Of a stretch of DNA of 64,000 bases, positions 1 through 64,000 are shown piece after piece. Within the stretch, counting starts at the first letter, position 1; every line of letters begins with the position of its first letter. A program made the position numbers and the translations under genes. Origin of the DNA: Myxococcota bacterium (GTDB taxonomy: Bacteria; Myxococcota_A; UBA796); assembly GCA_029251165.1 (NCBI GenBank), contig JAQXDW010000042.1, positions 1 through 64,000 on the forward strand. Direction: 5' to 3'. Below the pieces are notes generated by a model that did no database searches, had not been told where the DNA came from, and was given only the letters and a program-made list of their open reading frames with translations.

Positions 1-24
1 GGCTCGGGCTCGGGCTCGGGCTCG
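1..24. repeat. GGCTCG hexamer microrepeat (about 4 copies), coding for (Pro-Glu)n on the minus strand
   Basis: Direct reading of the first 24 bases. Confidence 0.9.
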
Positions 25-134
25 GGTGCAGGGGCTTCTGCGACGGGCTCGGCAACGGCGGGCTCGACGAGAGCCTCGGGGGCCGTCTTGGGGCCGCAGG
101 CAGCCAGCATTGCAGTCAGGATTAGCGTGGACAC
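1..134 (-). CDS. Lipoprotein with Pro-Glu repeat (partial, continues off left edge)
   Basis: Reverse-strand reading from GTG at 134: (M)STLILTAMLAACGPKTAPEALVEPAVAEPVAEAPAPEPEPEPE; lipobox LAAC; GGAGG upstream of the start. Confidence 0.6.
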   Translation of the reverse strand, partial: MSTLILTAMLAACGPKTAPEALVEPAVAEPVAEAPAPEPEPEPE

Positions 135-194
135 ATTGACCTCCAGAGTCGTTCTTGTTTGTGCACAGATTACTGTCTTAAGTTCCCGACAAGA

Positions 195-1289
195 TCAAGT
201 CTCTGCATTGCCATCGTCGACACCTCCGGCCTCTCGACCCATGGAATTGAGCAGCCAGGTCAGCGACAATGCTCCGAGGACCATCAGGGAGAGCTGCTGG
301 ATGCGGACGAGCAGCGCGACCGCAAGAGCATCGGAGGTGCTGAGGCCCGCTGTGGCGACGAGGAGGGCGACGAACAGCGCATCCCAGCCAACCTGCGATC
401 CTGGCAGCGCGAACAGCGCGACCGCACCGGCCGTGGTGGTCGCGTAGGTGAAGGCGAGCCCGCCGAGGTGTGGAGTACCGCCGAGACCGAGCACTGCGAT
501 GCTGATGCCGACGATGACGCTGCTGTGTCCAATAAATGACCACATCAGCGCGCGCGTATACGGGCGGATGCCTCGGGTCGCGACCCGGGACAGCGCGCCA
601 GCGAGCGAGACGATGGCGTCATCCAGCTTCCCGATGGACTGCCGCAGGGGGCCCTCACCTCGAAACCGTCCGAGGATGCTGCTGGAGATGTCTGCCCACC
701 AGCCGGGGCGTATCGCCAGCGCGAACAGCGCGATTCCTCCGATACCGATGACCACCGTGGCGACCTCGACGAGCTGTCGTGCGGTCTGGATGATCTCGCC
801 GTCAGCCGCTGGGGCGGGAAGGGGAACCACAGCCCAGACCAGCACGCCCATCACCGCAGCTGTCGCCAGCCCGACCAGCCGCGCGGCGACACCGCTCGCC
901 AGCGCATCGGCGATGGGGATTCGATAGCGACGCTCAGCAAACCAGGCCGCGCCGAGCTCTCCGAACGGGCCGGGGACCGCATAGTTGAGCAGCAAGCCAG
1001 CACAGATGATCGCGGAGAGACCGGCTGCTGGGGGCCGGTACGCGGGCGGCATCAGGGCGCGCCAGCGCAGCCCCATGAAGAAGAACGCTGCGCTGATGCT
1101 CACCCAGGAGACGAAGAGGTAGCCTGGGCGGGCGCGGGTGAGCAGGTCTTGAACAGCTTCCCGCCCGAGGTCGCTCTGGGCGATTGCGAACACACAGACG
1201 CCGAGCAAGACCATGCTGACCGCGACCGTCAGCAGGCCCCTTCTGATCGCTTGTCGTGCCCGCTCTGGGCTGAATTCAGATGTGCGCAT
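195..1289 (-). CDS. Lysylphosphatidylglycerol synthase-TM/UPF0104-like flippase-domain membrane protein
   Basis: 364 aa polytopic protein; start overlaps the stop of the upstream regulator (TGATG). Confidence 0.7.
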   Translation of the reverse strand: MRTSEFSPERARQAIRRGLLTVAVSMVLLGVCVFAIAQSDLGREAVQDLLTRARPGYLFVSWVSISAAFFFMGLRWRALMPPAYRPPAAGLSAIICAGLLLNYAVPGPFGELGAAWFAERRYRIPIADALASGVAARLVGLATAAVMGVLVWAVVPLPAPAADGEIIQTARQLVEVATVVIGIGGIALFALAIRPGWWADISSSILGRFRGEGPLRQSIGKLDDAIVSLAGALSRVATRGIRPYTRALMWSFIGHSSVIVGISIAVLGLGGTPHLGGLAFTYATTTAGAVALFALPGSQVGWDALFVALLVATAGLSTSDALAVALLVRIQQLSLMVLGALSLTWLLNSMGREAGGVDDGNAET

Positions 1290-2494
1290 CAGCGCTTGAT
1301 CAGCTTGTATTTGTTGAGCTTATAGCGAAGGGTGTTTCGCTCAAGGCCAAGGATTTTGCTCATTTTTGGGCGGTCTCCGTTGGTCTGCTCGATGGCCTGG
1401 ACCAGCAGCGCGCGCTCGATCTCTTCCATGTGGCTGGAGAGGTTGAATCCGTCGGACAGCGCGGCGACATCGGGCTGACGCTGTGGCTTGACGGGCATGT
1501 CGAAGGCCATCTCTCCGAGGACTGCGGCGCGCTCGGCGAGGTTTGCGGCCTCTCGAACATTGCCGGGCCAGCTGTGCCTGCTGAGGCGGCGCAGCTGCTC
1601 AGGGTTGGGTCGGACCGGCGGACGGTCGAAGGCCTGGGCGTGAAGATCGAGGAAGTGGTTGAGCAGCTGAGCGATGTCTTCACGGCGCTCTCGAAGCGGC
1701 AGCATCGTGATGACCAGCACCGCGAGGCGGAAGTACAGCTCTGGGCGGAGGGCGCCTTCGGAGACACGGGCATCGATCAAGGGGCTGGCGGTGGCGATGA
1801 TCCGTGGTGGTCGGCCAGATTCCAGACCCTCGAGCTGCTGCTGGAGCAGGAGCTGGGCACTGTCACTCCACCGATCGACCCCGGTAACCAGGAGGGTTCC
1901 GGCTTCCTCCAGTGCCCCCGGATCCAGGGGACGACCGGGCCGCACCATGACGAGCGAGCGGTCGGTGTCAGGGCCATGACGGTGAAGCCAGCGCGCGAGG
2001 TGCCGACGCCCTGATCCGATCTCTCCGGTGATGAGAACTGTGCTGCGGACCTCTGCGAGCTTCTGTGCTTGCTGACGGAGCCGCTCGGTGGGGGGGCTGT
2101 TGCCGACGATCGCGGCGGCCACCATGGGTCCCTTTCGCAGCTCCTGGACCCGCCGAATGATCACGTCTGCGGTCACTGGCTTGGTGAGGAAGTCCAGGGC
2201 TCCCAGCCGCATTGCTTCGACAGCAGCCTCAACAGAGCCGTAGGCCGTGAACACGATGGCATCAACCGGCGGATCGCAGGCCTGGGCAGCGGCGACCACC
2301 TGCAGCCCATCCACTGGCGCCATGCGCAGATCGGTGAGGACGAGATCGAACGTCTGCTGCTGGAGGTGCTCGATGGCAGACTGACCGTCGTAGACCGCCT
2401 CGGTGAAGTGCCCCTCTCGCTCCAGTAGCATCGCGATTGCAAGGGCCGCGCTGCGGTTGTCGTCGACGACCAGGACGGAGAGTGGCTCGTTCAT
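1289..2494 (-). CDS. NtrC-like response regulator with degenerate AAA+ domain and Fis-type HTH
   Basis: Receiver domain (VLVVDDNRSAA..LVLTDLRM..TKP), AAA+ remnant (VLITGEIGSGRRHLARWLH), C-terminal Fis-like HTH (GDRPKMSKILGLERNTLRYKLNKYKL). Confidence 0.85.
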   Translation of the reverse strand: MNEPLSVLVVDDNRSAALAIAMLLEREGHFTEAVYDGQSAIEHLQQQTFDLVLTDLRMAPVDGLQVVAAAQACDPPVDAIVFTAYGSVEAAVEAMRLGALDFLTKPVTADVIIRRVQELRKGPMVAAAIVGNSPPTERLRQQAQKLAEVRSTVLITGEIGSGRRHLARWLHRHGPDTDRSLVMVRPGRPLDPGALEEAGTLLVTGVDRWSDSAQLLLQQQLEGLESGRPPRIIATASPLIDARVSEGALRPELYFRLAVLVITMLPLRERREDIAQLLNHFLDLHAQAFDRPPVRPNPEQLRRLSRHSWPGNVREAANLAERAAVLGEMAFDMPVKPQRQPDVAALSDGFNLSSHMEEIERALLVQAIEQTNGDRPKMSKILGLERNTLRYKLNKYKLIKR

Positions 2495-3936
2495 TATCTT
2501 TCCTCTCTCCTGCTCGGCAGCGCAGCGATGAAGCGGGCACCGCCCAGCGGTGACTCCTCACACCGAATGTAGCCGCCGTGGGTGTCAAACACCCGCTTGA
2601 CCAGTGACAGACCAAGGCCCGTGCCGCCAGGCTTGGAGGAGTAGTACTGCTCGAAGATCCGCTCTCGCTCATGCCGTGGCACACCCGGTCCGTCGTCATC
2701 GACGATGAGCAGGGTCTGCTTCTCCCGAGGAATCAGGCTGACGGTCACCTGTCCCGGTGGGTTCATCCCGGCGAATTCGATGGCGTTGAGGACGAGGTTC
2801 TCTGCTGCACGACGAACGAGGGAGCCGTCGACCTGCATCGTGCAGGAGCCTGGGGCCTGGATGAGCAGGGAGACCCCGGCCTTGTCGGCACGGGGGCGGG
2901 AGATGTTGTCGACCTGCCCGATGATCTTGATGAGGTTGACCTCGGTCCGGGAGATCTGAAGCGGCCCGCTGCTTCGAAGAAACCGCTGGACCACGCTCTC
3001 AAGGACCTGGATCTCTTCCTCGACGCTGATCAAGAGCTTCTCACGCTTTGGGGGATCCTCTTCGGTCCGGGCGAGGGTGCAGAGCAGCGACAGGCTCTGC
3101 AGCGGGTTGCGGACCTCGTGAGCGACGACGCTCGCGAGCTGACGAACGACCGCCATCCGAGAGCCGATCTCGTCTTCACGGCGCTCCAGGTAGCTTGCAA
3201 GCGAGTTGACGGCGCGCGCCAGCTGACTCAGCTCCTCTGGTCCGGTCTCTCGAACCCTCAGCGAGTGCTCCCCCTGTGCGATCCGTGCGGCAGCAGTAGA
3301 GATCTCTTGAATGGGAGAGAGCAGGAGCCGGATGGCGAACATGACCAGCAGACCGGACAGGGCTCCGAGCAGCAAGAGCTGGTTGCTCGCCCGCCGCTTC
3401 TGCGCTGCGAGGATCTCGCCGTAGTCCACCTTCTTAATGGCGACGAACATTCCAAGTGCTTGCGATGATGAGTCGAGGACGGGAGTACAGGCTCCCTGGA
3501 CTGTTGCACCAGACAGGCCGATCTGGGGAGCGATGAGGGCGGACTCTTCAGACAGCACGCGCTCGACTGGACAGGCTGACAAGACCTCTGCGAGGGCCAG
3601 CTCCGGACCGGATACGCTGGTGGCGCTGGCGAGGATGCTGCCGCTCGTTGTGAGAACAAGGGCCTGATCGAGTCCGCTGAGTGTCGGAAGCTCATCGAGG
3701 CGCGCCTGCACCTGGCTGGCGCTGCCAAGCTCAAGGACCGAGGCGGGGGAGTCTCCGCCGATGAGCTGCTGACCGCCGAGACGGGCCATGAGCACCAGGC
3801 GCCGAGACAGCGCCTGCACCTCGCGCTCCTCAGCGTACTGAATCATCGGCAGCCAGGTCATCGCGACGGATCCCGAAGCAATCAGCCCTGCAGCCAGAGA
3901 CAGCAGGCTGCTTGCTGAGCCGCGAGGGAGTCGCAA
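2494..3936 (-). CDS. Membrane sensor histidine kinase
   Basis: N-terminal TM, HAMP-like region, H-box VAHEVRNPLQSL, HATPase motifs DDDGPGVP and GGTGLGLSLVKR. Confidence 0.9.
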   Translation of the reverse strand: MRLPRGSASSLLSLAAGLIASGSVAMTWLPMIQYAEEREVQALSRRLVLMARLGGQQLIGGDSPASVLELGSASQVQARLDELPTLSGLDQALVLTTSGSILASATSVSGPELALAEVLSACPVERVLSEESALIAPQIGLSGATVQGACTPVLDSSSQALGMFVAIKKVDYGEILAAQKRRASNQLLLLGALSGLLVMFAIRLLLSPIQEISTAAARIAQGEHSLRVRETGPEELSQLARAVNSLASYLERREDEIGSRMAVVRQLASVVAHEVRNPLQSLSLLCTLARTEEDPPKREKLLISVEEEIQVLESVVQRFLRSSGPLQISRTEVNLIKIIGQVDNISRPRADKAGVSLLIQAPGSCTMQVDGSLVRRAAENLVLNAIEFAGMNPPGQVTVSLIPREKQTLLIVDDDGPGVPRHERERIFEQYYSSKPGGTGLGLSLVKRVFDTHGGYIRCEESPLGGARFIAALPSRREER

Positions 3937-3948
3937 GTCTGGGCGACG

Positions 3949-4218
3949 CTACTGAACGAGGGCCGAGGAGGTCAGCTCGGCCTCGGCGCTTTCCTGATCC
4001 GTAGCGGACTCCGTTGCGCGCTGACGAAGCTCCAGTCCCTCGGTGCCGCTGAGGACGTAGTCGAGCTCGGAGACGGACTCGCGAGAAAGATCTGCCTGGA
4101 TGGTCATGCACTCGGTGTAGCTACGGCTGTAGTCGTACTGGAGGTGCAGCGGCTGGGTGCAGCCGGTGAGGGCGGCTGCTCCGACGAGGAGGCCCCCAAA
4201 GATAAGGCGAGTACGCAC
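3949..4218 (-). CDS. Small lipoprotein within the Tad operon
   Basis: 89 aa; MRTRLIFGGLLVGAAALTGC lipobox. Confidence 0.7.
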   Translation of the reverse strand: MRTRLIFGGLLVGAAALTGCTQPLHLQYDYSRSYTECMTIQADLSRESVSELDYVLSGTEGLELRQRATESATDQESAEAELTSSALVQ

Positions 4219-4222
4219 AGGC

Positions 4223-4978
4223 TTACTCCTCTAAAGGTGTGGTGGTTGTGTGCAGGCGCTGGAGGGCCTGCTGGGCGCTGCGGTGATCGGGGTTGTGGTT
4301 CAGGGCGGCGGCATAGGCGGCCGCTGCGTCGTCGAGGTTGCCCTTCAGCTCCAGGCCGACCCCGAGATTATACCGGGCCTCGTCTTCAGAGCATGCAGAG
4401 CGGAACACACGGTAGGCCTCCTGCTCTCGTCCGTCAGCGACGAGGGCGAAGCCGAGGTTGTTGCGGGTTCGGATGCGGGTGGCGTCGACGAGCAGCGCAG
4501 CCTTGAGGATGTCGACGGCCTCCGCTGCCTGCCCATCACTCATCAGCGCGAAGCCGAGGTTGTTGGCATACTCGGGGTTGTCTCGGTCGAGTCGGTATGC
4601 GCGCTGGAAGCGCGAGATCGCCTCGTCTGGTGCGCTCCGGTCCATTGCGAGGATGCCCAGCTCGTTGTGGACCGCAGGCATCCGACGGTGACGCTTCGTC
4701 AGCTGGGTGAGCAGCGCCTCAGCGTCCTCCTGCAGCCCAATCTCCCGCAGTGCGCGTGCCTGGAGCATGGTCAGCTCCGGAGAGGTGAAGCCTGAGGCGT
4801 GGATCTGGTTGAGGATCTTGAGGGCAGCGTCGGGCTGATGGGCCTCCAGCATGCTCTGAACCAGCTCGATGCGGGTTCGCTCCTGGCCCTCCTCCGTCGT
4901 CCACTCCGGTGCCGGAGTGACGCTCGCAGGAGGGGTCCGGCTTGCACAGGCGCCCAGGATGATGAGCAAGGGACTCAA
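4223..4978 (-). CDS. TPR lipoprotein, TadD-like
   Basis: Tandem TPR-like repeats (NPEYANNLGFALMSDGQ, RTRNNLGFALVADGREQEA), LGAC lipobox, position after TadC. Confidence 0.75.
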   Translation of the reverse strand: MSPLLIILGACASRTPPASVTPAPEWTTEEGQERTRIELVQSMLEAHQPDAALKILNQIHASGFTSPELTMLQARALREIGLQEDAEALLTQLTKRHRRMPAVHNELGILAMDRSAPDEAISRFQRAYRLDRDNPEYANNLGFALMSDGQAAEAVDILKAALLVDATRIRTRNNLGFALVADGREQEAYRVFRSACSEDEARYNLGVGLELKGNLDDAAAAYAAALNHNPDHRSAQQALQRLHTTTTPLEE

Positions 4979-4990
4979 GACAGCTCCGCT

Positions 4991-5917
4991 CTACTGACCC
5001 GACATCGCCGGGATGAGGTTTCGAAAGACGTTGATCCCGGCCGGTCCGATCAAGACGATGAACAGCGACGGGAGGATGAACAGGATCATCGCCACCGTCA
5101 GCTTCGGTGCGATCTGTGCTGCCTGCTCCTCCGCAGCCAGCATGCGCTTCGTGCGGACCATGTCGGAGTGAATGCGCAGGGCATGGGCGATGGAGGTACC
5201 GAACCGATCGGCCTGGGTGAGCACGTTGACCAGAGAGTTCACCTCAGCCAGTCCTGTGCGCCGATCCAGACGTCGTAGTGCCTGGATACGGGGGATTCCA
5301 CCGGAGACCTCGTGGTTGACCTGCTGAAGCTCGACGGCAAGCTCTGGAGCTGCCGGAGCGATCTCCTTGGCGACCCGCTGGAAGGCGGCATCGACACCCA
5401 GGCCAGCCTCGACGCTGCTGACCAGGAGATCGAGCGCATCTGGAAATGGCTTCAGCAGCGCAGCCTGTCGGACCTTGAGGCGCTGGCCGACGTAGACAGA
5501 GGGGGCGTAGTAGCCCACGGTCGCAAACAAGAGGGCGAAGAAGACCGTGTAGATCGTCTTCATGTCCGGCAGGATGATGAACGCCAGAAGGGGCATGACC
5601 AGTGCGAGACCAGCGCGTGCGGCACTGTAGGCTTCGAGGTTGCCTCGGGAGCGAAAGCCGGCCTGGGTCAGCCAGGTCCGGATCAGGTTCTGCTCCTCTT
5701 CATTGTCTGCGACCGCGAGCGCCGCGACGCTGCCGGCGACACGCTGGACCGGCTGAGAGGCCAGCAGCACGTCTTCCTGCTCACGCCCACCGGTCAGATC
5801 CGCGATGCGGTCGCGTGCGGTTCGCTGTGGATTGAGCAGAAGCTGGATCCCATACATTCCGCCAATCACAGCCATGAATGAAGCGAGAACGGCCAGGAGC
5901 GTGAGTGCGTTTTCCAT
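4991..5917 (-). CDS. tadC: Tad secretion inner-membrane protein TadC (T2SS F family)
   Basis: FPDALDLLVSSVEAGLGVDAAFQRVAKE and hydrophobic C-terminus; order within the locus. Confidence 0.9.
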   Translation of the reverse strand: MENALTLLAVLASFMAVIGGMYGIQLLLNPQRTARDRIADLTGGREQEDVLLASQPVQRVAGSVAALAVADNEEEQNLIRTWLTQAGFRSRGNLEAYSAARAGLALVMPLLAFIILPDMKTIYTVFFALLFATVGYYAPSVYVGQRLKVRQAALLKPFPDALDLLVSSVEAGLGVDAAFQRVAKEIAPAAPELAVELQQVNHEVSGGIPRIQALRRLDRRTGLAEVNSLVNVLTQADRFGTSIAHALRIHSDMVRTKRMLAAEEQAAQIAPKLTVAMILFILPSLFIVLIGPAGINVFRNLIPAMSGQ

Positions 5918-5923
5918 TGTGTC

Positions 5924-6865
5924 CTACAGCTCGATCTGGGAGATCCGCCGCATCACCAAGACCCCGGAGGTGAAGCTGCAGAAGCTGAAGCCCAGCATCC
6001 AGTGTCCGATGGGGTCGGTGACCAGGGGGTTGAGGTACGCCGGCTGCATCAGCATGATCATAAAGGTGACGATGAAGGGCAGACCGCCGAGGATGATCGC
6101 TGAGAGCTTGGACTCCGCTGTCAGGGCCTTGACCTTGCGCTGGAAGAGGAAGCGATCTCGGATGGTCTTGGAGATGTTGTTGAGGATCTCGATGAGGTTT
6201 CCGCCGGTCTCTCTCTGGAGGACGACGGAGCTGACGAAGATCCGAAGATCGAAGTTGCGGGGATTGCGCAGACAGAGATCGCTGAGGCAGTCCCGCATGT
6301 CTCGGCCGAGGTTGTGCTCCTCGTGGACGCGTCCGAATTCGTGAGCGATGGGGGGGAGCATCTCGACGGCGCACATCCGCATGGCGTCGGAGAGGCCGTG
6401 TCCGGCCTGCAGCGATCGGGCGACGAGATCGAGACCATCGGGGAGCTGCTCAGAGAGAGCCTTGGCGCGCTCCTCGGCGCGAGAGCTGAGGATGATGATC
6501 GGAATTGTCCCGAAGAGCAGGCCGACCATACCTGCGATGCCCTTGATAAACACGCTGGTGAGGAAGGCACCGATGACGGCAAAGGCCGCCATCCGCATCA
6601 GAAGGCCAGAGAGGTCGTAGTCCTCCCCAGACTCACGCAGCAGGGCCTCCAGTCGTGTACCGAGCCCGCCGAGCGTTGCGAGCCATGGGTCGGTCTTCTG
6701 CTCCAGGAACAGGCTGGTCTCGGGGTTGTCTGCCAGCGTACCCAGTCGGCGAGCGAGGGCACGGGCTTCATTGTCCTGGCGGGTCCGATGGCTCCAATAC
6801 ATCAGGTTGGCAGCAGAGAGCACACCAACAAAGACCAGCGAGGAGATGAGGACGACGACGAGCAT
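5924..6865 (-). CDS. tadB: Tad secretion inner-membrane protein TadB (T2SS F family)
   Basis: LPDGLDLVARSLQAGHGLSDAMRM..PIAHEFGRVHEEHNLG, typical TadB. Confidence 0.9.
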   Translation of the reverse strand: MLVVVLISSLVFVGVLSAANLMYWSHRTRQDNEARALARRLGTLADNPETSLFLEQKTDPWLATLGGLGTRLEALLRESGEDYDLSGLLMRMAAFAVIGAFLTSVFIKGIAGMVGLLFGTIPIIILSSRAEERAKALSEQLPDGLDLVARSLQAGHGLSDAMRMCAVEMLPPIAHEFGRVHEEHNLGRDMRDCLSDLCLRNPRNFDLRIFVSSVVLQRETGGNLIEILNNISKTIRDRFLFQRKVKALTAESKLSAIILGGLPFIVTFMIMLMQPAYLNPLVTDPIGHWMLGFSFCSFTSGVLVMRRISQIEL

Positions 6866-8205
6866 CAGACTTCCATCTTGAAGCGGAACAGCTCGGGGGA
6901 GAGATGGATACCGCTCTGCTTGAGGCGAGCGGTGAACTTGGGACGGGTGCCGGTCGCGACGAACTCGCCGTGGATTCGGCCCTGATCATCCATGGTCTTC
7001 TGGTTGAACCGGAAGATGTCCTGGGTGGTCACGATCGAGCCTTCCATCCCGAGGACCTCGGTGACCGCCATGATGCGGCGGGTGCCGTCGGGGAGGCGGT
7101 CGAGCTGGATGACGACATCGAGCGCGCGCGCCATCATCTCTCGAATGGTCTTGTCGGTGAGGTTGGGCATGCCCATTCCGATCATCGTCTCGAGTCGAGA
7201 GAGGGCATCTCGGGTGGTGTTGGAGTGAACGGTGGCCAGTGAGCCTTCGTGGCCGGTGTTCATCGCCTGGAGCATGTCGATGGCTTCCGCCGAGCGAATC
7301 TCACCGAGGATGATGCGGTCTGGTCGCATCCGGAGAGAATTCTTCACGAGATCACGGGCCGTGACCTCGCCCTTTCCCTCCAGGTTGGGCGGGCGGGTCT
7401 CCAGGCGCACCACGTGCGGCTGCTGGAGCTGAAGCTCAGCGGCATCCTCGATGGTGATGATGCGCTCATCTGTGGGGATGAATGAAGACATCACGTTGAG
7501 GAGGGTGGTCTTTCCGGAGCCGGTTCCGCCGCTGATGATGATGTTCAGGGCTGCCTTCACGCAGCCCCGAAGGACCTGAATGATCGGCCGCGGGCAGGAG
7601 CCGTAGGCGATGAGATCCTCGGCGGTGATCGGCACGGTGCCGAACCGTCGGATGGAGACCACCGGGCCATCCAGCGCCAGGGGAGGGATGATCGCGTTGA
7701 ACCGACTGCCGTCCTGGAGTCGCGCGTCGACCATCGGGTTGGTCTCGTCGACCCGTCGACCCACCGCCGAGACGATTCGGTCGATGATCTGCATGAGATG
7801 CTGGTTGTCGTTGAACTTGACCTCAGCCTTCTGGAGGCGACCCCGCTTCTCGATGAAGATGGTGTCGTAGCCGTTGATCAGGATGTCGGAGATCGCAGGA
7901 TCTCGCAGCAGCGGCTCCAAGGGACCCAGGCCCAGGATCTCATCGAGGATCTCCTCGACCAGACGATCCCGCTCCAGGCGATTGAGCGGGAGGTTGCGGG
8001 TCTCGACGACCTGAGTGAGGGTCTTGCGAAGCTGCCGAGACAGCTCCTCGCGAGGAGTCTTGCTGACTCGCTCGTAGTCGATCTGACCGATGATCTCATT
8101 GTGGAGGAGCTTCTTGTAGCGCTCGAACTCCGCAGAGTCGGTCTGTGTGTCAGCCCGGTACCGCTGCTGTGCACCCCGAACGCGATCGATGAGCCGTGAC
8201 GACAT
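6865..8205 (-). CDS. tadA: Tad pilus assembly ATPase TadA/CpaF
   Basis: Walker [52 protein letters not shown]. Confidence 0.95.
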
Positions 8206-8232
8206 GAGCCTCTCCCTCCCTTCAGGTGAATT

Positions 8233-9411
8233 CTACCTGAACAGCCAGCCAAACGCTCGACGACCGGTGGGCGCCTCGACCTGGTCGACCCCCTCGGTGA
8301 TGAGGCTGGCAGCGGCCGCGATGTCCGCATGGAATTGCGATCGCTTGTCGACGCTGCGGACGAGCTGTCCCAGCGCGATGCTCCGAGGACAGGCGCTGTC
8401 TTTGTGGAGACGGGCGGCGATCGGGATCTTGAGGTTGGTCTCGATGTCCTTATCGGAGATCTCAGCCCCCTTCTCCCACTGATTGAGCACCAGCCGGATG
8501 GTGTCCGGTTCGATCTTCTGCTGCTCGAGCATCTGCAGTCTCCGCCAGGCGTTCTTGACCGAGACGACATCCGGAGTGCAGACCAGGAGGATCCGGTCTG
8601 CTGCGGTGGTCGCAGTCAGGGTGGCGGTGTCGATGTGGGCGCCACAGTCGACGAAGACATACTGGTAGGTCTCCGCAGCGATGGAGAGGATCCGGATGAG
8701 ATCCTCATCGCGCAGGGCGGTGTAGGGCGCGAGATCTGTGGGCTGCGAGAGCAGCTGCAGCTTGCTGGCGGGATGGATTGAGACGCTGCCCTTGAACAGG
8801 CGACTGTCCAGACGGTGCAGGTTCTCCATGAGATCGAGGATCGAGCTGCTCGGCTTGAGATCGAGGAATGCTGCGACGTCTCCCATGGAGAAGTCGAAGT
8901 CTGCGAGGCAGACCTGGTACAGCGCGGACAGCTCGGCAGCGAGGTTGGTGGCCACGAGGGTCGAGCCGAGCCCACCCTTGGCTCCCACGATCGCGATGAC
9001 CTCCCCGAGGTCTTCTTGCTGCTCGGTGCCATAGGCAGCGTCGTGGACCGCCTGGCGGAGCAAGGGACCATCTTCAGGGAGGACCACATACTCCCGGTAG
9101 CCCGCCCGCATTGCGGAGCGGATGCGTTCTGGGTCGGTCCGCTCAGAGATCGCGACGAGGTGGATGCCCACCTGCTCTGCCTGCAGCCGTGCTCCGAGGT
9201 CCACAGCGGCATCAAAGTCAACATCGAAGCCCATGATGACAACGTTTGGTCGTGTCTTCTGGACGATCTGAACGGCATCCTGGTAAGCGGTCGATTTCGT
9301 GGGAAGGACGGCCTCTGTACCGAGGCACTCGCGGATGAGTCCCATCCCGTGGGTGTTGACCCCGATGACCACTACCGAGGCTGCCCCCCGGCTCTGGTTG
9401 CGGTAGCGCAT
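8233..9411 (-). CDS. Pilus localisation protein TadZ/CpaE-like
   Basis: Receiver-like N-terminus plus ParA/MinD-like domain with deviant Walker A VGAKGGLGSTLVATNLA. Confidence 0.85.
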   Translation of the reverse strand: MRYRNQSRGAASVVVIGVNTHGMGLIRECLGTEAVLPTKSTAYQDAVQIVQKTRPNVVIMGFDVDFDAAVDLGARLQAEQVGIHLVAISERTDPERIRSAMRAGYREYVVLPEDGPLLRQAVHDAAYGTEQQEDLGEVIAIVGAKGGLGSTLVATNLAAELSALYQVCLADFDFSMGDVAAFLDLKPSSSILDLMENLHRLDSRLFKGSVSIHPASKLQLLSQPTDLAPYTALRDEDLIRILSIAAETYQYVFVDCGAHIDTATLTATTAADRILLVCTPDVVSVKNAWRRLQMLEQQKIEPDTIRLVLNQWEKGAEISDKDIETNLKIPIAARLHKDSACPRSIALGQLVRSVDKRSQFHADIAAAASLITEGVDQVEAPTGRRAFGWLFR

Positions 9412-9424
9412 CTGATCCTCTTTC

Positions 9425-10825
9425 TCAGCGTTCCAGACCGATGGGGCCGGTCGGCTCTACGGTTCGAGAGCCGGGTTGGTGATCCATTCCGAGCAGGAAC
9501 AGCTCAAAGTCGGTCGGGTTGTGGTTCTCAGCGGCTCCCGGCGGCATGGGGACCTCATCGGGGGCCATCGGGCGGACGAGACGCGGCGTGACGAAGATCA
9601 TCAGCTCGGTCTCATCACGATCATGCTCAATGGTTCGGAACAGGGCACCAATCACCGGAATATCACCAAGGATTGGAATCTGCTGAGTGGTCGAGCGGGA
9701 GGTCTCTTGGAGCATTCCAGCCATTGCGAAGGTCATGCCGTTGTCCACGCGGAGGTGGCTGGAGGTCTTGCGCGAGATGAAGGCTGGGATGTCAATGCCG
9801 GTCAGGCGGATGGCGTTGTTGTTGTCGATGTCAGAGACCTCGACGTAGACCCGCACATCGATGACGTCCTGTCCCAGGACCGTCGGGACGAAGGTCAGCT
9901 TGACGCCGTACTCTTTGAAGTCGATTGAGATTCGACTTCCGATCTGACTGACCGGGATCGGGATCTCACCGCCGGCGAGGAATTCTGCCTGCTGTCCAGA
10001 GAGCGCGACGAGTGTCGGCTGAGCGAGGATCTTGGAGACCCCGTTGGACTCCAGGACCGACAGAATCGCCGCGAGGTTGACGGGAGCACCGAGGGAGCCG
10101 ACGAGGTTGAAGGTGTCCGAGGAGAACGCCTGGGTGATGCCGCTGTTGACCTGGGACAGCTCGGGCCGGGTGGCGAAGCTGTTGCCGATAAGGGCCGGGG
10201 TCTGCAGCGCGAAGCCGAGGATGTTGTCTCCCCAGGAGCCGTTGATTCCCAGCGCGCGCATGCCGGAGCGGTTGACCTCTGCGAACACGACCTGCAGCTG
10301 AACCTGGTGGTCTCCGCCGACGCTCATGAGGTTGACGAATTCCTCGTCGTACAGCCGCGCGACTGCGGCGACCTGCTCAAGGGTCTGCACATCTCGGACT
10401 TCTCCCTCCAGCACCAGCCGACCGTTGATCGGGTAGGCGCGGGGGGCCTCTTCACCGGCGGTGATGGCATCGATGCGTCGGATCAGACCGCTGAGATCTT
10501 GGTGGACAGTGATGTCATAGGGAACCGGGTCTCTCGGGCTGTCGTTGAAGACCACCCAGACGTTGGTGTTGCCGACCGCGCTGCCCTTGATCCGAAACTG
10601 CTCTGGGGAGAGAGACTCGACGTTGATCACGCTGGAGTCCCCAACGATGATCTGCTTTACGGCACGACCCTCATCGAAGATGATCGAGTGACCAAGCTCC
10701 ACGTTCAGCCAGGTCGCCTCTCGCTCTTCTGGTGAGGACCAGGCTGAGGGGCGCTCCTGGGCGAGGGCAGGGGTGCTGAGGAGTCCCAGCATCAGGGGCA
10801 GCGAGGTAAGCAGCATCTTCAACAT
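9425..10825 (-). CDS. Secretin RcpA/CpaC family
   Basis: Signal peptide MLKMLLTSLPLMLGLLSTPALA, BON-like region, secretin C-terminus (VDNGMTFAMAGMLQETSRSTTQQIPILGDIPVIGALFR). ORF track starts at 10939, but the signal peptide supports 10825. Confidence 0.92.
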   Translation of the reverse strand: MLKMLLTSLPLMLGLLSTPALAQERPSAWSSPEEREATWLNVELGHSIIFDEGRAVKQIIVGDSSVINVESLSPEQFRIKGSAVGNTNVWVVFNDSPRDPVPYDITVHQDLSGLIRRIDAITAGEEAPRAYPINGRLVLEGEVRDVQTLEQVAAVARLYDEEFVNLMSVGGDHQVQLQVVFAEVNRSGMRALGINGSWGDNILGFALQTPALIGNSFATRPELSQVNSGITQAFSSDTFNLVGSLGAPVNLAAILSVLESNGVSKILAQPTLVALSGQQAEFLAGGEIPIPVSQIGSRISIDFKEYGVKLTFVPTVLGQDVIDVRVYVEVSDIDNNNAIRLTGIDIPAFISRKTSSHLRVDNGMTFAMAGMLQETSRSTTQQIPILGDIPVIGALFRTIEHDRDETELMIFVTPRLVRPMAPDEVPMPPGAAENHNPTDFELFLLGMDHQPGSRTVEPTGPIGLER

Positions 10826-10865
10826 TGTTCTGTGGTCCCCTGGTCGGTGTACCTGGGTGAGATCT

Positions 10866-11807
10866 TCAGCGGTTGCGGCGTTTGTTCTGCTCGACCCGAT
10901 TCCCGGACTCGTCGAACTGATCCACGGTAGTCCTGTCACCGATAATCTCTACAGCGGTGGTCTCTGGAGCCGTGGGCTTGGTCGCGCCCGTGCTCCGCAC
11001 ACCGACCGTCGAGCGAGCGGAGGGCTCGGCGGACTCGAAGCCAATCACGCTGGCGGAGGTGATTGGTCCGTGGGTGGCCTGCTGGGTGACGTCGACGTCG
11101 TTTCGCAGGACGAGGTGGACATCTCCCTTGGAGCTGGCCAAAGCGAGCTTCTCAGCCTCGGGGAGCGTGACCTCGAGGGTGACTGAGGGGCGGCTCCGAC
11201 GACCAGAGGTCTTCTTCTTGTTCCCGTCGTCCTTGGTGGCTCCGGTGAGGGAGCTGCCGACCGCGAGGACACGAATCCCCTGGAGGATGGTCTCGGTGAC
11301 CCACTTGGCGTCGATGTTGGCATCGTCTGGTCGAATGGTGACGATGATGTCGACGTAGTTGCCCGGCTGGAGCATCCCGGCGAGGCCGGACTCGGTGTCG
11401 GTCTCGACGGTCATCGCGCGCTTGTTGTTTGCGATGATGGCGTTCAGGCCGACGCCGGCCTCACGCTGCGCGAGGCGCTCGGCACGAAGCGGCTCGTTGG
11501 CCAGGACCCGCTCGCGCGGGACTCGGTTGATGACTTCATCCACAGAGTTGAAGACCAGCTCCCCGGTGATCATATCTGGAGTGAGCTGTCGGATCGTGAT
11601 GTCCTCATCGGTGATCGGAAGACCAACGTACAGATCCCGCAGCGCGACGATCACATCGACTGTCTCAGGTGGCTTTTGAGCCTCAGCGAGCTTCTTGCCA
11701 GAGCTCCTGAGGACCTGGAGGACGAGCCCGGCGGTCAGGCCGGCGACCAGCAGAGAGCCTCCCAGAAAGAGAAAGGCTCTCAAGCGACCTCCGGTTTGCT
11801 GTGCCAT
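10866..11807 (-). CDS. cpaB: Flp pilus assembly protein CpaB/RcpC
   Basis: N-terminal TM, SAF-like region (VDVIVALRDLYVGLPITDEDI), GLAGMLQPGNYVDIIVT. Confidence 0.88.
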   Translation of the reverse strand: MAQQTGGRLRAFLFLGGSLLVAGLTAGLVLQVLRSSGKKLAEAQKPPETVDVIVALRDLYVGLPITDEDITIRQLTPDMITGELVFNSVDEVINRVPRERVLANEPLRAERLAQREAGVGLNAIIANNKRAMTVETDTESGLAGMLQPGNYVDIIVTIRPDDANIDAKWVTETILQGIRVLAVGSSLTGATKDDGNKKKTSGRRSRPSVTLEVTLPEAEKLALASSKGDVHLVLRNDVDVTQQATHGPITSASVIGFESAEPSARSTVGVRSTGATKPTAPETTAVEIIGDRTTVDQFDESGNRVEQNKRRNR

Positions 11808-11890
11808 GAGTTCTCCGTGACAGATGAATCAAAATCGTGATGTCTGAGGACAGATGCGGGGCAAGCATACCCAGATCGCACCATGCGGAT

Positions 11891-12349
11891 CTAAAACAAC
11901 CTCAGGAACTCTGAGGTGTACAGAACGACCGCGATAGCCACAGCGACTGCATAAGGCAGCTTAACATCACTGAGGGGCGGGCGTCCCAGCGCCAGCAGCG
12001 CACGAGAGCTCATCACAATGCCCAGGGAGAGCAGGCCGTTGAGCACGCTGGCGACCAGCGTGACCTCGACGACACCCAGCCAGCCCAGGAATACACCGCA
12101 GACAATCGTCAGCTTTACGTCCCCGCCGCCGAGCACTCGGAGCGCGAACGGACCAATCAGGAGTCCGAGTCCGCATGCTGCTCCCAGAAGCGACAGACCC
12201 AGGCCGGCGAGTCCGCCGATCTGGGTCTGAAGAACGATACCGCTGACCAAGCCGATGGCGATTAGCCTGTTGGGTATGCGACGCTGAGAGATGTCCCAGG
12301 CCGCAGCAAGACCAACAAGGAGCCAGAGGATTGAGTGGAGCAAAAGCAC
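11891..12349 (-). CDS. Prepilin peptidase (A24 family, CpaA/TadV)
   Basis: 152 aa; DISQRRIPNRL and GGGDVKL aspartate motifs. Confidence 0.9.
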   Translation of the reverse strand: MLLLHSILWLLVGLAAAWDISQRRIPNRLIAIGLVSGIVLQTQIGGLAGLGLSLLGAACGLGLLIGPFALRVLGGGDVKLTIVCGVFLGWLGVVEVTLVASVLNGLLSLGIVMSSRALLALGRPPLSDVKLPYAVAVAIAVVLYTSEFLRLF

Positions 12350-12404
12350 TGGGTGTCGATCAGCCGATCTGGACCAGTACGTTGTCTCCGGTCAGCACCT
12401 GGGA

Positions 12405-12581
12405 TCAGGAGCCGACGGCGCCGTCAAGTTCGTCAGAGACGGAGGTGAAGAGGTCGGTGAGAGAGCCGCCGAGAGCCGTGAGGGCTGCGATGATTGCAAC
12501 AGCGACAAGACCGGCGATGAGACCGTACTCGATTGCGGTGGCACCAGACTCGTCATGGATGAGGCGATCGATCATGTTCAT
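12405..12581 (-). CDS. flp: Flp-family type IVb pilin
   Basis: MNMIDRLIHDESGATAIEYGLIAGLVAVAIIAALTALGG; alternative start 12575; the longer track ORF is an artefact upstream. Confidence 0.92.
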   Translation of the reverse strand: MNMIDRLIHDESGATAIEYGLIAGLVAVAIIAALTALGGSLTDLFTSVSDELDGAVGS

Positions 12582-12749
12582 CTCCGACCAGAACTTACTT
12601 GGGGAACAGTTCTGGATTATTGGTGGTTGTTCGTGTTTTGTGAGGGAGTGACCCTCTACGCGCATATAATCAGTACGATCTTTCTTCCGGCCGAGCAAGA
12701 AAAAATTGCGCGCCCTGAAAAAAAATGAGCACTAATTGTTGGCGCATAT

Positions 12750-13883
12750 TTAATCCCGCTTCTTTAAATGCACTTTTTCGCCATTATTACTGAACGTAAT
12801 CACTTCTTGACCTGTCAATAAGTTTTTCAGAGAGTCATGAAAGGTGCTCCGCCAGCCCGTCAGCGCGGCCGTACCTTCGCGGACAACGTTCAGCGGCTCG
12901 GGCAGCAGCAGCTTGGGTGAGATGTCTCGTGGCTCGCCGACGAGCTCAGCCCACATCGACAGCACTCTTCCTTTCTGGCGCTCTGGAAGTGTGGGCGGAA
13001 ACCGAGCGAGGGGGGCGCGCTGGGCGTTCTGGATGCAGCCGAGAATGTCTCGTCCGTGTCGCTTGACGAGGCCAGTGTTCAGTCGTCGGTTCTCCGAGAG
13101 CGCGCGAATCGAGGTCGGACGTCGCCGGGCGAGGTCCAGCAACATGCTGTCAGGCAGGAGATAGTACGGGGGCTTGTCTCTGCGCTCCGCCTGCTCAAAC
13201 CGCCAAGTCTGGAGGGCATCGAGCACCTTGAGGGCGTCGTCATCCAGTCGGCTACAGATCTCCCAGGAGTCGATGAGGTTGGGGCGTCGGTCAGCCTCGA
13301 GGGCATTGGTGCGCAGCTCCTCGCCGAGCTCCCAGGCCCACCCGAGCCGATCGCGCTGTGAGAGGTGCGTCATCAGCCGCTCAGCGAGCGGGAGGAGGAG
13401 CAGGGCATCTGCAGCGGCGTAGCGAATCTGCCGGCTGGTCAGCGGGCGGGCAGACCAGTCTGAGAGGGTCGAGCCCTTGTCCATCGGCACGTCGAGGAAG
13501 TGGGCGATGAGTGTGCTGAGGCGCTCTGGATAGCGGAGGCCGAGCAGACCAGCGGCTTGCTGGGTGTCGAAGATGCGGGTCGGTCGGGCCCCCAGTGCTG
13601 CGATGAGCCTCAGATCGTGTGTCCCGCTGTGGACAATTAGCTCCTGATTCGAGATCACACTGAGGGCGGGGGTGGGGTCGACGGCGAGCGGGTCGAGCAG
13701 CCAGACGGCCCCCGGTCCGGTGGCAATCTGAACCAGCATTAGCTGCGGCTGGTACCTGCGCTCGGCATGAAATTCCGTGTCCACTGCGATGCGCGGAGCC
13801 TGTCGGATTGCCTCTGTGAGCTCGATGAGTCGCTCAGGTGTGTTGACGAGGCAGATGGCCTCGTTCTTGGTCTGCTCTGCCAT
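12750..13883 (-). CDS. rnd: Ribonuclease D
   Basis: DEDD exonuclease motifs (IAVDTEFHAERRYQPQLMLVQIA, HSGTHDLRLIAA, IRYAAADALLLLPLAERL) plus HRDC-like region. Confidence 0.88.
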   Translation of the reverse strand: MAEQTKNEAICLVNTPERLIELTEAIRQAPRIAVDTEFHAERRYQPQLMLVQIATGPGAVWLLDPLAVDPTPALSVISNQELIVHSGTHDLRLIAALGARPTRIFDTQQAAGLLGLRYPERLSTLIAHFLDVPMDKGSTLSDWSARPLTSRQIRYAAADALLLLPLAERLMTHLSQRDRLGWAWELGEELRTNALEADRRPNLIDSWEICSRLDDDALKVLDALQTWRFEQAERRDKPPYYLLPDSMLLDLARRRPTSIRALSENRRLNTGLVKRHGRDILGCIQNAQRAPLARFPPTLPERQKGRVLSMWAELVGEPRDISPKLLLPEPLNVVREGTAALTGWRSTFHDSLKNLLTGQEVITFSNNGEKVHLKKRD

Positions 13884-13911
13884 TCCCAGCCCCTCCTGTT
13901 GTCATCCCAGG

Positions 13912-13935
13912 CATCGATACTGTCATCGATACTGT
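13912..13935. repeat. Perfect tandem repeat 2 x CATCGATACTGT in the rnd/UbiA-like divergent intergenic region
   Basis: Direct reading GCATCGATACTGTCATCGATACTGTGC. Confidence 0.9.
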
Positions 13936-14077
13936 GCCCGCCGCACGTTGTCGCACCCAGCTGCAAGACGCGCTCACTGGGGTCTGGGCCATCGGGCAGG
14001 ATGTGGCCTTTCCCGAGTGTGCTTCGGAGAGCGTCAGACAATAGCTGCTGGTGCCCCCCCCTGGATAGAGGGGCCTG

Positions 14078-14965
14078 ATGTTGACTGCTGACTCTCCACT
14101 CTCCCTGCGGATCGCCGGCTACCTTGGCGAGCGCTTTCCCCCCGTCGTGTACACCGTCCTGGTGGTGCTCTTCTTTGGGAGCGCGGTGCTCAACGCTTCG
14201 GCCCTGACGGCTGCACCCCTCTCCTGGCGTGTGCTGCTCGGGGCGCCGGTGGTCTGGCTGGTGTTCTTCCACCTCCGGGTGTTTGACGAGCACAAAGACT
14301 TCAGTCTCGATGTCATCGCTCACCCCGAGCGCCTGCTGTCGCGTGGGGTGGTGACCCTCCCTCTCCTGGCCCGACTGGCTGGGGCTGCGATCCTCATGGA
14401 GGGACTCCTCTCGGTGCTGCTCGGCTGGCCTGCCCTTGCAGCCTGGGCGGCGGCGCTGGTCTTCAGCGTCTTGATGCGGCTGGAGTTTGGCGTCGGAGAG
14501 TGGCTGTCTTCGCGGATCCTCTTGTATGCCGTCACCCACAACCCGATCGTCGGTCTGCTGGCGCTGGTGGGCTTCTTCTCCATCGGCGCTGGCTTCTCGC
14601 CTCGGTTCCTGTGGTACGTCGCCGCAGCCTCGCTGGCCTCGCTGGCCTTCGAGCTGGGCCGCAAGATTCGGCTGCCGGAGGAAGAGATCGCTGGGGTCGA
14701 CAGCTACTCATCGGTCCACGGTCGAGCCCGTGCCGGGCTGATCCTGTCTGGAGTCATCCTGGGCGCCGCAGGGCTAACGGGGGTCGCAGTCTGGACGGTC
14801 TCTCCGAGCGTGGGCCAGCATGCGCTCAGCGGCGTACTGGTCCTGCTCGGTGCGCTGGTTGGGATAGTGGAGGCCCGACCTGGACGGCCAGCGAAGAAGG
14901 TGGAGCTTGGAAGCGCCCTCTTCCTCCTGATCATCCTCCTGGCAATGGGTATAGCAGCATGGTGA
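14078..14965 (+). CDS. UbiA-like membrane prenyltransferase family protein
   Basis: Polytopic; RVFDEHKDFSLDVIAHPERLLSRGVV resembles the UbiA Asp-rich motif; second acidic loop PEEEIAGVDSYSSVHG. Confidence 0.65.
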   Translation: MLTADSPLSLRIAGYLGERFPPVVYTVLVVLFFGSAVLNASALTAAPLSWRVLLGAPVVWLVFFHLRVFDEHKDFSLDVIAHPERLLSRGVVTLPLLARLAGAAILMEGLLSVLLGWPALAAWAAALVFSVLMRLEFGVGEWLSSRILLYAVTHNPIVGLLALVGFFSIGAGFSPRFLWYVAAASLASLAFELGRKIRLPEEEIAGVDSYSSVHGRARAGLILSGVILGAAGLTGVAVWTVSPSVGQHALSGVLVLLGALVGIVEARPGRPAKKVELGSALFLLIILLAMGIAAW

Positions 14966-17463
14966 TCTGGGACCACGACCTCAAGAATGGAGTCAGCGGA
15001 ACCATCGGCGGCAAGGCTGCGGGGCTGCTGCGGCTCCTCCGCGCTGACGTGGCCGTTCCCCGCTTCTTCGTCATCCCTCCTGAATGCCCTGTCGACGGGG
15101 TCGCTGCGGCGTGGCGAGCGCTCGGCGGCGGTCGGGTCGCGGTCCGCTCGTCGGCGGTCGGAGAGGATGGTGCGGAGCACAGCTTTGCTGGAATGTACGC
15201 GTCGATCATCGGCGTGAAGACCGAGGCGGACATCCTCGCCGCAGTCCAGACTTGTCGCGACAGCGCCCAGTCTGAGCGACTCCAGACCTACCTCACGCAG
15301 AAAGGACTCCCGCCGACCCCGGTCGCGGTGATCGTTCAGGTGCTGGCCGAGGGAGAGTCAAGCGGGGTGATGTTCTCGGCTGACCCGATGGATCCGGAGC
15401 GGGTGCTGATCTCGGCGGGCTGGGGACTGGGCGAGGGCATCGTGCAGGGCGCGGTTCCGACGGACACCTTTCGGGTGAACGCAGCGGGAGCGGTCGAGGC
15501 GTGGCTGGTAGACAAAGACGTACAGCTCCTCCTGGTCAATGATGCGCCGGCAGAGTGTGTGGTTCCTCAGGACCGTCGACACACCGCCTGTCTCACCGAC
15601 AGCAGCGCCGTGAAGCTCGCCGCGATTGGTCGCCGTCTCTCCCGCGTGCTCGGCGGTCCGCAGGACATCGAGTGGACCGTGAGCAAGGGCCGCCTGGTCA
15701 TCCTCCAGACCCGTCCGATCACCCAACCGATCCCATCTGGTCGCCGACTCCTGTGGGACAACGCCAACATCATCGAGAGCTACTTTGGGCTCACCGGTCC
15801 GCTGACCTACAGCTTCGCCAGCCACGCCTACACCATCGTCTACCAGCTGTTCTGTGAGGTCATGGGTGTCGACAAGGCCACCATTCAGGAGAATGCGGGA
15901 ATCTTTCCGCGCATGATCGGACTGGTTCGTGGCCGGATCTACTACAACCTCAACGCCTGGTACACGGTCGTCTCGTTGCTGCCTGGCTACCGCTGGAACC
16001 GAACCTTCCTCGAGCAGATGATGGGCGTCTCTGAGGTCGCCTCTGACGTGGACGTGCCGCCGACGGGCCGGCTGGAGCGCCTCACCGCGCTCCCGAAGTT
16101 GCTGAAGATGACCGGCGGTCTGCTGTGGCGCGCCAGCCGCCTGGATGCAGACGTCAAGTCATTCCACACGACCTTTGAGTCTGCGGTCGGTCAGCACGCG
16201 GGCAAGGAGCTCACAGACGTCGCGCCGTTTGATCTGCTCGACATCTACGCCGATCTGGAGCGGCAGCTGCTCTGGGCGTGGTCCACTCCGATCGTCAACG
16301 ACTTCTTCGTGATGATCTTCCACGGGCTGCTCCGCTCTCTGTGTGGAAAGTGGGTCCCGGGCGCGGCGGATCTTCACAACGCACTCCTCGCAGGAGAGGG
16401 CGGGATCATCTCGACGGCACCCGCCACGGAGGCGGTCAAGCTCGCCAACCAGATCCGCACCGATGCTGCCCTCGCGGAGCTCTTCCTCTCGGACGCATCC
16501 GATCAGGCCTTGCTGGATGCGGTTCGGGCTCACCCTCGGCTCAGCGCGCTGTTTGAGGGCTACCTCGTTCGACTCGGAGACCGCTGCACGGACGAGCTGA
16601 AGCTGGAGGTTGAGACCCTTCGGCATCGCCCCGACATCCTCATCCGCACCCTCCGCAGCTACATCTCTACTGCACCTGCCGACCTCGCCCGTGGAGAGCG
16701 CACAGAGCTGGCGATGCGAAAGCGCGCGGAGATGCAGGTCGCCCACTCCCTGACCGGCTGGCGGGCGCGGGTGTTCGACATGGTGCTGCGGCGGGCCCGT
16801 AGGCGGGTGGCGGATCGCGAGAACCTCCGCTTCCTGCGGACACGCATCTTTGCCCTGGTCCGCGAGATCTTTCGCGCGCTGGGCCGGCACATGGTCCAGC
16901 AGGGCGACCTCGATGCCTTCGAGGACATCTTCTACCTCACTGTCGACGAGGCCTTCGGCTGGGTGCGCGGGACTGCCGTCACCACCAACCTCCGTGGGCT
17001 CGCGGCGCTGCGAAGGGCAGAGTACGACGGGTGGCGGACCGAGCCACCTCCGGCGGACCGCTTCCACACCTGGGGGCCGATCTGGGCGCACAACCGCTTC
17101 GTCGGAGTGCCGGCTCGCCTCGACGCTGCGCACTCTGATGAGCTGGTTGGTCTGCCCGCCTGTCCTGGTCTGGTCGAGGGGACCGTCCGACGAATTGTCG
17201 ATCCGAGGGAGGAGGTCATGGGCGAGGACGAGATCCTGGTTGCCTACCGAACCGACCCCGGCTGGATCTCGCTGTTTCCCAAGGCTCAGGCGGTGCTCGT
17301 CGAGCGGGGAAGCCTGCTGTCGCACTCCGCGGTGGTCGCCCGAGAGCTTGGGATTCCCACCATCGTCGGCATCGCTGGCTTGATGGACCGGCTGAGGACC
17401 GGCGACCGGATTCGCGTCGATGCTGCTGCAGGGCGGGTGGAGATCTTGGAGAGCGAAGAATGA
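14959..17463 (+). CDS. PEP synthase/dikinase-family protein with rifampin-phosphotransferase-like domain order
   Basis: PPDK_N-like N-terminus (GGKAAGLLRLL..PRFFVIPP..VRSSAVGED), C-terminal phosphohistidine domain (LVERGSLLSHSAVVARELGIPTIVG). Start reset to MVIWDHD because the ORF-track N-terminus overlaps the upstream gene out of frame. Confidence 0.85.
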   Translation: MVIWDHDLKNGVSGTIGGKAAGLLRLLRADVAVPRFFVIPPECPVDGVAAAWRALGGGRVAVRSSAVGEDGAEHSFAGMYASIIGVKTEADILAAVQTCRDSAQSERLQTYLTQKGLPPTPVAVIVQVLAEGESSGVMFSADPMDPERVLISAGWGLGEGIVQGAVPTDTFRVNAAGAVEAWLVDKDVQLLLVNDAPAECVVPQDRRHTACLTDSSAVKLAAIGRRLSRVLGGPQDIEWTVSKGRLVILQTRPITQPIPSGRRLLWDNANIIESYFGLTGPLTYSFASHAYTIVYQLFCEVMGVDKATIQENAGIFPRMIGLVRGRIYYNLNAWYTVVSLLPGYRWNRTFLEQMMGVSEVASDVDVPPTGRLERLTALPKLLKMTGGLLWRASRLDADVKSFHTTFESAVGQHAGKELTDVAPFDLLDIYADLERQLLWAWSTPIVNDFFVMIFHGLLRSLCGKWVPGAADLHNALLAGEGGIISTAPATEAVKLANQIRTDAALAELFLSDASDQALLDAVRAHPRLSALFEGYLVRLGDRCTDELKLEVETLRHRPDILIRTLRSYISTAPADLARGERTELAMRKRAEMQVAHSLTGWRARVFDMVLRRARRRVADRENLRFLRTRIFALVREIFRALGRHMVQQGDLDAFEDIFYLTVDEAFGWVRGTAVTTNLRGLAALRRAEYDGWRTEPPPADRFHTWGPIWAHNRFVGVPARLDAAHSDELVGLPACPGLVEGTVRRIVDPREEVMGEDEILVAYRTDPGWISLFPKAQAVLVERGSLLSHSAVVARELGIPTIVGIAGLMDRLRTGDRIRVDAAAGRVEILESEE

Positions 17464-18572
17464 GTGAGGTGCACAGTGCCAAGGGGATCGGAGTGTTTGA
17501 GCAGCGGCTCTCCTACGCGCAGTGCTGGGAAGATCCGCAGGTCTTGCAGGAGGCGCTTCAGGTGGGGGAGGGAGACGACGTGCTCTCCATCTGCTCCGCA
17601 GGAGACAACAGCTTCGCGCTGGTCATCGCCGGGGCGCGCTCGGTCACCGCGCTCGACCTCTCCGTCCCGCAGCTCTCCCTCGCTGAGCTGAAGCTGGCCG
17701 CGATTCAGTCCTTTCCTCCCGATGGGGTCTACACCCTCCTGGGGCTCAACGCGTTCGGGCGGCGGGTCTTCACCTACCACCAGCTCAGGGATCGGCTCTC
17801 TCAGCGCAGCCGGAGCTACTGGGACCGACACGAGGGAACCATCCGACGCGGTCTGCTGGGGCAGGGTAAATTTGAGCAGTATCTCCGTGCATTTCGGACC
17901 CGGCTGCTGCCCCTGGCTCACTCCCGGCGCACGGTCGATGCGATGATGGCGCTCTCCGACCCCGTCGAGCAGCAGGCCTTGTTCCGCACGCGCTGGGACT
18001 CGATGCGGTGGCGTGGGCTGTTCAAGGTGTTCTTCTCTCGTCGGGTGATGGCGAAGGCGGGGCGCTCAGAGGCGCACTTCCAGTACGTCGACGGGCCGGT
18101 CTCAGCCGTCTTCCTCGAGCGCACCCGGCACGTGCTCACGGCGATCCCGGCGGCGACCAACCCGTTCCTGCAGTGGATCCTCAACGGTGCCTACACCGAC
18201 CTCAATGCCGCCCATCCCTACCTCTCGGAGGCTGGGCAGGCGGTGCTCCGGGCGCGCGCGGATCGCATCCGGTTTGTTCATGCGGACCTGGAGACCTTCC
18301 TGAAGGGCTGCGCGCCGAGAAGCTTCTCAGCGTTTAATTACTCCAACCTGTTTGAGTACCTCTCTGCTGACCAGCACGAGCGTCTGCTGGAGCTGACCAT
18401 CCGCGCGGCTCGACCGGGGGCTCGGATCGCCTACTGGAATCTCCTGGTCCCGCGCAGTCGGCCAGCGGGACTCGCCAAGCACCTCACACGCCATCCTGAG
18501 GTGTCCGCCGCGCTGCTTGAGCGGGATCGGGCGTTTGTCTATGGCGGCTTCCAGATCGAAGTTGTCCGGTAG
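17460..18572 (+). CDS. DUF3419/BtaA-like S-adenosylmethionine:diacylglycerol 3-amino-3-carboxypropyltransferase family protein
   Basis: YAQCWEDPQVLQEAL, SICSAGDNSFALVIAGARSVTALDLS, SAFNYSNLFEYLS; overlaps upstream stop (ATGA). Confidence 0.8.
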   Translation: MSEVHSAKGIGVFEQRLSYAQCWEDPQVLQEALQVGEGDDVLSICSAGDNSFALVIAGARSVTALDLSVPQLSLAELKLAAIQSFPPDGVYTLLGLNAFGRRVFTYHQLRDRLSQRSRSYWDRHEGTIRRGLLGQGKFEQYLRAFRTRLLPLAHSRRTVDAMMALSDPVEQQALFRTRWDSMRWRGLFKVFFSRRVMAKAGRSEAHFQYVDGPVSAVFLERTRHVLTAIPAATNPFLQWILNGAYTDLNAAHPYLSEAGQAVLRARADRIRFVHADLETFLKGCAPRSFSAFNYSNLFEYLSADQHERLLELTIRAARPGARIAYWNLLVPRSRPAGLAKHLTRHPEVSAALLERDRAFVYGGFQIEVVR

Positions 18573-18581
18573 AGTCTGGCC

Positions 18582-20846
18582 ATGGCGACCCGAACCGACT
18601 TCTCCCGCAGCCTGGTTGGCCTGATCATCAGTCTGCGCTGGCCGTTCTTGGTGATTCTGGCTGGTCTGACCGTCCTCGCTGGCGTGCTTGCGGCACAGGT
18701 CGGGGTCGACAACGCTGTGGAGATCTGGTTCCTCGACGACGATCCCACGCTCGTCAGCTACCACGACTTTCAAGAGAGCTTCGGAAACGATGAAGTGGTC
18801 GCCATCGCGGTCGCCAACGATCCGCTGTCAGCCGAGGGACTGAGCCGACTCCGGGCGCTGGATGACGCGGCGTCGGCCATCGATGGAATCGGAGAGGTTC
18901 GCTCACCGGCCAGCGCGGTCGGAATCAGCGGAGATGCCGGTACCCTGGAGGTCGGAACCCTGCTGCCTGCAGGAGCGATCAGCCCAGAAGACGCCGCGAA
19001 GATCAGCACCCAGCTGCGCTCCGACCCGCTGATGCGCCCCCTGGTCTCCTCCGACGGTGAGCTGGCGATGGTGCTGGCGCGCATGGAGGCGCTGGATGAC
19101 ATCGACGCACGCCGCGACGGCATCCTCGCTCAGCTCCGGGCGCAGCTCGATGCGATCGATGGAGACCTCTCCTATGCTGGGATCGGGGTCATCTACGCCG
19201 CCCTCAACGACGCCTCTACCCGAGGCGCGGCGGTGTTCATTGTCGCCAGCTACCTGCTCATTGCGGTCCTCCTCTGGCGGCTGTTCGGCCGGATCGGCCC
19301 AACCCTGCTGACCTTGATCGCGGTGGGAGTCGCTGCGAGCGGGCTGATGGGGGTGTACGCCAGCAGCGGCCGGGACATCAACATGGTGACCATGGTCCTG
19401 CCCACCCTGGTCCTGGTGATCGGGGTGTCCTCGTGTGTGCACATGCTCGTCCATGTCGCAGACCAGGACCCGAGCCTGACCGGCAGAGCGCGGACCATCG
19501 CTGGGGTGGGCTTCGTGTTCTGGCCCTGCCTCTTCAACACCCTGACCACCTGCATGGGCTTCCTCGCCCTCGGCACCGCCGCGATGCCGGTCATTCGCGA
19601 CCTCGGCTACTTCGGCGCGGTCGGCCTCGCGCTGGCGTTCGTCGTTGGTCTGCTGCTGTGTTCCTCGCTGGCGCCGATGCGCTTCTTTCAGCCCGCCAAC
19701 AGCAACACCGGGCGCATCCAGCGCATGGTCGATGGCCTCGCCAACCTCGCGGTCACCCGCAGCCGGGCGGTCCTCGTCGTGGCGGCGTTTGCCGCACTCA
19801 TTGCTGCGCTGGGCATCACCCGCATCCAGGTCGACACCTACTCCATTGACTTCCTGCGGGCCTCACACCCCGTCCGCGTTGACTCCGAGCGGATCGAGGC
19901 GGGCTACGGAGCCTACACTCCCCTTGAGTTCGTGGTTCGGGCAGAGGCGGGCGTGAAGACTCCGGAGGTCCTCGGTGCAGTCGCTGCGTGGCAGGACCGC
20001 ATGGCAGCCCATCCCGATGTCGGCTGGAGCCACTCTGCTGCGGATGTGGTCCGTCGGCTCAACGAGGTGCTCACTGGCGATGGTCCCGAGGCCCGCGTGG
20101 TTCCCGCAGATCCGTTCGCACTCGACCAGCTGCTCTTTCTCTACGACTCCAGTCCCGATGCCGATCTCTCTGCGCTCATCGCTGAGAACGATGCTGCTGC
20201 ACGGATCACTGTTGGCATCCCAATGGGCAGCGCGCAGCGCTTCCAGCGCACCATCTCTGAGCTGGAGGCCCTCGCCCAGCTGCCCGAGGGAGTGACCCTC
20301 ACCGCCAGCGGCTACCTGCCCCTGTATGTGCAGATGATGGACTACATCGTGCGCAGCCAGCTCACGAGCTTTGGCCTCGCCTTCCTCATCATCTTCGCCC
20401 TGGTCGGCCTGCTGTTCGGCAGCCTGCGCATGGCGATGATCTCCATCCCCGCCAACCTCCTCCCGGTGCTGATGACGCTGGGACTCATGGGCATCCTCGG
20501 GATCCGGCTCGACGTCGCCACGGTCACCATTGCTGCCATCGTGCTGGGGCTTGTGGTCGACGACACGGTGCAGTTTCTCTACCGCTACCGCCACGAGCGC
20601 AGCCGGCACCGCTCAGAGGCTGAGGCGGTCTCTCAGGCTGTCCGAGTGGCCGGTCGTCCGATGGCGATCACCACCATCGTGCTCGCCCTGGGCTTCTGTG
20701 TGCTCGGGCTCGCCAGCGTCAAGTCGGTGGCCTGGTTTGGCCTGCTGCTGGCCTTCGCTCTCGTCAGCGCACTGCTCTCAGACCTCCTCGTCATCCCAGC
20801 GTTCCTGGTGATGCTTGGAGAGGAAGATGCTGAGGAAGCCGCCTAA
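18582..20846 (+). CDS. MMPL/RND-superfamily transporter
   Basis: 754 aa, two sets of TM segments (VLPTLVLVIGVSSCVHMLVH; AIVLGLVVDDTVQFLYRYRHE). Confidence 0.9.
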   Translation: MATRTDFSRSLVGLIISLRWPFLVILAGLTVLAGVLAAQVGVDNAVEIWFLDDDPTLVSYHDFQESFGNDEVVAIAVANDPLSAEGLSRLRALDDAASAIDGIGEVRSPASAVGISGDAGTLEVGTLLPAGAISPEDAAKISTQLRSDPLMRPLVSSDGELAMVLARMEALDDIDARRDGILAQLRAQLDAIDGDLSYAGIGVIYAALNDASTRGAAVFIVASYLLIAVLLWRLFGRIGPTLLTLIAVGVAASGLMGVYASSGRDINMVTMVLPTLVLVIGVSSCVHMLVHVADQDPSLTGRARTIAGVGFVFWPCLFNTLTTCMGFLALGTAAMPVIRDLGYFGAVGLALAFVVGLLLCSSLAPMRFFQPANSNTGRIQRMVDGLANLAVTRSRAVLVVAAFAALIAALGITRIQVDTYSIDFLRASHPVRVDSERIEAGYGAYTPLEFVVRAEAGVKTPEVLGAVAAWQDRMAAHPDVGWSHSAADVVRRLNEVLTGDGPEARVVPADPFALDQLLFLYDSSPDADLSALIAENDAAARITVGIPMGSAQRFQRTISELEALAQLPEGVTLTASGYLPLYVQMMDYIVRSQLTSFGLAFLIIFALVGLLFGSLRMAMISIPANLLPVLMTLGLMGILGIRLDVATVTIAAIVLGLVVDDTVQFLYRYRHERSRHRSEAEAVSQAVRVAGRPMAITTIVLALGFCVLGLASVKSVAWFGLLLAFALVSALLSDLLVIPAFLVMLGEEDAEEAA

Positions 20847-22432
20847 CCGAGCAGCACACCCGGGTTGAGCACCCCGGCTGGATCGAGGGTCTGCTTCACC
20901 GCTCCAAGGGCCGCTGCGAACAGGTCAGGCCGCTGCTGGTCGTACCAGGGGCGATGGAGGCGGCCGACGGCGTGGTGGTGGGTGATGGTCGCGCCGTTGC
21001 GGGACAGGGCCTCTGAGGCGGCGGTCTTGATCGCACGCCACTGGTGGAGCGTCTTCCCGGTGCGCGCGGGGCAGAGGAAGGTGTAGTAGGGGGCTGGACC
21101 GTCGGGGTAGACGTGGGTGAACCGGCAGCTCAGCAGCCCACCTCCAGCGACGTCTTGCATCGTGGCCTTGACCGAGCGGACCACGTCGGCATGCAGCGCC
21201 TCGAAGCGGTCCCAGGGGATGGCGGTCTCGAAGGTGTCGGCGATGACGCCGAGGGTCGCCAGGGCGGTCTGTCGGTAGGGCGCGCGGAAGAACGCGCTGC
21301 GCCAGGACTCGGCGGCTGCGGTCTCGATCCGGGTGCGCTCCGTGTGGCTCGGTCCGTCCTCCACTGCTCCGCCGTGTGCGCATGCCATCGCGATGGCCCG
21401 ATCGAGGCCCTGCCGCTGGTTATGGGTTGCAGACTCAAAGCCCAGCAGCAGAACATGGCTGCCGAAGGCGACCTGGTTGAGCATCGCCTCTCGCTTGTCG
21501 AGCAGTCGGCAGTTCGCTGGAAACAGGCGAGACTGTGCGATGTCATGGACTGCGGCCACTGCTGCGGAGAACTCGGAGAAGTGGACCGCAGCCTTCGAGC
21601 GGTGAATCGGGCGTGGAAACACGCGCATCCAGGCTTCGGTGATCACCCCGAGGGTGCCCTCGCTGCCCAGCACGAGGCGATCCGGGCTGGGACCCGCGCC
21701 AGAGCCGGGGAGTCGTCGGCTCTCCCAGGCTCCCTGGGGGGTGACCATGCGGACGGAGGAGACGAGATCGTCGATGTGGGTGTAGTTGGTTGCGAAGTGC
21801 CCGCCGGCGCGCGTGGCGATCCAGCCGCCGAGGGTGGAGTGGGCGAAGGACTGCGGGAAGTGTCGGAGGGTGAGGTCGTGCTCAGCGAGCTGTGCCTCCA
21901 GCACCGGGCCGAGCGCACCGCCCTGGATGCGCGCATGCAGCGTCTCAGGGATGACCTCCAGTACCTGGTCCATGGCGGTCATGTCCAGGCACAGGACCCC
22001 CGCGAAGCCCTCGCCCCGACACTCCACCCCGGCGACCACGCTGCTGCCGCCGCCATAGGGAACCACCGCGACGTTGTGGGCGCTCCCCCATGCCAGCGCA
22101 GCAGAGACCTCCGCCTCGCTCCGGGGCTGTGCGATCAGATCTGGGGCGGGAGAGAAGTCTCCCTGCATGCCGCGGATGAGATCGGGGAAGCCGCGCCCGT
22201 AGGTTCGGGTGGCGCGTGCTCGAGGGGCTGCGGTGGTGAATTCGGCCAGCTCGGCCGGAATCGCGAGGCGAGGTGCTGGAACCCGGGCATCCTCAAACCG
22301 TGGCCACGCAGCGGGCGCAGGCAGCGACCAGCCCGTCACCATTCCCACCAGTCCCCTCAGCTCTGCCCGCTCGGTCTCGGTCGGAAATTCGTCCTCGTAT
22401 CCCCAGCCCCAGTACGACCGCGTCTTCGTCAT
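20843..22432 (-). CDS. FAD-linked oxidase, alkyldihydroxyacetonephosphate synthase (AGPS)-like
   Basis: WGWGYEDEF N-terminus, FAD_binding_4 (VVPYGGGSSVVAGVE), THHHAVGRLHRPWYDQQRPDLFAAALGAVKQTLDPAGVLNPGVLL; start reset to MTKTRSYWGWG. Confidence 0.85.
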   Translation of the reverse strand: MTKTRSYWGWGYEDEFPTETERAELRGLVGMVTGWSLPAPAAWPRFEDARVPAPRLAIPAELAEFTTAAPRARATRTYGRGFPDLIRGMQGDFSPAPDLIAQPRSEAEVSAALAWGSAHNVAVVPYGGGSSVVAGVECRGEGFAGVLCLDMTAMDQVLEVIPETLHARIQGGALGPVLEAQLAEHDLTLRHFPQSFAHSTLGGWIATRAGGHFATNYTHIDDLVSSVRMVTPQGAWESRRLPGSGAGPSPDRLVLGSEGTLGVITEAWMRVFPRPIHRSKAAVHFSEFSAAVAAVHDIAQSRLFPANCRLLDKREAMLNQVAFGSHVLLLGFESATHNQRQGLDRAIAMACAHGGAVEDGPSHTERTRIETAAAESWRSAFFRAPYRQTALATLGVIADTFETAIPWDRFEALHADVVRSVKATMQDVAGGGLLSCRFTHVYPDGPAPYYTFLCPARTGKTLHQWRAIKTAASEALSRNGATITHHHAVGRLHRPWYDQQRPDLFAAALGAVKQTLDPAGVLNPGVLLG

Positions 22433-22588
22433 CGCGCACCTCACATGGAGAGCAACCATACCGATCTCGAAGACCGGGCCCAGCCTCGGCCCGATCCTGA
22501 CATGCGCCGGACACACCCGCGCTGCGTGGGGGGACGCCTCCGGCCCCGTCGCCACGGTCGAGCCCCTCGGAGCGGGAGCGTGACAGCA

Positions 22589-22636
22589 GGCCGCTTCAGC
22601 ACGCGACGGAAACCGCCGGTCTGTGCTGAAGCGGCC
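22589..22636. repeat. 14-bp perfect inverted repeat (GGCCGCTTCAGCAC / GTGCTGAAGCGGCC) with 20-nt loop, just past the end of the ABC operon
   Basis: Direct reading of both arms; no T-tract on either side. Confidence 0.9.
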
Positions 22637-22665
22637 CTACAGCGTACAGCCCCGTGCCGGAAACC

Positions 22666-24495
22666 TCAGCGCGCATTCCGTGCGACAGCGGCATCGATCC
22701 GAGCCTTCTGCCGCATCCGGATGTTGTCGAGGCTGTCCTTGGGGATCGCCTCGATCAGGCTGCGGGTGTATTCCTGCTCTGGGGCGGCGTAGATGTCGTC
22801 TGCGGGGCCCACTTCGACGATCTTGCCCGCCTTCATCACGCACATGATGTCGGACATGAACTTGACGACCGAGAGGTCGTGGCTGATGAAGATGTAGGTG
22901 AGATCCCGCTTCTCTTTCAGATCGTTGAGCAGGTTGAGCACCTGAGCCTGGACCGAGACATCCAGCGCGGAGACCGACTCATCGCAGATGATGAACTTCG
23001 GCTCGACCGCCAGGGTTCGCGCGATGCAGATGCGCTGCCGCTGACCACCGGAGAACTCATGGGGGTAGCGGTTCATGTGCTCTGAACCCAGCCCGACCTC
23101 CTCCAGCAGCGCCGCGCACCGGTCCCGGCGATCCTTGTCGCTGGAGCCGAGCCCGTGGATCTTCATCGGCTCCGTGATCGCCTGCTCGACGGTCAGCCTC
23201 GGGTTGAGGCTGGAGTAGGGATCCTGGAAGATGATCTGCAGGTTGCGGCGGATCTCGCGCATGTCGCTGCCGTTGAGGCTGCCGAGATCCTTGCCCTGGA
23301 AGGTCACGGTGCCAGCGGTTGGCTCGATGAGCCGCAGGATGGCGCGACCGGTGGTGGTCTTGCCGCAGCCAGACTCACCGACGAGGCCGAGCGTCTGGCC
23401 GGGATAGACATCGAAGTCGATGCCATCGACCGCCCGGACGTGATCGACGACCCGCTGGAAGATTCCCTGACGGATCGGGAAGTGAACCTTGAGGTCGCGG
23501 ACGCTCAGGAGCGGCTCCCCCTCGGTCGACAGGTTGCGCTTGACCTTGCCGACGTAGTTCTCCTCGATGAAGGCCTCAGCGTCGGGGCGCTCCTTCCACT
23601 GCCACTCGCCGTCGTCGCTCTTCCAGACATCGAGGTAGTCGGCGACGGTGGGCAGCTTGAAGAAACGGTTCTCCAGCCGGGGACGGCAGTTCAGCAGGCT
23701 CTTGGTGTAGGCGTGCTGCGGGTTCTCGAAGACGGAGACGACGTCACCGAACTCGACGAGCTTGCCTCGGAACATCACCGCGACCTTGTCGGCGATCTCA
23801 GCAATGACGCCGAGATCGTGGGTGATGAACAGCATCGCCATTGCGTACTCGTCGCGCATCTTCCGCATCAGATCGAGGATCTGTGCCTGGATGGTGACGT
23901 CGAGGGCGGTGGTGGGCTCGTCGGCGATGAGCAGCCTCGGATCGCATGACAGCGCCATGGCGATCATGACGCGCTGCTTCTGCCCCCCTGACATCTCGTG
24001 GGGGTACTTCTTGACGCTCATCTTCGGATCGGGGATTCCGACCAGATCAAACAGCGCGACGGTGCGCGCGAGCGCCTCGGCCTTGGAGATCTTCCGGTGC
24101 AGGACCAGCGCCTCCGCGACCTGATCGCCCACGGTGAACACCGGGTTGAGGGAGGTCATCGGCTCCTGGAAGATCATCGCCATGTCGTTGCCGCGCAGCC
24201 CGCGGACCTCGGCCTTGGTCATCTCCAGGAGGTTCTTGCCCATGAACAAGATCTCGCTGCCGGTCCGGATGGAGGCAGAGATCTCGGGGAGGAGCTGCAT
24301 CACGGTCAGGGAGGTGACCGATTTTCCAGATCCCGACTCACCGACCAGGCCCAGCGTCTGGCCCGCCGCGATGTCGAAGGTGACATCGTTGACGGCCTTG
24401 ACCACACCGTCGTCGGTATGGAACCAGGTCTTCAGGCCCTTGATCTGGAGGATCGGCTCGGCGTCTTCAGTGGTGTTTGACTCAAATTCGCTCAT
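22666..24495 (-). CDS. Opp/Dpp-type ABC transporter ATPase, fused dual-domain (DppD-DppF)
   Basis: Two Walker A sites ([28 protein letters not shown]) and two signature motifs ([20 protein letters not shown]); start MSEFESN overlaps the upstream stop. Confidence 0.93.
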
Positions 24496-25679
24496 CAGTC
24501 GCGTCCCCGCAGCTTGGGGTCGAGGGCGTCGCGGAGGCCGTCGCCCAGCAGGTTGAAGCTCATGACGGTGATCGCGATCATCAGCCCGGGAAAGAAGGTG
24601 ATCCACCAGGCGTCGCGGAGGTAGTCCCGCCCGTCGTTGACGATGGTACCCCAGGTTGGCGTTGGGGGCGGCACGCCGATGCCCAGGAAGGACAGACCAG
24701 CCTCCGCCAGGATGGTCGATCCGATGGCCAGAGAGGCGTATACGATGACCGGTGCCAGGGAGTTTGGCAGGAGGTGCCGGAAGATGATCCGGGCATTGGA
24801 CATGCCCAGCGCGCGCGCGGCGGCGACGAAGTCCTGCTCCTTGAGCGAGAGCACCTGAGAGCGCACGATGCGGGCCACACCCATCCAGCCGGTCAGGCCG
24901 AGCACGACCACGATGAGGAAGATGCTCTGCGCGCCAGCACCCCGATAGATACCGATGACTGCAAGCAGCAGCACCAGACGGGGCAGAGAGAGCAGCAGGT
25001 CGGTGAACCACATGATCGACTTGTCGATCGCGCCGCCAAAGAAGCCGGCGATGGCGCCGAGGGAGCTTCCGATGGTTGCTGAGATCGACACCGCGATGAA
25101 GCCAATGATCAGTGAGATTCGCGCGCCGTAGAGCACTCGGCTGAACATGTCACGGCCGAACATGTCGGTGCCCATGAGGTAGTCGGTGCTCGGCGGAAGA
25201 CGCTGATCGCCGACGTCGATCTGGAGGGGATCGAACGGGGCAAGTGCGGGTGTGAGCAGGGCGAAGCCGATCATCAGCACGACCATGTACATGCCGAACA
25301 CACCGACGCGGTTCTTGACGAACTGGCTCCAGATGATTCGCCACTGGCTCGACTTCTCGGCCTCAATGTCGATCATTCCCGGGCGTGCATGCTTAAAGGC
25401 GATGCGCCAAAAGAACACGGCGCCACCGAGCATCGAGAGCAGCGACACCCAGGGGTGGATCCGAAACATCGGATTGGTGGGGGAGAGCAGCTGCGGGGCG
25501 AGGTCTCCGAGGCGGATCAGCGCCCAGAAGATGACCCCCGACAGTGCCATCAGGCCGAAGCCGTCGAGGGGGCGTCCGGTGAGGACATGTCCGAGCCCCG
25601 GCCACACGATGCCTGCCCAAGCCGTCGGGGGCGGGACAGGGACCGCGGTGAGGGTCGGCTTGCTTGCGGGTTGACTCAT
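24495..25679 (-). CDS. Opp/Dpp permease C subunit with extra N-terminal membrane module
   Basis: BPD_transp motif [26 protein letters not shown]; about 110 extra N-terminal residues with TM segments. Confidence 0.9.
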
Positions 25680-25688
25680 TCCGACCTC

Positions 25689-26657
<969 letters not shown>

Positions 26658-26690
26658 TGTGGAGTCCTGGTGTGTGGCAGCGGCGTCAGC

Positions 26691-28436
26691 TCAGTGGCGG
26701 TACTTGACCTTGTCCGCCGGAACCCACCAGGAGTGCAGATCGCGGAAGGCGCCCTGAACGTCGATCTTGGGGTCCTCAAAGCGCTCATTGACACCGACGA
26801 TCTCGTCCATCCAGTACAGGAACGCGTAGGGCTGATCGTCATAGATCAGCTGCTGCATCTCCTGCCAGAGCGGAGCGGACTTCTCTGGGTCCGGCTCGCG
26901 CAGACCGGCCTCGATCAGCTCATCGACCCGCTCGTTCTTGTAGGAGACGAAGTTGAATTCGTACTCTGGACCGGAGTGCCAGATGACGGTGGGATCCACA
27001 AACAGACCCGCCGACCAGCCGGACAGCGCCGCCTCGTAGTCCTTCTTGCGCAGGCGCTCGAAGAAGGTGTTGCTCTCGACGGTCTCGAGCTCAACATGCA
27101 CGCCGGCCTGCTTGAGGGTGGCCTGGATGATGATGCTGGCGTTGGCGCGGCGCTTGTTGCCGGAGTTGGTCATCAGCGAGAAGCTCAGCTCGCGGCCGTC
27201 CTTGTCGAGGATGCCGTTGCCGTCGGAGTCCGTCCAGCCGAGGCCCTCCAGCTCGCTGCGGGCAGCGGACGGATCGAAGCCGATGCGCTCGATGTCGTCG
27301 TTGTGGACGTTGCACAGGGCCGGGGTGATGGTGCCGACGGCGGGCTTGCCGTAGACCTCGCCGGTGGTCTCGCTCTTGAGGAGATCGTCGATGAGCTTGT
27401 CGACGTTGACGGCCTTGGCCAGCGCACGTCGGACCTCGCGGTCACCGAAGATGTGGTGACGCTTGACGGCATCGAGGTCGATCCGCTCTCCCTCAGGGAC
27501 AGCCGCCGCCATGGCCTTGAAGTCCGCAGAGTCGACCTGGTTCCAGGCCACGTAGTCGATGCTTCGCCAGCCCCGGCGGTGCAGCTTGATCTCTGGGTGC
27601 TCCTTGGCGAGCCGGTCAGCATCCGAGACGAGGATTCCCTGCATCAAATCCACGCCGCCGGTCTCAAGCTCGATGAGCCGGGTGGCGTACTCGGGCAGCA
27701 CCCGAAAGATGACCCGCTCCAGCTTCGGCATCTCATCGGCCGGTCCGGTCCAGTTCTCGTTGGGCTCCAGCACGATGCGCTCGCCGCGATCCCACTTGGC
27801 GAGCTTCCAGCGACCGTTGATGGTCGGCTTGGTGTTGAACGCGTGGCCGCGAAGGGTGGCGCGGTCTGCGCCCTCCAGGATGTGCCGAGGAGCGGTGTGC
27901 AGCACGGCTGCGTGAGAGGCCTGGGTGATGCGGTCGTAGGCGTGGGTGAAGTGCCACTCGATGTGGGTCTCGTCGATCACCTTCGGACGACCATCAGCCT
28001 TCATGTTCTCGATGTAGGCGATCCGGGGGCTGGCGACCTTGGAGTCTGCGACCAGCTCCATGGTGAACGCGATGTCGGAGGCCGTGACCTTCGTTCCATC
28101 GCTCCAGGAGATGTCGTCGCGAAGCTCCATCGACAGAATGGTGCCGTCTTCGTTCCATTCCCAACTCTTTGCCAGCGCCGGGCGCGGCTTCATCTCACAG
28201 TCAAAGTCTGCATCGATGATCGGGTAGTTGAGGTTCTGGATGATCTCGCCATCGGCGGCGGACTGGGAGACAACATCAAGCAGAGACTCTGCGTCGGACT
28301 GGAAGGCAATGACCAGTGTGTCGCGCGGAAACACGTCTGCATCGCCAGAAGTCGCCGGTGTCTCTGAGCCATCGCAGCCTGCAAGCAGGGCCAGCAGGGC
28401 CAGGTAGCGTGTCGTCATTTGTGCCGTCCTCGTCAA
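26691..28436 (-). CDS. Family 5 extracellular solute-binding lipoprotein
   Basis: Lipobox LALLAGC; DAESLLDVVSQSAADGEIIQNLNYPIIDADFD..; SBP_bac_5-like. Confidence 0.9.
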   Translation of the reverse strand: MTRTAQMTTRYLALLALLAGCDGSETPATSGDADVFPRDTLVIAFQSDAESLLDVVSQSAADGEIIQNLNYPIIDADFDCEMKPRPALAKSWEWNEDGTILSMELRDDISWSDGTKVTASDIAFTMELVADSKVASPRIAYIENMKADGRPKVIDETHIEWHFTHAYDRITQASHAAVLHTAPRHILEGADRATLRGHAFNTKPTINGRWKLAKWDRGERIVLEPNENWTGPADEMPKLERVIFRVLPEYATRLIELETGGVDLMQGILVSDADRLAKEHPEIKLHRRGWRSIDYVAWNQVDSADFKAMAAAVPEGERIDLDAVKRHHIFGDREVRRALAKAVNVDKLIDDLLKSETTGEVYGKPAVGTITPALCNVHNDDIERIGFDPSAARSELEGLGWTDSDGNGILDKDGRELSFSLMTNSGNKRRANASIIIQATLKQAGVHVELETVESNTFFERLRKKDYEAALSGWSAGLFVDPTVIWHSGPEYEFNFVSYKNERVDELIEAGLREPDPEKSAPLWQEMQQLIYDDQPYAFLYWMDEIVGVNERFEDPKIDVQGAFRDLHSWWVPADKVKYRH

Positions 28437-28616
28437 TGGGGATTTCGAAGCAAGGCGGCGGTTATAGCCGAGGGTCGTTTACCAGTCGAGCGACAGCTGA
28501 AACGGACCGCGCCGGACTTCACTGCTGCCACCGTACGTCTTCCTGGTCGACACGAGTACGTTGGATGGTAGAACAGATAGTGGCGATACCGCTCGCCCAA
28601 GCCCTGTGGAGCATCT

Positions 28617-30095
28617 GTGGCAAAAAAGAAGACCCGCGTAACGCTGATCAAGTACCACGAGGCTGCAGACCAGCAGCCGCTGTCGAAGAAGGCAGCGGAG
28701 AAGCTGGGCATCTTCCCAAGCTTGCCGCTGGGTGGGCTGGCCTCATGGGTGCGACAGAACGGCTTCGATGTTCGCCTCATCGACCTCCACGTCGAGAACA
28801 TCTATCCCAAGGATGCAGAGCCTCGGGTTCGCGAGCATGATCCCCACGTCGTCGGTCTTACCGCCAAGACTCTCGGCTGGCCGGCCGTCATCGAGATCGG
28901 CCAGATGGTTCGCTCAGCCTGCCCCAACGCGGTCATCGTTGTCGGCGGCCCGCACATGTCCATCTATGCCGAGGAGTCCATGACCTGGGACTGCTTCGAC
29001 ATCGGCGTGATCGGAGATGGCGAGGACACCTTCCTTGAGATCTGCGAGCGCATCGAGTCGGGCTCAGAGCTGGACAACATCGCCGGCACCGTGGTCCGCA
29101 CGAAGTCTGGCGAGATCATGCGGAACCCGCCGCGGCCGCTGAGCAAGTCGATCAACAAGTACCCGATGACCGCCTGGGATCTCATCCCCATCGAGGACTA
29201 CCACTGCCTGACCCTGCTCAAGCCGTTTGCGACCATGGTCACCACCCGGGGCTGCCCCTGGCACTGTGGCTACTGCAGCCAGGTGTACTCTGAGAAGCTT
29301 CGGTTCCGAAAGATCGAGCTGGTGGTCGATGAGATGGAGTACCTCGTCAAGAAGCGCGGGGTCCGTGAGATCGTCTTCTTCGACGAGACCTTCACCATCG
29401 GAAAGAAGCGGATGCGGAAGTTCTCGGAGGAGGTCCAGCGCCGCGGCATCGATGTGAAGTTCAACATCCGCGCGCGGGTCGACACCGTCGATCGTGAGGT
29501 GGTTCGGATCCTGAAGAAGGCCGGCCTGCGCTCGATCCACATGGGCGTCGAGGCTGGCACGGACCGGGTGCTGAAGATCATGAACAAGCAGATCACCCGC
29601 GAGCAGACCGAGCGGGCCTTCCGCATCTGTCGTGAGGAAGGGGTCGACACCCGCGGCTACTTCATGATCGGCTACTACGACGCCACCCCCCACGACATCG
29701 AAGACACCATCAAGTTTGCCTCCGGGCTCGGCCTCGACTGGGCCAGCTTCTCGGTCGCGACCGCGCTCCCAGCCACCGACCTGTACCGGATTGCGCAAGA
29801 GCGGGGCTATGTCGACGGTGACTTCTGGAAGCAGTACACCATCGACGGCGGCGGCTTCATTCCGCAGCTGGAGACCGAGACGTTCACTGCAGAGCAGCTT
29901 CGAGCGTACCGGACCAAGGCGTACATGAACTTCTACCTCCGCCCGGATCTCATCCGTCGGAAGCTGTCGAAGTCGGAAGGCCGCGAGGAGCTGCTGGAGA
30001 TGCTCGGCGGCGCGACGGTGCTGTCAGAGATCGTCAAGGCACAGCTGTTCAAGCGGATCCCGAAGGTCGGGATCGGGAAGTGGGCGACGGTGTAA
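28617..30095 (+). CDS. B12-binding-type radical SAM protein (GTG start)
   Basis: CPWHCGYC (CxxxCxxC), N-terminal Rossmann-like VIVVGGPHMSIYAEE..VIGDGEDTFLEI. Confidence 0.9.
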   Translation: MAKKKTRVTLIKYHEAADQQPLSKKAAEKLGIFPSLPLGGLASWVRQNGFDVRLIDLHVENIYPKDAEPRVREHDPHVVGLTAKTLGWPAVIEIGQMVRSACPNAVIVVGGPHMSIYAEESMTWDCFDIGVIGDGEDTFLEICERIESGSELDNIAGTVVRTKSGEIMRNPPRPLSKSINKYPMTAWDLIPIEDYHCLTLLKPFATMVTTRGCPWHCGYCSQVYSEKLRFRKIELVVDEMEYLVKKRGVREIVFFDETFTIGKKRMRKFSEEVQRRGIDVKFNIRARVDTVDREVVRILKKAGLRSIHMGVEAGTDRVLKIMNKQITREQTERAFRICREEGVDTRGYFMIGYYDATPHDIEDTIKFASGLGLDWASFSVATALPATDLYRIAQERGYVDGDFWKQYTIDGGGFIPQLETETFTAEQLRAYRTKAYMNFYLRPDLIRRKLSKSEGREELLEMLGGATVLSEIVKAQLFKRIPKVGIGKWATV

Positions 30096-30182
30096 GCGGG
30101 CGAGGTTTGATGCGGCAGCACCGCATGCTGTCGTCTCCGACGCGCCCCTGCTCCGCTCCGGAGTGACGCCGTGCTCCAGATG

Positions 30183-30210
30183 AGGCCTCCCAAGATCGGG
30201 AGGCCTTCTT
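30183..30210 (+). terminator. Rho-independent terminator after the radical SAM gene
   Basis: AGGCCTCCC-AAGATC-GGGAGGCCT followed by TCTT. Confidence 0.7.
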
Positions 30211-30234
30211 GCGTGGCGGAGACTGCTCGGGACC

Positions 30235-31083
30235 TCAGGGGGCCTTTACTCCGCTCACCACCCGCTCGATTCCCGCGAGATCCTTGTGGCAGGTCACCTC
30301 GACCAGGCCAGCGTGTGTGAACAACTCCGCGACGGCTGCTGCCTGACCCGCTCCCACCTCGACCAGCACCGCCTTTCGTGCGCGCTCAGCCGCTACGGGA
30401 ACCAGCACGCGGTAGGTGTCGAGGCCGTCTTCTCCGCCGTCGAGTGCCAGTCGTGGCTCATGGTCGCGCACCTCCGGCTCGAGGGTGTCGATCTCAGCAG
30501 AGGGGATGTAGGGCGGGTTGGAGATCACGATGTCGATGGCCCGATCGGTCGGGATGGGCTCCAGCAGCGAGCCCTTGAGCACCGCGAGTCGATCGGAGAC
30601 TCCAAGGGCGGTGGCGTTGTCTCGGGTGCAGGTCAGGGCCTCGGTGGAGAGGTCGGTGGCGAAGACCTTGAGCTTCGGGCGGTCCAGCGCCAGGGCGAGG
30701 CCGATTGCGCCGCTTCCGCAGCCGACATCGACCAGGAACAGCTCCTCGTCTTCGGGGATGAGAGAGAGTGCCGCTTCGATGAGGGTCTCGGTGTCTGGGC
30801 GGGGGACCAGCACGCCGGGACGGACGGTGAGATCCAGCGTCCAGAAGCCCTTCTTCTCCAGCAGCCAGGCGACCGGCTCGCGCTTTCCGCGTCGGACCAC
30901 CAGCGCGCGGATGTCGGCCAGCTCTCTCGGGGTCAGCGGTCGATCAAACTCCAGGTACAGCTCGACCCGATTCAGCTTGAGGACATGGCCCAGGATCAGC
31001 TCGGCATCTAAACGCGGAGAGCCGATGCCCTTCTTCTTGAAGAAGCCTTCGGTCTTCTTGAGGACATCAACCAGGGGCATCAT
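30235..31083 (-). CDS. prmC: Peptide chain release factor N5-glutamine methyltransferase
   Basis: FLVDVGCGSGAIGLALA, NPPYIPSAEI, ARKAVLVEVGAGQAAAVAELF; start placed at MMPLVDVL (ORF track 31116). Confidence 0.88.
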   Translation of the reverse strand: MMPLVDVLKKTEGFFKKKGIGSPRLDAELILGHVLKLNRVELYLEFDRPLTPRELADIRALVVRRGKREPVAWLLEKKGFWTLDLTVRPGVLVPRPDTETLIEAALSLIPEDEELFLVDVGCGSGAIGLALALDRPKLKVFATDLSTEALTCTRDNATALGVSDRLAVLKGSLLEPIPTDRAIDIVISNPPYIPSAEIDTLEPEVRDHEPRLALDGGEDGLDTYRVLVPVAAERARKAVLVEVGAGQAAAVAELFTHAGLVEVTCHKDLAGIERVVSGVKAP

Positions 31084-31272
31084 CGCAGCGGCTCCAATGC
31101 AGCGGGGAGACTTCACATAGCACCCTGACTGTTCTTTTGTTCAGCGAAAAACTGTCCGCTACACAGGCGAGATGATTTGGAATGTAAGCTCGCAGCGGCC
31201 TGAGCCGTTGTCCGTGCGTTGCCGGCTGTAGATGGTTGGTATCATGCGGAGAGACAATCCCACGGAGGAACA

Positions 31273-32439
31273 ATGAGGCGGTTCTTGATGGTGCTGGCGG
31301 CGCTCTGGCTGCTGACCGGCTGCGCAAAGAGGTATGAGCTGGACAGCTACGGGAGCTCGAAAAGTTACAGCCACGAGGACGATGTCTTCATGGACATGGT
31401 ACCACCGGTGGCGCCTCCCCAGGGGATGCATGTGTCGCGCTCGGCACAGTCGGAGAGCAACATCAGCACCACCATGTCTGGGGCCTCGCCGCAGCTGTCG
31501 GCGACAGCTGCGGCGCCGACCGCTCGGATGGTCTTCTACAACGGACTCGTCGAGCTGCGTGTCACCAAGACCGACGAGAGCATCGAGGCGATCAAGGGAA
31601 TGGTCGAGGCGCTCGGCGGCACCATCGAGAGCCGCAGCGGACGCCATGTCACCGTGCGGGTTCCGGTTGCGCGGTTCTCTGAGGCGATGGAGCAGGCGAT
31701 GGCGCTGGGCGACGTGCTCAGCCGCTCCGTGACTGCCGAGGACGTCACAGAGGCCTACACCGCCATTGACCTGCGGCTCGCCACCGCACGCGCCACACGC
31801 GATCGGCTCGTCGAGCTGCTGGCACGCGCGACCGAGGAGTCTGAAAAGATTGCGCTGCTCAAGCAAATCCAGCGGGTCAACGAGAAAATTGACGTCACGG
31901 AGTCGCAGCTCCGCACCCTCTCCAGCCTGGCGCGCTTCTCCCGGCTGACGATCACCCTGGTTCCCCGGCAGGCATTCGCTGACCGCAGTCACAGCCAGGA
32001 TGCTGTGGGGCTGGGCTGGATCCAGGACCTCTCTCCGTTTGCCCGCTCGGTCGGCGATGATGAGCGTCGGGTCTCTGTGGACACGCCCGACGGCCTCGTC
32101 GTTCTCTCTCCGCGTGGTCGGTTCATCGCGGAGTCCGCAGATGGGGCGGTCTTGTGGACCGGTCGGGTGCCCAACGAGCCGCGCGGCGATGCCGAATTCT
32201 GGGTCTCGGCCATCTCGGGGCGACTGTCTGCGGAGTTCGAGTCGGCGTCGGTCACCACGGTCGGTCCCTGGACGATGCTGCGGCTGGTCTCCGACGGCGA
32301 CACGCCCTACCGCTACCTCATCGGTGTGATCGACACCGGCAAGAAGCTCGAGCTGGTCGAGATCTACTACCCCTCTGCGGAGCAAGAGGAGCGCTACGGC
32401 GAGCAGATCCTCGCCAGCCTCCGAGGGGGTGAAGGATGA
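31273..32439 (+). CDS. DUF4349-like lipoprotein
   Basis: GGAGGA RBS, lipobox LLTGC, DUF4349-like FYNGLVELRVTKTDESIEAIKGMVEALGGTIESRSG..KIDVTESQLRTLSSLARFSRLTITL. Confidence 0.75.
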   Translation: MRRFLMVLAALWLLTGCAKRYELDSYGSSKSYSHEDDVFMDMVPPVAPPQGMHVSRSAQSESNISTTMSGASPQLSATAAAPTARMVFYNGLVELRVTKTDESIEAIKGMVEALGGTIESRSGRHVTVRVPVARFSEAMEQAMALGDVLSRSVTAEDVTEAYTAIDLRLATARATRDRLVELLARATEESEKIALLKQIQRVNEKIDVTESQLRTLSSLARFSRLTITLVPRQAFADRSHSQDAVGLGWIQDLSPFARSVGDDERRVSVDTPDGLVVLSPRGRFIAESADGAVLWTGRVPNEPRGDAEFWVSAISGRLSAEFESASVTTVGPWTMLRLVSDGDTPYRYLIGVIDTGKKLELVEIYYPSAEQEERYGEQILASLRGGEG

Positions 32440-33497
32440 GCCTCGCACTCCTGCTGAGCATCCTCAGCGCGCCGTCCATGGCCCAGTCCAGCCCTGACGA
32501 TCCTGAGGTGGCTGATTCGGCCGAGCTTGAGGGCGTCCAGGACGTGCGCTCGGCGGTCGTCGCGACGATGGTCCTCAAGGTCACCCGTCGCGAGGAGGCT
32601 GCCGACACCATGGTCGCGCTCGCCACGACCATGGGCGGCTACTTTGCTGAGCGCAGCGATCAGCGGCTGCGGCTGAAGATCCCCGCTGATTCTTCCAGGG
32701 CATTCCTCGACGCCGCCGAGACGCAGGGGGTGGTCGTCGACCGCTCGTTCGCCAGCACGGGGCTCTCCGAGCAGATCGCTGACAACACAGCACGGCTCGC
32801 TGCCCGCGAGGATGTGCTCAAGCGGTACTTCTCTGTGCTGGAGACCGCCGGGCCTGCCTCGGTGGTGACTGTCGAGCGAGAGATCGTTCGCCTGGTCTCT
32901 GAGATCGAGCAGTACAAGGGCCGGCTGAGGGCGCTGGAGCACCGCGCAGACTTTGCGGACATCACCCTCGACTTCCAGTTCCGCGATCGGGCCGCACCCA
33001 GTCGAGGAGGCTCTTCGTCGTTTCAGTGGCTCAACTCACTGAACCTCGCGGACCTCATCGATGACTTTCACTACGGCTACCCCTCCTCTTCAGCCCGTCG
33101 AACCCGAAGCGTCATCACCCCCGAGAGCTTCGCGCCGTATCGGGTCCGACGGGAGCATCGTGCGGTCAGTCCGGATGACGTGATGTTCCGGGTGCGGGCT
33201 GAGCGCCACACGCCCCGCGCCGGGCTCGACTTCTGGGAGGAGGCGGTCGTCAAGCGCATGGCCGAGGCCGGCTACCGCGCGGTCAAGGCCGAGCGGGTGA
33301 CCATCGGGGGGCAGGCGGGAGTGCTGCTGGAGTACACCGCTCCCTACGGCACCGATGACTACACCTACCTCCTCGGCTTCTCCGTTCAGGGCGGCAAGGT
33401 CCTGGTGGTCGAGGCTGCCGGAGAGGTGACTCGGTTTGAGGCGCGGCGCTCGGAGATCCGTGCCGCGCTCATCGCAGAGGCGGTCGCCGCGCAGTAG
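32436..33497 (+). CDS. Second DUF4349-like secreted/anchored protein (tandem paralogue)
   Basis: Signal peptide MSLALLLSILSAPSMAQ; same layout as the preceding gene; ATGA overlap. Confidence 0.7.
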   Translation: MSLALLLSILSAPSMAQSSPDDPEVADSAELEGVQDVRSAVVATMVLKVTRREEAADTMVALATTMGGYFAERSDQRLRLKIPADSSRAFLDAAETQGVVVDRSFASTGLSEQIADNTARLAAREDVLKRYFSVLETAGPASVVTVEREIVRLVSEIEQYKGRLRALEHRADFADITLDFQFRDRAAPSRGGSSSFQWLNSLNLADLIDDFHYGYPSSSARRTRSVITPESFAPYRVRREHRAVSPDDVMFRVRAERHTPRAGLDFWEEAVVKRMAEAGYRAVKAERVTIGGQAGVLLEYTAPYGTDDYTYLLGFSVQGGKVLVVEAAGEVTRFEARRSEIRAALIAEAVAAQ

Positions 33498-33698
33498 CCG
33501 CTCGGGGTGCTGCCGTACCGCTGCAGCCAGCGGTCGTCTCGGCAGCGCTCCGGCCCCCACTCCGCTCAGTGTCCTGTGGGTGGCTGGGTGGCGTGGACCT
33601 GGACGGCCCCTGAGCTGCGCGCGTCTGCGGGCTCAAGCCCTGCTGCACGAGTGCATCTGGACGCAGCGAGCGGTGATGGTGCCGCTCCACAGGTGCCC

Positions 33699-36056
33699 TT
33701 AGAACACCCGCCACCCGGTCGGCGGAAGGTTCACTGCGAGGCCGGCTTGAAGAGCCGGTGTGATCGACGTCGGCCCGCTGTGCAGGAGCCCGGAGAGGGT
33801 CGGGATGACCTGGTAGGTCGCAGAGAAGACCTCCCCGGCAGGAAGCGCAGCAACCTTCAGCGCGACCTTTCCGTCCTCAGCCTCGTAGCCATGAATGACC
33901 TGGAGGCTGACCAGCTCCTGGAGGCTGTCTTCGCTCACCTGAACCCCAGCGGGGAGGTTCTGGGTGATGGTGAAGGCGGTGTCGGCGGGGGCTGCGGCGG
34001 TCATGGTGACGTCGACGGGCTGGCCGACGTCCATTCGCGGAGGCAGCGTGACGACAAGCTCCAGTCCCGTGTTCTCAGGGGGCTCCTCCCAGGGAACCCA
34101 GGTCATCACGCTGAGCGAGAAGCCGAGCCCGGGTACCGCAGGAGAAGCCTCGACGCTCCAGGTGCTCGGACCGCCGATCTGGCTGAGCGGAGACTCCATC
34201 ACCATGACCTCCTTGAGGGCAGCGCTGTTGAGGACGCCCTCGTCGATGACGGTGCCGTCTCGCTTGAGGGTGATCTGGACCTCGTCGGGCAGCGGCGCGT
34301 CAAACAGGTCGAGGATCGCGGTGAGGCAGGTGAGGCTGCTGCGGCCATCTCCCCAGCCCACGCTCGGACGGTAGCCCGCCATCAGGGTCGCGCCGAGGTC
34401 TGCACGCCAGGCTGCGGATGCTGGATCTTCCGCCAGCGCGAGGGCTGCGAGGGCGGTGGCCTCAGCGATCGATGGGGTGCTGCCGTCTGCTCGGGTGACG
34501 CCGACGGTCACCGGGAGGTAGCGGCTGCCATCATCGCTGGTCTGGATGGCATCGCGGACCCGCTCGCGGAGCACCTCGCGCTGATCGACGGGCGCGGCGC
34601 CGCTGGCCAGCACGCTGGCTGCGGTGAACGGATCGACGATCTGGCCCGCGAACCGCTCGAAGGCGCCGCTGGCCTTCAGCTGCATCAGGGCGACCTGCTG
34701 AGCGCGTCGGGGGTCGTCGTCGAGGCTGACGGCAGCATTCGCGGCCCGCACGGCATCCGCAGTGGTGACCATCAAGCGCTGAAGCGACCAGCCGTTGGCC
34801 CCCTGGAAGGTGCCGTCGGGCCGCTGTGCCGCAATGAGCTGGTCGATGAGTCGCTGCCCCATTCGGACAAGGACGGGATTGTCGGGGTGGGCGAGGGCGG
34901 CCTCGGCGAGGAGGGTGGCCGTGGTGACGCTCGGGGCGCGTGCGTGTCGGATCGCCCGCTGAGTGGCCACCAGGGAGAGCTCGCGAAGCGCTTCTTCATC
35001 TGGGGTCTCGCCGAGGTTGGTGAGCAGCGCAGGGGCCTGGCCGGCCAGGAGGAGGGTGTAGCTGTCCCCTGCGATGCCGCCTCGGCTTACGGCGCTGTTC
35101 AGCTCGCTGCGCAGCACCGCGAGGGCGCCAGGGTAGACCACCAGCCGGGAGCGGGCGCTGTCTGGATCGGCATCGAACGGACTGAGGATGGAGACGGTCC
35201 GGGGCGCGGCCAGGGAGCCGGCGCGGGTGTCCGTCAGCGGGCGGCCGGTGGGCAGGACCGGGATGGTGCGCTCGATGGCATCGGCGCTCCCGAGGGCGGC
35301 GTAGAGCGTGAGGTCGCCAGCCTTGTCGGTGATGAGCGGTGCGCGGACGACCGTGCTGCCGCCGCCGCCGATGCGCAGACGCCGGTCGACGGGACCGAGC
35401 CGTCCCACTCCCTTGGCTTGGAGGGTGAGAGAGAGGTCCATGGCCGCTGCGGTGGTGTTGACCGCCTGGATCGGGACGAGCACCTCGTCGCCGGCACGGA
35501 GAAACGGCGGCAGGACCGGATCGACATAGACGGGCAGGGTGCCCTGAAACTGCATCACGTCGCCAGCCAGCGCGCCATCGGCGCTGTGAGCGAGGCCGAG
35601 GATGCGCCAGTCTGTGAGGCGATCCGGTACGGTGACGGTGTGGCTTGCGGCACCCGCATCGTCGGTGACGATGAGCGGAGCGAACAGGAAGGTCTCCGGG
35701 AACCAGGCGCGCGTGGCTGCAGGCTCCTCGGCCTGACGCTGCTCGCTTGGAGCCGATTCTTCTCGGCTGCTTGTGCTGCCGCGCGCGGCCTTGGGAGCAG
35801 GTGCTGGCTCCGCCTCGCTTCCCCTCAGCCCGCCGCCCGATCCCGCTCCCATGAACGCGTCGTCCTGAGCGAACATGCCCTCTTGACTCTTGGCCTTCGC
35901 TCCCTCGCCGGCATCTGGATTGCCGTTCGTTGCTTGGAAGCTGCCTTCATCCCTCTCCTCCTCGAGCGAGCTTGGCTCCTGGTCGAACCTCAGGAGGCTG
36001 GTGGAAGCACCGCAGCCGGTGAGCAGCAAGAGGGTGACCGCCGGGCTTCTTCTCAT
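33699..36056 (-). CDS. Alpha-2-macroglobulin C-terminal half (A2M + TED-like region), lipoprotein
   Basis: Lipobox LLLLTGC; ATRAWFPETFLFAPLIVTDDAG..VPDRLTDWRILGLAHS (A2M domain); alpha-helical TED-like region. Start at 36056 overlaps upstream stop; ORF track starts at 36086. Confidence 0.8.
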   Translation of the reverse strand: MRRSPAVTLLLLTGCGASTSLLRFDQEPSSLEEERDEGSFQATNGNPDAGEGAKAKSQEGMFAQDDAFMGAGSGGGLRGSEAEPAPAPKAARGSTSSREESAPSEQRQAEEPAATRAWFPETFLFAPLIVTDDAGAASHTVTVPDRLTDWRILGLAHSADGALAGDVMQFQGTLPVYVDPVLPPFLRAGDEVLVPIQAVNTTAAAMDLSLTLQAKGVGRLGPVDRRLRIGGGGSTVVRAPLITDKAGDLTLYAALGSADAIERTIPVLPTGRPLTDTRAGSLAAPRTVSILSPFDADPDSARSRLVVYPGALAVLRSELNSAVSRGGIAGDSYTLLLAGQAPALLTNLGETPDEEALRELSLVATQRAIRHARAPSVTTATLLAEAALAHPDNPVLVRMGQRLIDQLIAAQRPDGTFQGANGWSLQRLMVTTADAVRAANAAVSLDDDPRRAQQVALMQLKASGAFERFAGQIVDPFTAASVLASGAAPVDQREVLRERVRDAIQTSDDGSRYLPVTVGVTRADGSTPSIAEATALAALALAEDPASAAWRADLGATLMAGYRPSVGWGDGRSSLTCLTAILDLFDAPLPDEVQITLKRDGTVIDEGVLNSAALKEVMVMESPLSQIGGPSTWSVEASPAVPGLGFSLSVMTWVPWEEPPENTGLELVVTLPPRMDVGQPVDVTMTAAAPADTAFTITQNLPAGVQVSEDSLQELVSLQVIHGYEAEDGKVALKVAALPAGEVFSATYQVIPTLSGLLHSGPTSITPALQAGLAVNLPPTGWRVF

Positions 36057-39000
36057 GGCTGCTCCTTGCGGACCCAGGCGGTCCAATTCTCGACGTCTTC
36101 CGGAAGGCGTGAGCCATCAAGGACCACCGCATGTGGGTCGGTCATCGAGAGCAGATCACCGGGAAGTCGGTGGAGTCGAAGGGGGCGGCCGTAGGCATCG
36201 CGGACATCCTCCTCTCGCGCCTCGCATGCTGCACGGGCGCTGGCCCACAGGTCGGCCATGATCTTCGGTGACATCTGCTCTTCCTCGGCTGCGGTGTGCT
36301 CCCACTGCCGGGTCTGGAGGTGGAGCTCAGCGAGCACCGTGTAGAACCGGTCGGTCAGCTCCTCGACTGGGTCGAAGTGTGTGCGGTCATTGATCGACAC
36401 CTTCCGATCCAGCGCTGCCGGCGTCGGCACGTCGGTGACGCGCAGCACTGCGGCCGCAGCGGCGTTCTCGCCCTTGATGTGCCCCATGACCAGCGCGGTC
36501 CCGTCGAGGACACCGAACGCTGGAGAGAGAGTGGGGGCGTCGATCATGACGTCGGACATCGCGCCAGGACCGGGCAGCGGAGTGAGCTGTGCGAGGCTGT
36601 TGTCGACACCGAACAGTCCAACCGCTGCCGACGCACCCTGACCGCTGGCGGTGGTCTGAATGTTGATGGTCGCAGTGTCGCCAGGGGCGTAGCGAGGTGC
36701 ATCGGAAGACAGGGTGAGGGTGAGGTTCTCTGGTGGCGGAACGAACACCCGTGCGGTCGCACCGCTGTGGCTGAGCGTGTACCAGCCCTCGGCGTCGTCG
36801 GGCAGCGTGAAGGCGACCGCGCGCTCAGCGATGGTGCCCTTGATGCGGCTGCCGTCCTGGGCGGAGAGGTCGGCGTCTCCGGTGAGCGTGCCGGTAAAGC
36901 TTGGTCCACGGATAAAGGTGAAGCGCAGCACGTCACCTGCCGCTGCGATGATGGTGTCGGCGCGGATGCGAAGCCGTGGCACGCTGCCAGGAGAGAACTG
37001 CATCGTGGTCTCCCCGATCTCTTCTCCATCGACCGCTGCTGAGATCGACAGCTCGTATCCGAGTATCATGGTTGGATACGAGCGGGCGCGGTTGATGCGC
37101 TGAGACTCTATGGTCGAGATGCTGAGCACCCCCATCGCGGTCTGCTGGGCCTCCTCCGGGAGGGTGACGCTGGCGAAGGTCTGCTCGACGCAGGAGGCTG
37201 CGCTGGCGGAGAGCCGCGTGGTGGTGCGGGTGTCTGCCCAGCGGAGGGTGAGCGCGCGGCTCTTCGCGGTGGTCTGCCAGGTCAGCTCTCTCGGGAGGCT
37301 GGTGCTTGGCGTGCTCTCTGGAAGGCAGGTCCGCGCCTGGAGCGCCGCCCGGCTGAAGGCGGTGCGGAGAACCGTCGAGCGGCTCCGAGCACCGGTCATT
37401 GTGGTGTTGACGGTCGGAAGCTCTGGATCGCTGATCTGATAGTCCACCTCGAACAGTCGCCGCCGACCGGGGGCAGCCGAGCGCCTGGAGATGCGGTCGG
37501 CGATGCACTGCTCGAGCTCGGAGTCGCCGGCCGTCAGCGCGCTGACGGTCCCGGAGGGCTCGATCATCAGACCGAGGGAGAAGCTCTGCGGGCTGCCGCT
37601 GACCCACCGCGCGCAGGGCTCCAGCGCGTCTGTCCAGCGGTCCATCGCGAGCCGGTCGGCGAGCATCGGTGCCTCGTCGGTGATCAGCTCTCGGACACCG
37701 GTGCGCTGGATGGGCTGCTGCTTGGGCGGCGGACGCACGGGCAGGGCCGGAACGACGACGGTCACCGGGGCTCCGGGATCGATCTGGATGGCAGCCACGC
37801 CGTCGGCATCTGCAGTGGCGACGGTGCCGGTGTCGGTGGCGTCCCATGCCCGCTTCACCGTGACCTCGGCGCCGGGCAGCGCGCGACCGTCGGGGGTGGT
37901 CACCCGGAGGTAGACCCGGTTGTTGAAGCTCTCGACCAGCCCGTCGGACAGCTCCGTGACGGCCGAGGCGGCGATGTCATCGGCGCTCAGCAGCGCGGTG
38001 ACCGTGCCCACGACCCGATCTCCGGCAGCATCGACCGCAGAGATGGTGCCCGTCATGCGCACCGTGTCGATGAGATCAGCGGGGATCGGGGGCAGCGTGA
38101 GGGAAAAGGTGCCGTTGCGGTCGGTGGTGCCGCTGGTGGGCAGCGCGCCCTCGCTCCAGGCGGTCGGCGGCGGCCAGCGTCCGGAGAAGCTCCAGGTGAT
38201 CTCCAGATCAGCCCCTTCGACGGGAGCGCCAGAGCTGTAGGCGACCGCTCCGTTGATGGTCGGGGTGTCGCCCTGGGTGTACCAGGGAGCATCGGTGGTG
38301 GCCTCGACCCGGAAGCGGGGGAGGGTGAAGGGCTCGACCTGGAACGTCAGCTCACCGGAGTCTTCGCCGCTGCTGTAGCGCACCGTCCAGGTCCCGCTCT
38401 CGGCCTGAGAGTCGAGGGGAAAGCTGCCCGCGACCACGCCCCAGTCGCCGGTCGGGCTGGACTCTTCGAGCAGGATCTCGCCGCGGGGATTGAGGACCAT
38501 CCACCGACCCGGTCGACCGGTGATCGGCACCTGATCGGCCGCCTTGAGCGCGACGGCCCGGAACTGAACCGGATTGCCGGGCTCGTACAGGGGTCGGTCG
38601 GTGAGGACATGAATCTTTGCCGGCGCATACAAGGGCAGCGGGCTGTCGAGGACGTCCTTGCCGATGTTGGAGCGGACCGTTGTTCTCAGCAGGTAGTCGC
38701 CGTCGGGGACACTCGGGAGAGAGACATGGCCGGTCTGCACGCCGCCGTAGAGATCCCAGCGGCGGACCTCCAGGGGGGTCTCTTCACCGTCTTCATCGAC
38801 CAGGAGCAGCTCAGAGCGAAACTGACGGATGTTGGTGCTCAAGTCAGCATCGGCGGCGCCCGAGGTGTAGTGCGCGCGGACACGCACCTCCGCCCAGCCT
38901 TCCTGGCTGCGCCCGAGGTCGGAGGCGTTGACCTGGATGGTCTGCCGAAGCTCGCCGCTGGGACACTCATCGAGAATGACACCGTCGAGGAGCGTGGGGA

Positions 39001-39112
39001 GGCAGACGATCTGCGAGGCGAACAGCGCGGTCAGCCCACCGCCGATGAGGACGGTGTTGCGAAACATTCGCCGTCGCCTGTCGTGGATCTGTCTCTCGGT
39101 CGGTTCTGCCAC
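36053..39112 (-). CDS. Alpha-2-macroglobulin N-terminal half (MG domains) with inserted Cys-pair domains
   Basis: N-terminal TM; MG2-type VLTDRPLYEPGNPVQFRAVALK; MG-like repeats; ends in a bait-region-equivalent segment. Confidence 0.78.
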   Translation of the reverse strand: MAEPTERQIHDRRRRMFRNTVLIGGGLTALFASQIVCLPTLLDGVILDECPSGELRQTIQVNASDLGRSQEGWAEVRVRAHYTSGAADADLSTNIRQFRSELLLVDEDGEETPLEVRRWDLYGGVQTGHVSLPSVPDGDYLLRTTVRSNIGKDVLDSPLPLYAPAKIHVLTDRPLYEPGNPVQFRAVALKAADQVPITGRPGRWMVLNPRGEILLEESSPTGDWGVVAGSFPLDSQAESGTWTVRYSSGEDSGELTFQVEPFTLPRFRVEATTDAPWYTQGDTPTINGAVAYSSGAPVEGADLEITWSFSGRWPPPTAWSEGALPTSGTTDRNGTFSLTLPPIPADLIDTVRMTGTISAVDAAGDRVVGTVTALLSADDIAASAVTELSDGLVESFNNRVYLRVTTPDGRALPGAEVTVKRAWDATDTGTVATADADGVAAIQIDPGAPVTVVVPALPVRPPPKQQPIQRTGVRELITDEAPMLADRLAMDRWTDALEPCARWVSGSPQSFSLGLMIEPSGTVSALTAGDSELEQCIADRISRRSAAPGRRRLFEVDYQISDPELPTVNTTMTGARSRSTVLRTAFSRAALQARTCLPESTPSTSLPRELTWQTTAKSRALTLRWADTRTTTRLSASAASCVEQTFASVTLPEEAQQTAMGVLSISTIESQRINRARSYPTMILGYELSISAAVDGEEIGETTMQFSPGSVPRLRIRADTIIAAAGDVLRFTFIRGPSFTGTLTGDADLSAQDGSRIKGTIAERAVAFTLPDDAEGWYTLSHSGATARVFVPPPENLTLTLSSDAPRYAPGDTATINIQTTASGQGASAAVGLFGVDNSLAQLTPLPGPGAMSDVMIDAPTLSPAFGVLDGTALVMGHIKGENAAAAAVLRVTDVPTPAALDRKVSINDRTHFDPVEELTDRFYTVLAELHLQTRQWEHTAAEEEQMSPKIMADLWASARAACEAREEDVRDAYGRPLRLHRLPGDLLSMTDPHAVVLDGSRLPEDVENWTAWVRKEQP

Positions 39113-39179
39113 GCTGCAACTCCTGCTCGGCCCATCAACGTCTCAAGCTGCATCGAGCTTACACGCCAGGTCCATCACA

Positions 39180-40517
39180 TTATCGCAGCAATGAATCGAT
39201 CTCCTCCGCGAGCACCTCTCCGGCACGCGCGCAGTCTTTTACGCCGATTCCGCCCATGTGGTTGCCAGCGAAGAACAAGCCCCTGTGGCGAGCGGTGGCT
39301 GCGCGCAGGAGGGCGAGACGAGCGGAGTGTCCCGGGGCATACAGCGGAATGCCGAGAGGATTGCGATAGATCTTCACCATGGCCGGCATGGCACGCGTGC
39401 TTCCGAGGTAGCGGTTGAGCATGGTCTGTGTGGCAGACAGCAGGGCTTGATCGTCGAGGGCGGGAACCTCCGGGTGGATCGCACCGCCGAGAATGGACCG
39501 CATCAAGACCTCTCCCGTGCGCCCATGCTGGGGAAAGATGCTGGAGGTAAACAGGGTGCCGAGCACGCCCTCAGAGGGCTCACCGCGCGCCATCAGCACA
39601 CCGAAGCCGTCCGGTGTTCGTGGAAAGGCGTCGGCGGGCCAGGCGGTGATGACCACAGCGACCGGAGAGTACGTGATGCCGCTGAGGGTCTGCGCGACCT
39701 CTCCATCGACACCACGAAGCAGGGCGGCCTGGGCTGGGGCGGGAGCCGCGAGCACCACGGCATCTGCAGGGATCGAGCCGCCGTCGGTGTGTACCGTCCA
39801 CCCCGACCGTCGACGCTCGACCGCGCAGACCGGGGTGTCACACTGAAGGCGCTCGCCGAGGCGCTGGGCGATGGCAGCGGTGAGCTGGCCGGCACCATTC
39901 ATCAGCGAGGTCAGCCGCCCGGGCGGTGCTCCGCCGCGACGCAGCTTCAGCGCGGCGAGGATGAGGCTGCGGTGCTCGCGCTCCAGCGCATGCATTCGCG
40001 GAAAGGCTGCCGACAGGGAGAGCTGCTCGGGGCCTGCGGCGAAGATCCCAGAGACCATCGGCCCGACCATCGCGTTGACCACGCCCATCCCGAGGCGTCG
40101 GCTGACAAACTGCTCGACGGTCTCTTCAGCGCCCTCTGGCGCACGTCCGATGAACGGCTCCAGCAGGATGCGCAGCTTTGCCGCCGGAGAGAGCAAGCGA
40201 GAGCTCAGGAGCGCGGGAGGCGAGAGCGGAGCGGGGTGCAGCTGTCCGCCGGAGAAGATCCATCGGGTCGAGCGGGGATCGGCCTGGATGAGCTGATCCG
40301 TCAGGCCCACACGCTCCACCAGTCGCCCGATCGCCGGCTCGCTGTCCAGCCATCCGTTGGCGGCCCGGTCTAAGGTGCGACCGTCGATGCTCTCGGAGCG
40401 GACGTTTCCGCCAGCGTGCTCGGATGCCTCCAGGACGGTGATGTCGTGTCTGTCTGGAAGGAACGCGGCCACAGAGAGCCCGGCAATGCCGGCTCCGACG
40501 ATGACGATCTTTGCCAT
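39180..40517 (-). CDS. hemY: Protoporphyrinogen/coproporphyrinogen oxidase (HemY/HemG FAD type)
   Basis: IVIVGAGIAGLSVAAFL..EASEHAGGNVRSESIDG; C-terminal FFAGNHMGGIGVKDCARAGEVLAEEI. Confidence 0.9.
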   Translation of the reverse strand: MAKIVIVGAGIAGLSVAAFLPDRHDITVLEASEHAGGNVRSESIDGRTLDRAANGWLDSEPAIGRLVERVGLTDQLIQADPRSTRWIFSGGQLHPAPLSPPALLSSRLLSPAAKLRILLEPFIGRAPEGAEETVEQFVSRRLGMGVVNAMVGPMVSGIFAAGPEQLSLSAAFPRMHALEREHRSLILAALKLRRGGAPPGRLTSLMNGAGQLTAAIAQRLGERLQCDTPVCAVERRRSGWTVHTDGGSIPADAVVLAAPAPAQAALLRGVDGEVAQTLSGITYSPVAVVITAWPADAFPRTPDGFGVLMARGEPSEGVLGTLFTSSIFPQHGRTGEVLMRSILGGAIHPEVPALDDQALLSATQTMLNRYLGSTRAMPAMVKIYRNPLGIPLYAPGHSARLALLRAATARHRGLFFAGNHMGGIGVKDCARAGEVLAEEIDSLLR

Positions 40518-41477
40518 CTACGTCGCATCCTTTCGCCAGCCGGCCGCGGCCTCGGCTTCGCGGACCAGATCGCAGAGTGCACGGGTGAAGGTCGGTCGCG
40601 CGCTGACGGTCTCTGCCCGGACGAACACCACCTCAGCCTCGGCGGCAATCGTTCCCAGCTTCTGATCCAGTGAGACCTGGGTCTGTGCGGACTCCAGGGC
40701 CTCCCCGAGGGGCACCACCACCGCGGCGCTGCCCGAGCTCAGCCCGGCGAGCTGCACGGCGGTGGACGGGACATCCTTCGGGACGGCGGTGAGCGTGGCG
40801 GTGAAGCCAAGCTGGTGCGGGCGGGCGAGGCCGACCGCTGCGACGACTGCTGCAACGGTCTGCTCAAGCTCGCTGCGGGTGTCTGTGAGGATCGCGCTGG
40901 GACCAGTGGGCAGGACCGCCGAGAACAAGACCTGGTAGCGGGTCTGGTGAGCGGGGTGTTGTCTGGCGAGGTCGGCGAGCGCAGCACGGACGGTCTCGGC
41001 GAGGGCATCGACGTAGCCCGCGTGGCTGGGGTAGCTGGTGATGGTGGCGATATCTGCGCCCCGGGCCTGAAGTGCAACGGTGGCGGCGGACATTGCAGAG
41101 TACAGCGCGGGTCCCCGGTGGGGCAGCAGGGGCAGGAGGACCACCCGCTCACCGCGACCGATCCCAGCGGCAACCTCGGAGGCATCTGGAGACCGGTAGC
41201 GGAAGACGGCGCGGCAGGAGTACTTGCCGCCGAGGCTGCGCTGGAGGAGGACGGACTGCTCCTGGAGGGCGTCGTCTGCTGGCGAGGGACCGGGGAGCAT
41301 TCTCCAGGTCGGGGTAAGCTTCCGCAGATGCAGCCAGGTGTAGAACCAGACCGCCAGCGAGGACAGCCAGCCCGGCACACGCAGGACGTGGGGGTCAGTC
41401 AGCCGGCGCGCGAGGAAGTCGGGAAGTTCGCTCTCCTCACGCGGTTCACCGGCGCTCAGCAGCCATATGTGGGTCAT
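40518..41477 (-). CDS. Divergent ferrochelatase-like protein
   Basis: LLSAGEPREESELPDFLARRLTDPHVLRVP resembles ferrochelatase N-terminus; SVLLQRSLGGKYSCRAVFRYRSPDASEV; position between hemE and hemY. The SxHxxP motif is not conserved. Confidence 0.75.
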   Translation of the reverse strand: MTHIWLLSAGEPREESELPDFLARRLTDPHVLRVPGWLSSLAVWFYTWLHLRKLTPTWRMLPGPSPADDALQEQSVLLQRSLGGKYSCRAVFRYRSPDASEVAAGIGRGERVVLLPLLPHRGPALYSAMSAATVALQARGADIATITSYPSHAGYVDALAETVRAALADLARQHPAHQTRYQVLFSAVLPTGPSAILTDTRSELEQTVAAVVAAVGLARPHQLGFTATLTAVPKDVPSTAVQLAGLSSGSAAVVVPLGEALESAQTQVSLDQKLGTIAAEAEVVFVRAETVSARPTFTRALCDLVREAEAAAGWRKDAT

Positions 41478-41484
41478 GGGGCCC

Positions 41485-42498
41485 CTACCAGGACCACCCC
41501 TTTACCGCATCGACACTCGCCTGCACACCCTCAACCGGTGTGGACGGGATGCAGCCGTGTCCGAGGTTGAAGATGTGTCCCTTCTGACCAGCGGCCGCGA
41601 TCACCCGGCGGGTCATCGCGGCGACCTCCTCGGGCGGGGCATGCAGGGCGATCGGATCGAGGTTGCCCTGGACGGGAATGTCACCGAGGTGTGCGCGCGC
41701 GCGGGCCATGTCGGTGCGCCAGTCCAGGCCAATGGCGGAGGCTCCGGTCTCTGCAAGCCAGGGGAGGAACGGGCTGGAGTCCTTGGTGAAGTAGAGGGTC
41801 GGTCCCTTCACACCACGAAACGCCCGCTGGGCTGCCGGCAGCGCGAAGCGTCGGAAGTCCTCGCTGGAGAGCGCCCCGGCCCAGGTGTCGAACATCTGCA
41901 CCGCAGCCGCCCCGGCCTCGACCTGGGCTTGGAGGTGCGCCGCGACCACGTCTGCCAGCTTGTTGAGCAGATCGGTGAATCCCTCGGGGTCCTGCCACAT
42001 CATCGTCTTGACGATCTCCCAGTTCTTGGAGCCTCCCCCCTGAACGAGGTAGCAGGCCAGGGTGAACGGCGCGCCGGCGAAGCCGAGGATCGGTACCCCT
42101 GCGGCGGCGTCCGTCATGGTGATGGCGGCGAGGGGCGAGGGCAGGTCGACCACTGGATCGATCCCCTTGAGCGCGGCGATGCCGCCACGATCTCGAACCG
42201 GGTTGTGGATTCGAGGTCCCTCACCAGGATTGAAGGTGAGGTCTGCGCCCATCGCTTCGAGCGGCAAGAGGATGTCAGAGAAGATAATGCCGGCGTCGAA
42301 GCCGAACCGCCGCAGCGGCTGGAGGGTGACCTCACAGGCGAGCTCTGGGGAGTGGCACAGCTCAAGGAAGCTCACCCTGGAGCGGACCTCGCGATACTCA
42401 GGAAGGTATCGCCCGGCCTGACGCATAAACCAGACGGGGGGGCGCTCGGTGGCTTCACCGCGGAGTGCTCGTACAAGGAGGGAGGAGTCGTGCTTCAT
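41485..42498 (-). CDS. hemE: Uroporphyrinogen decarboxylase
   Basis: PPVWFMRQAGRYLPEYR, GFAGAPFTLACYLVQGGGSKN, start MKHDSSLL. Confidence 0.95.
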   Translation of the reverse strand: MKHDSSLLVRALRGEATERPPVWFMRQAGRYLPEYREVRSRVSFLELCHSPELACEVTLQPLRRFGFDAGIIFSDILLPLEAMGADLTFNPGEGPRIHNPVRDRGGIAALKGIDPVVDLPSPLAAITMTDAAAGVPILGFAGAPFTLACYLVQGGGSKNWEIVKTMMWQDPEGFTDLLNKLADVVAAHLQAQVEAGAAAVQMFDTWAGALSSEDFRRFALPAAQRAFRGVKGPTLYFTKDSSPFLPWLAETGASAIGLDWRTDMARARAHLGDIPVQGNLDPIALHAPPEEVAAMTRRVIAAAGQKGHIFNLGHGCIPSTPVEGVQASVDAVKGWSW

Positions 42499-42524
42499 GC
42501 CGGCTGCATAACGTGGAGATCCCG

Positions 42525-43484
42525 ATGAAGTGGTCTGGACTGCTGTGTGCGCTGCCCGCTGCACTGTCGCTTGTTGCTGTCGGTCTCGCAGTGCTGCTCC
42601 CAGAGCAGACCGTGTGGGGCTACGCCCTGGCTGCCTTGCTGCTGTCGGCGCCGGTCTGGTTGATGGCAGCGTGGCCGCCCTGGTCGCTGCTGGTCGCCTG
42701 GCGGACCGGTGAGCGTCTCGTCCCTGGAGTGTGTGCGGTGCTGGGGCTGCTTCTGATGGGCCAGCCGCTTCCCGCTCCGGAGCCTGGAGAAGGGTTCCTC
42801 GTCGTCTCCGCCAACGTCAACGCATTCACCGGTGCGCCGGCTGCGGTAGAGGATGCGCTGGCGCAGCTGGGGGCTGACGTGGTGCTCACCTATGAGCGAC
42901 GGGGAGCGGAGATCGCTGGCATGGTTCGGGTGGCCGATGACTTCGACGCGCAGCTCGCCCGAGCCAGCCACCACGCTGCGGCGTTCTGCCGGCTCGACAC
43001 CGACTGTGCGGGTACAGTCAGCGCGCAGCTCGGCTCTCCGACCATGGCGATGCCGATCGTACACGTCCGCCTCGGCGGGCAGCTGTGTGTGATCGGGGTT
43101 CACGCTCCGCCGCCCTATCCCCGGGATGCAACCGGGATGACCCCCTACATTGCGCACCTCGCCGCGATGATCCACGCGGGACGCATGCGTGGTGATCACG
43201 GTCCCTGTCGCGACGGAGATGCTGCGGTCTTGATGGGCGATATGAACGCGGTGCCTGGATCCTCTCCGATCCGAGCCATGCCGCTGCTGGGGCTGACCGA
43301 CGCGCTGGCGGGTACTGGTGTGTTTGGAGCGAGCTGGCCTGGCGGCGGAGACTGGCCTGATCTTCCAGTCCTGCGTCTGGATCACGCCTTCGTCGGAGCG
43401 GCGACGGTCACCGGGCTCCATCAGGTTGCCCTCCCCGGAAGCGACCATCGGGCGCTCGTCGGCTGGTTCTCGCCGACCGATTAG
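42525..43484 (+). CDS. Membrane-anchored endonuclease/exonuclease/phosphatase-family protein
   Basis: N-terminal TMs, VVSANVNAFTGAP, GDMNAVPGSSPI, LDHAFVG, GSDHRALVG. Confidence 0.82.
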   Translation: MKWSGLLCALPAALSLVAVGLAVLLPEQTVWGYALAALLLSAPVWLMAAWPPWSLLVAWRTGERLVPGVCAVLGLLLMGQPLPAPEPGEGFLVVSANVNAFTGAPAAVEDALAQLGADVVLTYERRGAEIAGMVRVADDFDAQLARASHHAAAFCRLDTDCAGTVSAQLGSPTMAMPIVHVRLGGQLCVIGVHAPPPYPRDATGMTPYIAHLAAMIHAGRMRGDHGPCRDGDAAVLMGDMNAVPGSSPIRAMPLLGLTDALAGTGVFGASWPGGGDWPDLPVLRLDHAFVGAATVTGLHQVALPGSDHRALVGWFSPTD

Positions 43485-43597
43485 GTCTGGCGGCGGCGCT
43501 CCCCGAGGTCTTCTGCCGAGAAGCTGCGCGGAGTCCGCACGCCAAGGCACACCTCGCAGCGGGTCCGCCTCGCGGTCTCCCGACGGCAGGCGCACAC
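43481..43597 (-). CDS. Putative 38-aa CxC-X9-CxxC zinc-finger microprotein
   Basis: Frame from GTG: (M)CACRRETARRTRCEVCLGVRTPRSFSAEDLGERRRQT stop; convergent with the preceding gene; not in ORF track. Confidence 0.35.
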   Translation of the reverse strand: MCACRRETARRTRCEVCLGVRTPRSFSAEDLGERRRQT

Positions 43598-43651
43598 CTC
43601 ATCAGCTCGTCCGCCGTCACCTCAGGGCTCCTCAGCGGGGTGCCCTGTGGA

Positions 43652-44230
43652 TCAGCGGCCCGCCATCCGGTCGAGCAGCGCGATGAGGATCTCCGCTTGG
43701 TAGCGGGCGTCGTAGTCTGCACGGTGCTTGAGGGTGAGATCTTCCTGTGGCAGGGGGAGGGAAGCCTGGATGACCTCCTTGCTGCTGTCCAGCCAGTGGA
43801 CGCCGAGCACACCCATCGCGAGCGCCTTGGTGCAGAGCGCTTTGTAGCCAAACGGGTTCTTCATCTCCTCGGCTGCGTAGGTCCAGGCGATGTAGGACCA
43901 GTCAAACGGAGCATTGTGACCGACGAAGGACGCCTCCGTGCCTGGGCGGAGCTGCTCGGTGACCCATGCGGCGAGCGTCTTCATTGCCTCACGACGAGGC
44001 AGGCCCTCTGCGGCGAGTCTGTCCTGGTCGAGTCCGTGAATCGCTGCTGCGCGCGCATCAAACCGCGGAGCCTGAGGCTTGATCTCCATGTAGAAGCTCT
44101 CGCCGATCTCCAGCCGCCCCGCTTCGGAGGGGGCCACCACCACTGCACCCAGCGAGACCATGTCGTACAGGCCAGGGACCGGGCCGTTGGCCTCAATGTC
44201 CACACAGAAGTATGTCGATCGCTGCTCCAT
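43652..44230 (-). CDS. 3'-5' exonuclease, DnaQ-like DEDD family
   Basis: FCVDIEANGPVPGLYDMVSLGAVVV, FVGHNAPFDWSYI, LKHRADYDARYQAEILI. Confidence 0.82.
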   Translation of the reverse strand: MEQRSTYFCVDIEANGPVPGLYDMVSLGAVVVAPSEAGRLEIGESFYMEIKPQAPRFDARAAAIHGLDQDRLAAEGLPRREAMKTLAAWVTEQLRPGTEASFVGHNAPFDWSYIAWTYAAEEMKNPFGYKALCTKALAMGVLGVHWLDSSKEVIQASLPLPQEDLTLKHRADYDARYQAEILIALLDRMAGR

Positions 44231-44294
44231 CTGATGCCTCCAGGCCGGGCCTTATATTCCGGTTCATTAAACGCGGGGTGGGATATCGTGAGGT

Positions 44295-45404
44295 ATGCAT
44301 CGGGGCTTCTTCAGCATCCTGACGATCTGTGCGCTGTTTCCGGCAGGCATCGCGCTGGCGCTGGTGATGGGAGCAGGAGCTATTCGGCAGGGGCCCCCGC
44401 TGCTTGTGGCCCTCTCTGCGGGCGCGGTGGTGGTTCTGCCAGGCCTGTCTCTCTCTGCTGTGGTGCGGTTTCGTGCCCTGGCTGCCGCTGTGGGCGTTCT
44501 GCTCTGGTCGAGCCTGGTGACCGCAGGGTTCTCGCTGTACTTTCCTGGCGAGCGTGCAGATGCCCTGGCCGCTGGGCTCTCGGTCTTCACAACCCCCATC
44601 GGGGTGGCGATCCCCCCCGATGCCATCCTCGCAATCGAGTCTCAGCTCCCTCACCTCGGCGCGGCCACGCCCCGCCCGCCGGTTGCGCGTATCCTGGAGG
44701 AAGTCGAGATTCCGCTGGGGCCGGACGGACCTGCTGACGGGGTGGTCTTGCCGTTTGAGGGCGAGGGGCGGTCGATGTCGCTGCCGCTTCAGGTCGAGGG
44801 ACCGGCCGGAACGCAGGAGCTGTGGATGCTCTTCGACACCGGCGCGACCCTCACGACTCTCAACCAGAGCGCCCTCGACGCCCTCGGCGTTGTCGTTCCT
44901 GCAGATGCACCGGAGGTCACCTTGCGGACGGCCTCAGGCGAGCGAACCGCGAAGGTTGCCCTCATCGAGCGCATGTGGCTGGGCGGTCTGGAGGTCAGCG
45001 GCATCACCGTGGCGCTGTGTGAGGAGTGCGCCGGCAGCCGAACCACTGGACTGCTTGGGCTGAACATCTCTGGGCGCTTCCGGGTCACTGTTGATGGGCA
45101 CCGCCGGGAGCTGATCCTTCAGCCGAGAGAGAGCATCGATCATGCCGTCGATCTCTCACCGTGGCTGTCCATCCGCGCCACCGCAGTGCACTGGAGCGAC
45201 GGGCGAATCGAGGTTGAGGTGGGTGCAGACAGCGTCGCGGATCGGCTGGTGGAGTCTGTGGAGGTTGAGATCCACTGCGATGAGACCTTCACCGCTGTCC
45301 TCGAAGAGATCCCGCCCAACGGCAGCCGGGAGGCCACGGTCTCCCTCCCGCTGGGAACGGACTGCACTGACTACACCGTAGAGATGCGCACCGGACGCTG
45401 GTAG
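44295..45404 (+). CDS. Membrane-anchored retropepsin-like aspartic protease
   Basis: N-terminal TMs; LWMLFDTGATLTTLNQSALDALGV; RTTGLLGLNISGRFRVTVD. Confidence 0.75.
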   Translation: MHRGFFSILTICALFPAGIALALVMGAGAIRQGPPLLVALSAGAVVVLPGLSLSAVVRFRALAAAVGVLLWSSLVTAGFSLYFPGERADALAAGLSVFTTPIGVAIPPDAILAIESQLPHLGAATPRPPVARILEEVEIPLGPDGPADGVVLPFEGEGRSMSLPLQVEGPAGTQELWMLFDTGATLTTLNQSALDALGVVVPADAPEVTLRTASGERTAKVALIERMWLGGLEVSGITVALCEECAGSRTTGLLGLNISGRFRVTVDGHRRELILQPRESIDHAVDLSPWLSIRATAVHWSDGRIEVEVGADSVADRLVESVEVEIHCDETFTAVLEEIPPNGSREATVSLPLGTDCTDYTVEMRTGRW

Positions 45405-45408
45405 TCCG

Positions 45409-45981
45409 CTACTTCTTCGGTGGAGTCCAGGTTGCGGGGTCCTCGCCTTCGATGAGACCGCTCTCTGGTGTCCAGCCCTTGGCCGGGCTCCAGTTGATGT
45501 TCAGGGCTTCGACCGCTGCCCAAAGCATCAGGTAGACCATCGCGGAGGTGTCTGGCTCGAGATCGACCTCCTGCTCCTGCTTCTCATCGCGCTCAAACAG
45601 AGCCCAGATGATCTCGTCGAGGAGATGGGGCTGAGCGCGCCACGCCACTGCTCGCGCGCGGTCGGCGAAGCCATCGTCAGCGGGCATCAGGCCATCTGCG
45701 GCGGCCATGATGCGAGCGGTCGCAGCGTCGATGTCGCGGCCAGGAACCTTACGGAGGCGTCCGCCAGCCTGATCGAAGATCCGAATGGAGACGGACAGCA
45801 TATACATCGACACCTGGCCAGCCATCGCTCCCATTGGCGCAAAGTTCTGCTCGAAGAACCGGGAGAGCCTGCGCTGCTGCTTGATCAGGCGCGTTGCGGT
45901 TGACTGGAAGGCCTCGCCTTCGCTGCTGCATGCTTCAGCGAGGCGGTGGACCTGGGGACGGAGGATGGTGGGGTTTGACAT
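45409..45981 (-). CDS. Uncharacterised 190-aa protein
   Basis: Intact ORF directly downstream of the aarF-like gene. Confidence 0.6.
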   Translation of the reverse strand: MSNPTILRPQVHRLAEACSSEGEAFQSTATRLIKQQRRLSRFFEQNFAPMGAMAGQVSMYMLSVSIRIFDQAGGRLRKVPGRDIDAATARIMAAADGLMPADDGFADRARAVAWRAQPHLLDEIIWALFERDEKQEQEVDLEPDTSAMVYLMLWAAVEALNINWSPAKGWTPESGLIEGEDPATWTPPKK

Positions 45982-45994
45982 GGCCCCAGCACTA

Positions 45995-47347
45995 TCACGC
46001 CACCGGGCTGAAGTCCTCTACCCGGCCTTCGGAGACCGCGATGGCGTGATTGGTGTATCGGTGGAACATCGCACCGTAGTTCATCTCATGGCCGAGCAGG
46101 CGCAGCATGTTGTAGATGCCACCCAGCGCCCGGTGAAGAAAGACGATCTCTCGGGGAGAGCGGAGGTTGGGATACCGCAGCACGCCTGGGACCTGCCGGC
46201 GGACGTCTAACATGATGTTGTCTTCGGCGGTTCCGCAGCGGTAGTTGTCGAGGGTCAGGGGATAGCAGACGGTCTGGGACAGCCTCCAGAGCACCTCCTC
46301 AGATGCTGGAGTGCCAGGGCCGAGGATGTCGAGATCGCGAGCGATGGGGAAGAAGTCGTCCTTGCGGGCTTCTACGATTGCGCTGGCCATCCGGGCATAC
46401 TGGCCGGTCCAGTACGGGTCGAACCGCTTGACGCAGCCGAAGTCGAGGATTCCCACGCCGCCATCTGCGCGGAACAGGTAGTTTCCAGCGTGGGGATCGG
46501 CATGCAGGGCGCGCTGCCGGTAGAACATGTCGTGAAAGCTCTGGGCGAGCAGGTTCCCGGCCCGGGACTTTGCCTCGGGGGTGGCGATCTTCAGGAACTC
46601 GCTCATCGGACGACCCGTGAGGCGATCCATGGTCAGCACCCGACCGGTACACCACTTCGGGTGGGTCTTTGGGATCGAGATGCCCTCGATGCCGGCCATC
46701 GAGCGGTGAAATTCCTCAAGGTTGGCAGCCTCCTGGTAGTAGTCCAGCTCCTCCGCCAGCCGGTCACGCATCTCTTCGAAGACGGCATCGATCTCGGCGC
46801 GGTCCCGCTTGAGCATCCGGCTGGTGATCAGCAGGGACTTCAGCGCGCTGAGGTCTGAGCCGACGCTGTCCTCGATGCCCTCATGGAGCACCTTGACGAC
46901 CACTGGGGTGCCATCTGGCAGACGGGCAGCGTGGGCCTGGGCCAGCGAGGCAGTCCCAAGCGGCTCCTCGTCAAATGCCAGGAAGTTCTCGGAGAGCGAT
47001 CCTTCGAGCTCGGCTTCTACCGCTGCCTGGATGAGCGCAAACGGAATGGGCTCGGCCTTGTCATTGAGCTGGCTGAGGATCGAGGCCATCTCGGGGGGCA
47101 GATCCATGCCCTCGACGACCTGGGCGAGAGACTGGCCGACCTTCATCGCTGCGCCCTTGAGGTTACCCATCGTGGCGACGACGCGCTCGGCATTCTCCAG
47201 GTGGGTCTTGCGCAGTGACGCGGCGCGACCTTCTTCGTCCTGGAAGGCCCCCCTGATGCGCTGCCCGAGATAGCTGCCCGAGACGCGAGAAGTGAGCCCG
47301 CCGAGTCGGGCCAGTCGGCTCATCTTGGAGCGGGGAGGCTTTGCCAT
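45995..47347 (-). CDS. AarF/ABC1/UbiB-family kinase-like protein
   Basis: GAAMKVGQSLAQVVEGMDLPPEM, ALHADPHAGNYLFRADGGVGILDFGCVKRF; start MAKPPRSK. Confidence 0.9.
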   Translation of the reverse strand: MAKPPRSKMSRLARLGGLTSRVSGSYLGQRIRGAFQDEEGRAASLRKTHLENAERVVATMGNLKGAAMKVGQSLAQVVEGMDLPPEMASILSQLNDKAEPIPFALIQAAVEAELEGSLSENFLAFDEEPLGTASLAQAHAARLPDGTPVVVKVLHEGIEDSVGSDLSALKSLLITSRMLKRDRAEIDAVFEEMRDRLAEELDYYQEAANLEEFHRSMAGIEGISIPKTHPKWCTGRVLTMDRLTGRPMSEFLKIATPEAKSRAGNLLAQSFHDMFYRQRALHADPHAGNYLFRADGGVGILDFGCVKRFDPYWTGQYARMASAIVEARKDDFFPIARDLDILGPGTPASEEVLWRLSQTVCYPLTLDNYRCGTAEDNIMLDVRRQVPGVLRYPNLRSPREIVFLHRALGGIYNMLRLLGHEMNYGAMFHRYTNHAIAVSEGRVEDFSPVA

Positions 47348-47372
47348 TGTCGTGACGTAACCGGTTGGGTGC

Positions 47373-47570
47373 TTAGCGCCGTCTGCGCTGCTCCAGCAGA
47401 CAGCCTGCGCAGATGAACCGCAGCGGACCTGCGGAGTCACCCCGACCGGATGTCGGCCAGGGCGGCTGGAGAAACCATGCCTTGATCCCCTCAAAAAGGC
47501 GAATTCTTCTACAATGAATGCAGCGTATTGTCGGGCGATAGATCCTGGAGCGGTTCACGGGTACACGCAT
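47373..47570 (-). CDS. Putative 65-aa C2C2 zinc-ribbon protein
   Basis: MRVPVNRSRIYRPTIRCIHCRRIRLFEGIKAWFLQPPWPTSGRGDSAGPLRFICAGCLLEQRRRR; two CxxC pairs; no obvious adjacent SD. Confidence 0.42.
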   Translation of the reverse strand: MRVPVNRSRIYRPTIRCIHCRRIRLFEGIKAWFLQPPWPTSGRGDSAGPLRFICAGCLLEQRRRR

Positions 47571-47725
47571 AACAGCAGGGCGGGGCCGGCTGAAACCTCC
47601 AGATTCTTGATTTGCTTCCGGATTTTCGTCACCGCTCAGGTTATCTGTGGCCCGGGAGGGTGTCCGTCCCCCCAAGACTTCATTCCATCGGACAATCCAA
47701 TACTCCTGACAATGAGAGGTATCCG

Positions 47726-48481
47726 CTGAGGCGATCGAGAAGACGGTTTCGGCCACAAGCACCAGAAACCGAGCAGCACCGCATCAACCACCACATCCGC
47801 GTTCCGCGCGTTCTTCTTATCGATGAGGAGGGCAACAAGCTCGGCGTGATGCCGACCCGCGATGCGCTCGAGCTCGCGATGGACCGTGGCATGGATCTGA
47901 TCGAAGTTGCTCCCACCGCACGTCCCCCTGTTTGTCGCGTCGGCGACTACGGTCGGCTGAAGTACGATCGAAAGAAGCGGGAGGCCGAGGCTCGCAAGAA
48001 CCGCAGCACGGTCCTGCTCAAGGAGATCAAGGTCCGCCCAAAGACCGACGATCACGACATGGGCTTCAAGATCAAGAACGCGCTGAAGTTCCTTGGAGAA
48101 GGCAACAAGGTCAAGGTCACGGTTCGCTTCCGTGGTCGTGAGCATGCTCACCATGACATCGGCGCGCAGCAGTGCATGCGCCTGTTCAACGCGGTCAAGG
48201 AGTATGCCGTCGTCGAGATGCGCCCTCGTATGGAAGGCCGCCAGATGACCATGATCATTGCCCACAACGGCAAGCCTGTTCCGAAGCGCTCCCCAGCGAA
48301 AGAGGAGGCTGATGCCGCTGCTGAGGCCGCTGCTGAGGCCGCTGCTGAGGCGACTGCTGAGGCGACCGAAGAGGCTGCTGCTGAGGCGACCGAAGAGGCC
48401 GCTGCTGAGGCGACCGAAGAGGCCGCTGCTGAGGCGACCGAAGAGGCCGCTGCTGAGCAGGACGAGGCTGGAGAAGAGTGA
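47726..48481 (+). CDS. infC: Translation initiation factor IF-3 with Ala/Glu-rich C-terminal extension; probable CTG start
   Basis: RINHHIRVPRVLLIDEEGNKLGVMPTRDALELAMDRGMDLIEVAPTARPPVCRVGDYGRLKYD..VKVTVRFRGREHAH..; AGAGG 6 nt before CTG at 47726; no in-frame ATG/GTG nearby. Confidence 0.9.
   Translation: MRRSRRRFRPQAPETEQHRINHHIRVPRVLLIDEEGNKLGVMPTRDALELAMDRGMDLIEVAPTARPPVCRVGDYGRLKYDRKKREAEARKNRSTVLLKEIKVRPKTDDHDMGFKIKNALKFLGEGNKVKVTVRFRGREHAHHDIGAQQCMRLFNAVKEYAVVEMRPRMEGRQMTMIIAHNGKPVPKRSPAKEEADAAAEAAAEAAAEATAEATEEAAAEATEEAAAEATEEAAAEATEEAAAEQDEAGEE
48362..48457 (+). repeat. 24-bp coding tandem repeat x4 (GCGACCGAAGAGGCYGCTGCTGAG = ATEEAAAE) in infC
   Basis: Direct reading. Confidence 0.95.
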
Positions 48482-48490
48482 GCTGTTGAG

Positions 48491-51082
48491 TCAGCGCGTG
48501 GTCTTCGGCGGCTCTGCCCGCGCGAAGGTCACCGCAGGCTCGACGGTGCTGCTCCGCACTGAGCTCTCGCGATGGGGCCGTCCGCTGTCGGACGGCCCTC
48601 TTTGGTCGGTGTTGCCGTCCTGATAGAACCGACTGAGGGTCTCCAAGACGGCTCTTCCCGGTGCTCGGATGGTCTCCATCTTCGGAAGTGAGTCGATGAA
48701 GATTCGTCCGTACCAGCGACGGCTGACCCGCTTGTCCAGCACCAGCACCGAGCCCCGATCGCTCTGTGTACGGATCAGCCGGCCAAAGCCCTGGCGAAAC
48801 CGCAGCACCGCTTGTGGGAGCGAGTAGGTCCGGAAAGGATCGACACCCTGTGCAGCGAGCAGCTCATGTCGTGCCTGCTGGACGGGATCCGTCGGCACCC
48901 TGAACGGCAGCCGAGGGATGATGACGAGCCGCAGGGAGTCCCCCTTTACCGAGACGCCTTCCCAGAAGCTGTCGGTCCCAAACAGCACACTGTCGGGGCT
49001 GTTGCGGAAGGCTTCGAGGAGCCTTGCCCTGCCCATCTCTCCTTGACGAAGCAGCAGGAAGCGGCTGCCGAGGGCCTCTGAGACGCGACGATGCAGCCCT
49101 CGCAGCAGTCGAAAGCTGGTGCAGAGGACGAACGCGCCGCCTCCGCTGACTTGGAGCGCATCGATGATGAACCGCGCACAGACCAGCTCGAACTCTGGGT
49201 CGTTGGGAGCGGGGATGTCGGTGGGGAGGCCGAGCAGCGCCTGCCGGTTGTAGTCAAAGGGGGAGGGGAGGGTGGCCAGCCGGATGGTGAGCTGCCGGGG
49301 GCCGGGCTCGGTGAGGCCGACGCGTCCGAGGAAGTGATCGAACTGGTTGTCGACGGTCATCGTCGCGGAGCAGGTTGCGATGGCCTTGAGGGGATCAAAC
49401 ACCTTCGCGCGGATCAGCGGACCGACCTCCACCGGGGCAGAGCACAGCGCCGCGGTCGGCGCGCGTGAGCGCCCACGGGCCTCCTCAATCCAGCGAACCT
49501 GCTCGGTATTGTCGGAGAGGAATTCGTAGAGGAAGCTTGCGTGCTCGCCGATCTTTCGCCGTGATCGTGCGAGATCCATCACCGGCTGCGGATCTTTGAG
49601 GTGAAAGCTCTCCGGCAACTCCTTGAGCACGCTCTCCAGCTTCCCGAGGGTATGGGCCGCTCGGGCCAGCCGCTCAGCGGCACCGGTGATGGTCGGGACT
49701 GCGCTGAGCTCCCAGAACGGCTCCTCCTGGACCTGCGGTGTGATTCGAACCGTTCGCTTCTCTGGTGAGAGCACCGAGGAGGCGAGGTTCTCCAGCCACC
49801 AGCTGACCCGATCGTGCAGGTCCGTGAGATCGACGATGGCCTGATCGGCCAGCTTGCGAGCGACCTGCTGACGATCGGGAGGCAGGGGACTGTCGGCGGC
49901 GATGTGGAAGCCCAGGAGCCGCTCCAGCGCACCCGGGCGCTTGCGCCGAGAGATGAGCCGACCCGTCGACCGACGGATTGCCCGTGCCGTGGCCTGCTGA
50001 CGGAACAGCGAGGTGGCGGCATCTTCGAGGTGGTGCCCCTCGTCGAGGATGAGGCGATCGAATCGGGGGAGGATGCCGTCTCCGCCGGTCTCGGACTTCA
50101 CCAGCAGGTCTGCGAGCAGGAGGTGGTGGTTGACCACCAGGAGGTGGGCATTCGCAGCCTCTCTGCGCGCCTGGTAGTAAAAGCACTCGTTGAAGTGGGG
50201 GCAGCGGGCACGCAGCGTCTGATCGTGGTCTGAAGCGACCAGGTCCCAGATCTCCTCCTCGACCGGGAACGCCATGTCGCTGCGGCTGCCTTCTGCGGCA
50301 TGGTCTGCCCACTCTGCAATCCGATGGAGGATCGGCGCGGCGCCGTCTCTGGTGGACTCTTCCTTGAGCCGCCTCCGACAGAGATAATTGGACCGTCCCT
50401 TGAGCAGGGCGTAGCGAAACTCCAGTCCGGCCCGCTGCATCACTGGAATGTCTGAGGTGACAAGCTGGCTCTGGAGGTTGATGGTGAAGGTTGCGACCGC
50501 CACCCGTGCCTCGTTCTTGAGCGCCCAGAGGGTGGCCGGGACGAGGTAGGCCAGGGACTTGCCGGTTCCAGTTCCGGCCTCGGTGACGGAGATGTTGCCT
50601 TCGTTGAGGGTCTCTGCCACCCGCAGCGCCATCTCGACCTGAGCATCGCGGGACTCGTAGCCGGGCATGGTGCGCAGCATCGTTGTTGAGAAGAACCGAC
50701 GGATCTCGTCTTCAGAGACCGACTCCATTGGCTTTCGATAGGGCTCGACCACCCACAGCGCTCGCTTCACGGCGTTGTCGACAATGACCACGCCGACCCC
50801 ATCCTCGCCGTAGCGATTTGCCAGCATCATGTCTGCTTGTGAGGCCTCGAGTCTGCCGGAGGGGTGGTTGTGAATGACCACCTCTCCGGGCTTCGGGCGG
50901 CTCAGCAAGGCTGGAACGGAGTCCTGGTTGCCGCGACAGTGGACCTCAAGGGCCTCGACGTCTCCGTCTCGATTGATCTGCCCGATGGCGAAGATCTCGA
51001 TGCCGCCGGCCTCGGTGATCGCGGCACGCATGGTCGCGGCGGCGCGTCGAGTGAAGCGGAGACTGGAGGCAGGCATCTTCAA
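48491..51082 (-). CDS. DinG/XPD-family helicase with N-terminal RadC-like JAB/MPN domain
   Basis: JAMM motif VVIHNHPSGRLEASQADMM; helicase TEAGTGTGKSLAYLVPA, LILDEGHHLEDAA, putative FeS cysteines (YLCRRRL, ARCPHFNECFY), DSFWEGVSVKGDSLRLVIIPRLPF. Confidence 0.9.
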   Translation of the reverse strand: MKMPASSLRFTRRAAATMRAAITEAGGIEIFAIGQINRDGDVEALEVHCRGNQDSVPALLSRPKPGEVVIHNHPSGRLEASQADMMLANRYGEDGVGVVIVDNAVKRALWVVEPYRKPMESVSEDEIRRFFSTTMLRTMPGYESRDAQVEMALRVAETLNEGNISVTEAGTGTGKSLAYLVPATLWALKNEARVAVATFTINLQSQLVTSDIPVMQRAGLEFRYALLKGRSNYLCRRRLKEESTRDGAAPILHRIAEWADHAAEGSRSDMAFPVEEEIWDLVASDHDQTLRARCPHFNECFYYQARREAANAHLLVVNHHLLLADLLVKSETGGDGILPRFDRLILDEGHHLEDAATSLFRQQATARAIRRSTGRLISRRKRPGALERLLGFHIAADSPLPPDRQQVARKLADQAIVDLTDLHDRVSWWLENLASSVLSPEKRTVRITPQVQEEPFWELSAVPTITGAAERLARAAHTLGKLESVLKELPESFHLKDPQPVMDLARSRRKIGEHASFLYEFLSDNTEQVRWIEEARGRSRAPTAALCSAPVEVGPLIRAKVFDPLKAIATCSATMTVDNQFDHFLGRVGLTEPGPRQLTIRLATLPSPFDYNRQALLGLPTDIPAPNDPEFELVCARFIIDALQVSGGGAFVLCTSFRLLRGLHRRVSEALGSRFLLLRQGEMGRARLLEAFRNSPDSVLFGTDSFWEGVSVKGDSLRLVIIPRLPFRVPTDPVQQARHELLAAQGVDPFRTYSLPQAVLRFRQGFGRLIRTQSDRGSVLVLDKRVSRRWYGRIFIDSLPKMETIRAPGRAVLETLSRFYQDGNTDQRGPSDSGRPHRESSVRSSTVEPAVTFARAEPPKTTR
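48575..48603 (+). terminator. Rho-independent terminator of infC, lying in the 3' coding end of the opposite-strand helicase
   Basis: GGGCCGTCCG-CTGT-CGGACGGCCC followed by TCTTT. Confidence 0.8.
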
Positions 51083-51125
51083 CCCTTATCCCAGCGGGAG
51101 ATCGTGGTGGTCCAGAAGCTGTCCG

Positions 51126-53321
51126 TCAGTCTTCAGGACCCTCACCCAGAAGTGAGAAGCCGGACTCCAGCCAGGAGACCACCACATCGCGCATCACCAG
51201 GGCAGGGGCCTTGGGGCGGGGGTCCTCTATCCAGGACGTCAGGGTCTGATGGGTCGAGCCATCGTCGGGCGTGAAGCTGCGCTGGAGGAGACGGTCGGTT
51301 CGAGAGATCTCCAGGGTGACGCTGTAGCCACGGATGATCAGCTCCGTCTGCTCGCACAGGTGGATGTCGCGCTCCAGGCGCAGGTGCTCGGCCTCGATAA
51401 ATGTCAGCCCCGGCATCGTCCGTCGGGCCTCAGACAAGCACCGGCGGGCCTCTTCAAAGTTGCCCTCATAGCGCCGCCAGCGCCCCAGCGCGGTAGATGC
51501 CGCTGCCTTGAGCACGAGGCTGGTCTCCAGACGGGGCATCATCGCCTCGAGCTTCTGGATGGTGTTGGCTGGGTTGGGGGCCATCAGTGCGGACAGCAGC
51601 TCGATCTGGAGGCTCGTAGACTCGGGGAGATCTTCCTCCGTCGTCAACATTCCGTCGAGCATGCGCCAGGTGTTCAGCTCGATCTGATCGAGAAGATCAC
51701 CCTCCGACGACAGAATGGCAGGGAAGCCGGGGATGACCATCGGCAGCTCTGGAGTGGCCGAGCGCAGCCGGAGGGTGAGGTTCTCCATGCCGATGCTCAG
51801 GGCCTCGCCGAGTGCGCCCTCAGCTGCTGGGCGGAGCACCCGAGCAGCCCCGAGCGCGCGGCAGCCCGACAGCGCAACAGCCCGCTCGCTGGCGACCGCT
51901 GCCTGAGCCCACTGTCCGCGGATGAGGTACACGAGGATCTGCATGCCCCATGCGGTGACCGCGTGGGGCTTCTCGGCCAGGATTCCGTTGGCGTACATCA
52001 GCACGTCGTCGAGCTTCTCTGCGTCGTACAAGGCGAAGAATCGATCGATGTCCACCAGCGGCTCGGCGTCAGGAGTCTCGACGTCGCTGTCCTCTTCTCC
52101 ATCCTCAGGCAGCGGACCTTCCTGGAGGATCCGGTGTGAGAAGCCAGTAGCAATCCAGGAAGACGCCAGGTCTTTGAGGAAGTCTGCGACCTGCTCTGGA
52201 GAGCGGTCGTCGTGGCCGGTCATCTGTGCGGCCTCTTCCTCCCAGGAGAAGCCGGTGCTGGTGGCGGTTCGGTAGATCGACAGGTTGAAGCCGAAGCCGC
52301 TCAGCTCGATCTCGCCGGCCTCCAGAAGCCGGCGGTCTCGTGACAGCAGGCTTCGCTCTCGGCGCGGACGGTGACCGGTCATCCCCTCTAAGATGCGGCC
52401 AGCCTCCATGAAGTCACACCGCCAGCGTGCACAGCGCGCCAGGGCCAGCCGGACTGCCCCTCTCCAGTGCGCGGCTGCGTTCTCCTGGTGCTCGACCAGA
52501 AGAAGCCGCGACTGACTCAGCGAGGGGGCGAGCAGTCCGATGAACAGCATCCGATGTGTCTCGTCGAGCCCGACATCATCGAGCCACTCCAGCGCCATCT
52601 GGACCACGGTGACGTTGGTCTGGCGGATTGCCTCGGCCTCATCGCGAGACAGCGTGCGCAGACCGGGGATGCGGAACCAGGACTCCGGACGGCGCGCCTC
52701 GAGGCGGAGGTAGAGGCCATCTTGAGCACGGCTGAGGGCATCGGACTGCCGGCCCTGGAGCATCGCAGCGATGGCGCTGAGGGTGACGACATGGCGAACT
52801 GGGTAGCGCAAGAGGAGAGCATCGGCGGTGGCGATGACGTCTGAGAACCGGCCAAGGCAGAGCTGGCTGGCTGCGACGAGGTAGGCCCCCACGATGCTGC
52901 CGGGATCAGCACGACACTCCGCTCCGGCGGCCTCCAGAAGCATCTCGGGGTCCTCTTGCAGGAGCTTCAGCGCCTCACCTGGGTTGAGCAGCGGGCCGTC
53001 CTCGATGGTCGGCCCCGAATGGGGACGGATCGCGGCGATGCGCTCGCTGACGGAGAGGGCCGCCTGCAGCGTCAGCCAGATCTGCTCGTGGTACTCCCCC
53101 TCAAACAGGTTGTCTCCGATCGCGGAGAGTTGTCCATGGAGACGCGCGAACCGGGCCTGAACCCCTGGATCTTGGCTCTGGTGGATCGTGGCATCTCGAG
53201 TGAGCGAGACCAGGTCTTGAAGCGGTTCATAGACTTCGTTGAAGGCTTCTTCTGGTGACAGTGGCTCGGCAAGTATGCCGTTGAGCCGCTCCGTAATTTC
53301 GACGATGCTTCGGTAGCTCAT
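51126..53321 (-). CDS. Uncharacterised 731-aa alpha-helical (possibly TPR-like) protein
   Basis: Intact long ORF with helical repeat-like composition; no family recognised. Confidence 0.6.
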   Translation of the reverse strand: MSYRSIVEITERLNGILAEPLSPEEAFNEVYEPLQDLVSLTRDATIHQSQDPGVQARFARLHGQLSAIGDNLFEGEYHEQIWLTLQAALSVSERIAAIRPHSGPTIEDGPLLNPGEALKLLQEDPEMLLEAAGAECRADPGSIVGAYLVAASQLCLGRFSDVIATADALLLRYPVRHVVTLSAIAAMLQGRQSDALSRAQDGLYLRLEARRPESWFRIPGLRTLSRDEAEAIRQTNVTVVQMALEWLDDVGLDETHRMLFIGLLAPSLSQSRLLLVEHQENAAAHWRGAVRLALARCARWRCDFMEAGRILEGMTGHRPRRERSLLSRDRRLLEAGEIELSGFGFNLSIYRTATSTGFSWEEEAAQMTGHDDRSPEQVADFLKDLASSWIATGFSHRILQEGPLPEDGEEDSDVETPDAEPLVDIDRFFALYDAEKLDDVLMYANGILAEKPHAVTAWGMQILVYLIRGQWAQAAVASERAVALSGCRALGAARVLRPAAEGALGEALSIGMENLTLRLRSATPELPMVIPGFPAILSSEGDLLDQIELNTWRMLDGMLTTEEDLPESTSLQIELLSALMAPNPANTIQKLEAMMPRLETSLVLKAAASTALGRWRRYEGNFEEARRCLSEARRTMPGLTFIEAEHLRLERDIHLCEQTELIIRGYSVTLEISRTDRLLQRSFTPDDGSTHQTLTSWIEDPRPKAPALVMRDVVVSWLESGFSLLGEGPED

Positions 53322-53476
53322 CTGTCCACTCCGCGCGCGGTCGCTTCACAGTAACGAGCAGAGTGCGTGCGGCCATCCATCTGGGGTCGCCCCCCACCGA
53401 GCTGGATGCGGAAGGGGACGAGCGGTGTGGTTGGATTGGGAAGTGAAGGCACGCGGAGTAGCTAACCCCGGCGACT

Positions 53477-55462
53477 TCAGCCTGCCCGGTACATCCCGGT
53501 CAGGTAGTCCATTACCATCCGGTGAGTGTTGAACACTGGCATGCAGGTGGCGATGGTGTGAGCCATGATCTTCGCCCATCGATCGGGCTGCTGGAAGGCC
53601 GGGAGGATCTCGCTGGTCAGGACCGAGTACAGGCTCTCGATGTCTGCAGCGTCCTGAGCCTCGGTGTCTTCCCAGTCTCGAGTGGTGCCGATTGCCCAGC
53701 CATTTCGTCCATCGAACGCTTCTGGCCACCAGCCGTCAAGCACCGAGCAGTTTGGATTTCCATTCAGGGCAGCTTTCTGACCGGAGGTACCGCTGGCCTC
53801 ACGGGGACGCCGGGGGTTGTTGAGCCAGACGTCGCAGCCCTGGGTCATCAGACGTCCGAAGTCCGCCTCGTAGTTTGGAATCAGGATGACCCGGTCGCGG
53901 AAGCGTGGATCTCGTGCCCACCGCAGCACCCGAGCGATGATCGCCTGACCGGCGGTGTCGTTGGGGTGCGCCTTGCCGCCGTAGACGATCTGCACGCCCT
54001 GATCGAGCAGCGCGGCGAGCCGGTCGGGATCGGTGAAGATGAGATCACCACGCTTATAGGGCGCGAACCGACGGGCGAAGCCAATGGTCAGCGCGTCGGG
54101 ATCGAGGACGTCGCGGCCCACACGCTTGCGAACCTCTTCGACGAGCCGGCCACGCATCGCGCGTCGGGCGGCGAGCAGCGTCTTGGCTGGGAGGCTCTCT
54201 GCGTTGCTCCAGAAGGTGAGGTCGGAGTGCTGCGCACGCCAGCCGGGGAGTCTGTCGTCAAACAGCGCCTCCATCTCCGGTGCTAACCACGCTCCGGGAT
54301 GGACACCGTTTGTGATGTGGTCGATCTGGAAGCCGAGTTCTTCGAACATCCCGCGAGAGACCTCGCCGTGGAGCTCGGAGACACCGTTGGCTGCCCGGCT
54401 GCCACGGAGGGCAAGCACGGTCATGCTCAAGGGGGTGGAGAGATCGGTGGGATCCTCGCGACCGAGATCCATGAACGTGCCCTCGCGCAGCTCCAGGGAG
54501 TCTCGGTAGGGGCCGAGGAGGTCGTTGACGCTCTCCCACCAGAACCGGTCATGACCGGCAGGAACGGGGGTGTGAGTGGTGAACACACACTTCTGCTCGG
54601 TGGCGTCCCAGGCCGCTTGTCGAGAGAGTCCGTCGCGCATGCTGTCTGCCCACAGCTCCAGCACGCTGAACGCGGCATGCCCTTCGTTCATGTGAAACAC
54701 GTCGGTCTCACGGCCGAGGGCGTTCATCAGGCGGACGCCGCCGATGCCCAGCAGGATCTCCTGTCCGATGCGGGTGCGGCTGTCGCCGCCATAGAGTCGG
54801 CGGGTGAGGTCTCGGACCTCTTCGCTGTTCTCTGGGAGGTTGGTGTCGAGAAGGTAGAGGCGGACGCCGGCGAGTCGTGCTTCCCAGGCTCGGGCGACCA
54901 TGTCCTCGCTGCCGTAGGGAATGGTGATCTGGAGGGGCTGTCCTGCATCATCGAGCACCGGGCGGAGCGCGAGATCTGTCGGAGAGCGAAGCGGGTAGGC
55001 GGAGGACTGCTGGCCCTCGTGGAGGACCTGGAAGAAGTAGCCCTCTCGGTAAAACAGGCCGACTCCGGCGAAGTCCAGGCCGAGATCGGCCGCGCTGCGG
55101 ATGTGATCTCCGGCGAGGATGCCGAGTCCACCCGAGTAGATGGGCAGTGACTCATGAATCCCGAATTCCATACACAGATAGGTGATGGTCGGGCAGTCGG
55201 GCATCGGGGGCGCGGCGCGCACGGCCTCCCAGCGCGCTAAAAGGGGGGCGGCCCGCTCCAGCCATGCATCGGGAATCGTCTCCACCTCGCGCAGCATCGC
55301 AACGGGGCTGTGGTTCAGCGCGTCCCACAGGGTCGGATCGAGGTCGCGCCACAGCGCATTTACCCCAGGGATTCCGCTCCACCAGAGGTCGTAAGCCAGC
55401 TCAGTCAGTTGTTCTCTCATAGGGTAGACGTGTATCAGATTCGTCTCGATGTGGTGACTCAT
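53477..55462 (-). CDS. glgP: Alpha-glucan phosphorylase (GT35, short form)
   Basis: YLCMEFGIHESLPIYSGGLGILAGDH, EASGTSGQKAALNGNPNCSVLDGWW; start MSHHIETN. Confidence 0.93.
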   Translation of the reverse strand: MSHHIETNLIHVYPMREQLTELAYDLWWSGIPGVNALWRDLDPTLWDALNHSPVAMLREVETIPDAWLERAAPLLARWEAVRAAPPMPDCPTITYLCMEFGIHESLPIYSGGLGILAGDHIRSAADLGLDFAGVGLFYREGYFFQVLHEGQQSSAYPLRSPTDLALRPVLDDAGQPLQITIPYGSEDMVARAWEARLAGVRLYLLDTNLPENSEEVRDLTRRLYGGDSRTRIGQEILLGIGGVRLMNALGRETDVFHMNEGHAAFSVLELWADSMRDGLSRQAAWDATEQKCVFTTHTPVPAGHDRFWWESVNDLLGPYRDSLELREGTFMDLGREDPTDLSTPLSMTVLALRGSRAANGVSELHGEVSRGMFEELGFQIDHITNGVHPGAWLAPEMEALFDDRLPGWRAQHSDLTFWSNAESLPAKTLLAARRAMRGRLVEEVRKRVGRDVLDPDALTIGFARRFAPYKRGDLIFTDPDRLAALLDQGVQIVYGGKAHPNDTAGQAIIARVLRWARDPRFRDRVILIPNYEADFGRLMTQGCDVWLNNPRRPREASGTSGQKAALNGNPNCSVLDGWWPEAFDGRNGWAIGTTRDWEDTEAQDAADIESLYSVLTSEILPAFQQPDRWAKIMAHTIATCMPVFNTHRMVMDYLTGMYRAG

Positions 55463-55473
55463 GTTTGAGTCAC
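55454..55473. promoter_or_regulatory. 8-bp inverted repeat GTGACTCA-TGTT-TGAGTCAC spanning the glgP start codon
   Basis: Direct reading in the divergent glgP/aminotransferase region. Confidence 0.6.
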
Positions 55474-55496
55474 GATGCCATTCAAGGAGCCCAGAC

Positions 55497-56693
55497 GTGC
55501 CCCGACACCCCGCCGCAGCACCGCACATCACCGCAATCCCTGGCGGAGTCTTCTCTCGCTTCCGCTCTCGGATCGCGACCCTGACTGGAGAGGTCTACCC
55601 CTTGCATGTCGGCGACACCTGGATGGAGCCGCTGCCTGCGGCGCGCATGGAGGCGCTGACCACGGCTGCACACCCCGGCCTGCATCGCTACCCTCCGGTC
55701 AACGGGATCCCGGAGCTGCTCGCTGCGCTCGCGGTGCGCCACGGCGTGGACTCGGGGCGCATCTTGATGACCTGCGGGGCGACCGGGGGGCTCAAGGCGG
55801 TGGCGGGTGCGATGCTGGCACCGGGAGAAGAGGTCCTGATCCTCGCACCTTATTGGCCGCTCATCGCTGGGATTGTCGCGACCAGCAACGGCACGCCGGT
55901 CGAGGTTCCGTTCCTCGATCGGGGGGCGGGCGACATCGCCGGTCGGCTGTCGAAGTACCTGACCGACAAGACCGTCGCGATCTACATCAACTCTCCCAAC
56001 AACCCCACCGGAGCGGTGCTCTCTGAGGCGGAGCTGTCTGAGCTGGCGGCGTTTGCGCGTGCGCACGACCTCTGGATCTGGGCCGACGAGATCTATGAGC
56101 ACTATGCCTACACAGCAGACTGCCATCCCGTCGCGGGCTTTGCGCCAGAGCGCACGGTGTCGGTCTTCAGCTTCTCGAAAGCCTATGGACTGGCGGGCAG
56201 TCGGTGTGGATATCTCATCGGACCCGATGCTCAGGCAACAGGGCAGATCCGCAAGTCGCTCATCCACGCCTTCTACTCTGCTCCCCGAGCCAGCCAGCAG
56301 TCCGCGCTCGCAGCGCTGCTCGGGGGAGATGCCTGGCTGGCCGACGCTGCGGCGCAGTATGAGTCCGCGGGAGCGAATGCGGCACTGACCCTCGGGCTTC
56401 CAGCCCCACAGGGCGGCACGTTCCTGTTCTTCGATGTCTCCGATTGCCTGGACGAGCGGGGCCTTGATGGCTTCTTGTTTGATTGCCTGGAGGAGAACCT
56501 CATCCTTGCACCGGGGGCCTCATTTGGCCCCGGGCACTACAGCAATTTCGTCCGTCTTTGCTTCACCGCCGCACCGCCCGAGGTCGTTCAGCGCGGGGTC
56601 GAGAAGCTCGCGGCCCTCATCGCGCGATCACGTCTCCGTGCTCTGCAGCATGGTGGCTGCGGCCCGCTCGATGACCGGAAGGCGAGTCGCTGA
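55497..56693 (+). CDS. Class I/II PLP-dependent aminotransferase (GTG start)
   Basis: YINSPNNPTGAVLSEAEL, VFSFSKAYGLAGSRCGYLIG; AAGGAG RBS before GTG. Confidence 0.88.
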   Translation: MPRHPAAAPHITAIPGGVFSRFRSRIATLTGEVYPLHVGDTWMEPLPAARMEALTTAAHPGLHRYPPVNGIPELLAALAVRHGVDSGRILMTCGATGGLKAVAGAMLAPGEEVLILAPYWPLIAGIVATSNGTPVEVPFLDRGAGDIAGRLSKYLTDKTVAIYINSPNNPTGAVLSEAELSELAAFARAHDLWIWADEIYEHYAYTADCHPVAGFAPERTVSVFSFSKAYGLAGSRCGYLIGPDAQATGQIRKSLIHAFYSAPRASQQSALAALLGGDAWLADAAAQYESAGANAALTLGLPAPQGGTFLFFDVSDCLDERGLDGFLFDCLEENLILAPGASFGPGHYSNFVRLCFTAAPPEVVQRGVEKLAALIARSRLRALQHGGCGPLDDRKASR

Positions 56694-57404
56694 CAGGTCG
56701 AGGTGCGCCAGCGCGGCCTCTACATCGCTCTCCAGGGGCGGTGGATGGACCCAGGGCTCCAGTCCACGCTCCATATTGTTGGCGATGAAGTCTGCGATGA
56801 TGAGGGTGGCGACGATCTCATCGGAGGCCACGCCCGCGCCGAGTCGATGGTGCTGCAGTACTGCTGTACACAGCGACTCTGGTAACGACCATGACTTTAC
56901 AAGGAAACCAGCGATGGCTTCATGGGCGTACTCTAACCTCTCCCACATATCGTCATCAGAGACCTCATTCAGCGCCAGCGGGAGCGCAAGTCCGACGTGC
57001 TGGAGGAGCGCCACGGCGAACGCTGTCTCGCTGTGGACGGCGGCGTGTTGGCAGATCACTCGCGTAATATAAGCTGTCGCCAGGCTGTGTTTCCACATGT
57101 CCTGCATGGTTGCACTGGGCTTGTTGAACACCGCTCGAGCCAGCGCAGCCTGGAGAGCGAGTCCCCGGACCCCGGACAGGCCGATCCGATCGACGAGTCG
57201 CGAGATGTTGGTGATTGGTCGTCGTCCACTGTAGTAAGGCTTCTTGGCGATATGAAGTACAGCCTCACACAGCTCAGCGTCCTCTCTTAAGAGCGCAACA
57301 ATGTCGTGCCTGGAGGCATCCTCAGGGAGCATCATGAGCTTGGGAACGAGCGCAGGTACATCCGGAATGGAGTCTCGTGAGGGTTCAAAGAGGCCCTGGT
57401 GCAT
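56628..57404 (-). CDS. HDOD-domain protein
   Basis: IPDVPALVPKLMMLPEDAS..LREDAELCEAVLHIAKKPYYSGRRPITNISRLVDRIGLSGVRGLALQAAL. Confidence 0.85.
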   Translation of the reverse strand: MHQGLFEPSRDSIPDVPALVPKLMMLPEDASRHDIVALLREDAELCEAVLHIAKKPYYSGRRPITNISRLVDRIGLSGVRGLALQAALARAVFNKPSATMQDMWKHSLATAYITRVICQHAAVHSETAFAVALLQHVGLALPLALNEVSDDDMWERLEYAHEAIAGFLVKSWSLPESLCTAVLQHHRLGAGVASDEIVATLIIADFIANNMERGLEPWVHPPPLESDVEAALAHLDLSATRLPVIERAAATMLQSTET

Positions 57405-57428
57405 GTTGATCTGCTACCTTTCGTTATA

Positions 57429-57457
57429 TTTGTATAAACGGATGTACGTCTCTTCAA
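57429..57457 (-). promoter_or_regulatory. Candidate -35/-10 promoter for the HDOD gene
   Basis: Minus strand TTGAAG-(17)-TACAAA, or -(15)-TATACA, in a local AT-rich patch. Confidence 0.35.
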
Positions 57458-57480
57458 CTGTACCATCGGGATACAATAAT

Positions 57481-58350
57481 TTACAGCGACCCACTCCATC
57501 GACCAATGGCCTGTCCGACGCGCACTCGCATGCCTGGCGTCAGCTCCCAGGTGAAGTCTCCTGGTGGCAGCAAGAGGATCACGGTGCTGCCGAGTCCAAA
57601 GCTTCCCAGCTCAGCCGCGCGCGTGATGGCGGGTGGAGTGGGCTGAGTGACGTCTCGGGACTCGCCGCCTGTGTTGGTGATGATGTCGGCATGTGGAGAC
57701 GTCATCCGCCCGACGCCAAAGGCCCCGATCATGGCCGCAGCGATGAGTCCCCGATCCGTCTGTACCTGGAAGATGAGGCGCTCGTTGCGATCAAACAAGC
57801 CATCGATTCGACGTGTTGCTGTCGGAAAGACCGGCCAGAGCCTCCCGGGCAGGTAGCGGGTCCGCACCAGGCTACCCTCGCGAGGGGAGTGGACCCGGTG
57901 GTAGTCCTGCGGCGAGAGGTACAGCACCGCGTAGTGGCCGCCCTCGAACTGCTCTCCGGTCATCGGCGGCGCAGACTCGGTCCGTGAGTCGGCAGCACCA
58001 ACGAGGTCAGCGATGCTGCCGGAGCGGGTGTCGGACTGCGCGAAGGTGCCATCGACAATTCGGCCGAAGGTGTGGACCTTTGCATCCGCTGGACTGACCA
58101 GGACCTCCGGGGTCTCATCAGTAGGGCGTGCTGCCGGCAGCAGCGGACGGAGGAAGAAGTCTGACAGCGAGGCGTAGTCCGCTGGACCCCCGACACATTC
58201 GTCGAGGTTGATCTTGTATCGCCAAGCGAAAGCCTTAATTAACAGGCGAGATAGCCCAGAACGGGAAATCGCACCCATCAGCCTTGTGGTGTGGTTCTTG
58301 GGAACAACACTCAACAGAGAAATGATCAAACCGTCACGCATAACATCCAC
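57481..58350 (-). CDS. psd: Phosphatidylserine decarboxylase proenzyme
   Basis: LSDFFLRPL, AVLYLSPQDYHRVHSP, LGST self-cleavage motif FGLGSTVILLLP. Confidence 0.93.
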   Translation of the reverse strand: MDVMRDGLIISLLSVVPKNHTTRLMGAISRSGLSRLLIKAFAWRYKINLDECVGGPADYASLSDFFLRPLLPAARPTDETPEVLVSPADAKVHTFGRIVDGTFAQSDTRSGSIADLVGAADSRTESAPPMTGEQFEGGHYAVLYLSPQDYHRVHSPREGSLVRTRYLPGRLWPVFPTATRRIDGLFDRNERLIFQVQTDRGLIAAAMIGAFGVGRMTSPHADIITNTGGESRDVTQPTPPAITRAAELGSFGLGSTVILLLPPGDFTWELTPGMRVRVGQAIGRWSGSL

Positions 58351-58391
58351 CTCCGGGGAGTTATAGCCTCCCGTCTAACGGAGCGAGCCTC

Positions 58392-59345
58392 ATGTATCCG
58401 ACCCTCATTGAATACCAGGGCATCGGCTTCCACACCTGGGGCCTGATGGTCATGATGGCGTTCTTCGCCGCGTTCATGCTTGTCAGCGCGCGGGCGCGGA
58501 AGGTCGGCATCGACAGCGATAATCTGGTGCCGCTGTATATGTTGGTCAGCATCTTCGGCCTCGTCGGGGCCCGGCTGCTGCACTTCGTGTTCGCTGAGCC
58601 CGCCTCATTCTTTGGCAACCCGCTGGTCTTCTTTGACATGGGGCAGGGCGGCTTTGCCTTCCTCGGCGGCGTGATCGGCGGCGTGGTCTCTGGTGCGCTG
58701 TATGCCTGGCGCAACAACATCCCGGTCTGGAAGCTCGCAGACATTGCCGCCGCTGCGATCATGCTTGCGCTGGCGGTTGGTCGGACGGGCTGCTTCTTCG
58801 CCGGTTGCTGTCACGGCAGTCCCTGGCACACCGCCCATGCCGAGTCCGGAGAGCCGGTCGCGATCATCGACACCCTGCTCAGCTTGCCCGGCGGCAGCGT
58901 GGTGTCGGTCGAGGACTTCCCGGGGATCGCCTTAACCTTCAAGCAGGGCGTCGGCGTCGGCGCGGTCTTCGACACGCCCCTCTATCCCACACAGCTCCTT
59001 GAGATCACCGCCGGCCTGACCATCTTCACCATCCTCAGCATCATGTGGAAGCGCTTCCGTAAGTTCGACGGACAGATCATTGCTGGGATGCTCGTGCTGT
59101 ATGCCCTCGCGCGCTTCAACATCGAAAAACTTCGCGGCGACAGCGTCCGTGGCGTGGACTACTTCGGCATGTTCTCCACCTCGCAGCTCGTCTCCATCGG
59201 CATGGTCTTTACTGCGCTGATCATCGTTGCGGTTCGGTTCCGAGCTGGGGTGGGCTCAGAAGTTCCGATCATTGACGACGAAGAGTACTCTGATGAAGAC
59301 TCAGACGAGGATCTCGAAGGCGACGCTCGCGAAGATGCTGTATAG
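58392..59345 (+). CDS. lgt: Prolipoprotein diacylglyceryl transferase with acidic C-terminal tail
   Basis: GGFAFLGGVIGGVVSG, GRTGCFFAGCCHG, YPTQLLEI. Confidence 0.93.
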   Translation: MYPTLIEYQGIGFHTWGLMVMMAFFAAFMLVSARARKVGIDSDNLVPLYMLVSIFGLVGARLLHFVFAEPASFFGNPLVFFDMGQGGFAFLGGVIGGVVSGALYAWRNNIPVWKLADIAAAAIMLALAVGRTGCFFAGCCHGSPWHTAHAESGEPVAIIDTLLSLPGGSVVSVEDFPGIALTFKQGVGVGAVFDTPLYPTQLLEITAGLTIFTILSIMWKRFRKFDGQIIAGMLVLYALARFNIEKLRGDSVRGVDYFGMFSTSQLVSIGMVFTALIIVAVRFRAGVGSEVPIIDDEEYSDEDSDEDLEGDAREDAV

Positions 59346-59349
59346 CGCC

Positions 59350-59598
59350 TCAGTTCTCGGTGTCGGTGCTGTCTCCGCACTCGTGACCGACGCTGTCGTC
59401 GTCATCTTGCTGATCATCGAGCGCCAGCGCGCACTCGTCCTGTAGCTCTGCGTCTGCACCGTCGTAGGTGTTCGACAGCGACTCGCAGTCGTCGTCGGGG
59501 TGACAGTCGCAGATGTAGTCGACGTAATCGTCGCAGGGGTCGGTGTCGTCACAGCCAACCACGGCCATGAGCCCCATCAAGATTATCCATGCTCGCAT
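59350..59598 (-). CDS. Small Cys/Asp-rich lipoprotein
   Basis: MRAWIILMGLMAVVGC lipobox then DDTDPCDDYVDYICDCHPDDDCES..DDQQDDDDSVGHECGD. Confidence 0.65.
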   Translation of the reverse strand: MRAWIILMGLMAVVGCDDTDPCDDYVDYICDCHPDDDCESLSNTYDGADAELQDECALALDDQQDDDDSVGHECGDSTDTEN

Positions 59599-59680
59599 AT
59601 CGGTCTCCTCCCAGAGATTGTTTCCATAACCCCGTTACGCATCTCAATCCGCTCTGCGATACAGGAGGCCCGGAGGCGAG

Positions 59681-60442
59681 ATGAATCGGTTTGCGGGCAA
59701 GGTTGTGGTGATCACGGGGGCGACGAGTGGTATCGGCCGCGCGATGGCTCGGGCGTTCTCTGCTGAGGGTGCGCGTGTTGTTGGGACCGGCCGGGACCAG
59801 GCTCGGCTGATGTCATTGGCGGACGAGGTCGAGCTGGTTCTGACCCTCGACGTCACCTCTGAGGACAGCGTCATGATGGCCGCTGCCGCGATCGAGGACG
59901 GACTGGGCGCAGCAGACATCTTGATCAACAACGCCGGAATCGGGCTGTTCGAGTCCTGGGACAACACCTCCATGCGCGACTACCAGCGCATCCTGGATGT
60001 CAACCTCTTCGGTGCCATTCGGATCACACACGCGCTGCTGCCGGCGATGGTGGAGCGGGGGAGCGGCTGCGTGGTCAACGTCTCCAGCGTGGCTGGCAAG
60101 CGGGGCTACGCCAAGCACACCGCCTACTGCGCGAGCAAGCACGCCCTGCTCGGCTACACCACCGGGCTGCGCAAGGACCTCACCGGCAGCGGCGTGGACG
60201 TGATCGGCATCTGTCCTCCAGCGGTGGACACCCCGTTCTTCGAGAACGCCGGCTTCCTCGACTACAAGGAGAAGCACGAGGGCCTCAAGCTGATGACCCC
60301 TGAGGAGGTGGCTGCCGACACCCTGGATGCCATCGCCGAGGGCAGGCGAGAGCGCATCCTCAGCGCGCGCGCGAAGGTCCTCTGGCTCCTGGACACCTTC
60401 CTCCCCAGCGGCGTGGATCTGCTGCAGAAGCTGAAGAAGTAG
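59681..60442 (+). CDS. Short-chain dehydrogenase/reductase
   Basis: VVITGATSGIGRAMARAFSAEGA, NNAG, YCASKHA. Confidence 0.92.
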   Translation: MNRFAGKVVVITGATSGIGRAMARAFSAEGARVVGTGRDQARLMSLADEVELVLTLDVTSEDSVMMAAAAIEDGLGAADILINNAGIGLFESWDNTSMRDYQRILDVNLFGAIRITHALLPAMVERGSGCVVNVSSVAGKRGYAKHTAYCASKHALLGYTTGLRKDLTGSGVDVIGICPPAVDTPFFENAGFLDYKEKHEGLKLMTPEEVAADTLDAIAEGRRERILSARAKVLWLLDTFLPSGVDLLQKLKK

Positions 60443-60645
60443 CCTCCACCCGTTGTCCGCCTCTGGCATCCCTGCGAGTGGCGGCTGCGCGGTGCATGCC
60501 GGCGAGCTGTCGTGACACCGTACGGGTCGCTCTCGGCAGGCCAGGGCACCGCCAGACATGACCTACCGCGTCCATTCTCGGATCTGACAGGAAAAAGAGA
60601 AGCAGCGGGATACAACCCTGTCGTCTCATACGTCAAGGAGCCCAG

Positions 60646-61347
60646 ATGGGCAGACTTCGTGGAATTGCAAGCCGGGTCAAGCGCAAGATCGCCGGTCGGA
60701 AGGTCGTCGGGGATGACTTCGGTCCGTCTCAGGACATGGCCTTCGCCCGTCTCGACGCGAACGCGGACGCCGCCTTCCAGCTTGTTGGTGCCAGCCTGGT
60801 CGGTACCTGGGAGGTTTTCCTCACGGATCTCGCACGGGCCCTGAGCTCGACGATGGCTGTCGAGGAGTCTCGGCCGATGCTCGACCGCATCTCTGATGCC
60901 CTTGTTCCCACTCAAGGCCCGCTTCAGGAGGTCGGCCGCAACTACCGTCGGAGCCTCAAGCACGGCGTCCAGAAGGGACTACAGTCTGGTCAACTCTCTG
61001 ACGCCACGGAGCCCATCCTCACCTCGATGGTCAGCGTCCCCAGCGATCTGTCTGAGGGCTGGCTGAAGACGGTCGACTACCTGGAGCCGATCTTCACCGC
61101 GCTTGATCCTGGCGGGGCCGCAGAGGCCCGATTCCGTGCTGGCGGCGTGGAGCTGTCTGAGATCCTCAGCTCCCAGAACGAGGCCTACGCCACAGCCATG
61201 CGTGCGCTCTCTCAGGCTGAAGACCTCGATCGGGCCCTCACCGATGCGCTCGATACTTGGCGTGCCGGCGTGGTGCGTGGCATCGAGGTCACCCTCTACG
61301 ACAAGCGCACCGCTCTGGTGGAGGCTGCAAACCGGCGGAAGTCGTGA
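60646..61347 (+). CDS. Uncharacterised helical protein
   Basis: 233-aa ORF with upstream AAGGAG. Confidence 0.6.
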   Translation: MGRLRGIASRVKRKIAGRKVVGDDFGPSQDMAFARLDANADAAFQLVGASLVGTWEVFLTDLARALSSTMAVEESRPMLDRISDALVPTQGPLQEVGRNYRRSLKHGVQKGLQSGQLSDATEPILTSMVSVPSDLSEGWLKTVDYLEPIFTALDPGGAAEARFRAGGVELSEILSSQNEAYATAMRALSQAEDLDRALTDALDTWRAGVVRGIEVTLYDKRTALVEAANRRKS

Positions 61348-61679
61348 GCATCCTGCTTGTGGTGATGTCAGCCGCGGCGTGCTCTGGGCTGGCTGCTGCG
61401 GAGCGCATCGCGTTTGCGGAGCAGGTCGGGATGGCCATGTTCGCGGCGTCTGCTGTGATGGGCGTGATCGGTGGACTCCAGGTGTGGCGGGCAAAGACCA
61501 CGCCCCGCGTCCTGGCCCCCCTCGTGATCGTGGTGCTTGCTCACCCGGGTCTCTGGATGAGTCCAAACATCGCTGACTGTGGCCAGGGCTTGAAGACGGC
61601 CTCCATTGTGTTCACCATCCAGGCCCTCGCGCTGCTCGCCTGGGTGGTCGCGCGGCCCAAGATCAGCCTCGAGGCATGA
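61344..61679 (+). CDS. Small integral membrane protein (GTG start overlapping upstream stop)
   Basis: (M)SILLVVMSAAACSGLAAAERIAFAEQVGMAMFAASAVMGVIGG..; GTGA overlap. Confidence 0.6.
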   Translation: MSILLVVMSAAACSGLAAAERIAFAEQVGMAMFAASAVMGVIGGLQVWRAKTTPRVLAPLVIVVLAHPGLWMSPNIADCGQGLKTASIVFTIQALALLAWVVARPKISLEA

Positions 61680-61863
61680 CGTCGCAGCGCTACTCAGCGC
61701 GCCAGTGTCCGTCATCCTCGGTGTCATGCTGAGCCTCAGCACTGGCGTCATCTACAGGACCGCGGCAGACATCCAGCACAGCGAAGTGCGTGCACGCGCT
61801 CGGGGGTGAGCCAGCCGGGCGCAGAGACGATATGGGCCTCCCACAACATCGGAGGCAGAAACC

Positions 61864-64000
61864 ATGCTTGATTCCAATGCCATCAAGGCGCTCTACGCCA
61901 CTCAGGCCGAGCGGCACGCCATCGGTCGCCGTCGCTTGGGCCGAGGCCTGACCCTGGGCGAGAAGATCCTCTTCACCCACCTCACCGATCCCGAGAAGCA
62001 GGAGTTCGTCCGGCGCAAGAGCTTCCTCGATCTCACCCCCGACCGGGTCGCGATGCAGGACGCCACTGCGCAGATGGCGCTGCTGCAGTTCATGGTTGCT
62101 GGTCGTGAAGAGGTCGCGCTGCCCTCCACGGTTCACTGTGACCACCTCATCCGAGCCTACGAGGGTGCCAACAGCGACCTCGAGGTGGCAAACCACGAGA
62201 ACAACGAGGTCTACAACTTCCTCCAGTCGGTCTCCGCGCGGTACGGCCTCGGCTTCTGGAAGCCCGGCGCTGGCATCATCCACCAGGTGGTCCTGGAGAA
62301 CTACGCAGTTCCCGGCACCCTGATGATCGGAACCGACTCCCACACCGTCAACGCTGGCGGCCTGGGCATGATCGCCGTCGGTGTTGGCGGCGCGGACGCT
62401 GTCGATGCAATGGTCGGCCTTCCCTGGGAGGTTCTCAACCCCGGCTTCATCGGCGTGAAGCTGACCGGCACCCTCTCTGGCTGGGCCTCCCCCAAGGACG
62501 TCATCCTCCGCGTCTGCGAGCTGCTGACTGCCAAGGGCGGAACCAACTGCATCGTGGAGTACTTCGGTCCCGGCTGTGCCTCCATCTCTGCCACCGGAAA
62601 GGGCACCATCTGCAACATGGGCGCCGAGCACGGTGCGACCACCAGCATCTTCCCGTTCGACGAAGCGATGGCCCGCTACCTCCGCGCGACCGACCGCAGC
62701 GAGATCGCCGACCTCGCCGAGGCACACGCCTCCGAGCTGCGCGCCGACCCCGAAGTCGAGGCCGATCCGGAGTCCTACTACGACCGGGTCATCGAGATCG
62801 ATCTCTCTGCGCTGGAGCCCCGCGTCGTTGGTCCGCACTCTCCCGACCGCGGCCGTGGCATCTCCGAGCTTGGCGCCGAGGCCGATGCTGAGGGCTGGCC
62901 CCGCAAGCTGACCTACGCCCTCATCGGCTCCTGCACCAACTCCTCCTACGAGGACATCAGCCGCGCCGCGCACGTCGCGCGTCAGGCAAAGGCGGCCGGC
63001 ATCAAGGCTGCCGCTGGCTTCATGGTCTCCCCCGGCTCTGATCAGATCCTGGAGACCATCGAGCGCGACGGACTCGCTGAGGACCTGCGTGCCATCGGCG
63101 GCGTTGTCCTCGCCAACGCCTGCGGTCCCTGCATCGGCCAGTGGCGTCGAGACGACATCAAGAAGGGTGACGTCAACAGCATCATCAACTCGTTCAACCG
63201 CAACTTCCGCGCCCGCAACGACGCCAACCCCGCGACCTTGAGCTTCATCGGCTCTCCGGAGCTGGTCACCGCGCTCGCCATCTCGGGTGACCTCGGCTTT
63301 GACCCGAACCGGGACACGCTGACCGACGCCAGCGGCACGGCCTTCAAGCTCACCGCACCGGAAGGTGAGGAGCTGCCCCAGAACGGCTTCGCCAGCGGCC
63401 TCGGTGGCTACATCGGCCCCATCGCTGTCGATGGTCGCGCCGATGTCGAGGTGGTCATCGCCCCGACCTCTGATCGCATCGAGCGACTCACGCCGTTCGC
63501 AGCCTGGGACGGAAACGACGTCTCTGGCCTCCGGGTTCTGGTCAAGGCGCTCGGCAAGTGCACCACCGACCACATCTCTGCTGCGGGGCCCTGGCTGAAG
63601 TATCGCGGCCACCTCACCAACATCTGCGGCAACCTGATGGCGGGCGCGAACAATGCGTTCACCGGGGAGTTCGGCAACGGCATCAACTTCCTCACCGGCC
63701 TCAAGGACACCCACCCCAACATCGCGAAGTCCTACGGTGAGTCCAGCCAGGACTGGGTGATCTTCGGCGACGAGAACTACGGAGAGGGCTCCAGTCGCGA
63801 GCACGCTGCGATGGAGCCGCGTCACCGTGGCTGCCGCGCGGTCATCGTGCGCAGCTTCGCGCGCATCCACGAGACCAACCTCAAGAAGCAGGGCGTGCTC
63901 CCCCTGACCTTCGCCAACCCGGCGGACTACGACAAGGTCTGTGGTGACGACATGGTCGCCATCGAGAACATCGCCGCCATGGCAGCCGGTGGCTCCCCGA
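61864..64000 (+). CDS. Aconitate hydratase, mitochondrial (ACO2)-type, partial at right edge
   Basis: MLDSNAIKALYATQAERHAIGRRRLGRGLTLGEKILFTHL..MIGTDSHTVNAGGLGMIAVGVGGADAVDAMVGLPWEV..IGSCTNSSYEDI..ANACGPCIGQW..GEGSSREHAAMEPRHRG. Open to the end, so not in ORF track. Confidence 0.95.
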   Translation, partial: MLDSNAIKALYATQAERHAIGRRRLGRGLTLGEKILFTHLTDPEKQEFVRRKSFLDLTPDRVAMQDATAQMALLQFMVAGREEVALPSTVHCDHLIRAYEGANSDLEVANHENNEVYNFLQSVSARYGLGFWKPGAGIIHQVVLENYAVPGTLMIGTDSHTVNAGGLGMIAVGVGGADAVDAMVGLPWEVLNPGFIGVKLTGTLSGWASPKDVILRVCELLTAKGGTNCIVEYFGPGCASISATGKGTICNMGAEHGATTSIFPFDEAMARYLRATDRSEIADLAEAHASELRADPEVEADPESYYDRVIEIDLSALEPRVVGPHSPDRGRGISELGAEADAEGWPRKLTYALIGSCTNSSYEDISRAAHVARQAKAAGIKAAAGFMVSPGSDQILETIERDGLAEDLRAIGGVVLANACGPCIGQWRRDDIKKGDVNSIINSFNRNFRARNDANPATLSFIGSPELVTALAISGDLGFDPNRDTLTDASGTAFKLTAPEGEELPQNGFASGLGGYIGPIAVDGRADVEVVIAPTSDRIERLTPFAAWDGNDVSGLRVLVKALGKCTTDHISAAGPWLKYRGHLTNICGNLMAGANNAFTGEFGNGINFLTGLKDTHPNIAKSYGESSQDWVIFGDENYGEGSSREHAAMEPRHRGCRAVIVRSFARIHETNLKKQGVLPLTFANPADYDKVCGDDMVAIENIAAMAAGGSP

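Follow-up and report, generated by a model that had tools for sequence, protein, structure and literature searches.

A UbiA-dikinase-DUF3419 gene cluster shared by Myxococcota and distant phyla, probably building a lipid-like molecule with a SAM-derived piece

Four adjoining genes in a myxococcotal genome, encoding a UbiA-superfamily membrane transferase, a dikinase, a DUF3419 protein and an MMPL transporter, raise the question of whether they form one pathway and, if so, what that pathway makes. An initial annotation had proposed a tightly coupled, uncharacterised cluster for the synthesis and export of a lipid that is probably not standard DGTS. "Uncharacterised" appears apt, since no description of a UbiA-dikinase-DUF3419 cluster was found in open-access papers.

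Organization of the locus

The window, i.e. the whole stretch of 64,000 nucleotides analysed, is contig C55 of a draft genome (8.0 Mb in 152 contigs). The nearest named relatives are metagenome-assembled 'Deltaproteobacteria', which their taxonomy labels assign to Myxococcota. The features are listed in Table 1. Close coupling of the four plus-strand genes is confirmed. All four ORFs are intact, with a single stop per frame and coding-like GC3 (0.79-0.82); UbiA and dikinase overlap by 7 nt, dikinase and DUF3419 by 4 nt (ATGA), and a 9-nt gap separates DUF3419 from MMPL.

Table 1. Coordinates of the cluster, its upstream neighbours and the PS decarboxylase gene in the window
Feature	Position	Strand	Basis
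RNase D, divergent from UbiA	12750-13883	-	
Divergent intergenic region, 194 bp, RNase D (-) / UbiA (+), likely promoter region	13884-14077		
UbiA-superfamily membrane transferase, 295 aa	14078-14965	+	PF01040, profile, fold
RPH-type ATP dikinase, 834 aa, ATG start 14959	14959-17463	+	PF01326, PF00391
DUF3419 protein, 370 aa, predicted SAM-dependent 3-amino-3-carboxypropyl transferase, non-BtaA subfamily	17460-18572	+	PF11899, tree, signature, fold
MMPL/HAE3-type RND transporter, 754 aa, putative exporter	18582-20846	+	PF03176, TIGR00921
PS decarboxylase, sole copy in the window genome, same contig, about 37 kb from the cluster	57481-58350	-	

No sigma-70-like promoter match was found in the intergenic region upstream of UbiA, and an Rfam scan of the window gave no matches. 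RNase D divergently adjoins the locus in most relatives. Beside RNase D lie Tad/Flp pilus genes (6865-12349, minus strand), identified by sequence as CpaF/E-like, secretin, RcpC/CpaB and prepilin peptidase; CpaB-type genes also flank the locus in relatives, and the site is thus syntenic. At 20843-22555 on the minus strand, convergent with the MMPL gene and overlapping it by 4 nt, is a FAD_binding_4/FAD-oxidase_C protein with a WGWG-type N-terminus, possibly alkyl-DHAP synthase-like. This AGPS-like oxidase was rejected as a cluster member, as a homologue lies near the cluster in no relative.

Conservation within the order

The sample comprised 63 genomes of the order, none of them from a cultured representative. 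UbiA (E < 1e-60) was found in 16, the dikinase (E <= 1e-160) in 17 and a close DUF3419 in 18. The gene sets coincide save in two genomes: G060, which is fragmented, is without UbiA, and G051 has DUF3419 only. Fisher p values range from 4e-13 to 2e-14 (about 5e-14 for UbiA-dikinase, about 2e-14 for dikinase-DUF3419) and are indicative only, thresholds having been set after the lists were seen and the genomes being related, with no phylogeny correction. Distances of the three proteins also correlate (r 0.85-0.94, not corrected for phylogeny). Two records titled 'Klebsiella pneumoniae' (L036, CAMAWH010000031.1; L038, CAMAXZ010000014.1) match order genomes G037 and G038, and their titles look mislabelled.

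The MMPL gene directly follows DUF3419 in 14 of the 18 order genomes with a close DUF3419. Only in the window's order is it a partner, and some clusters of the order lack it as well; some other lineages have an FtsX/LolD-type ABC exporter.

Related loci in other phyla

At least 17 loci have UbiA, dikinase and DUF3419 as a contiguous block, an arrangement seen also in Ignavibacteriota, Calditrichota, Bacteroidota, Balneolota and on an alphaproteobacterial plasmid. Related loci were sorted by arrangement, type C being that of the window.

Type B, ordered YegS/DAGK lipid kinase, UbiA, dikinase, a GNAT protein (F4), PS decarboxylase, DUF3419, FtsX/MacB permease and LolD ATPase, includes loci in Ignavibacteriales (L039), Calditrichia (L043) and Bacteroidetes UBA10030 (L064), and a partial locus on a short contig (L068). 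It also includes a groundwater delta (L040) in which no exporter was identified; for UbiA, dikinase and DUF3419 alike the L040 copies cluster with those of FCB bacteria, which suggests, from sequence, transfer as a unit. Each of the five type B genomes carries PS decarboxylase in two copies, one of them in the cluster, and the three type C genomes tested, that of the window included, have one. F4 homologues occur in 10 of 10 type C genomes searched, where their neighbours are glmS, coaD and the like; judged generic for this reason, they were discarded as uninformative.

Type D, consisting of UbiA, dikinase, DUF3419 and an F29-like membrane protein with GNAT and AMP-binding enzyme genes nearby, includes Balneolaceae (L044) and a plasmid of Roseinatronobacter sp. 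S2 (L089). A VTE5/VTE6-like phytol kinase identity for F29 was rejected, the only match being a weak DUF92-type one (TIGR00297, E 0.003).

Type A, found in Bacteroidota, Aminicenantes, WOR-3, Gemmatimonadota, Nitrospirota and Deinococcota, is without UbiA or dikinase. Its order is lipid kinase, PEMT-like methyltransferase, DUF3419, F4, LysA-like decarboxylase, class II aldolase-like protein, permease and ATPase. The membrane methyltransferase is closest to LmtA, the lipid A 1-phosphate methyltransferase (NCBIfam, E 4e-12). At L050 (7188-9062), as at other type A loci, DUF3419 shares a reading frame with a PEMT/ICMT-like membrane methyltransferase or comes immediately after it. The decarboxylase is of the PLP type, and the aldolase-like protein has an MtnB-like domain (E 1e-8 to 1e-6); a real MtnB adjoins the DUF3419-BtaB pair of L084. 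MtnB belongs to methylthioadenosine salvage, and aminocarboxypropyl (ACP) transfer releases methylthioadenosine. Decarboxylases and an MtnB-like domain in related clusters would thus fit ACP transfer with methylthioadenosine release, followed in some lineages by decarboxylation, as has been proposed for MccD/MccE acting on microcin C. The dedicated PS-decarboxylase paralogue or LysA-like decarboxylase, the lipid kinase and the GNAT of related clusters suggest that the SAM-derived ACP group can be decarboxylated, perhaps acylated.

The initial annotation had made its case depend on co-conservation of all four genes. For UbiA, dikinase and DUF3419 this stands, as they co-occur in the order and are contiguous across phyla; for MMPL, restricted to the order, it does not. 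The conserved core is UbiA-dikinase-DUF3419, not all four genes.

Loss of UbiA and dikinase and decay of DUF3419

Ten order genomes without UbiA and dikinase retain DUF3419 beside RNase D, and these sequences nest inside the type C clade. Residues Y19, Q21, N50 and N293 are lost in all ten and kept in all 17 type C rows, a comparison in which some row ends were trimmed by the search and the decayed rows form one clade, so that they stand close to one or two independent events. In the lone DUF3419 of G051, D66 and N293 are changed to His. Loss of the signature where UbiA and dikinase are lost indicates that the enzymes are probably functionally linked, and the simplest reading of these sequences is that selection on the DUF3419 active site ends once the other two are gone. 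In L078-L083 and L024-L027, from the window's order, where DUF3419 stands beside RNase D after loss of UbiA, dikinase and MMPL, the catalytic signature is degenerate and the middle region (GG.E, W-R-W) is conserved; these proteins are possibly repurposed.

UbiA-dikinase pairs also exist without DUF3419 (G018:C18, G015:C198), and the pair is therefore probably one unit acting on one intermediate. Such pairs are also seen on the minus strand at L117 (7214-10908) and L118 (2458-11496); after the L118 pair come a second dikinase and a class III aminotransferase protein.

Chance neighbourhood of four genes with no shared function could be argued from how common each family is alone and from the confinement of MMPL adjacency to the order. 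Conservation across phyla, overlapping frames and co-loss with active-site decay largely refute it, and it is considered highly improbable.

The DUF3419 protein is not a canonical BtaA

The DUF3419 protein matches PF11899 with 211 bits (cut-off 28.2, E 4e-62). Its model (pLDDT 92) has a class I SAM-binding fold, for which Foldseek returned only the generic class I methyltransferase fold, and a PDB sequence search gave no significant relative. BtaA is an established ACP transferase of PF11899, taking the group from SAM (PMC10491745), and is the sole DUF3419 enzyme of known function citable here. The cluster proteins have PF11899, the WEDP motif and SAM-loop residues in common with BtaA/BTA1 of DGTS synthesis. 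Identity to BtaA is 27% or less, however, and in the DUF3419 tree, read without row L050, whose translation was out of frame, the cluster types stand apart from the clade holding Chondrinema and Sinorhizobium BtaA. The signature of the window protein is YxQxWEDP plus FNYSNLFEY (FNxSNxFEY); at the same conserved position cluster proteins have FNxS(N/D)xFE(Y/W), whereas the BtaA clade has xxDW. BtaA-clade rows L085, L087, L090 and L091 each adjoin a BtaB-like gene, whereas the cluster DUF3419 is without a BtaB partner and is linked to UbiA and dikinase. Judged by sequence, the cluster DUF3419 is not canonical BtaA, and its ACP-transfer activity is assumed by analogy with this distant relative. 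A further undescribed DUF3419 context is seen on Rhizobium plasmid pMK-2 (L092, 1847-8185), where genes for KAS III, a reductase, an MBL hydrolase, a CoF-synthetase-like protein and a divergent DUF3419 stand in a row.

The initial annotation was right that the cluster has no BtaB-like gene; the best match in the whole genome is a generic methyltransferase (29 bits over half the protein). Ordinary DGTS synthesis, with BtaB encoded at another genomic site and the neighbouring genes unrelated, would draw on PF11899 membership and the presence of generic SAM methyltransferases in the genome. Tree position, signature and the missing BtaB partner all speak against it. In addition, G038 holds a type C cluster (L038) alongside a BtaA-BtaB pair (L085), from which it follows that the two systems are not interchangeable. 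DGTS synthesis is thus very unlikely here, in line with the earlier doubt that the product is standard DGTS; the cluster is not the known DGTS enzyme set.

UbiA, dikinase and transporter

The UbiA protein scores below the Pfam cut-off for PF01040 (23 bits, E 5.5e-5), and its family assignment therefore relies on profile and fold. With the family profile (A1) the nearest solved relative is the digeranylgeranylglyceryl phosphate (DGGGP) synthase 6m31 (E 3e-8). Using the AlphaFold2 model (pLDDT 94), the top Foldseek matches are 7bpu, 6m31 and 4od4, the DGGGP synthase structures 7bpu and 6m31 coming first, with a TM of about 0.67 to 7bpu and 4od4. Motif 1 is DExKDxxxD as against the canonical NDxxDxxxD of DGGGP synthase, and is invariant from Myxococcota to Balneolota; the acidic positions are kept, but N-to-D and D-to-E changes have occurred. 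This departure makes a non-prenyl donor possible. The motif 2 region reads ExxRKxR...EE followed by an invariant Tyr and Gly, and 20 columns are invariant in an alignment of 15 sequences. An archaeal-type diether lipid pathway was rejected for types C and D: GGGP synthase (PF01884) is absent from the window genome, four other type C genomes and the type D genomes searched. It was found in two type B genomes, and partially in a third, on contigs other than that of the cluster.

The dikinase matches PF01326 (180 bits) and PF00391 (80 bits). Rifampin phosphotransferase (RPH) has the domain order ATP-grasp, substrate domain and C-terminal His domain, with known catalytic residues (PMC4844700); the cluster dikinase follows the same order, its phosphohistidine being H789, and is collinear with 5fbs at both ends. 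RPH residues R117, R666-E667, K670 and H825 align to R63, R620-E621, R624 and H789, all of which are invariant in 16 cluster sequences, and the Arg-Glu transfer pair (R620-E621) and catalytic His of RPH-type dikinases are both present. Domain order, R-E pair and His are likewise as in HpeHI/PigC-like dikinases (PMC4844700, PMC12167813). The middle domain differs from that of RPH and is strongly conserved, and there is no resistance context. Identity as a PEP synthase was rejected, since no PEP-utilising TIM-barrel domain follows the His domain, which is the C-terminal end. The kinase role suggested for this protein by the initial annotation is supported by these conserved residues. RPH-type dikinases also lie next to an AfsA-like gene and an isoprenylcysteine-type methyltransferase gene, i.e. 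in a gamma-butyrolactone-like cluster, at two Streptomyces plasmid loci (L106, 6027-10424; L107, 4610-9364), a nitroreductase intervening in L107.

The MMPL protein matches PF03176 (76 bits, cut-off 20.5, E 3e-21) and TIGR00921 (E 1e-50). It belongs with HpnN and other MMPL/HAE3 lipid transporters by family and by a sterol-sensing-domain match, but scores below the HpnN equivalog cut-off.

Proposed pathway

The preferred reading, in whose favour and against which the chances are judged about equal, is a biosynthesis-and-export module. The dikinase would use ATP (to AMP + Pi) to phosphorylate an acceptor hydroxyl. UbiA, acting most like DGGGP synthase, would move a prenyl-type chain from its diphosphate onto the phosphorylated acceptor. 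DUF3419 would then use SAM to alkylate the UbiA product with a 3-amino-3-carboxypropyl group, methylthioadenosine being released, and MMPL would move the resulting homoserine-type amphiphile (not DGTS) outward. DGGGP synthase prenylates the hydroxyl of a phosphorylated glycerol lipid, and for this reason the dikinase is tentatively placed before UbiA. Substrates, step order, product and transport direction are all inferred. Points against this pathway are that BtaA is only a distant relative, that UbiA motif 1 is non-canonical, that DUF3419 stands alone in G051 and that MMPL is not conserved outside the order.

The product could instead be a small, prenylated secondary metabolite (an antibiotic, a signal or a metallophore) rather than a membrane lipid, with MMPL as an efflux pump. 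RPH-type dikinases act on small molecules and have relatives in natural-product-like loci such as the Streptomyces AfsA cluster, ACP transferases also make metallophores (PMC10491745), and MMPL/HAE3 pumps export diverse compounds. Yet the locus keeps its place next to RNase D in different families of the order, whereas metabolite clusters are typically sporadic, and the FCB clusters hold lipid kinases, PS decarboxylase and LolD/FtsX-type exporters. This reading is regarded as rather unlikely.

Alternatively, DUF3419 may alkylate a lipid phosphate, made by the dikinase or by YegS/DAGK-type kinases, giving a phosphatidylhomoserine-like lipid that related clusters decarboxylate to an aminopropyl phospholipid, maybe N-acylated. 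The lipid kinase genes of types A and B, the second PS decarboxylase of type B genomes, the LysA-like PLP decarboxylase that type A has instead and the likeness of the type A methyltransferase to LmtA, an enzyme of a lipid phosphate, are all in keeping with this. So are two precedents: MccD/MccE of microcin C aminopropylate a phosphate (PMC10491745), and E. coli makes phosphatidylhomoserine and, probably via Psd, phosphatidylpropanolamine (PMC12221286). MccD/MccE combine ACP transfer from SAM with a PLP decarboxylase, a logic seen also in type A clusters, but the same review (PMC10491745) states that MccD and BtaA are not homologues, and the window cluster has neither a decarboxylase nor a dedicated lipid kinase. 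Known DUF3419 chemistry, that of BtaA, is moreover on a hydroxyl. Phosphate as acceptor is chemically reasonable by analogy with the E. coli lipid, and the reading as a whole is unlikely. Taken further, it would mean amino-headgroup phospholipids made independently of CDP-alcohols, SAM alkylating the lipid phosphate via a non-BtaA DUF3419, with a phosphatidylhomoserine-like lipid kept in the order and decarboxylated to an aminopropyl phospholipid in FCB relatives by a PS-decarboxylase paralogue or a LysA-like enzyme; this is offered as a speculative and improbable extension.

Significance

Current annotation of DUF3419 proteins is either BtaA-like or unknown function. The present data set apart a subfamily that has an active-site signature of its own and is tied in some phyla to UbiA and an RPH-type dikinase and in others to a lipid kinase, decarboxylase and ABC exporter. 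A testable role is thereby given to one clade of 'PEP synthase-like' dikinases that had no assignment, and specific mass-spectrometric products and assays are predicted. The locus is probably a pathway-like unit, common to distant phyla and apparently undescribed in the open-access literature, that builds a lipid-like molecule with a SAM-derived piece. If the chemistry is right, widespread uncultured bacteria would make a so far undescribed class of amino lipids derived from SAM, possibly with phospholipid-like headgroups built without CDP-activated intermediates.
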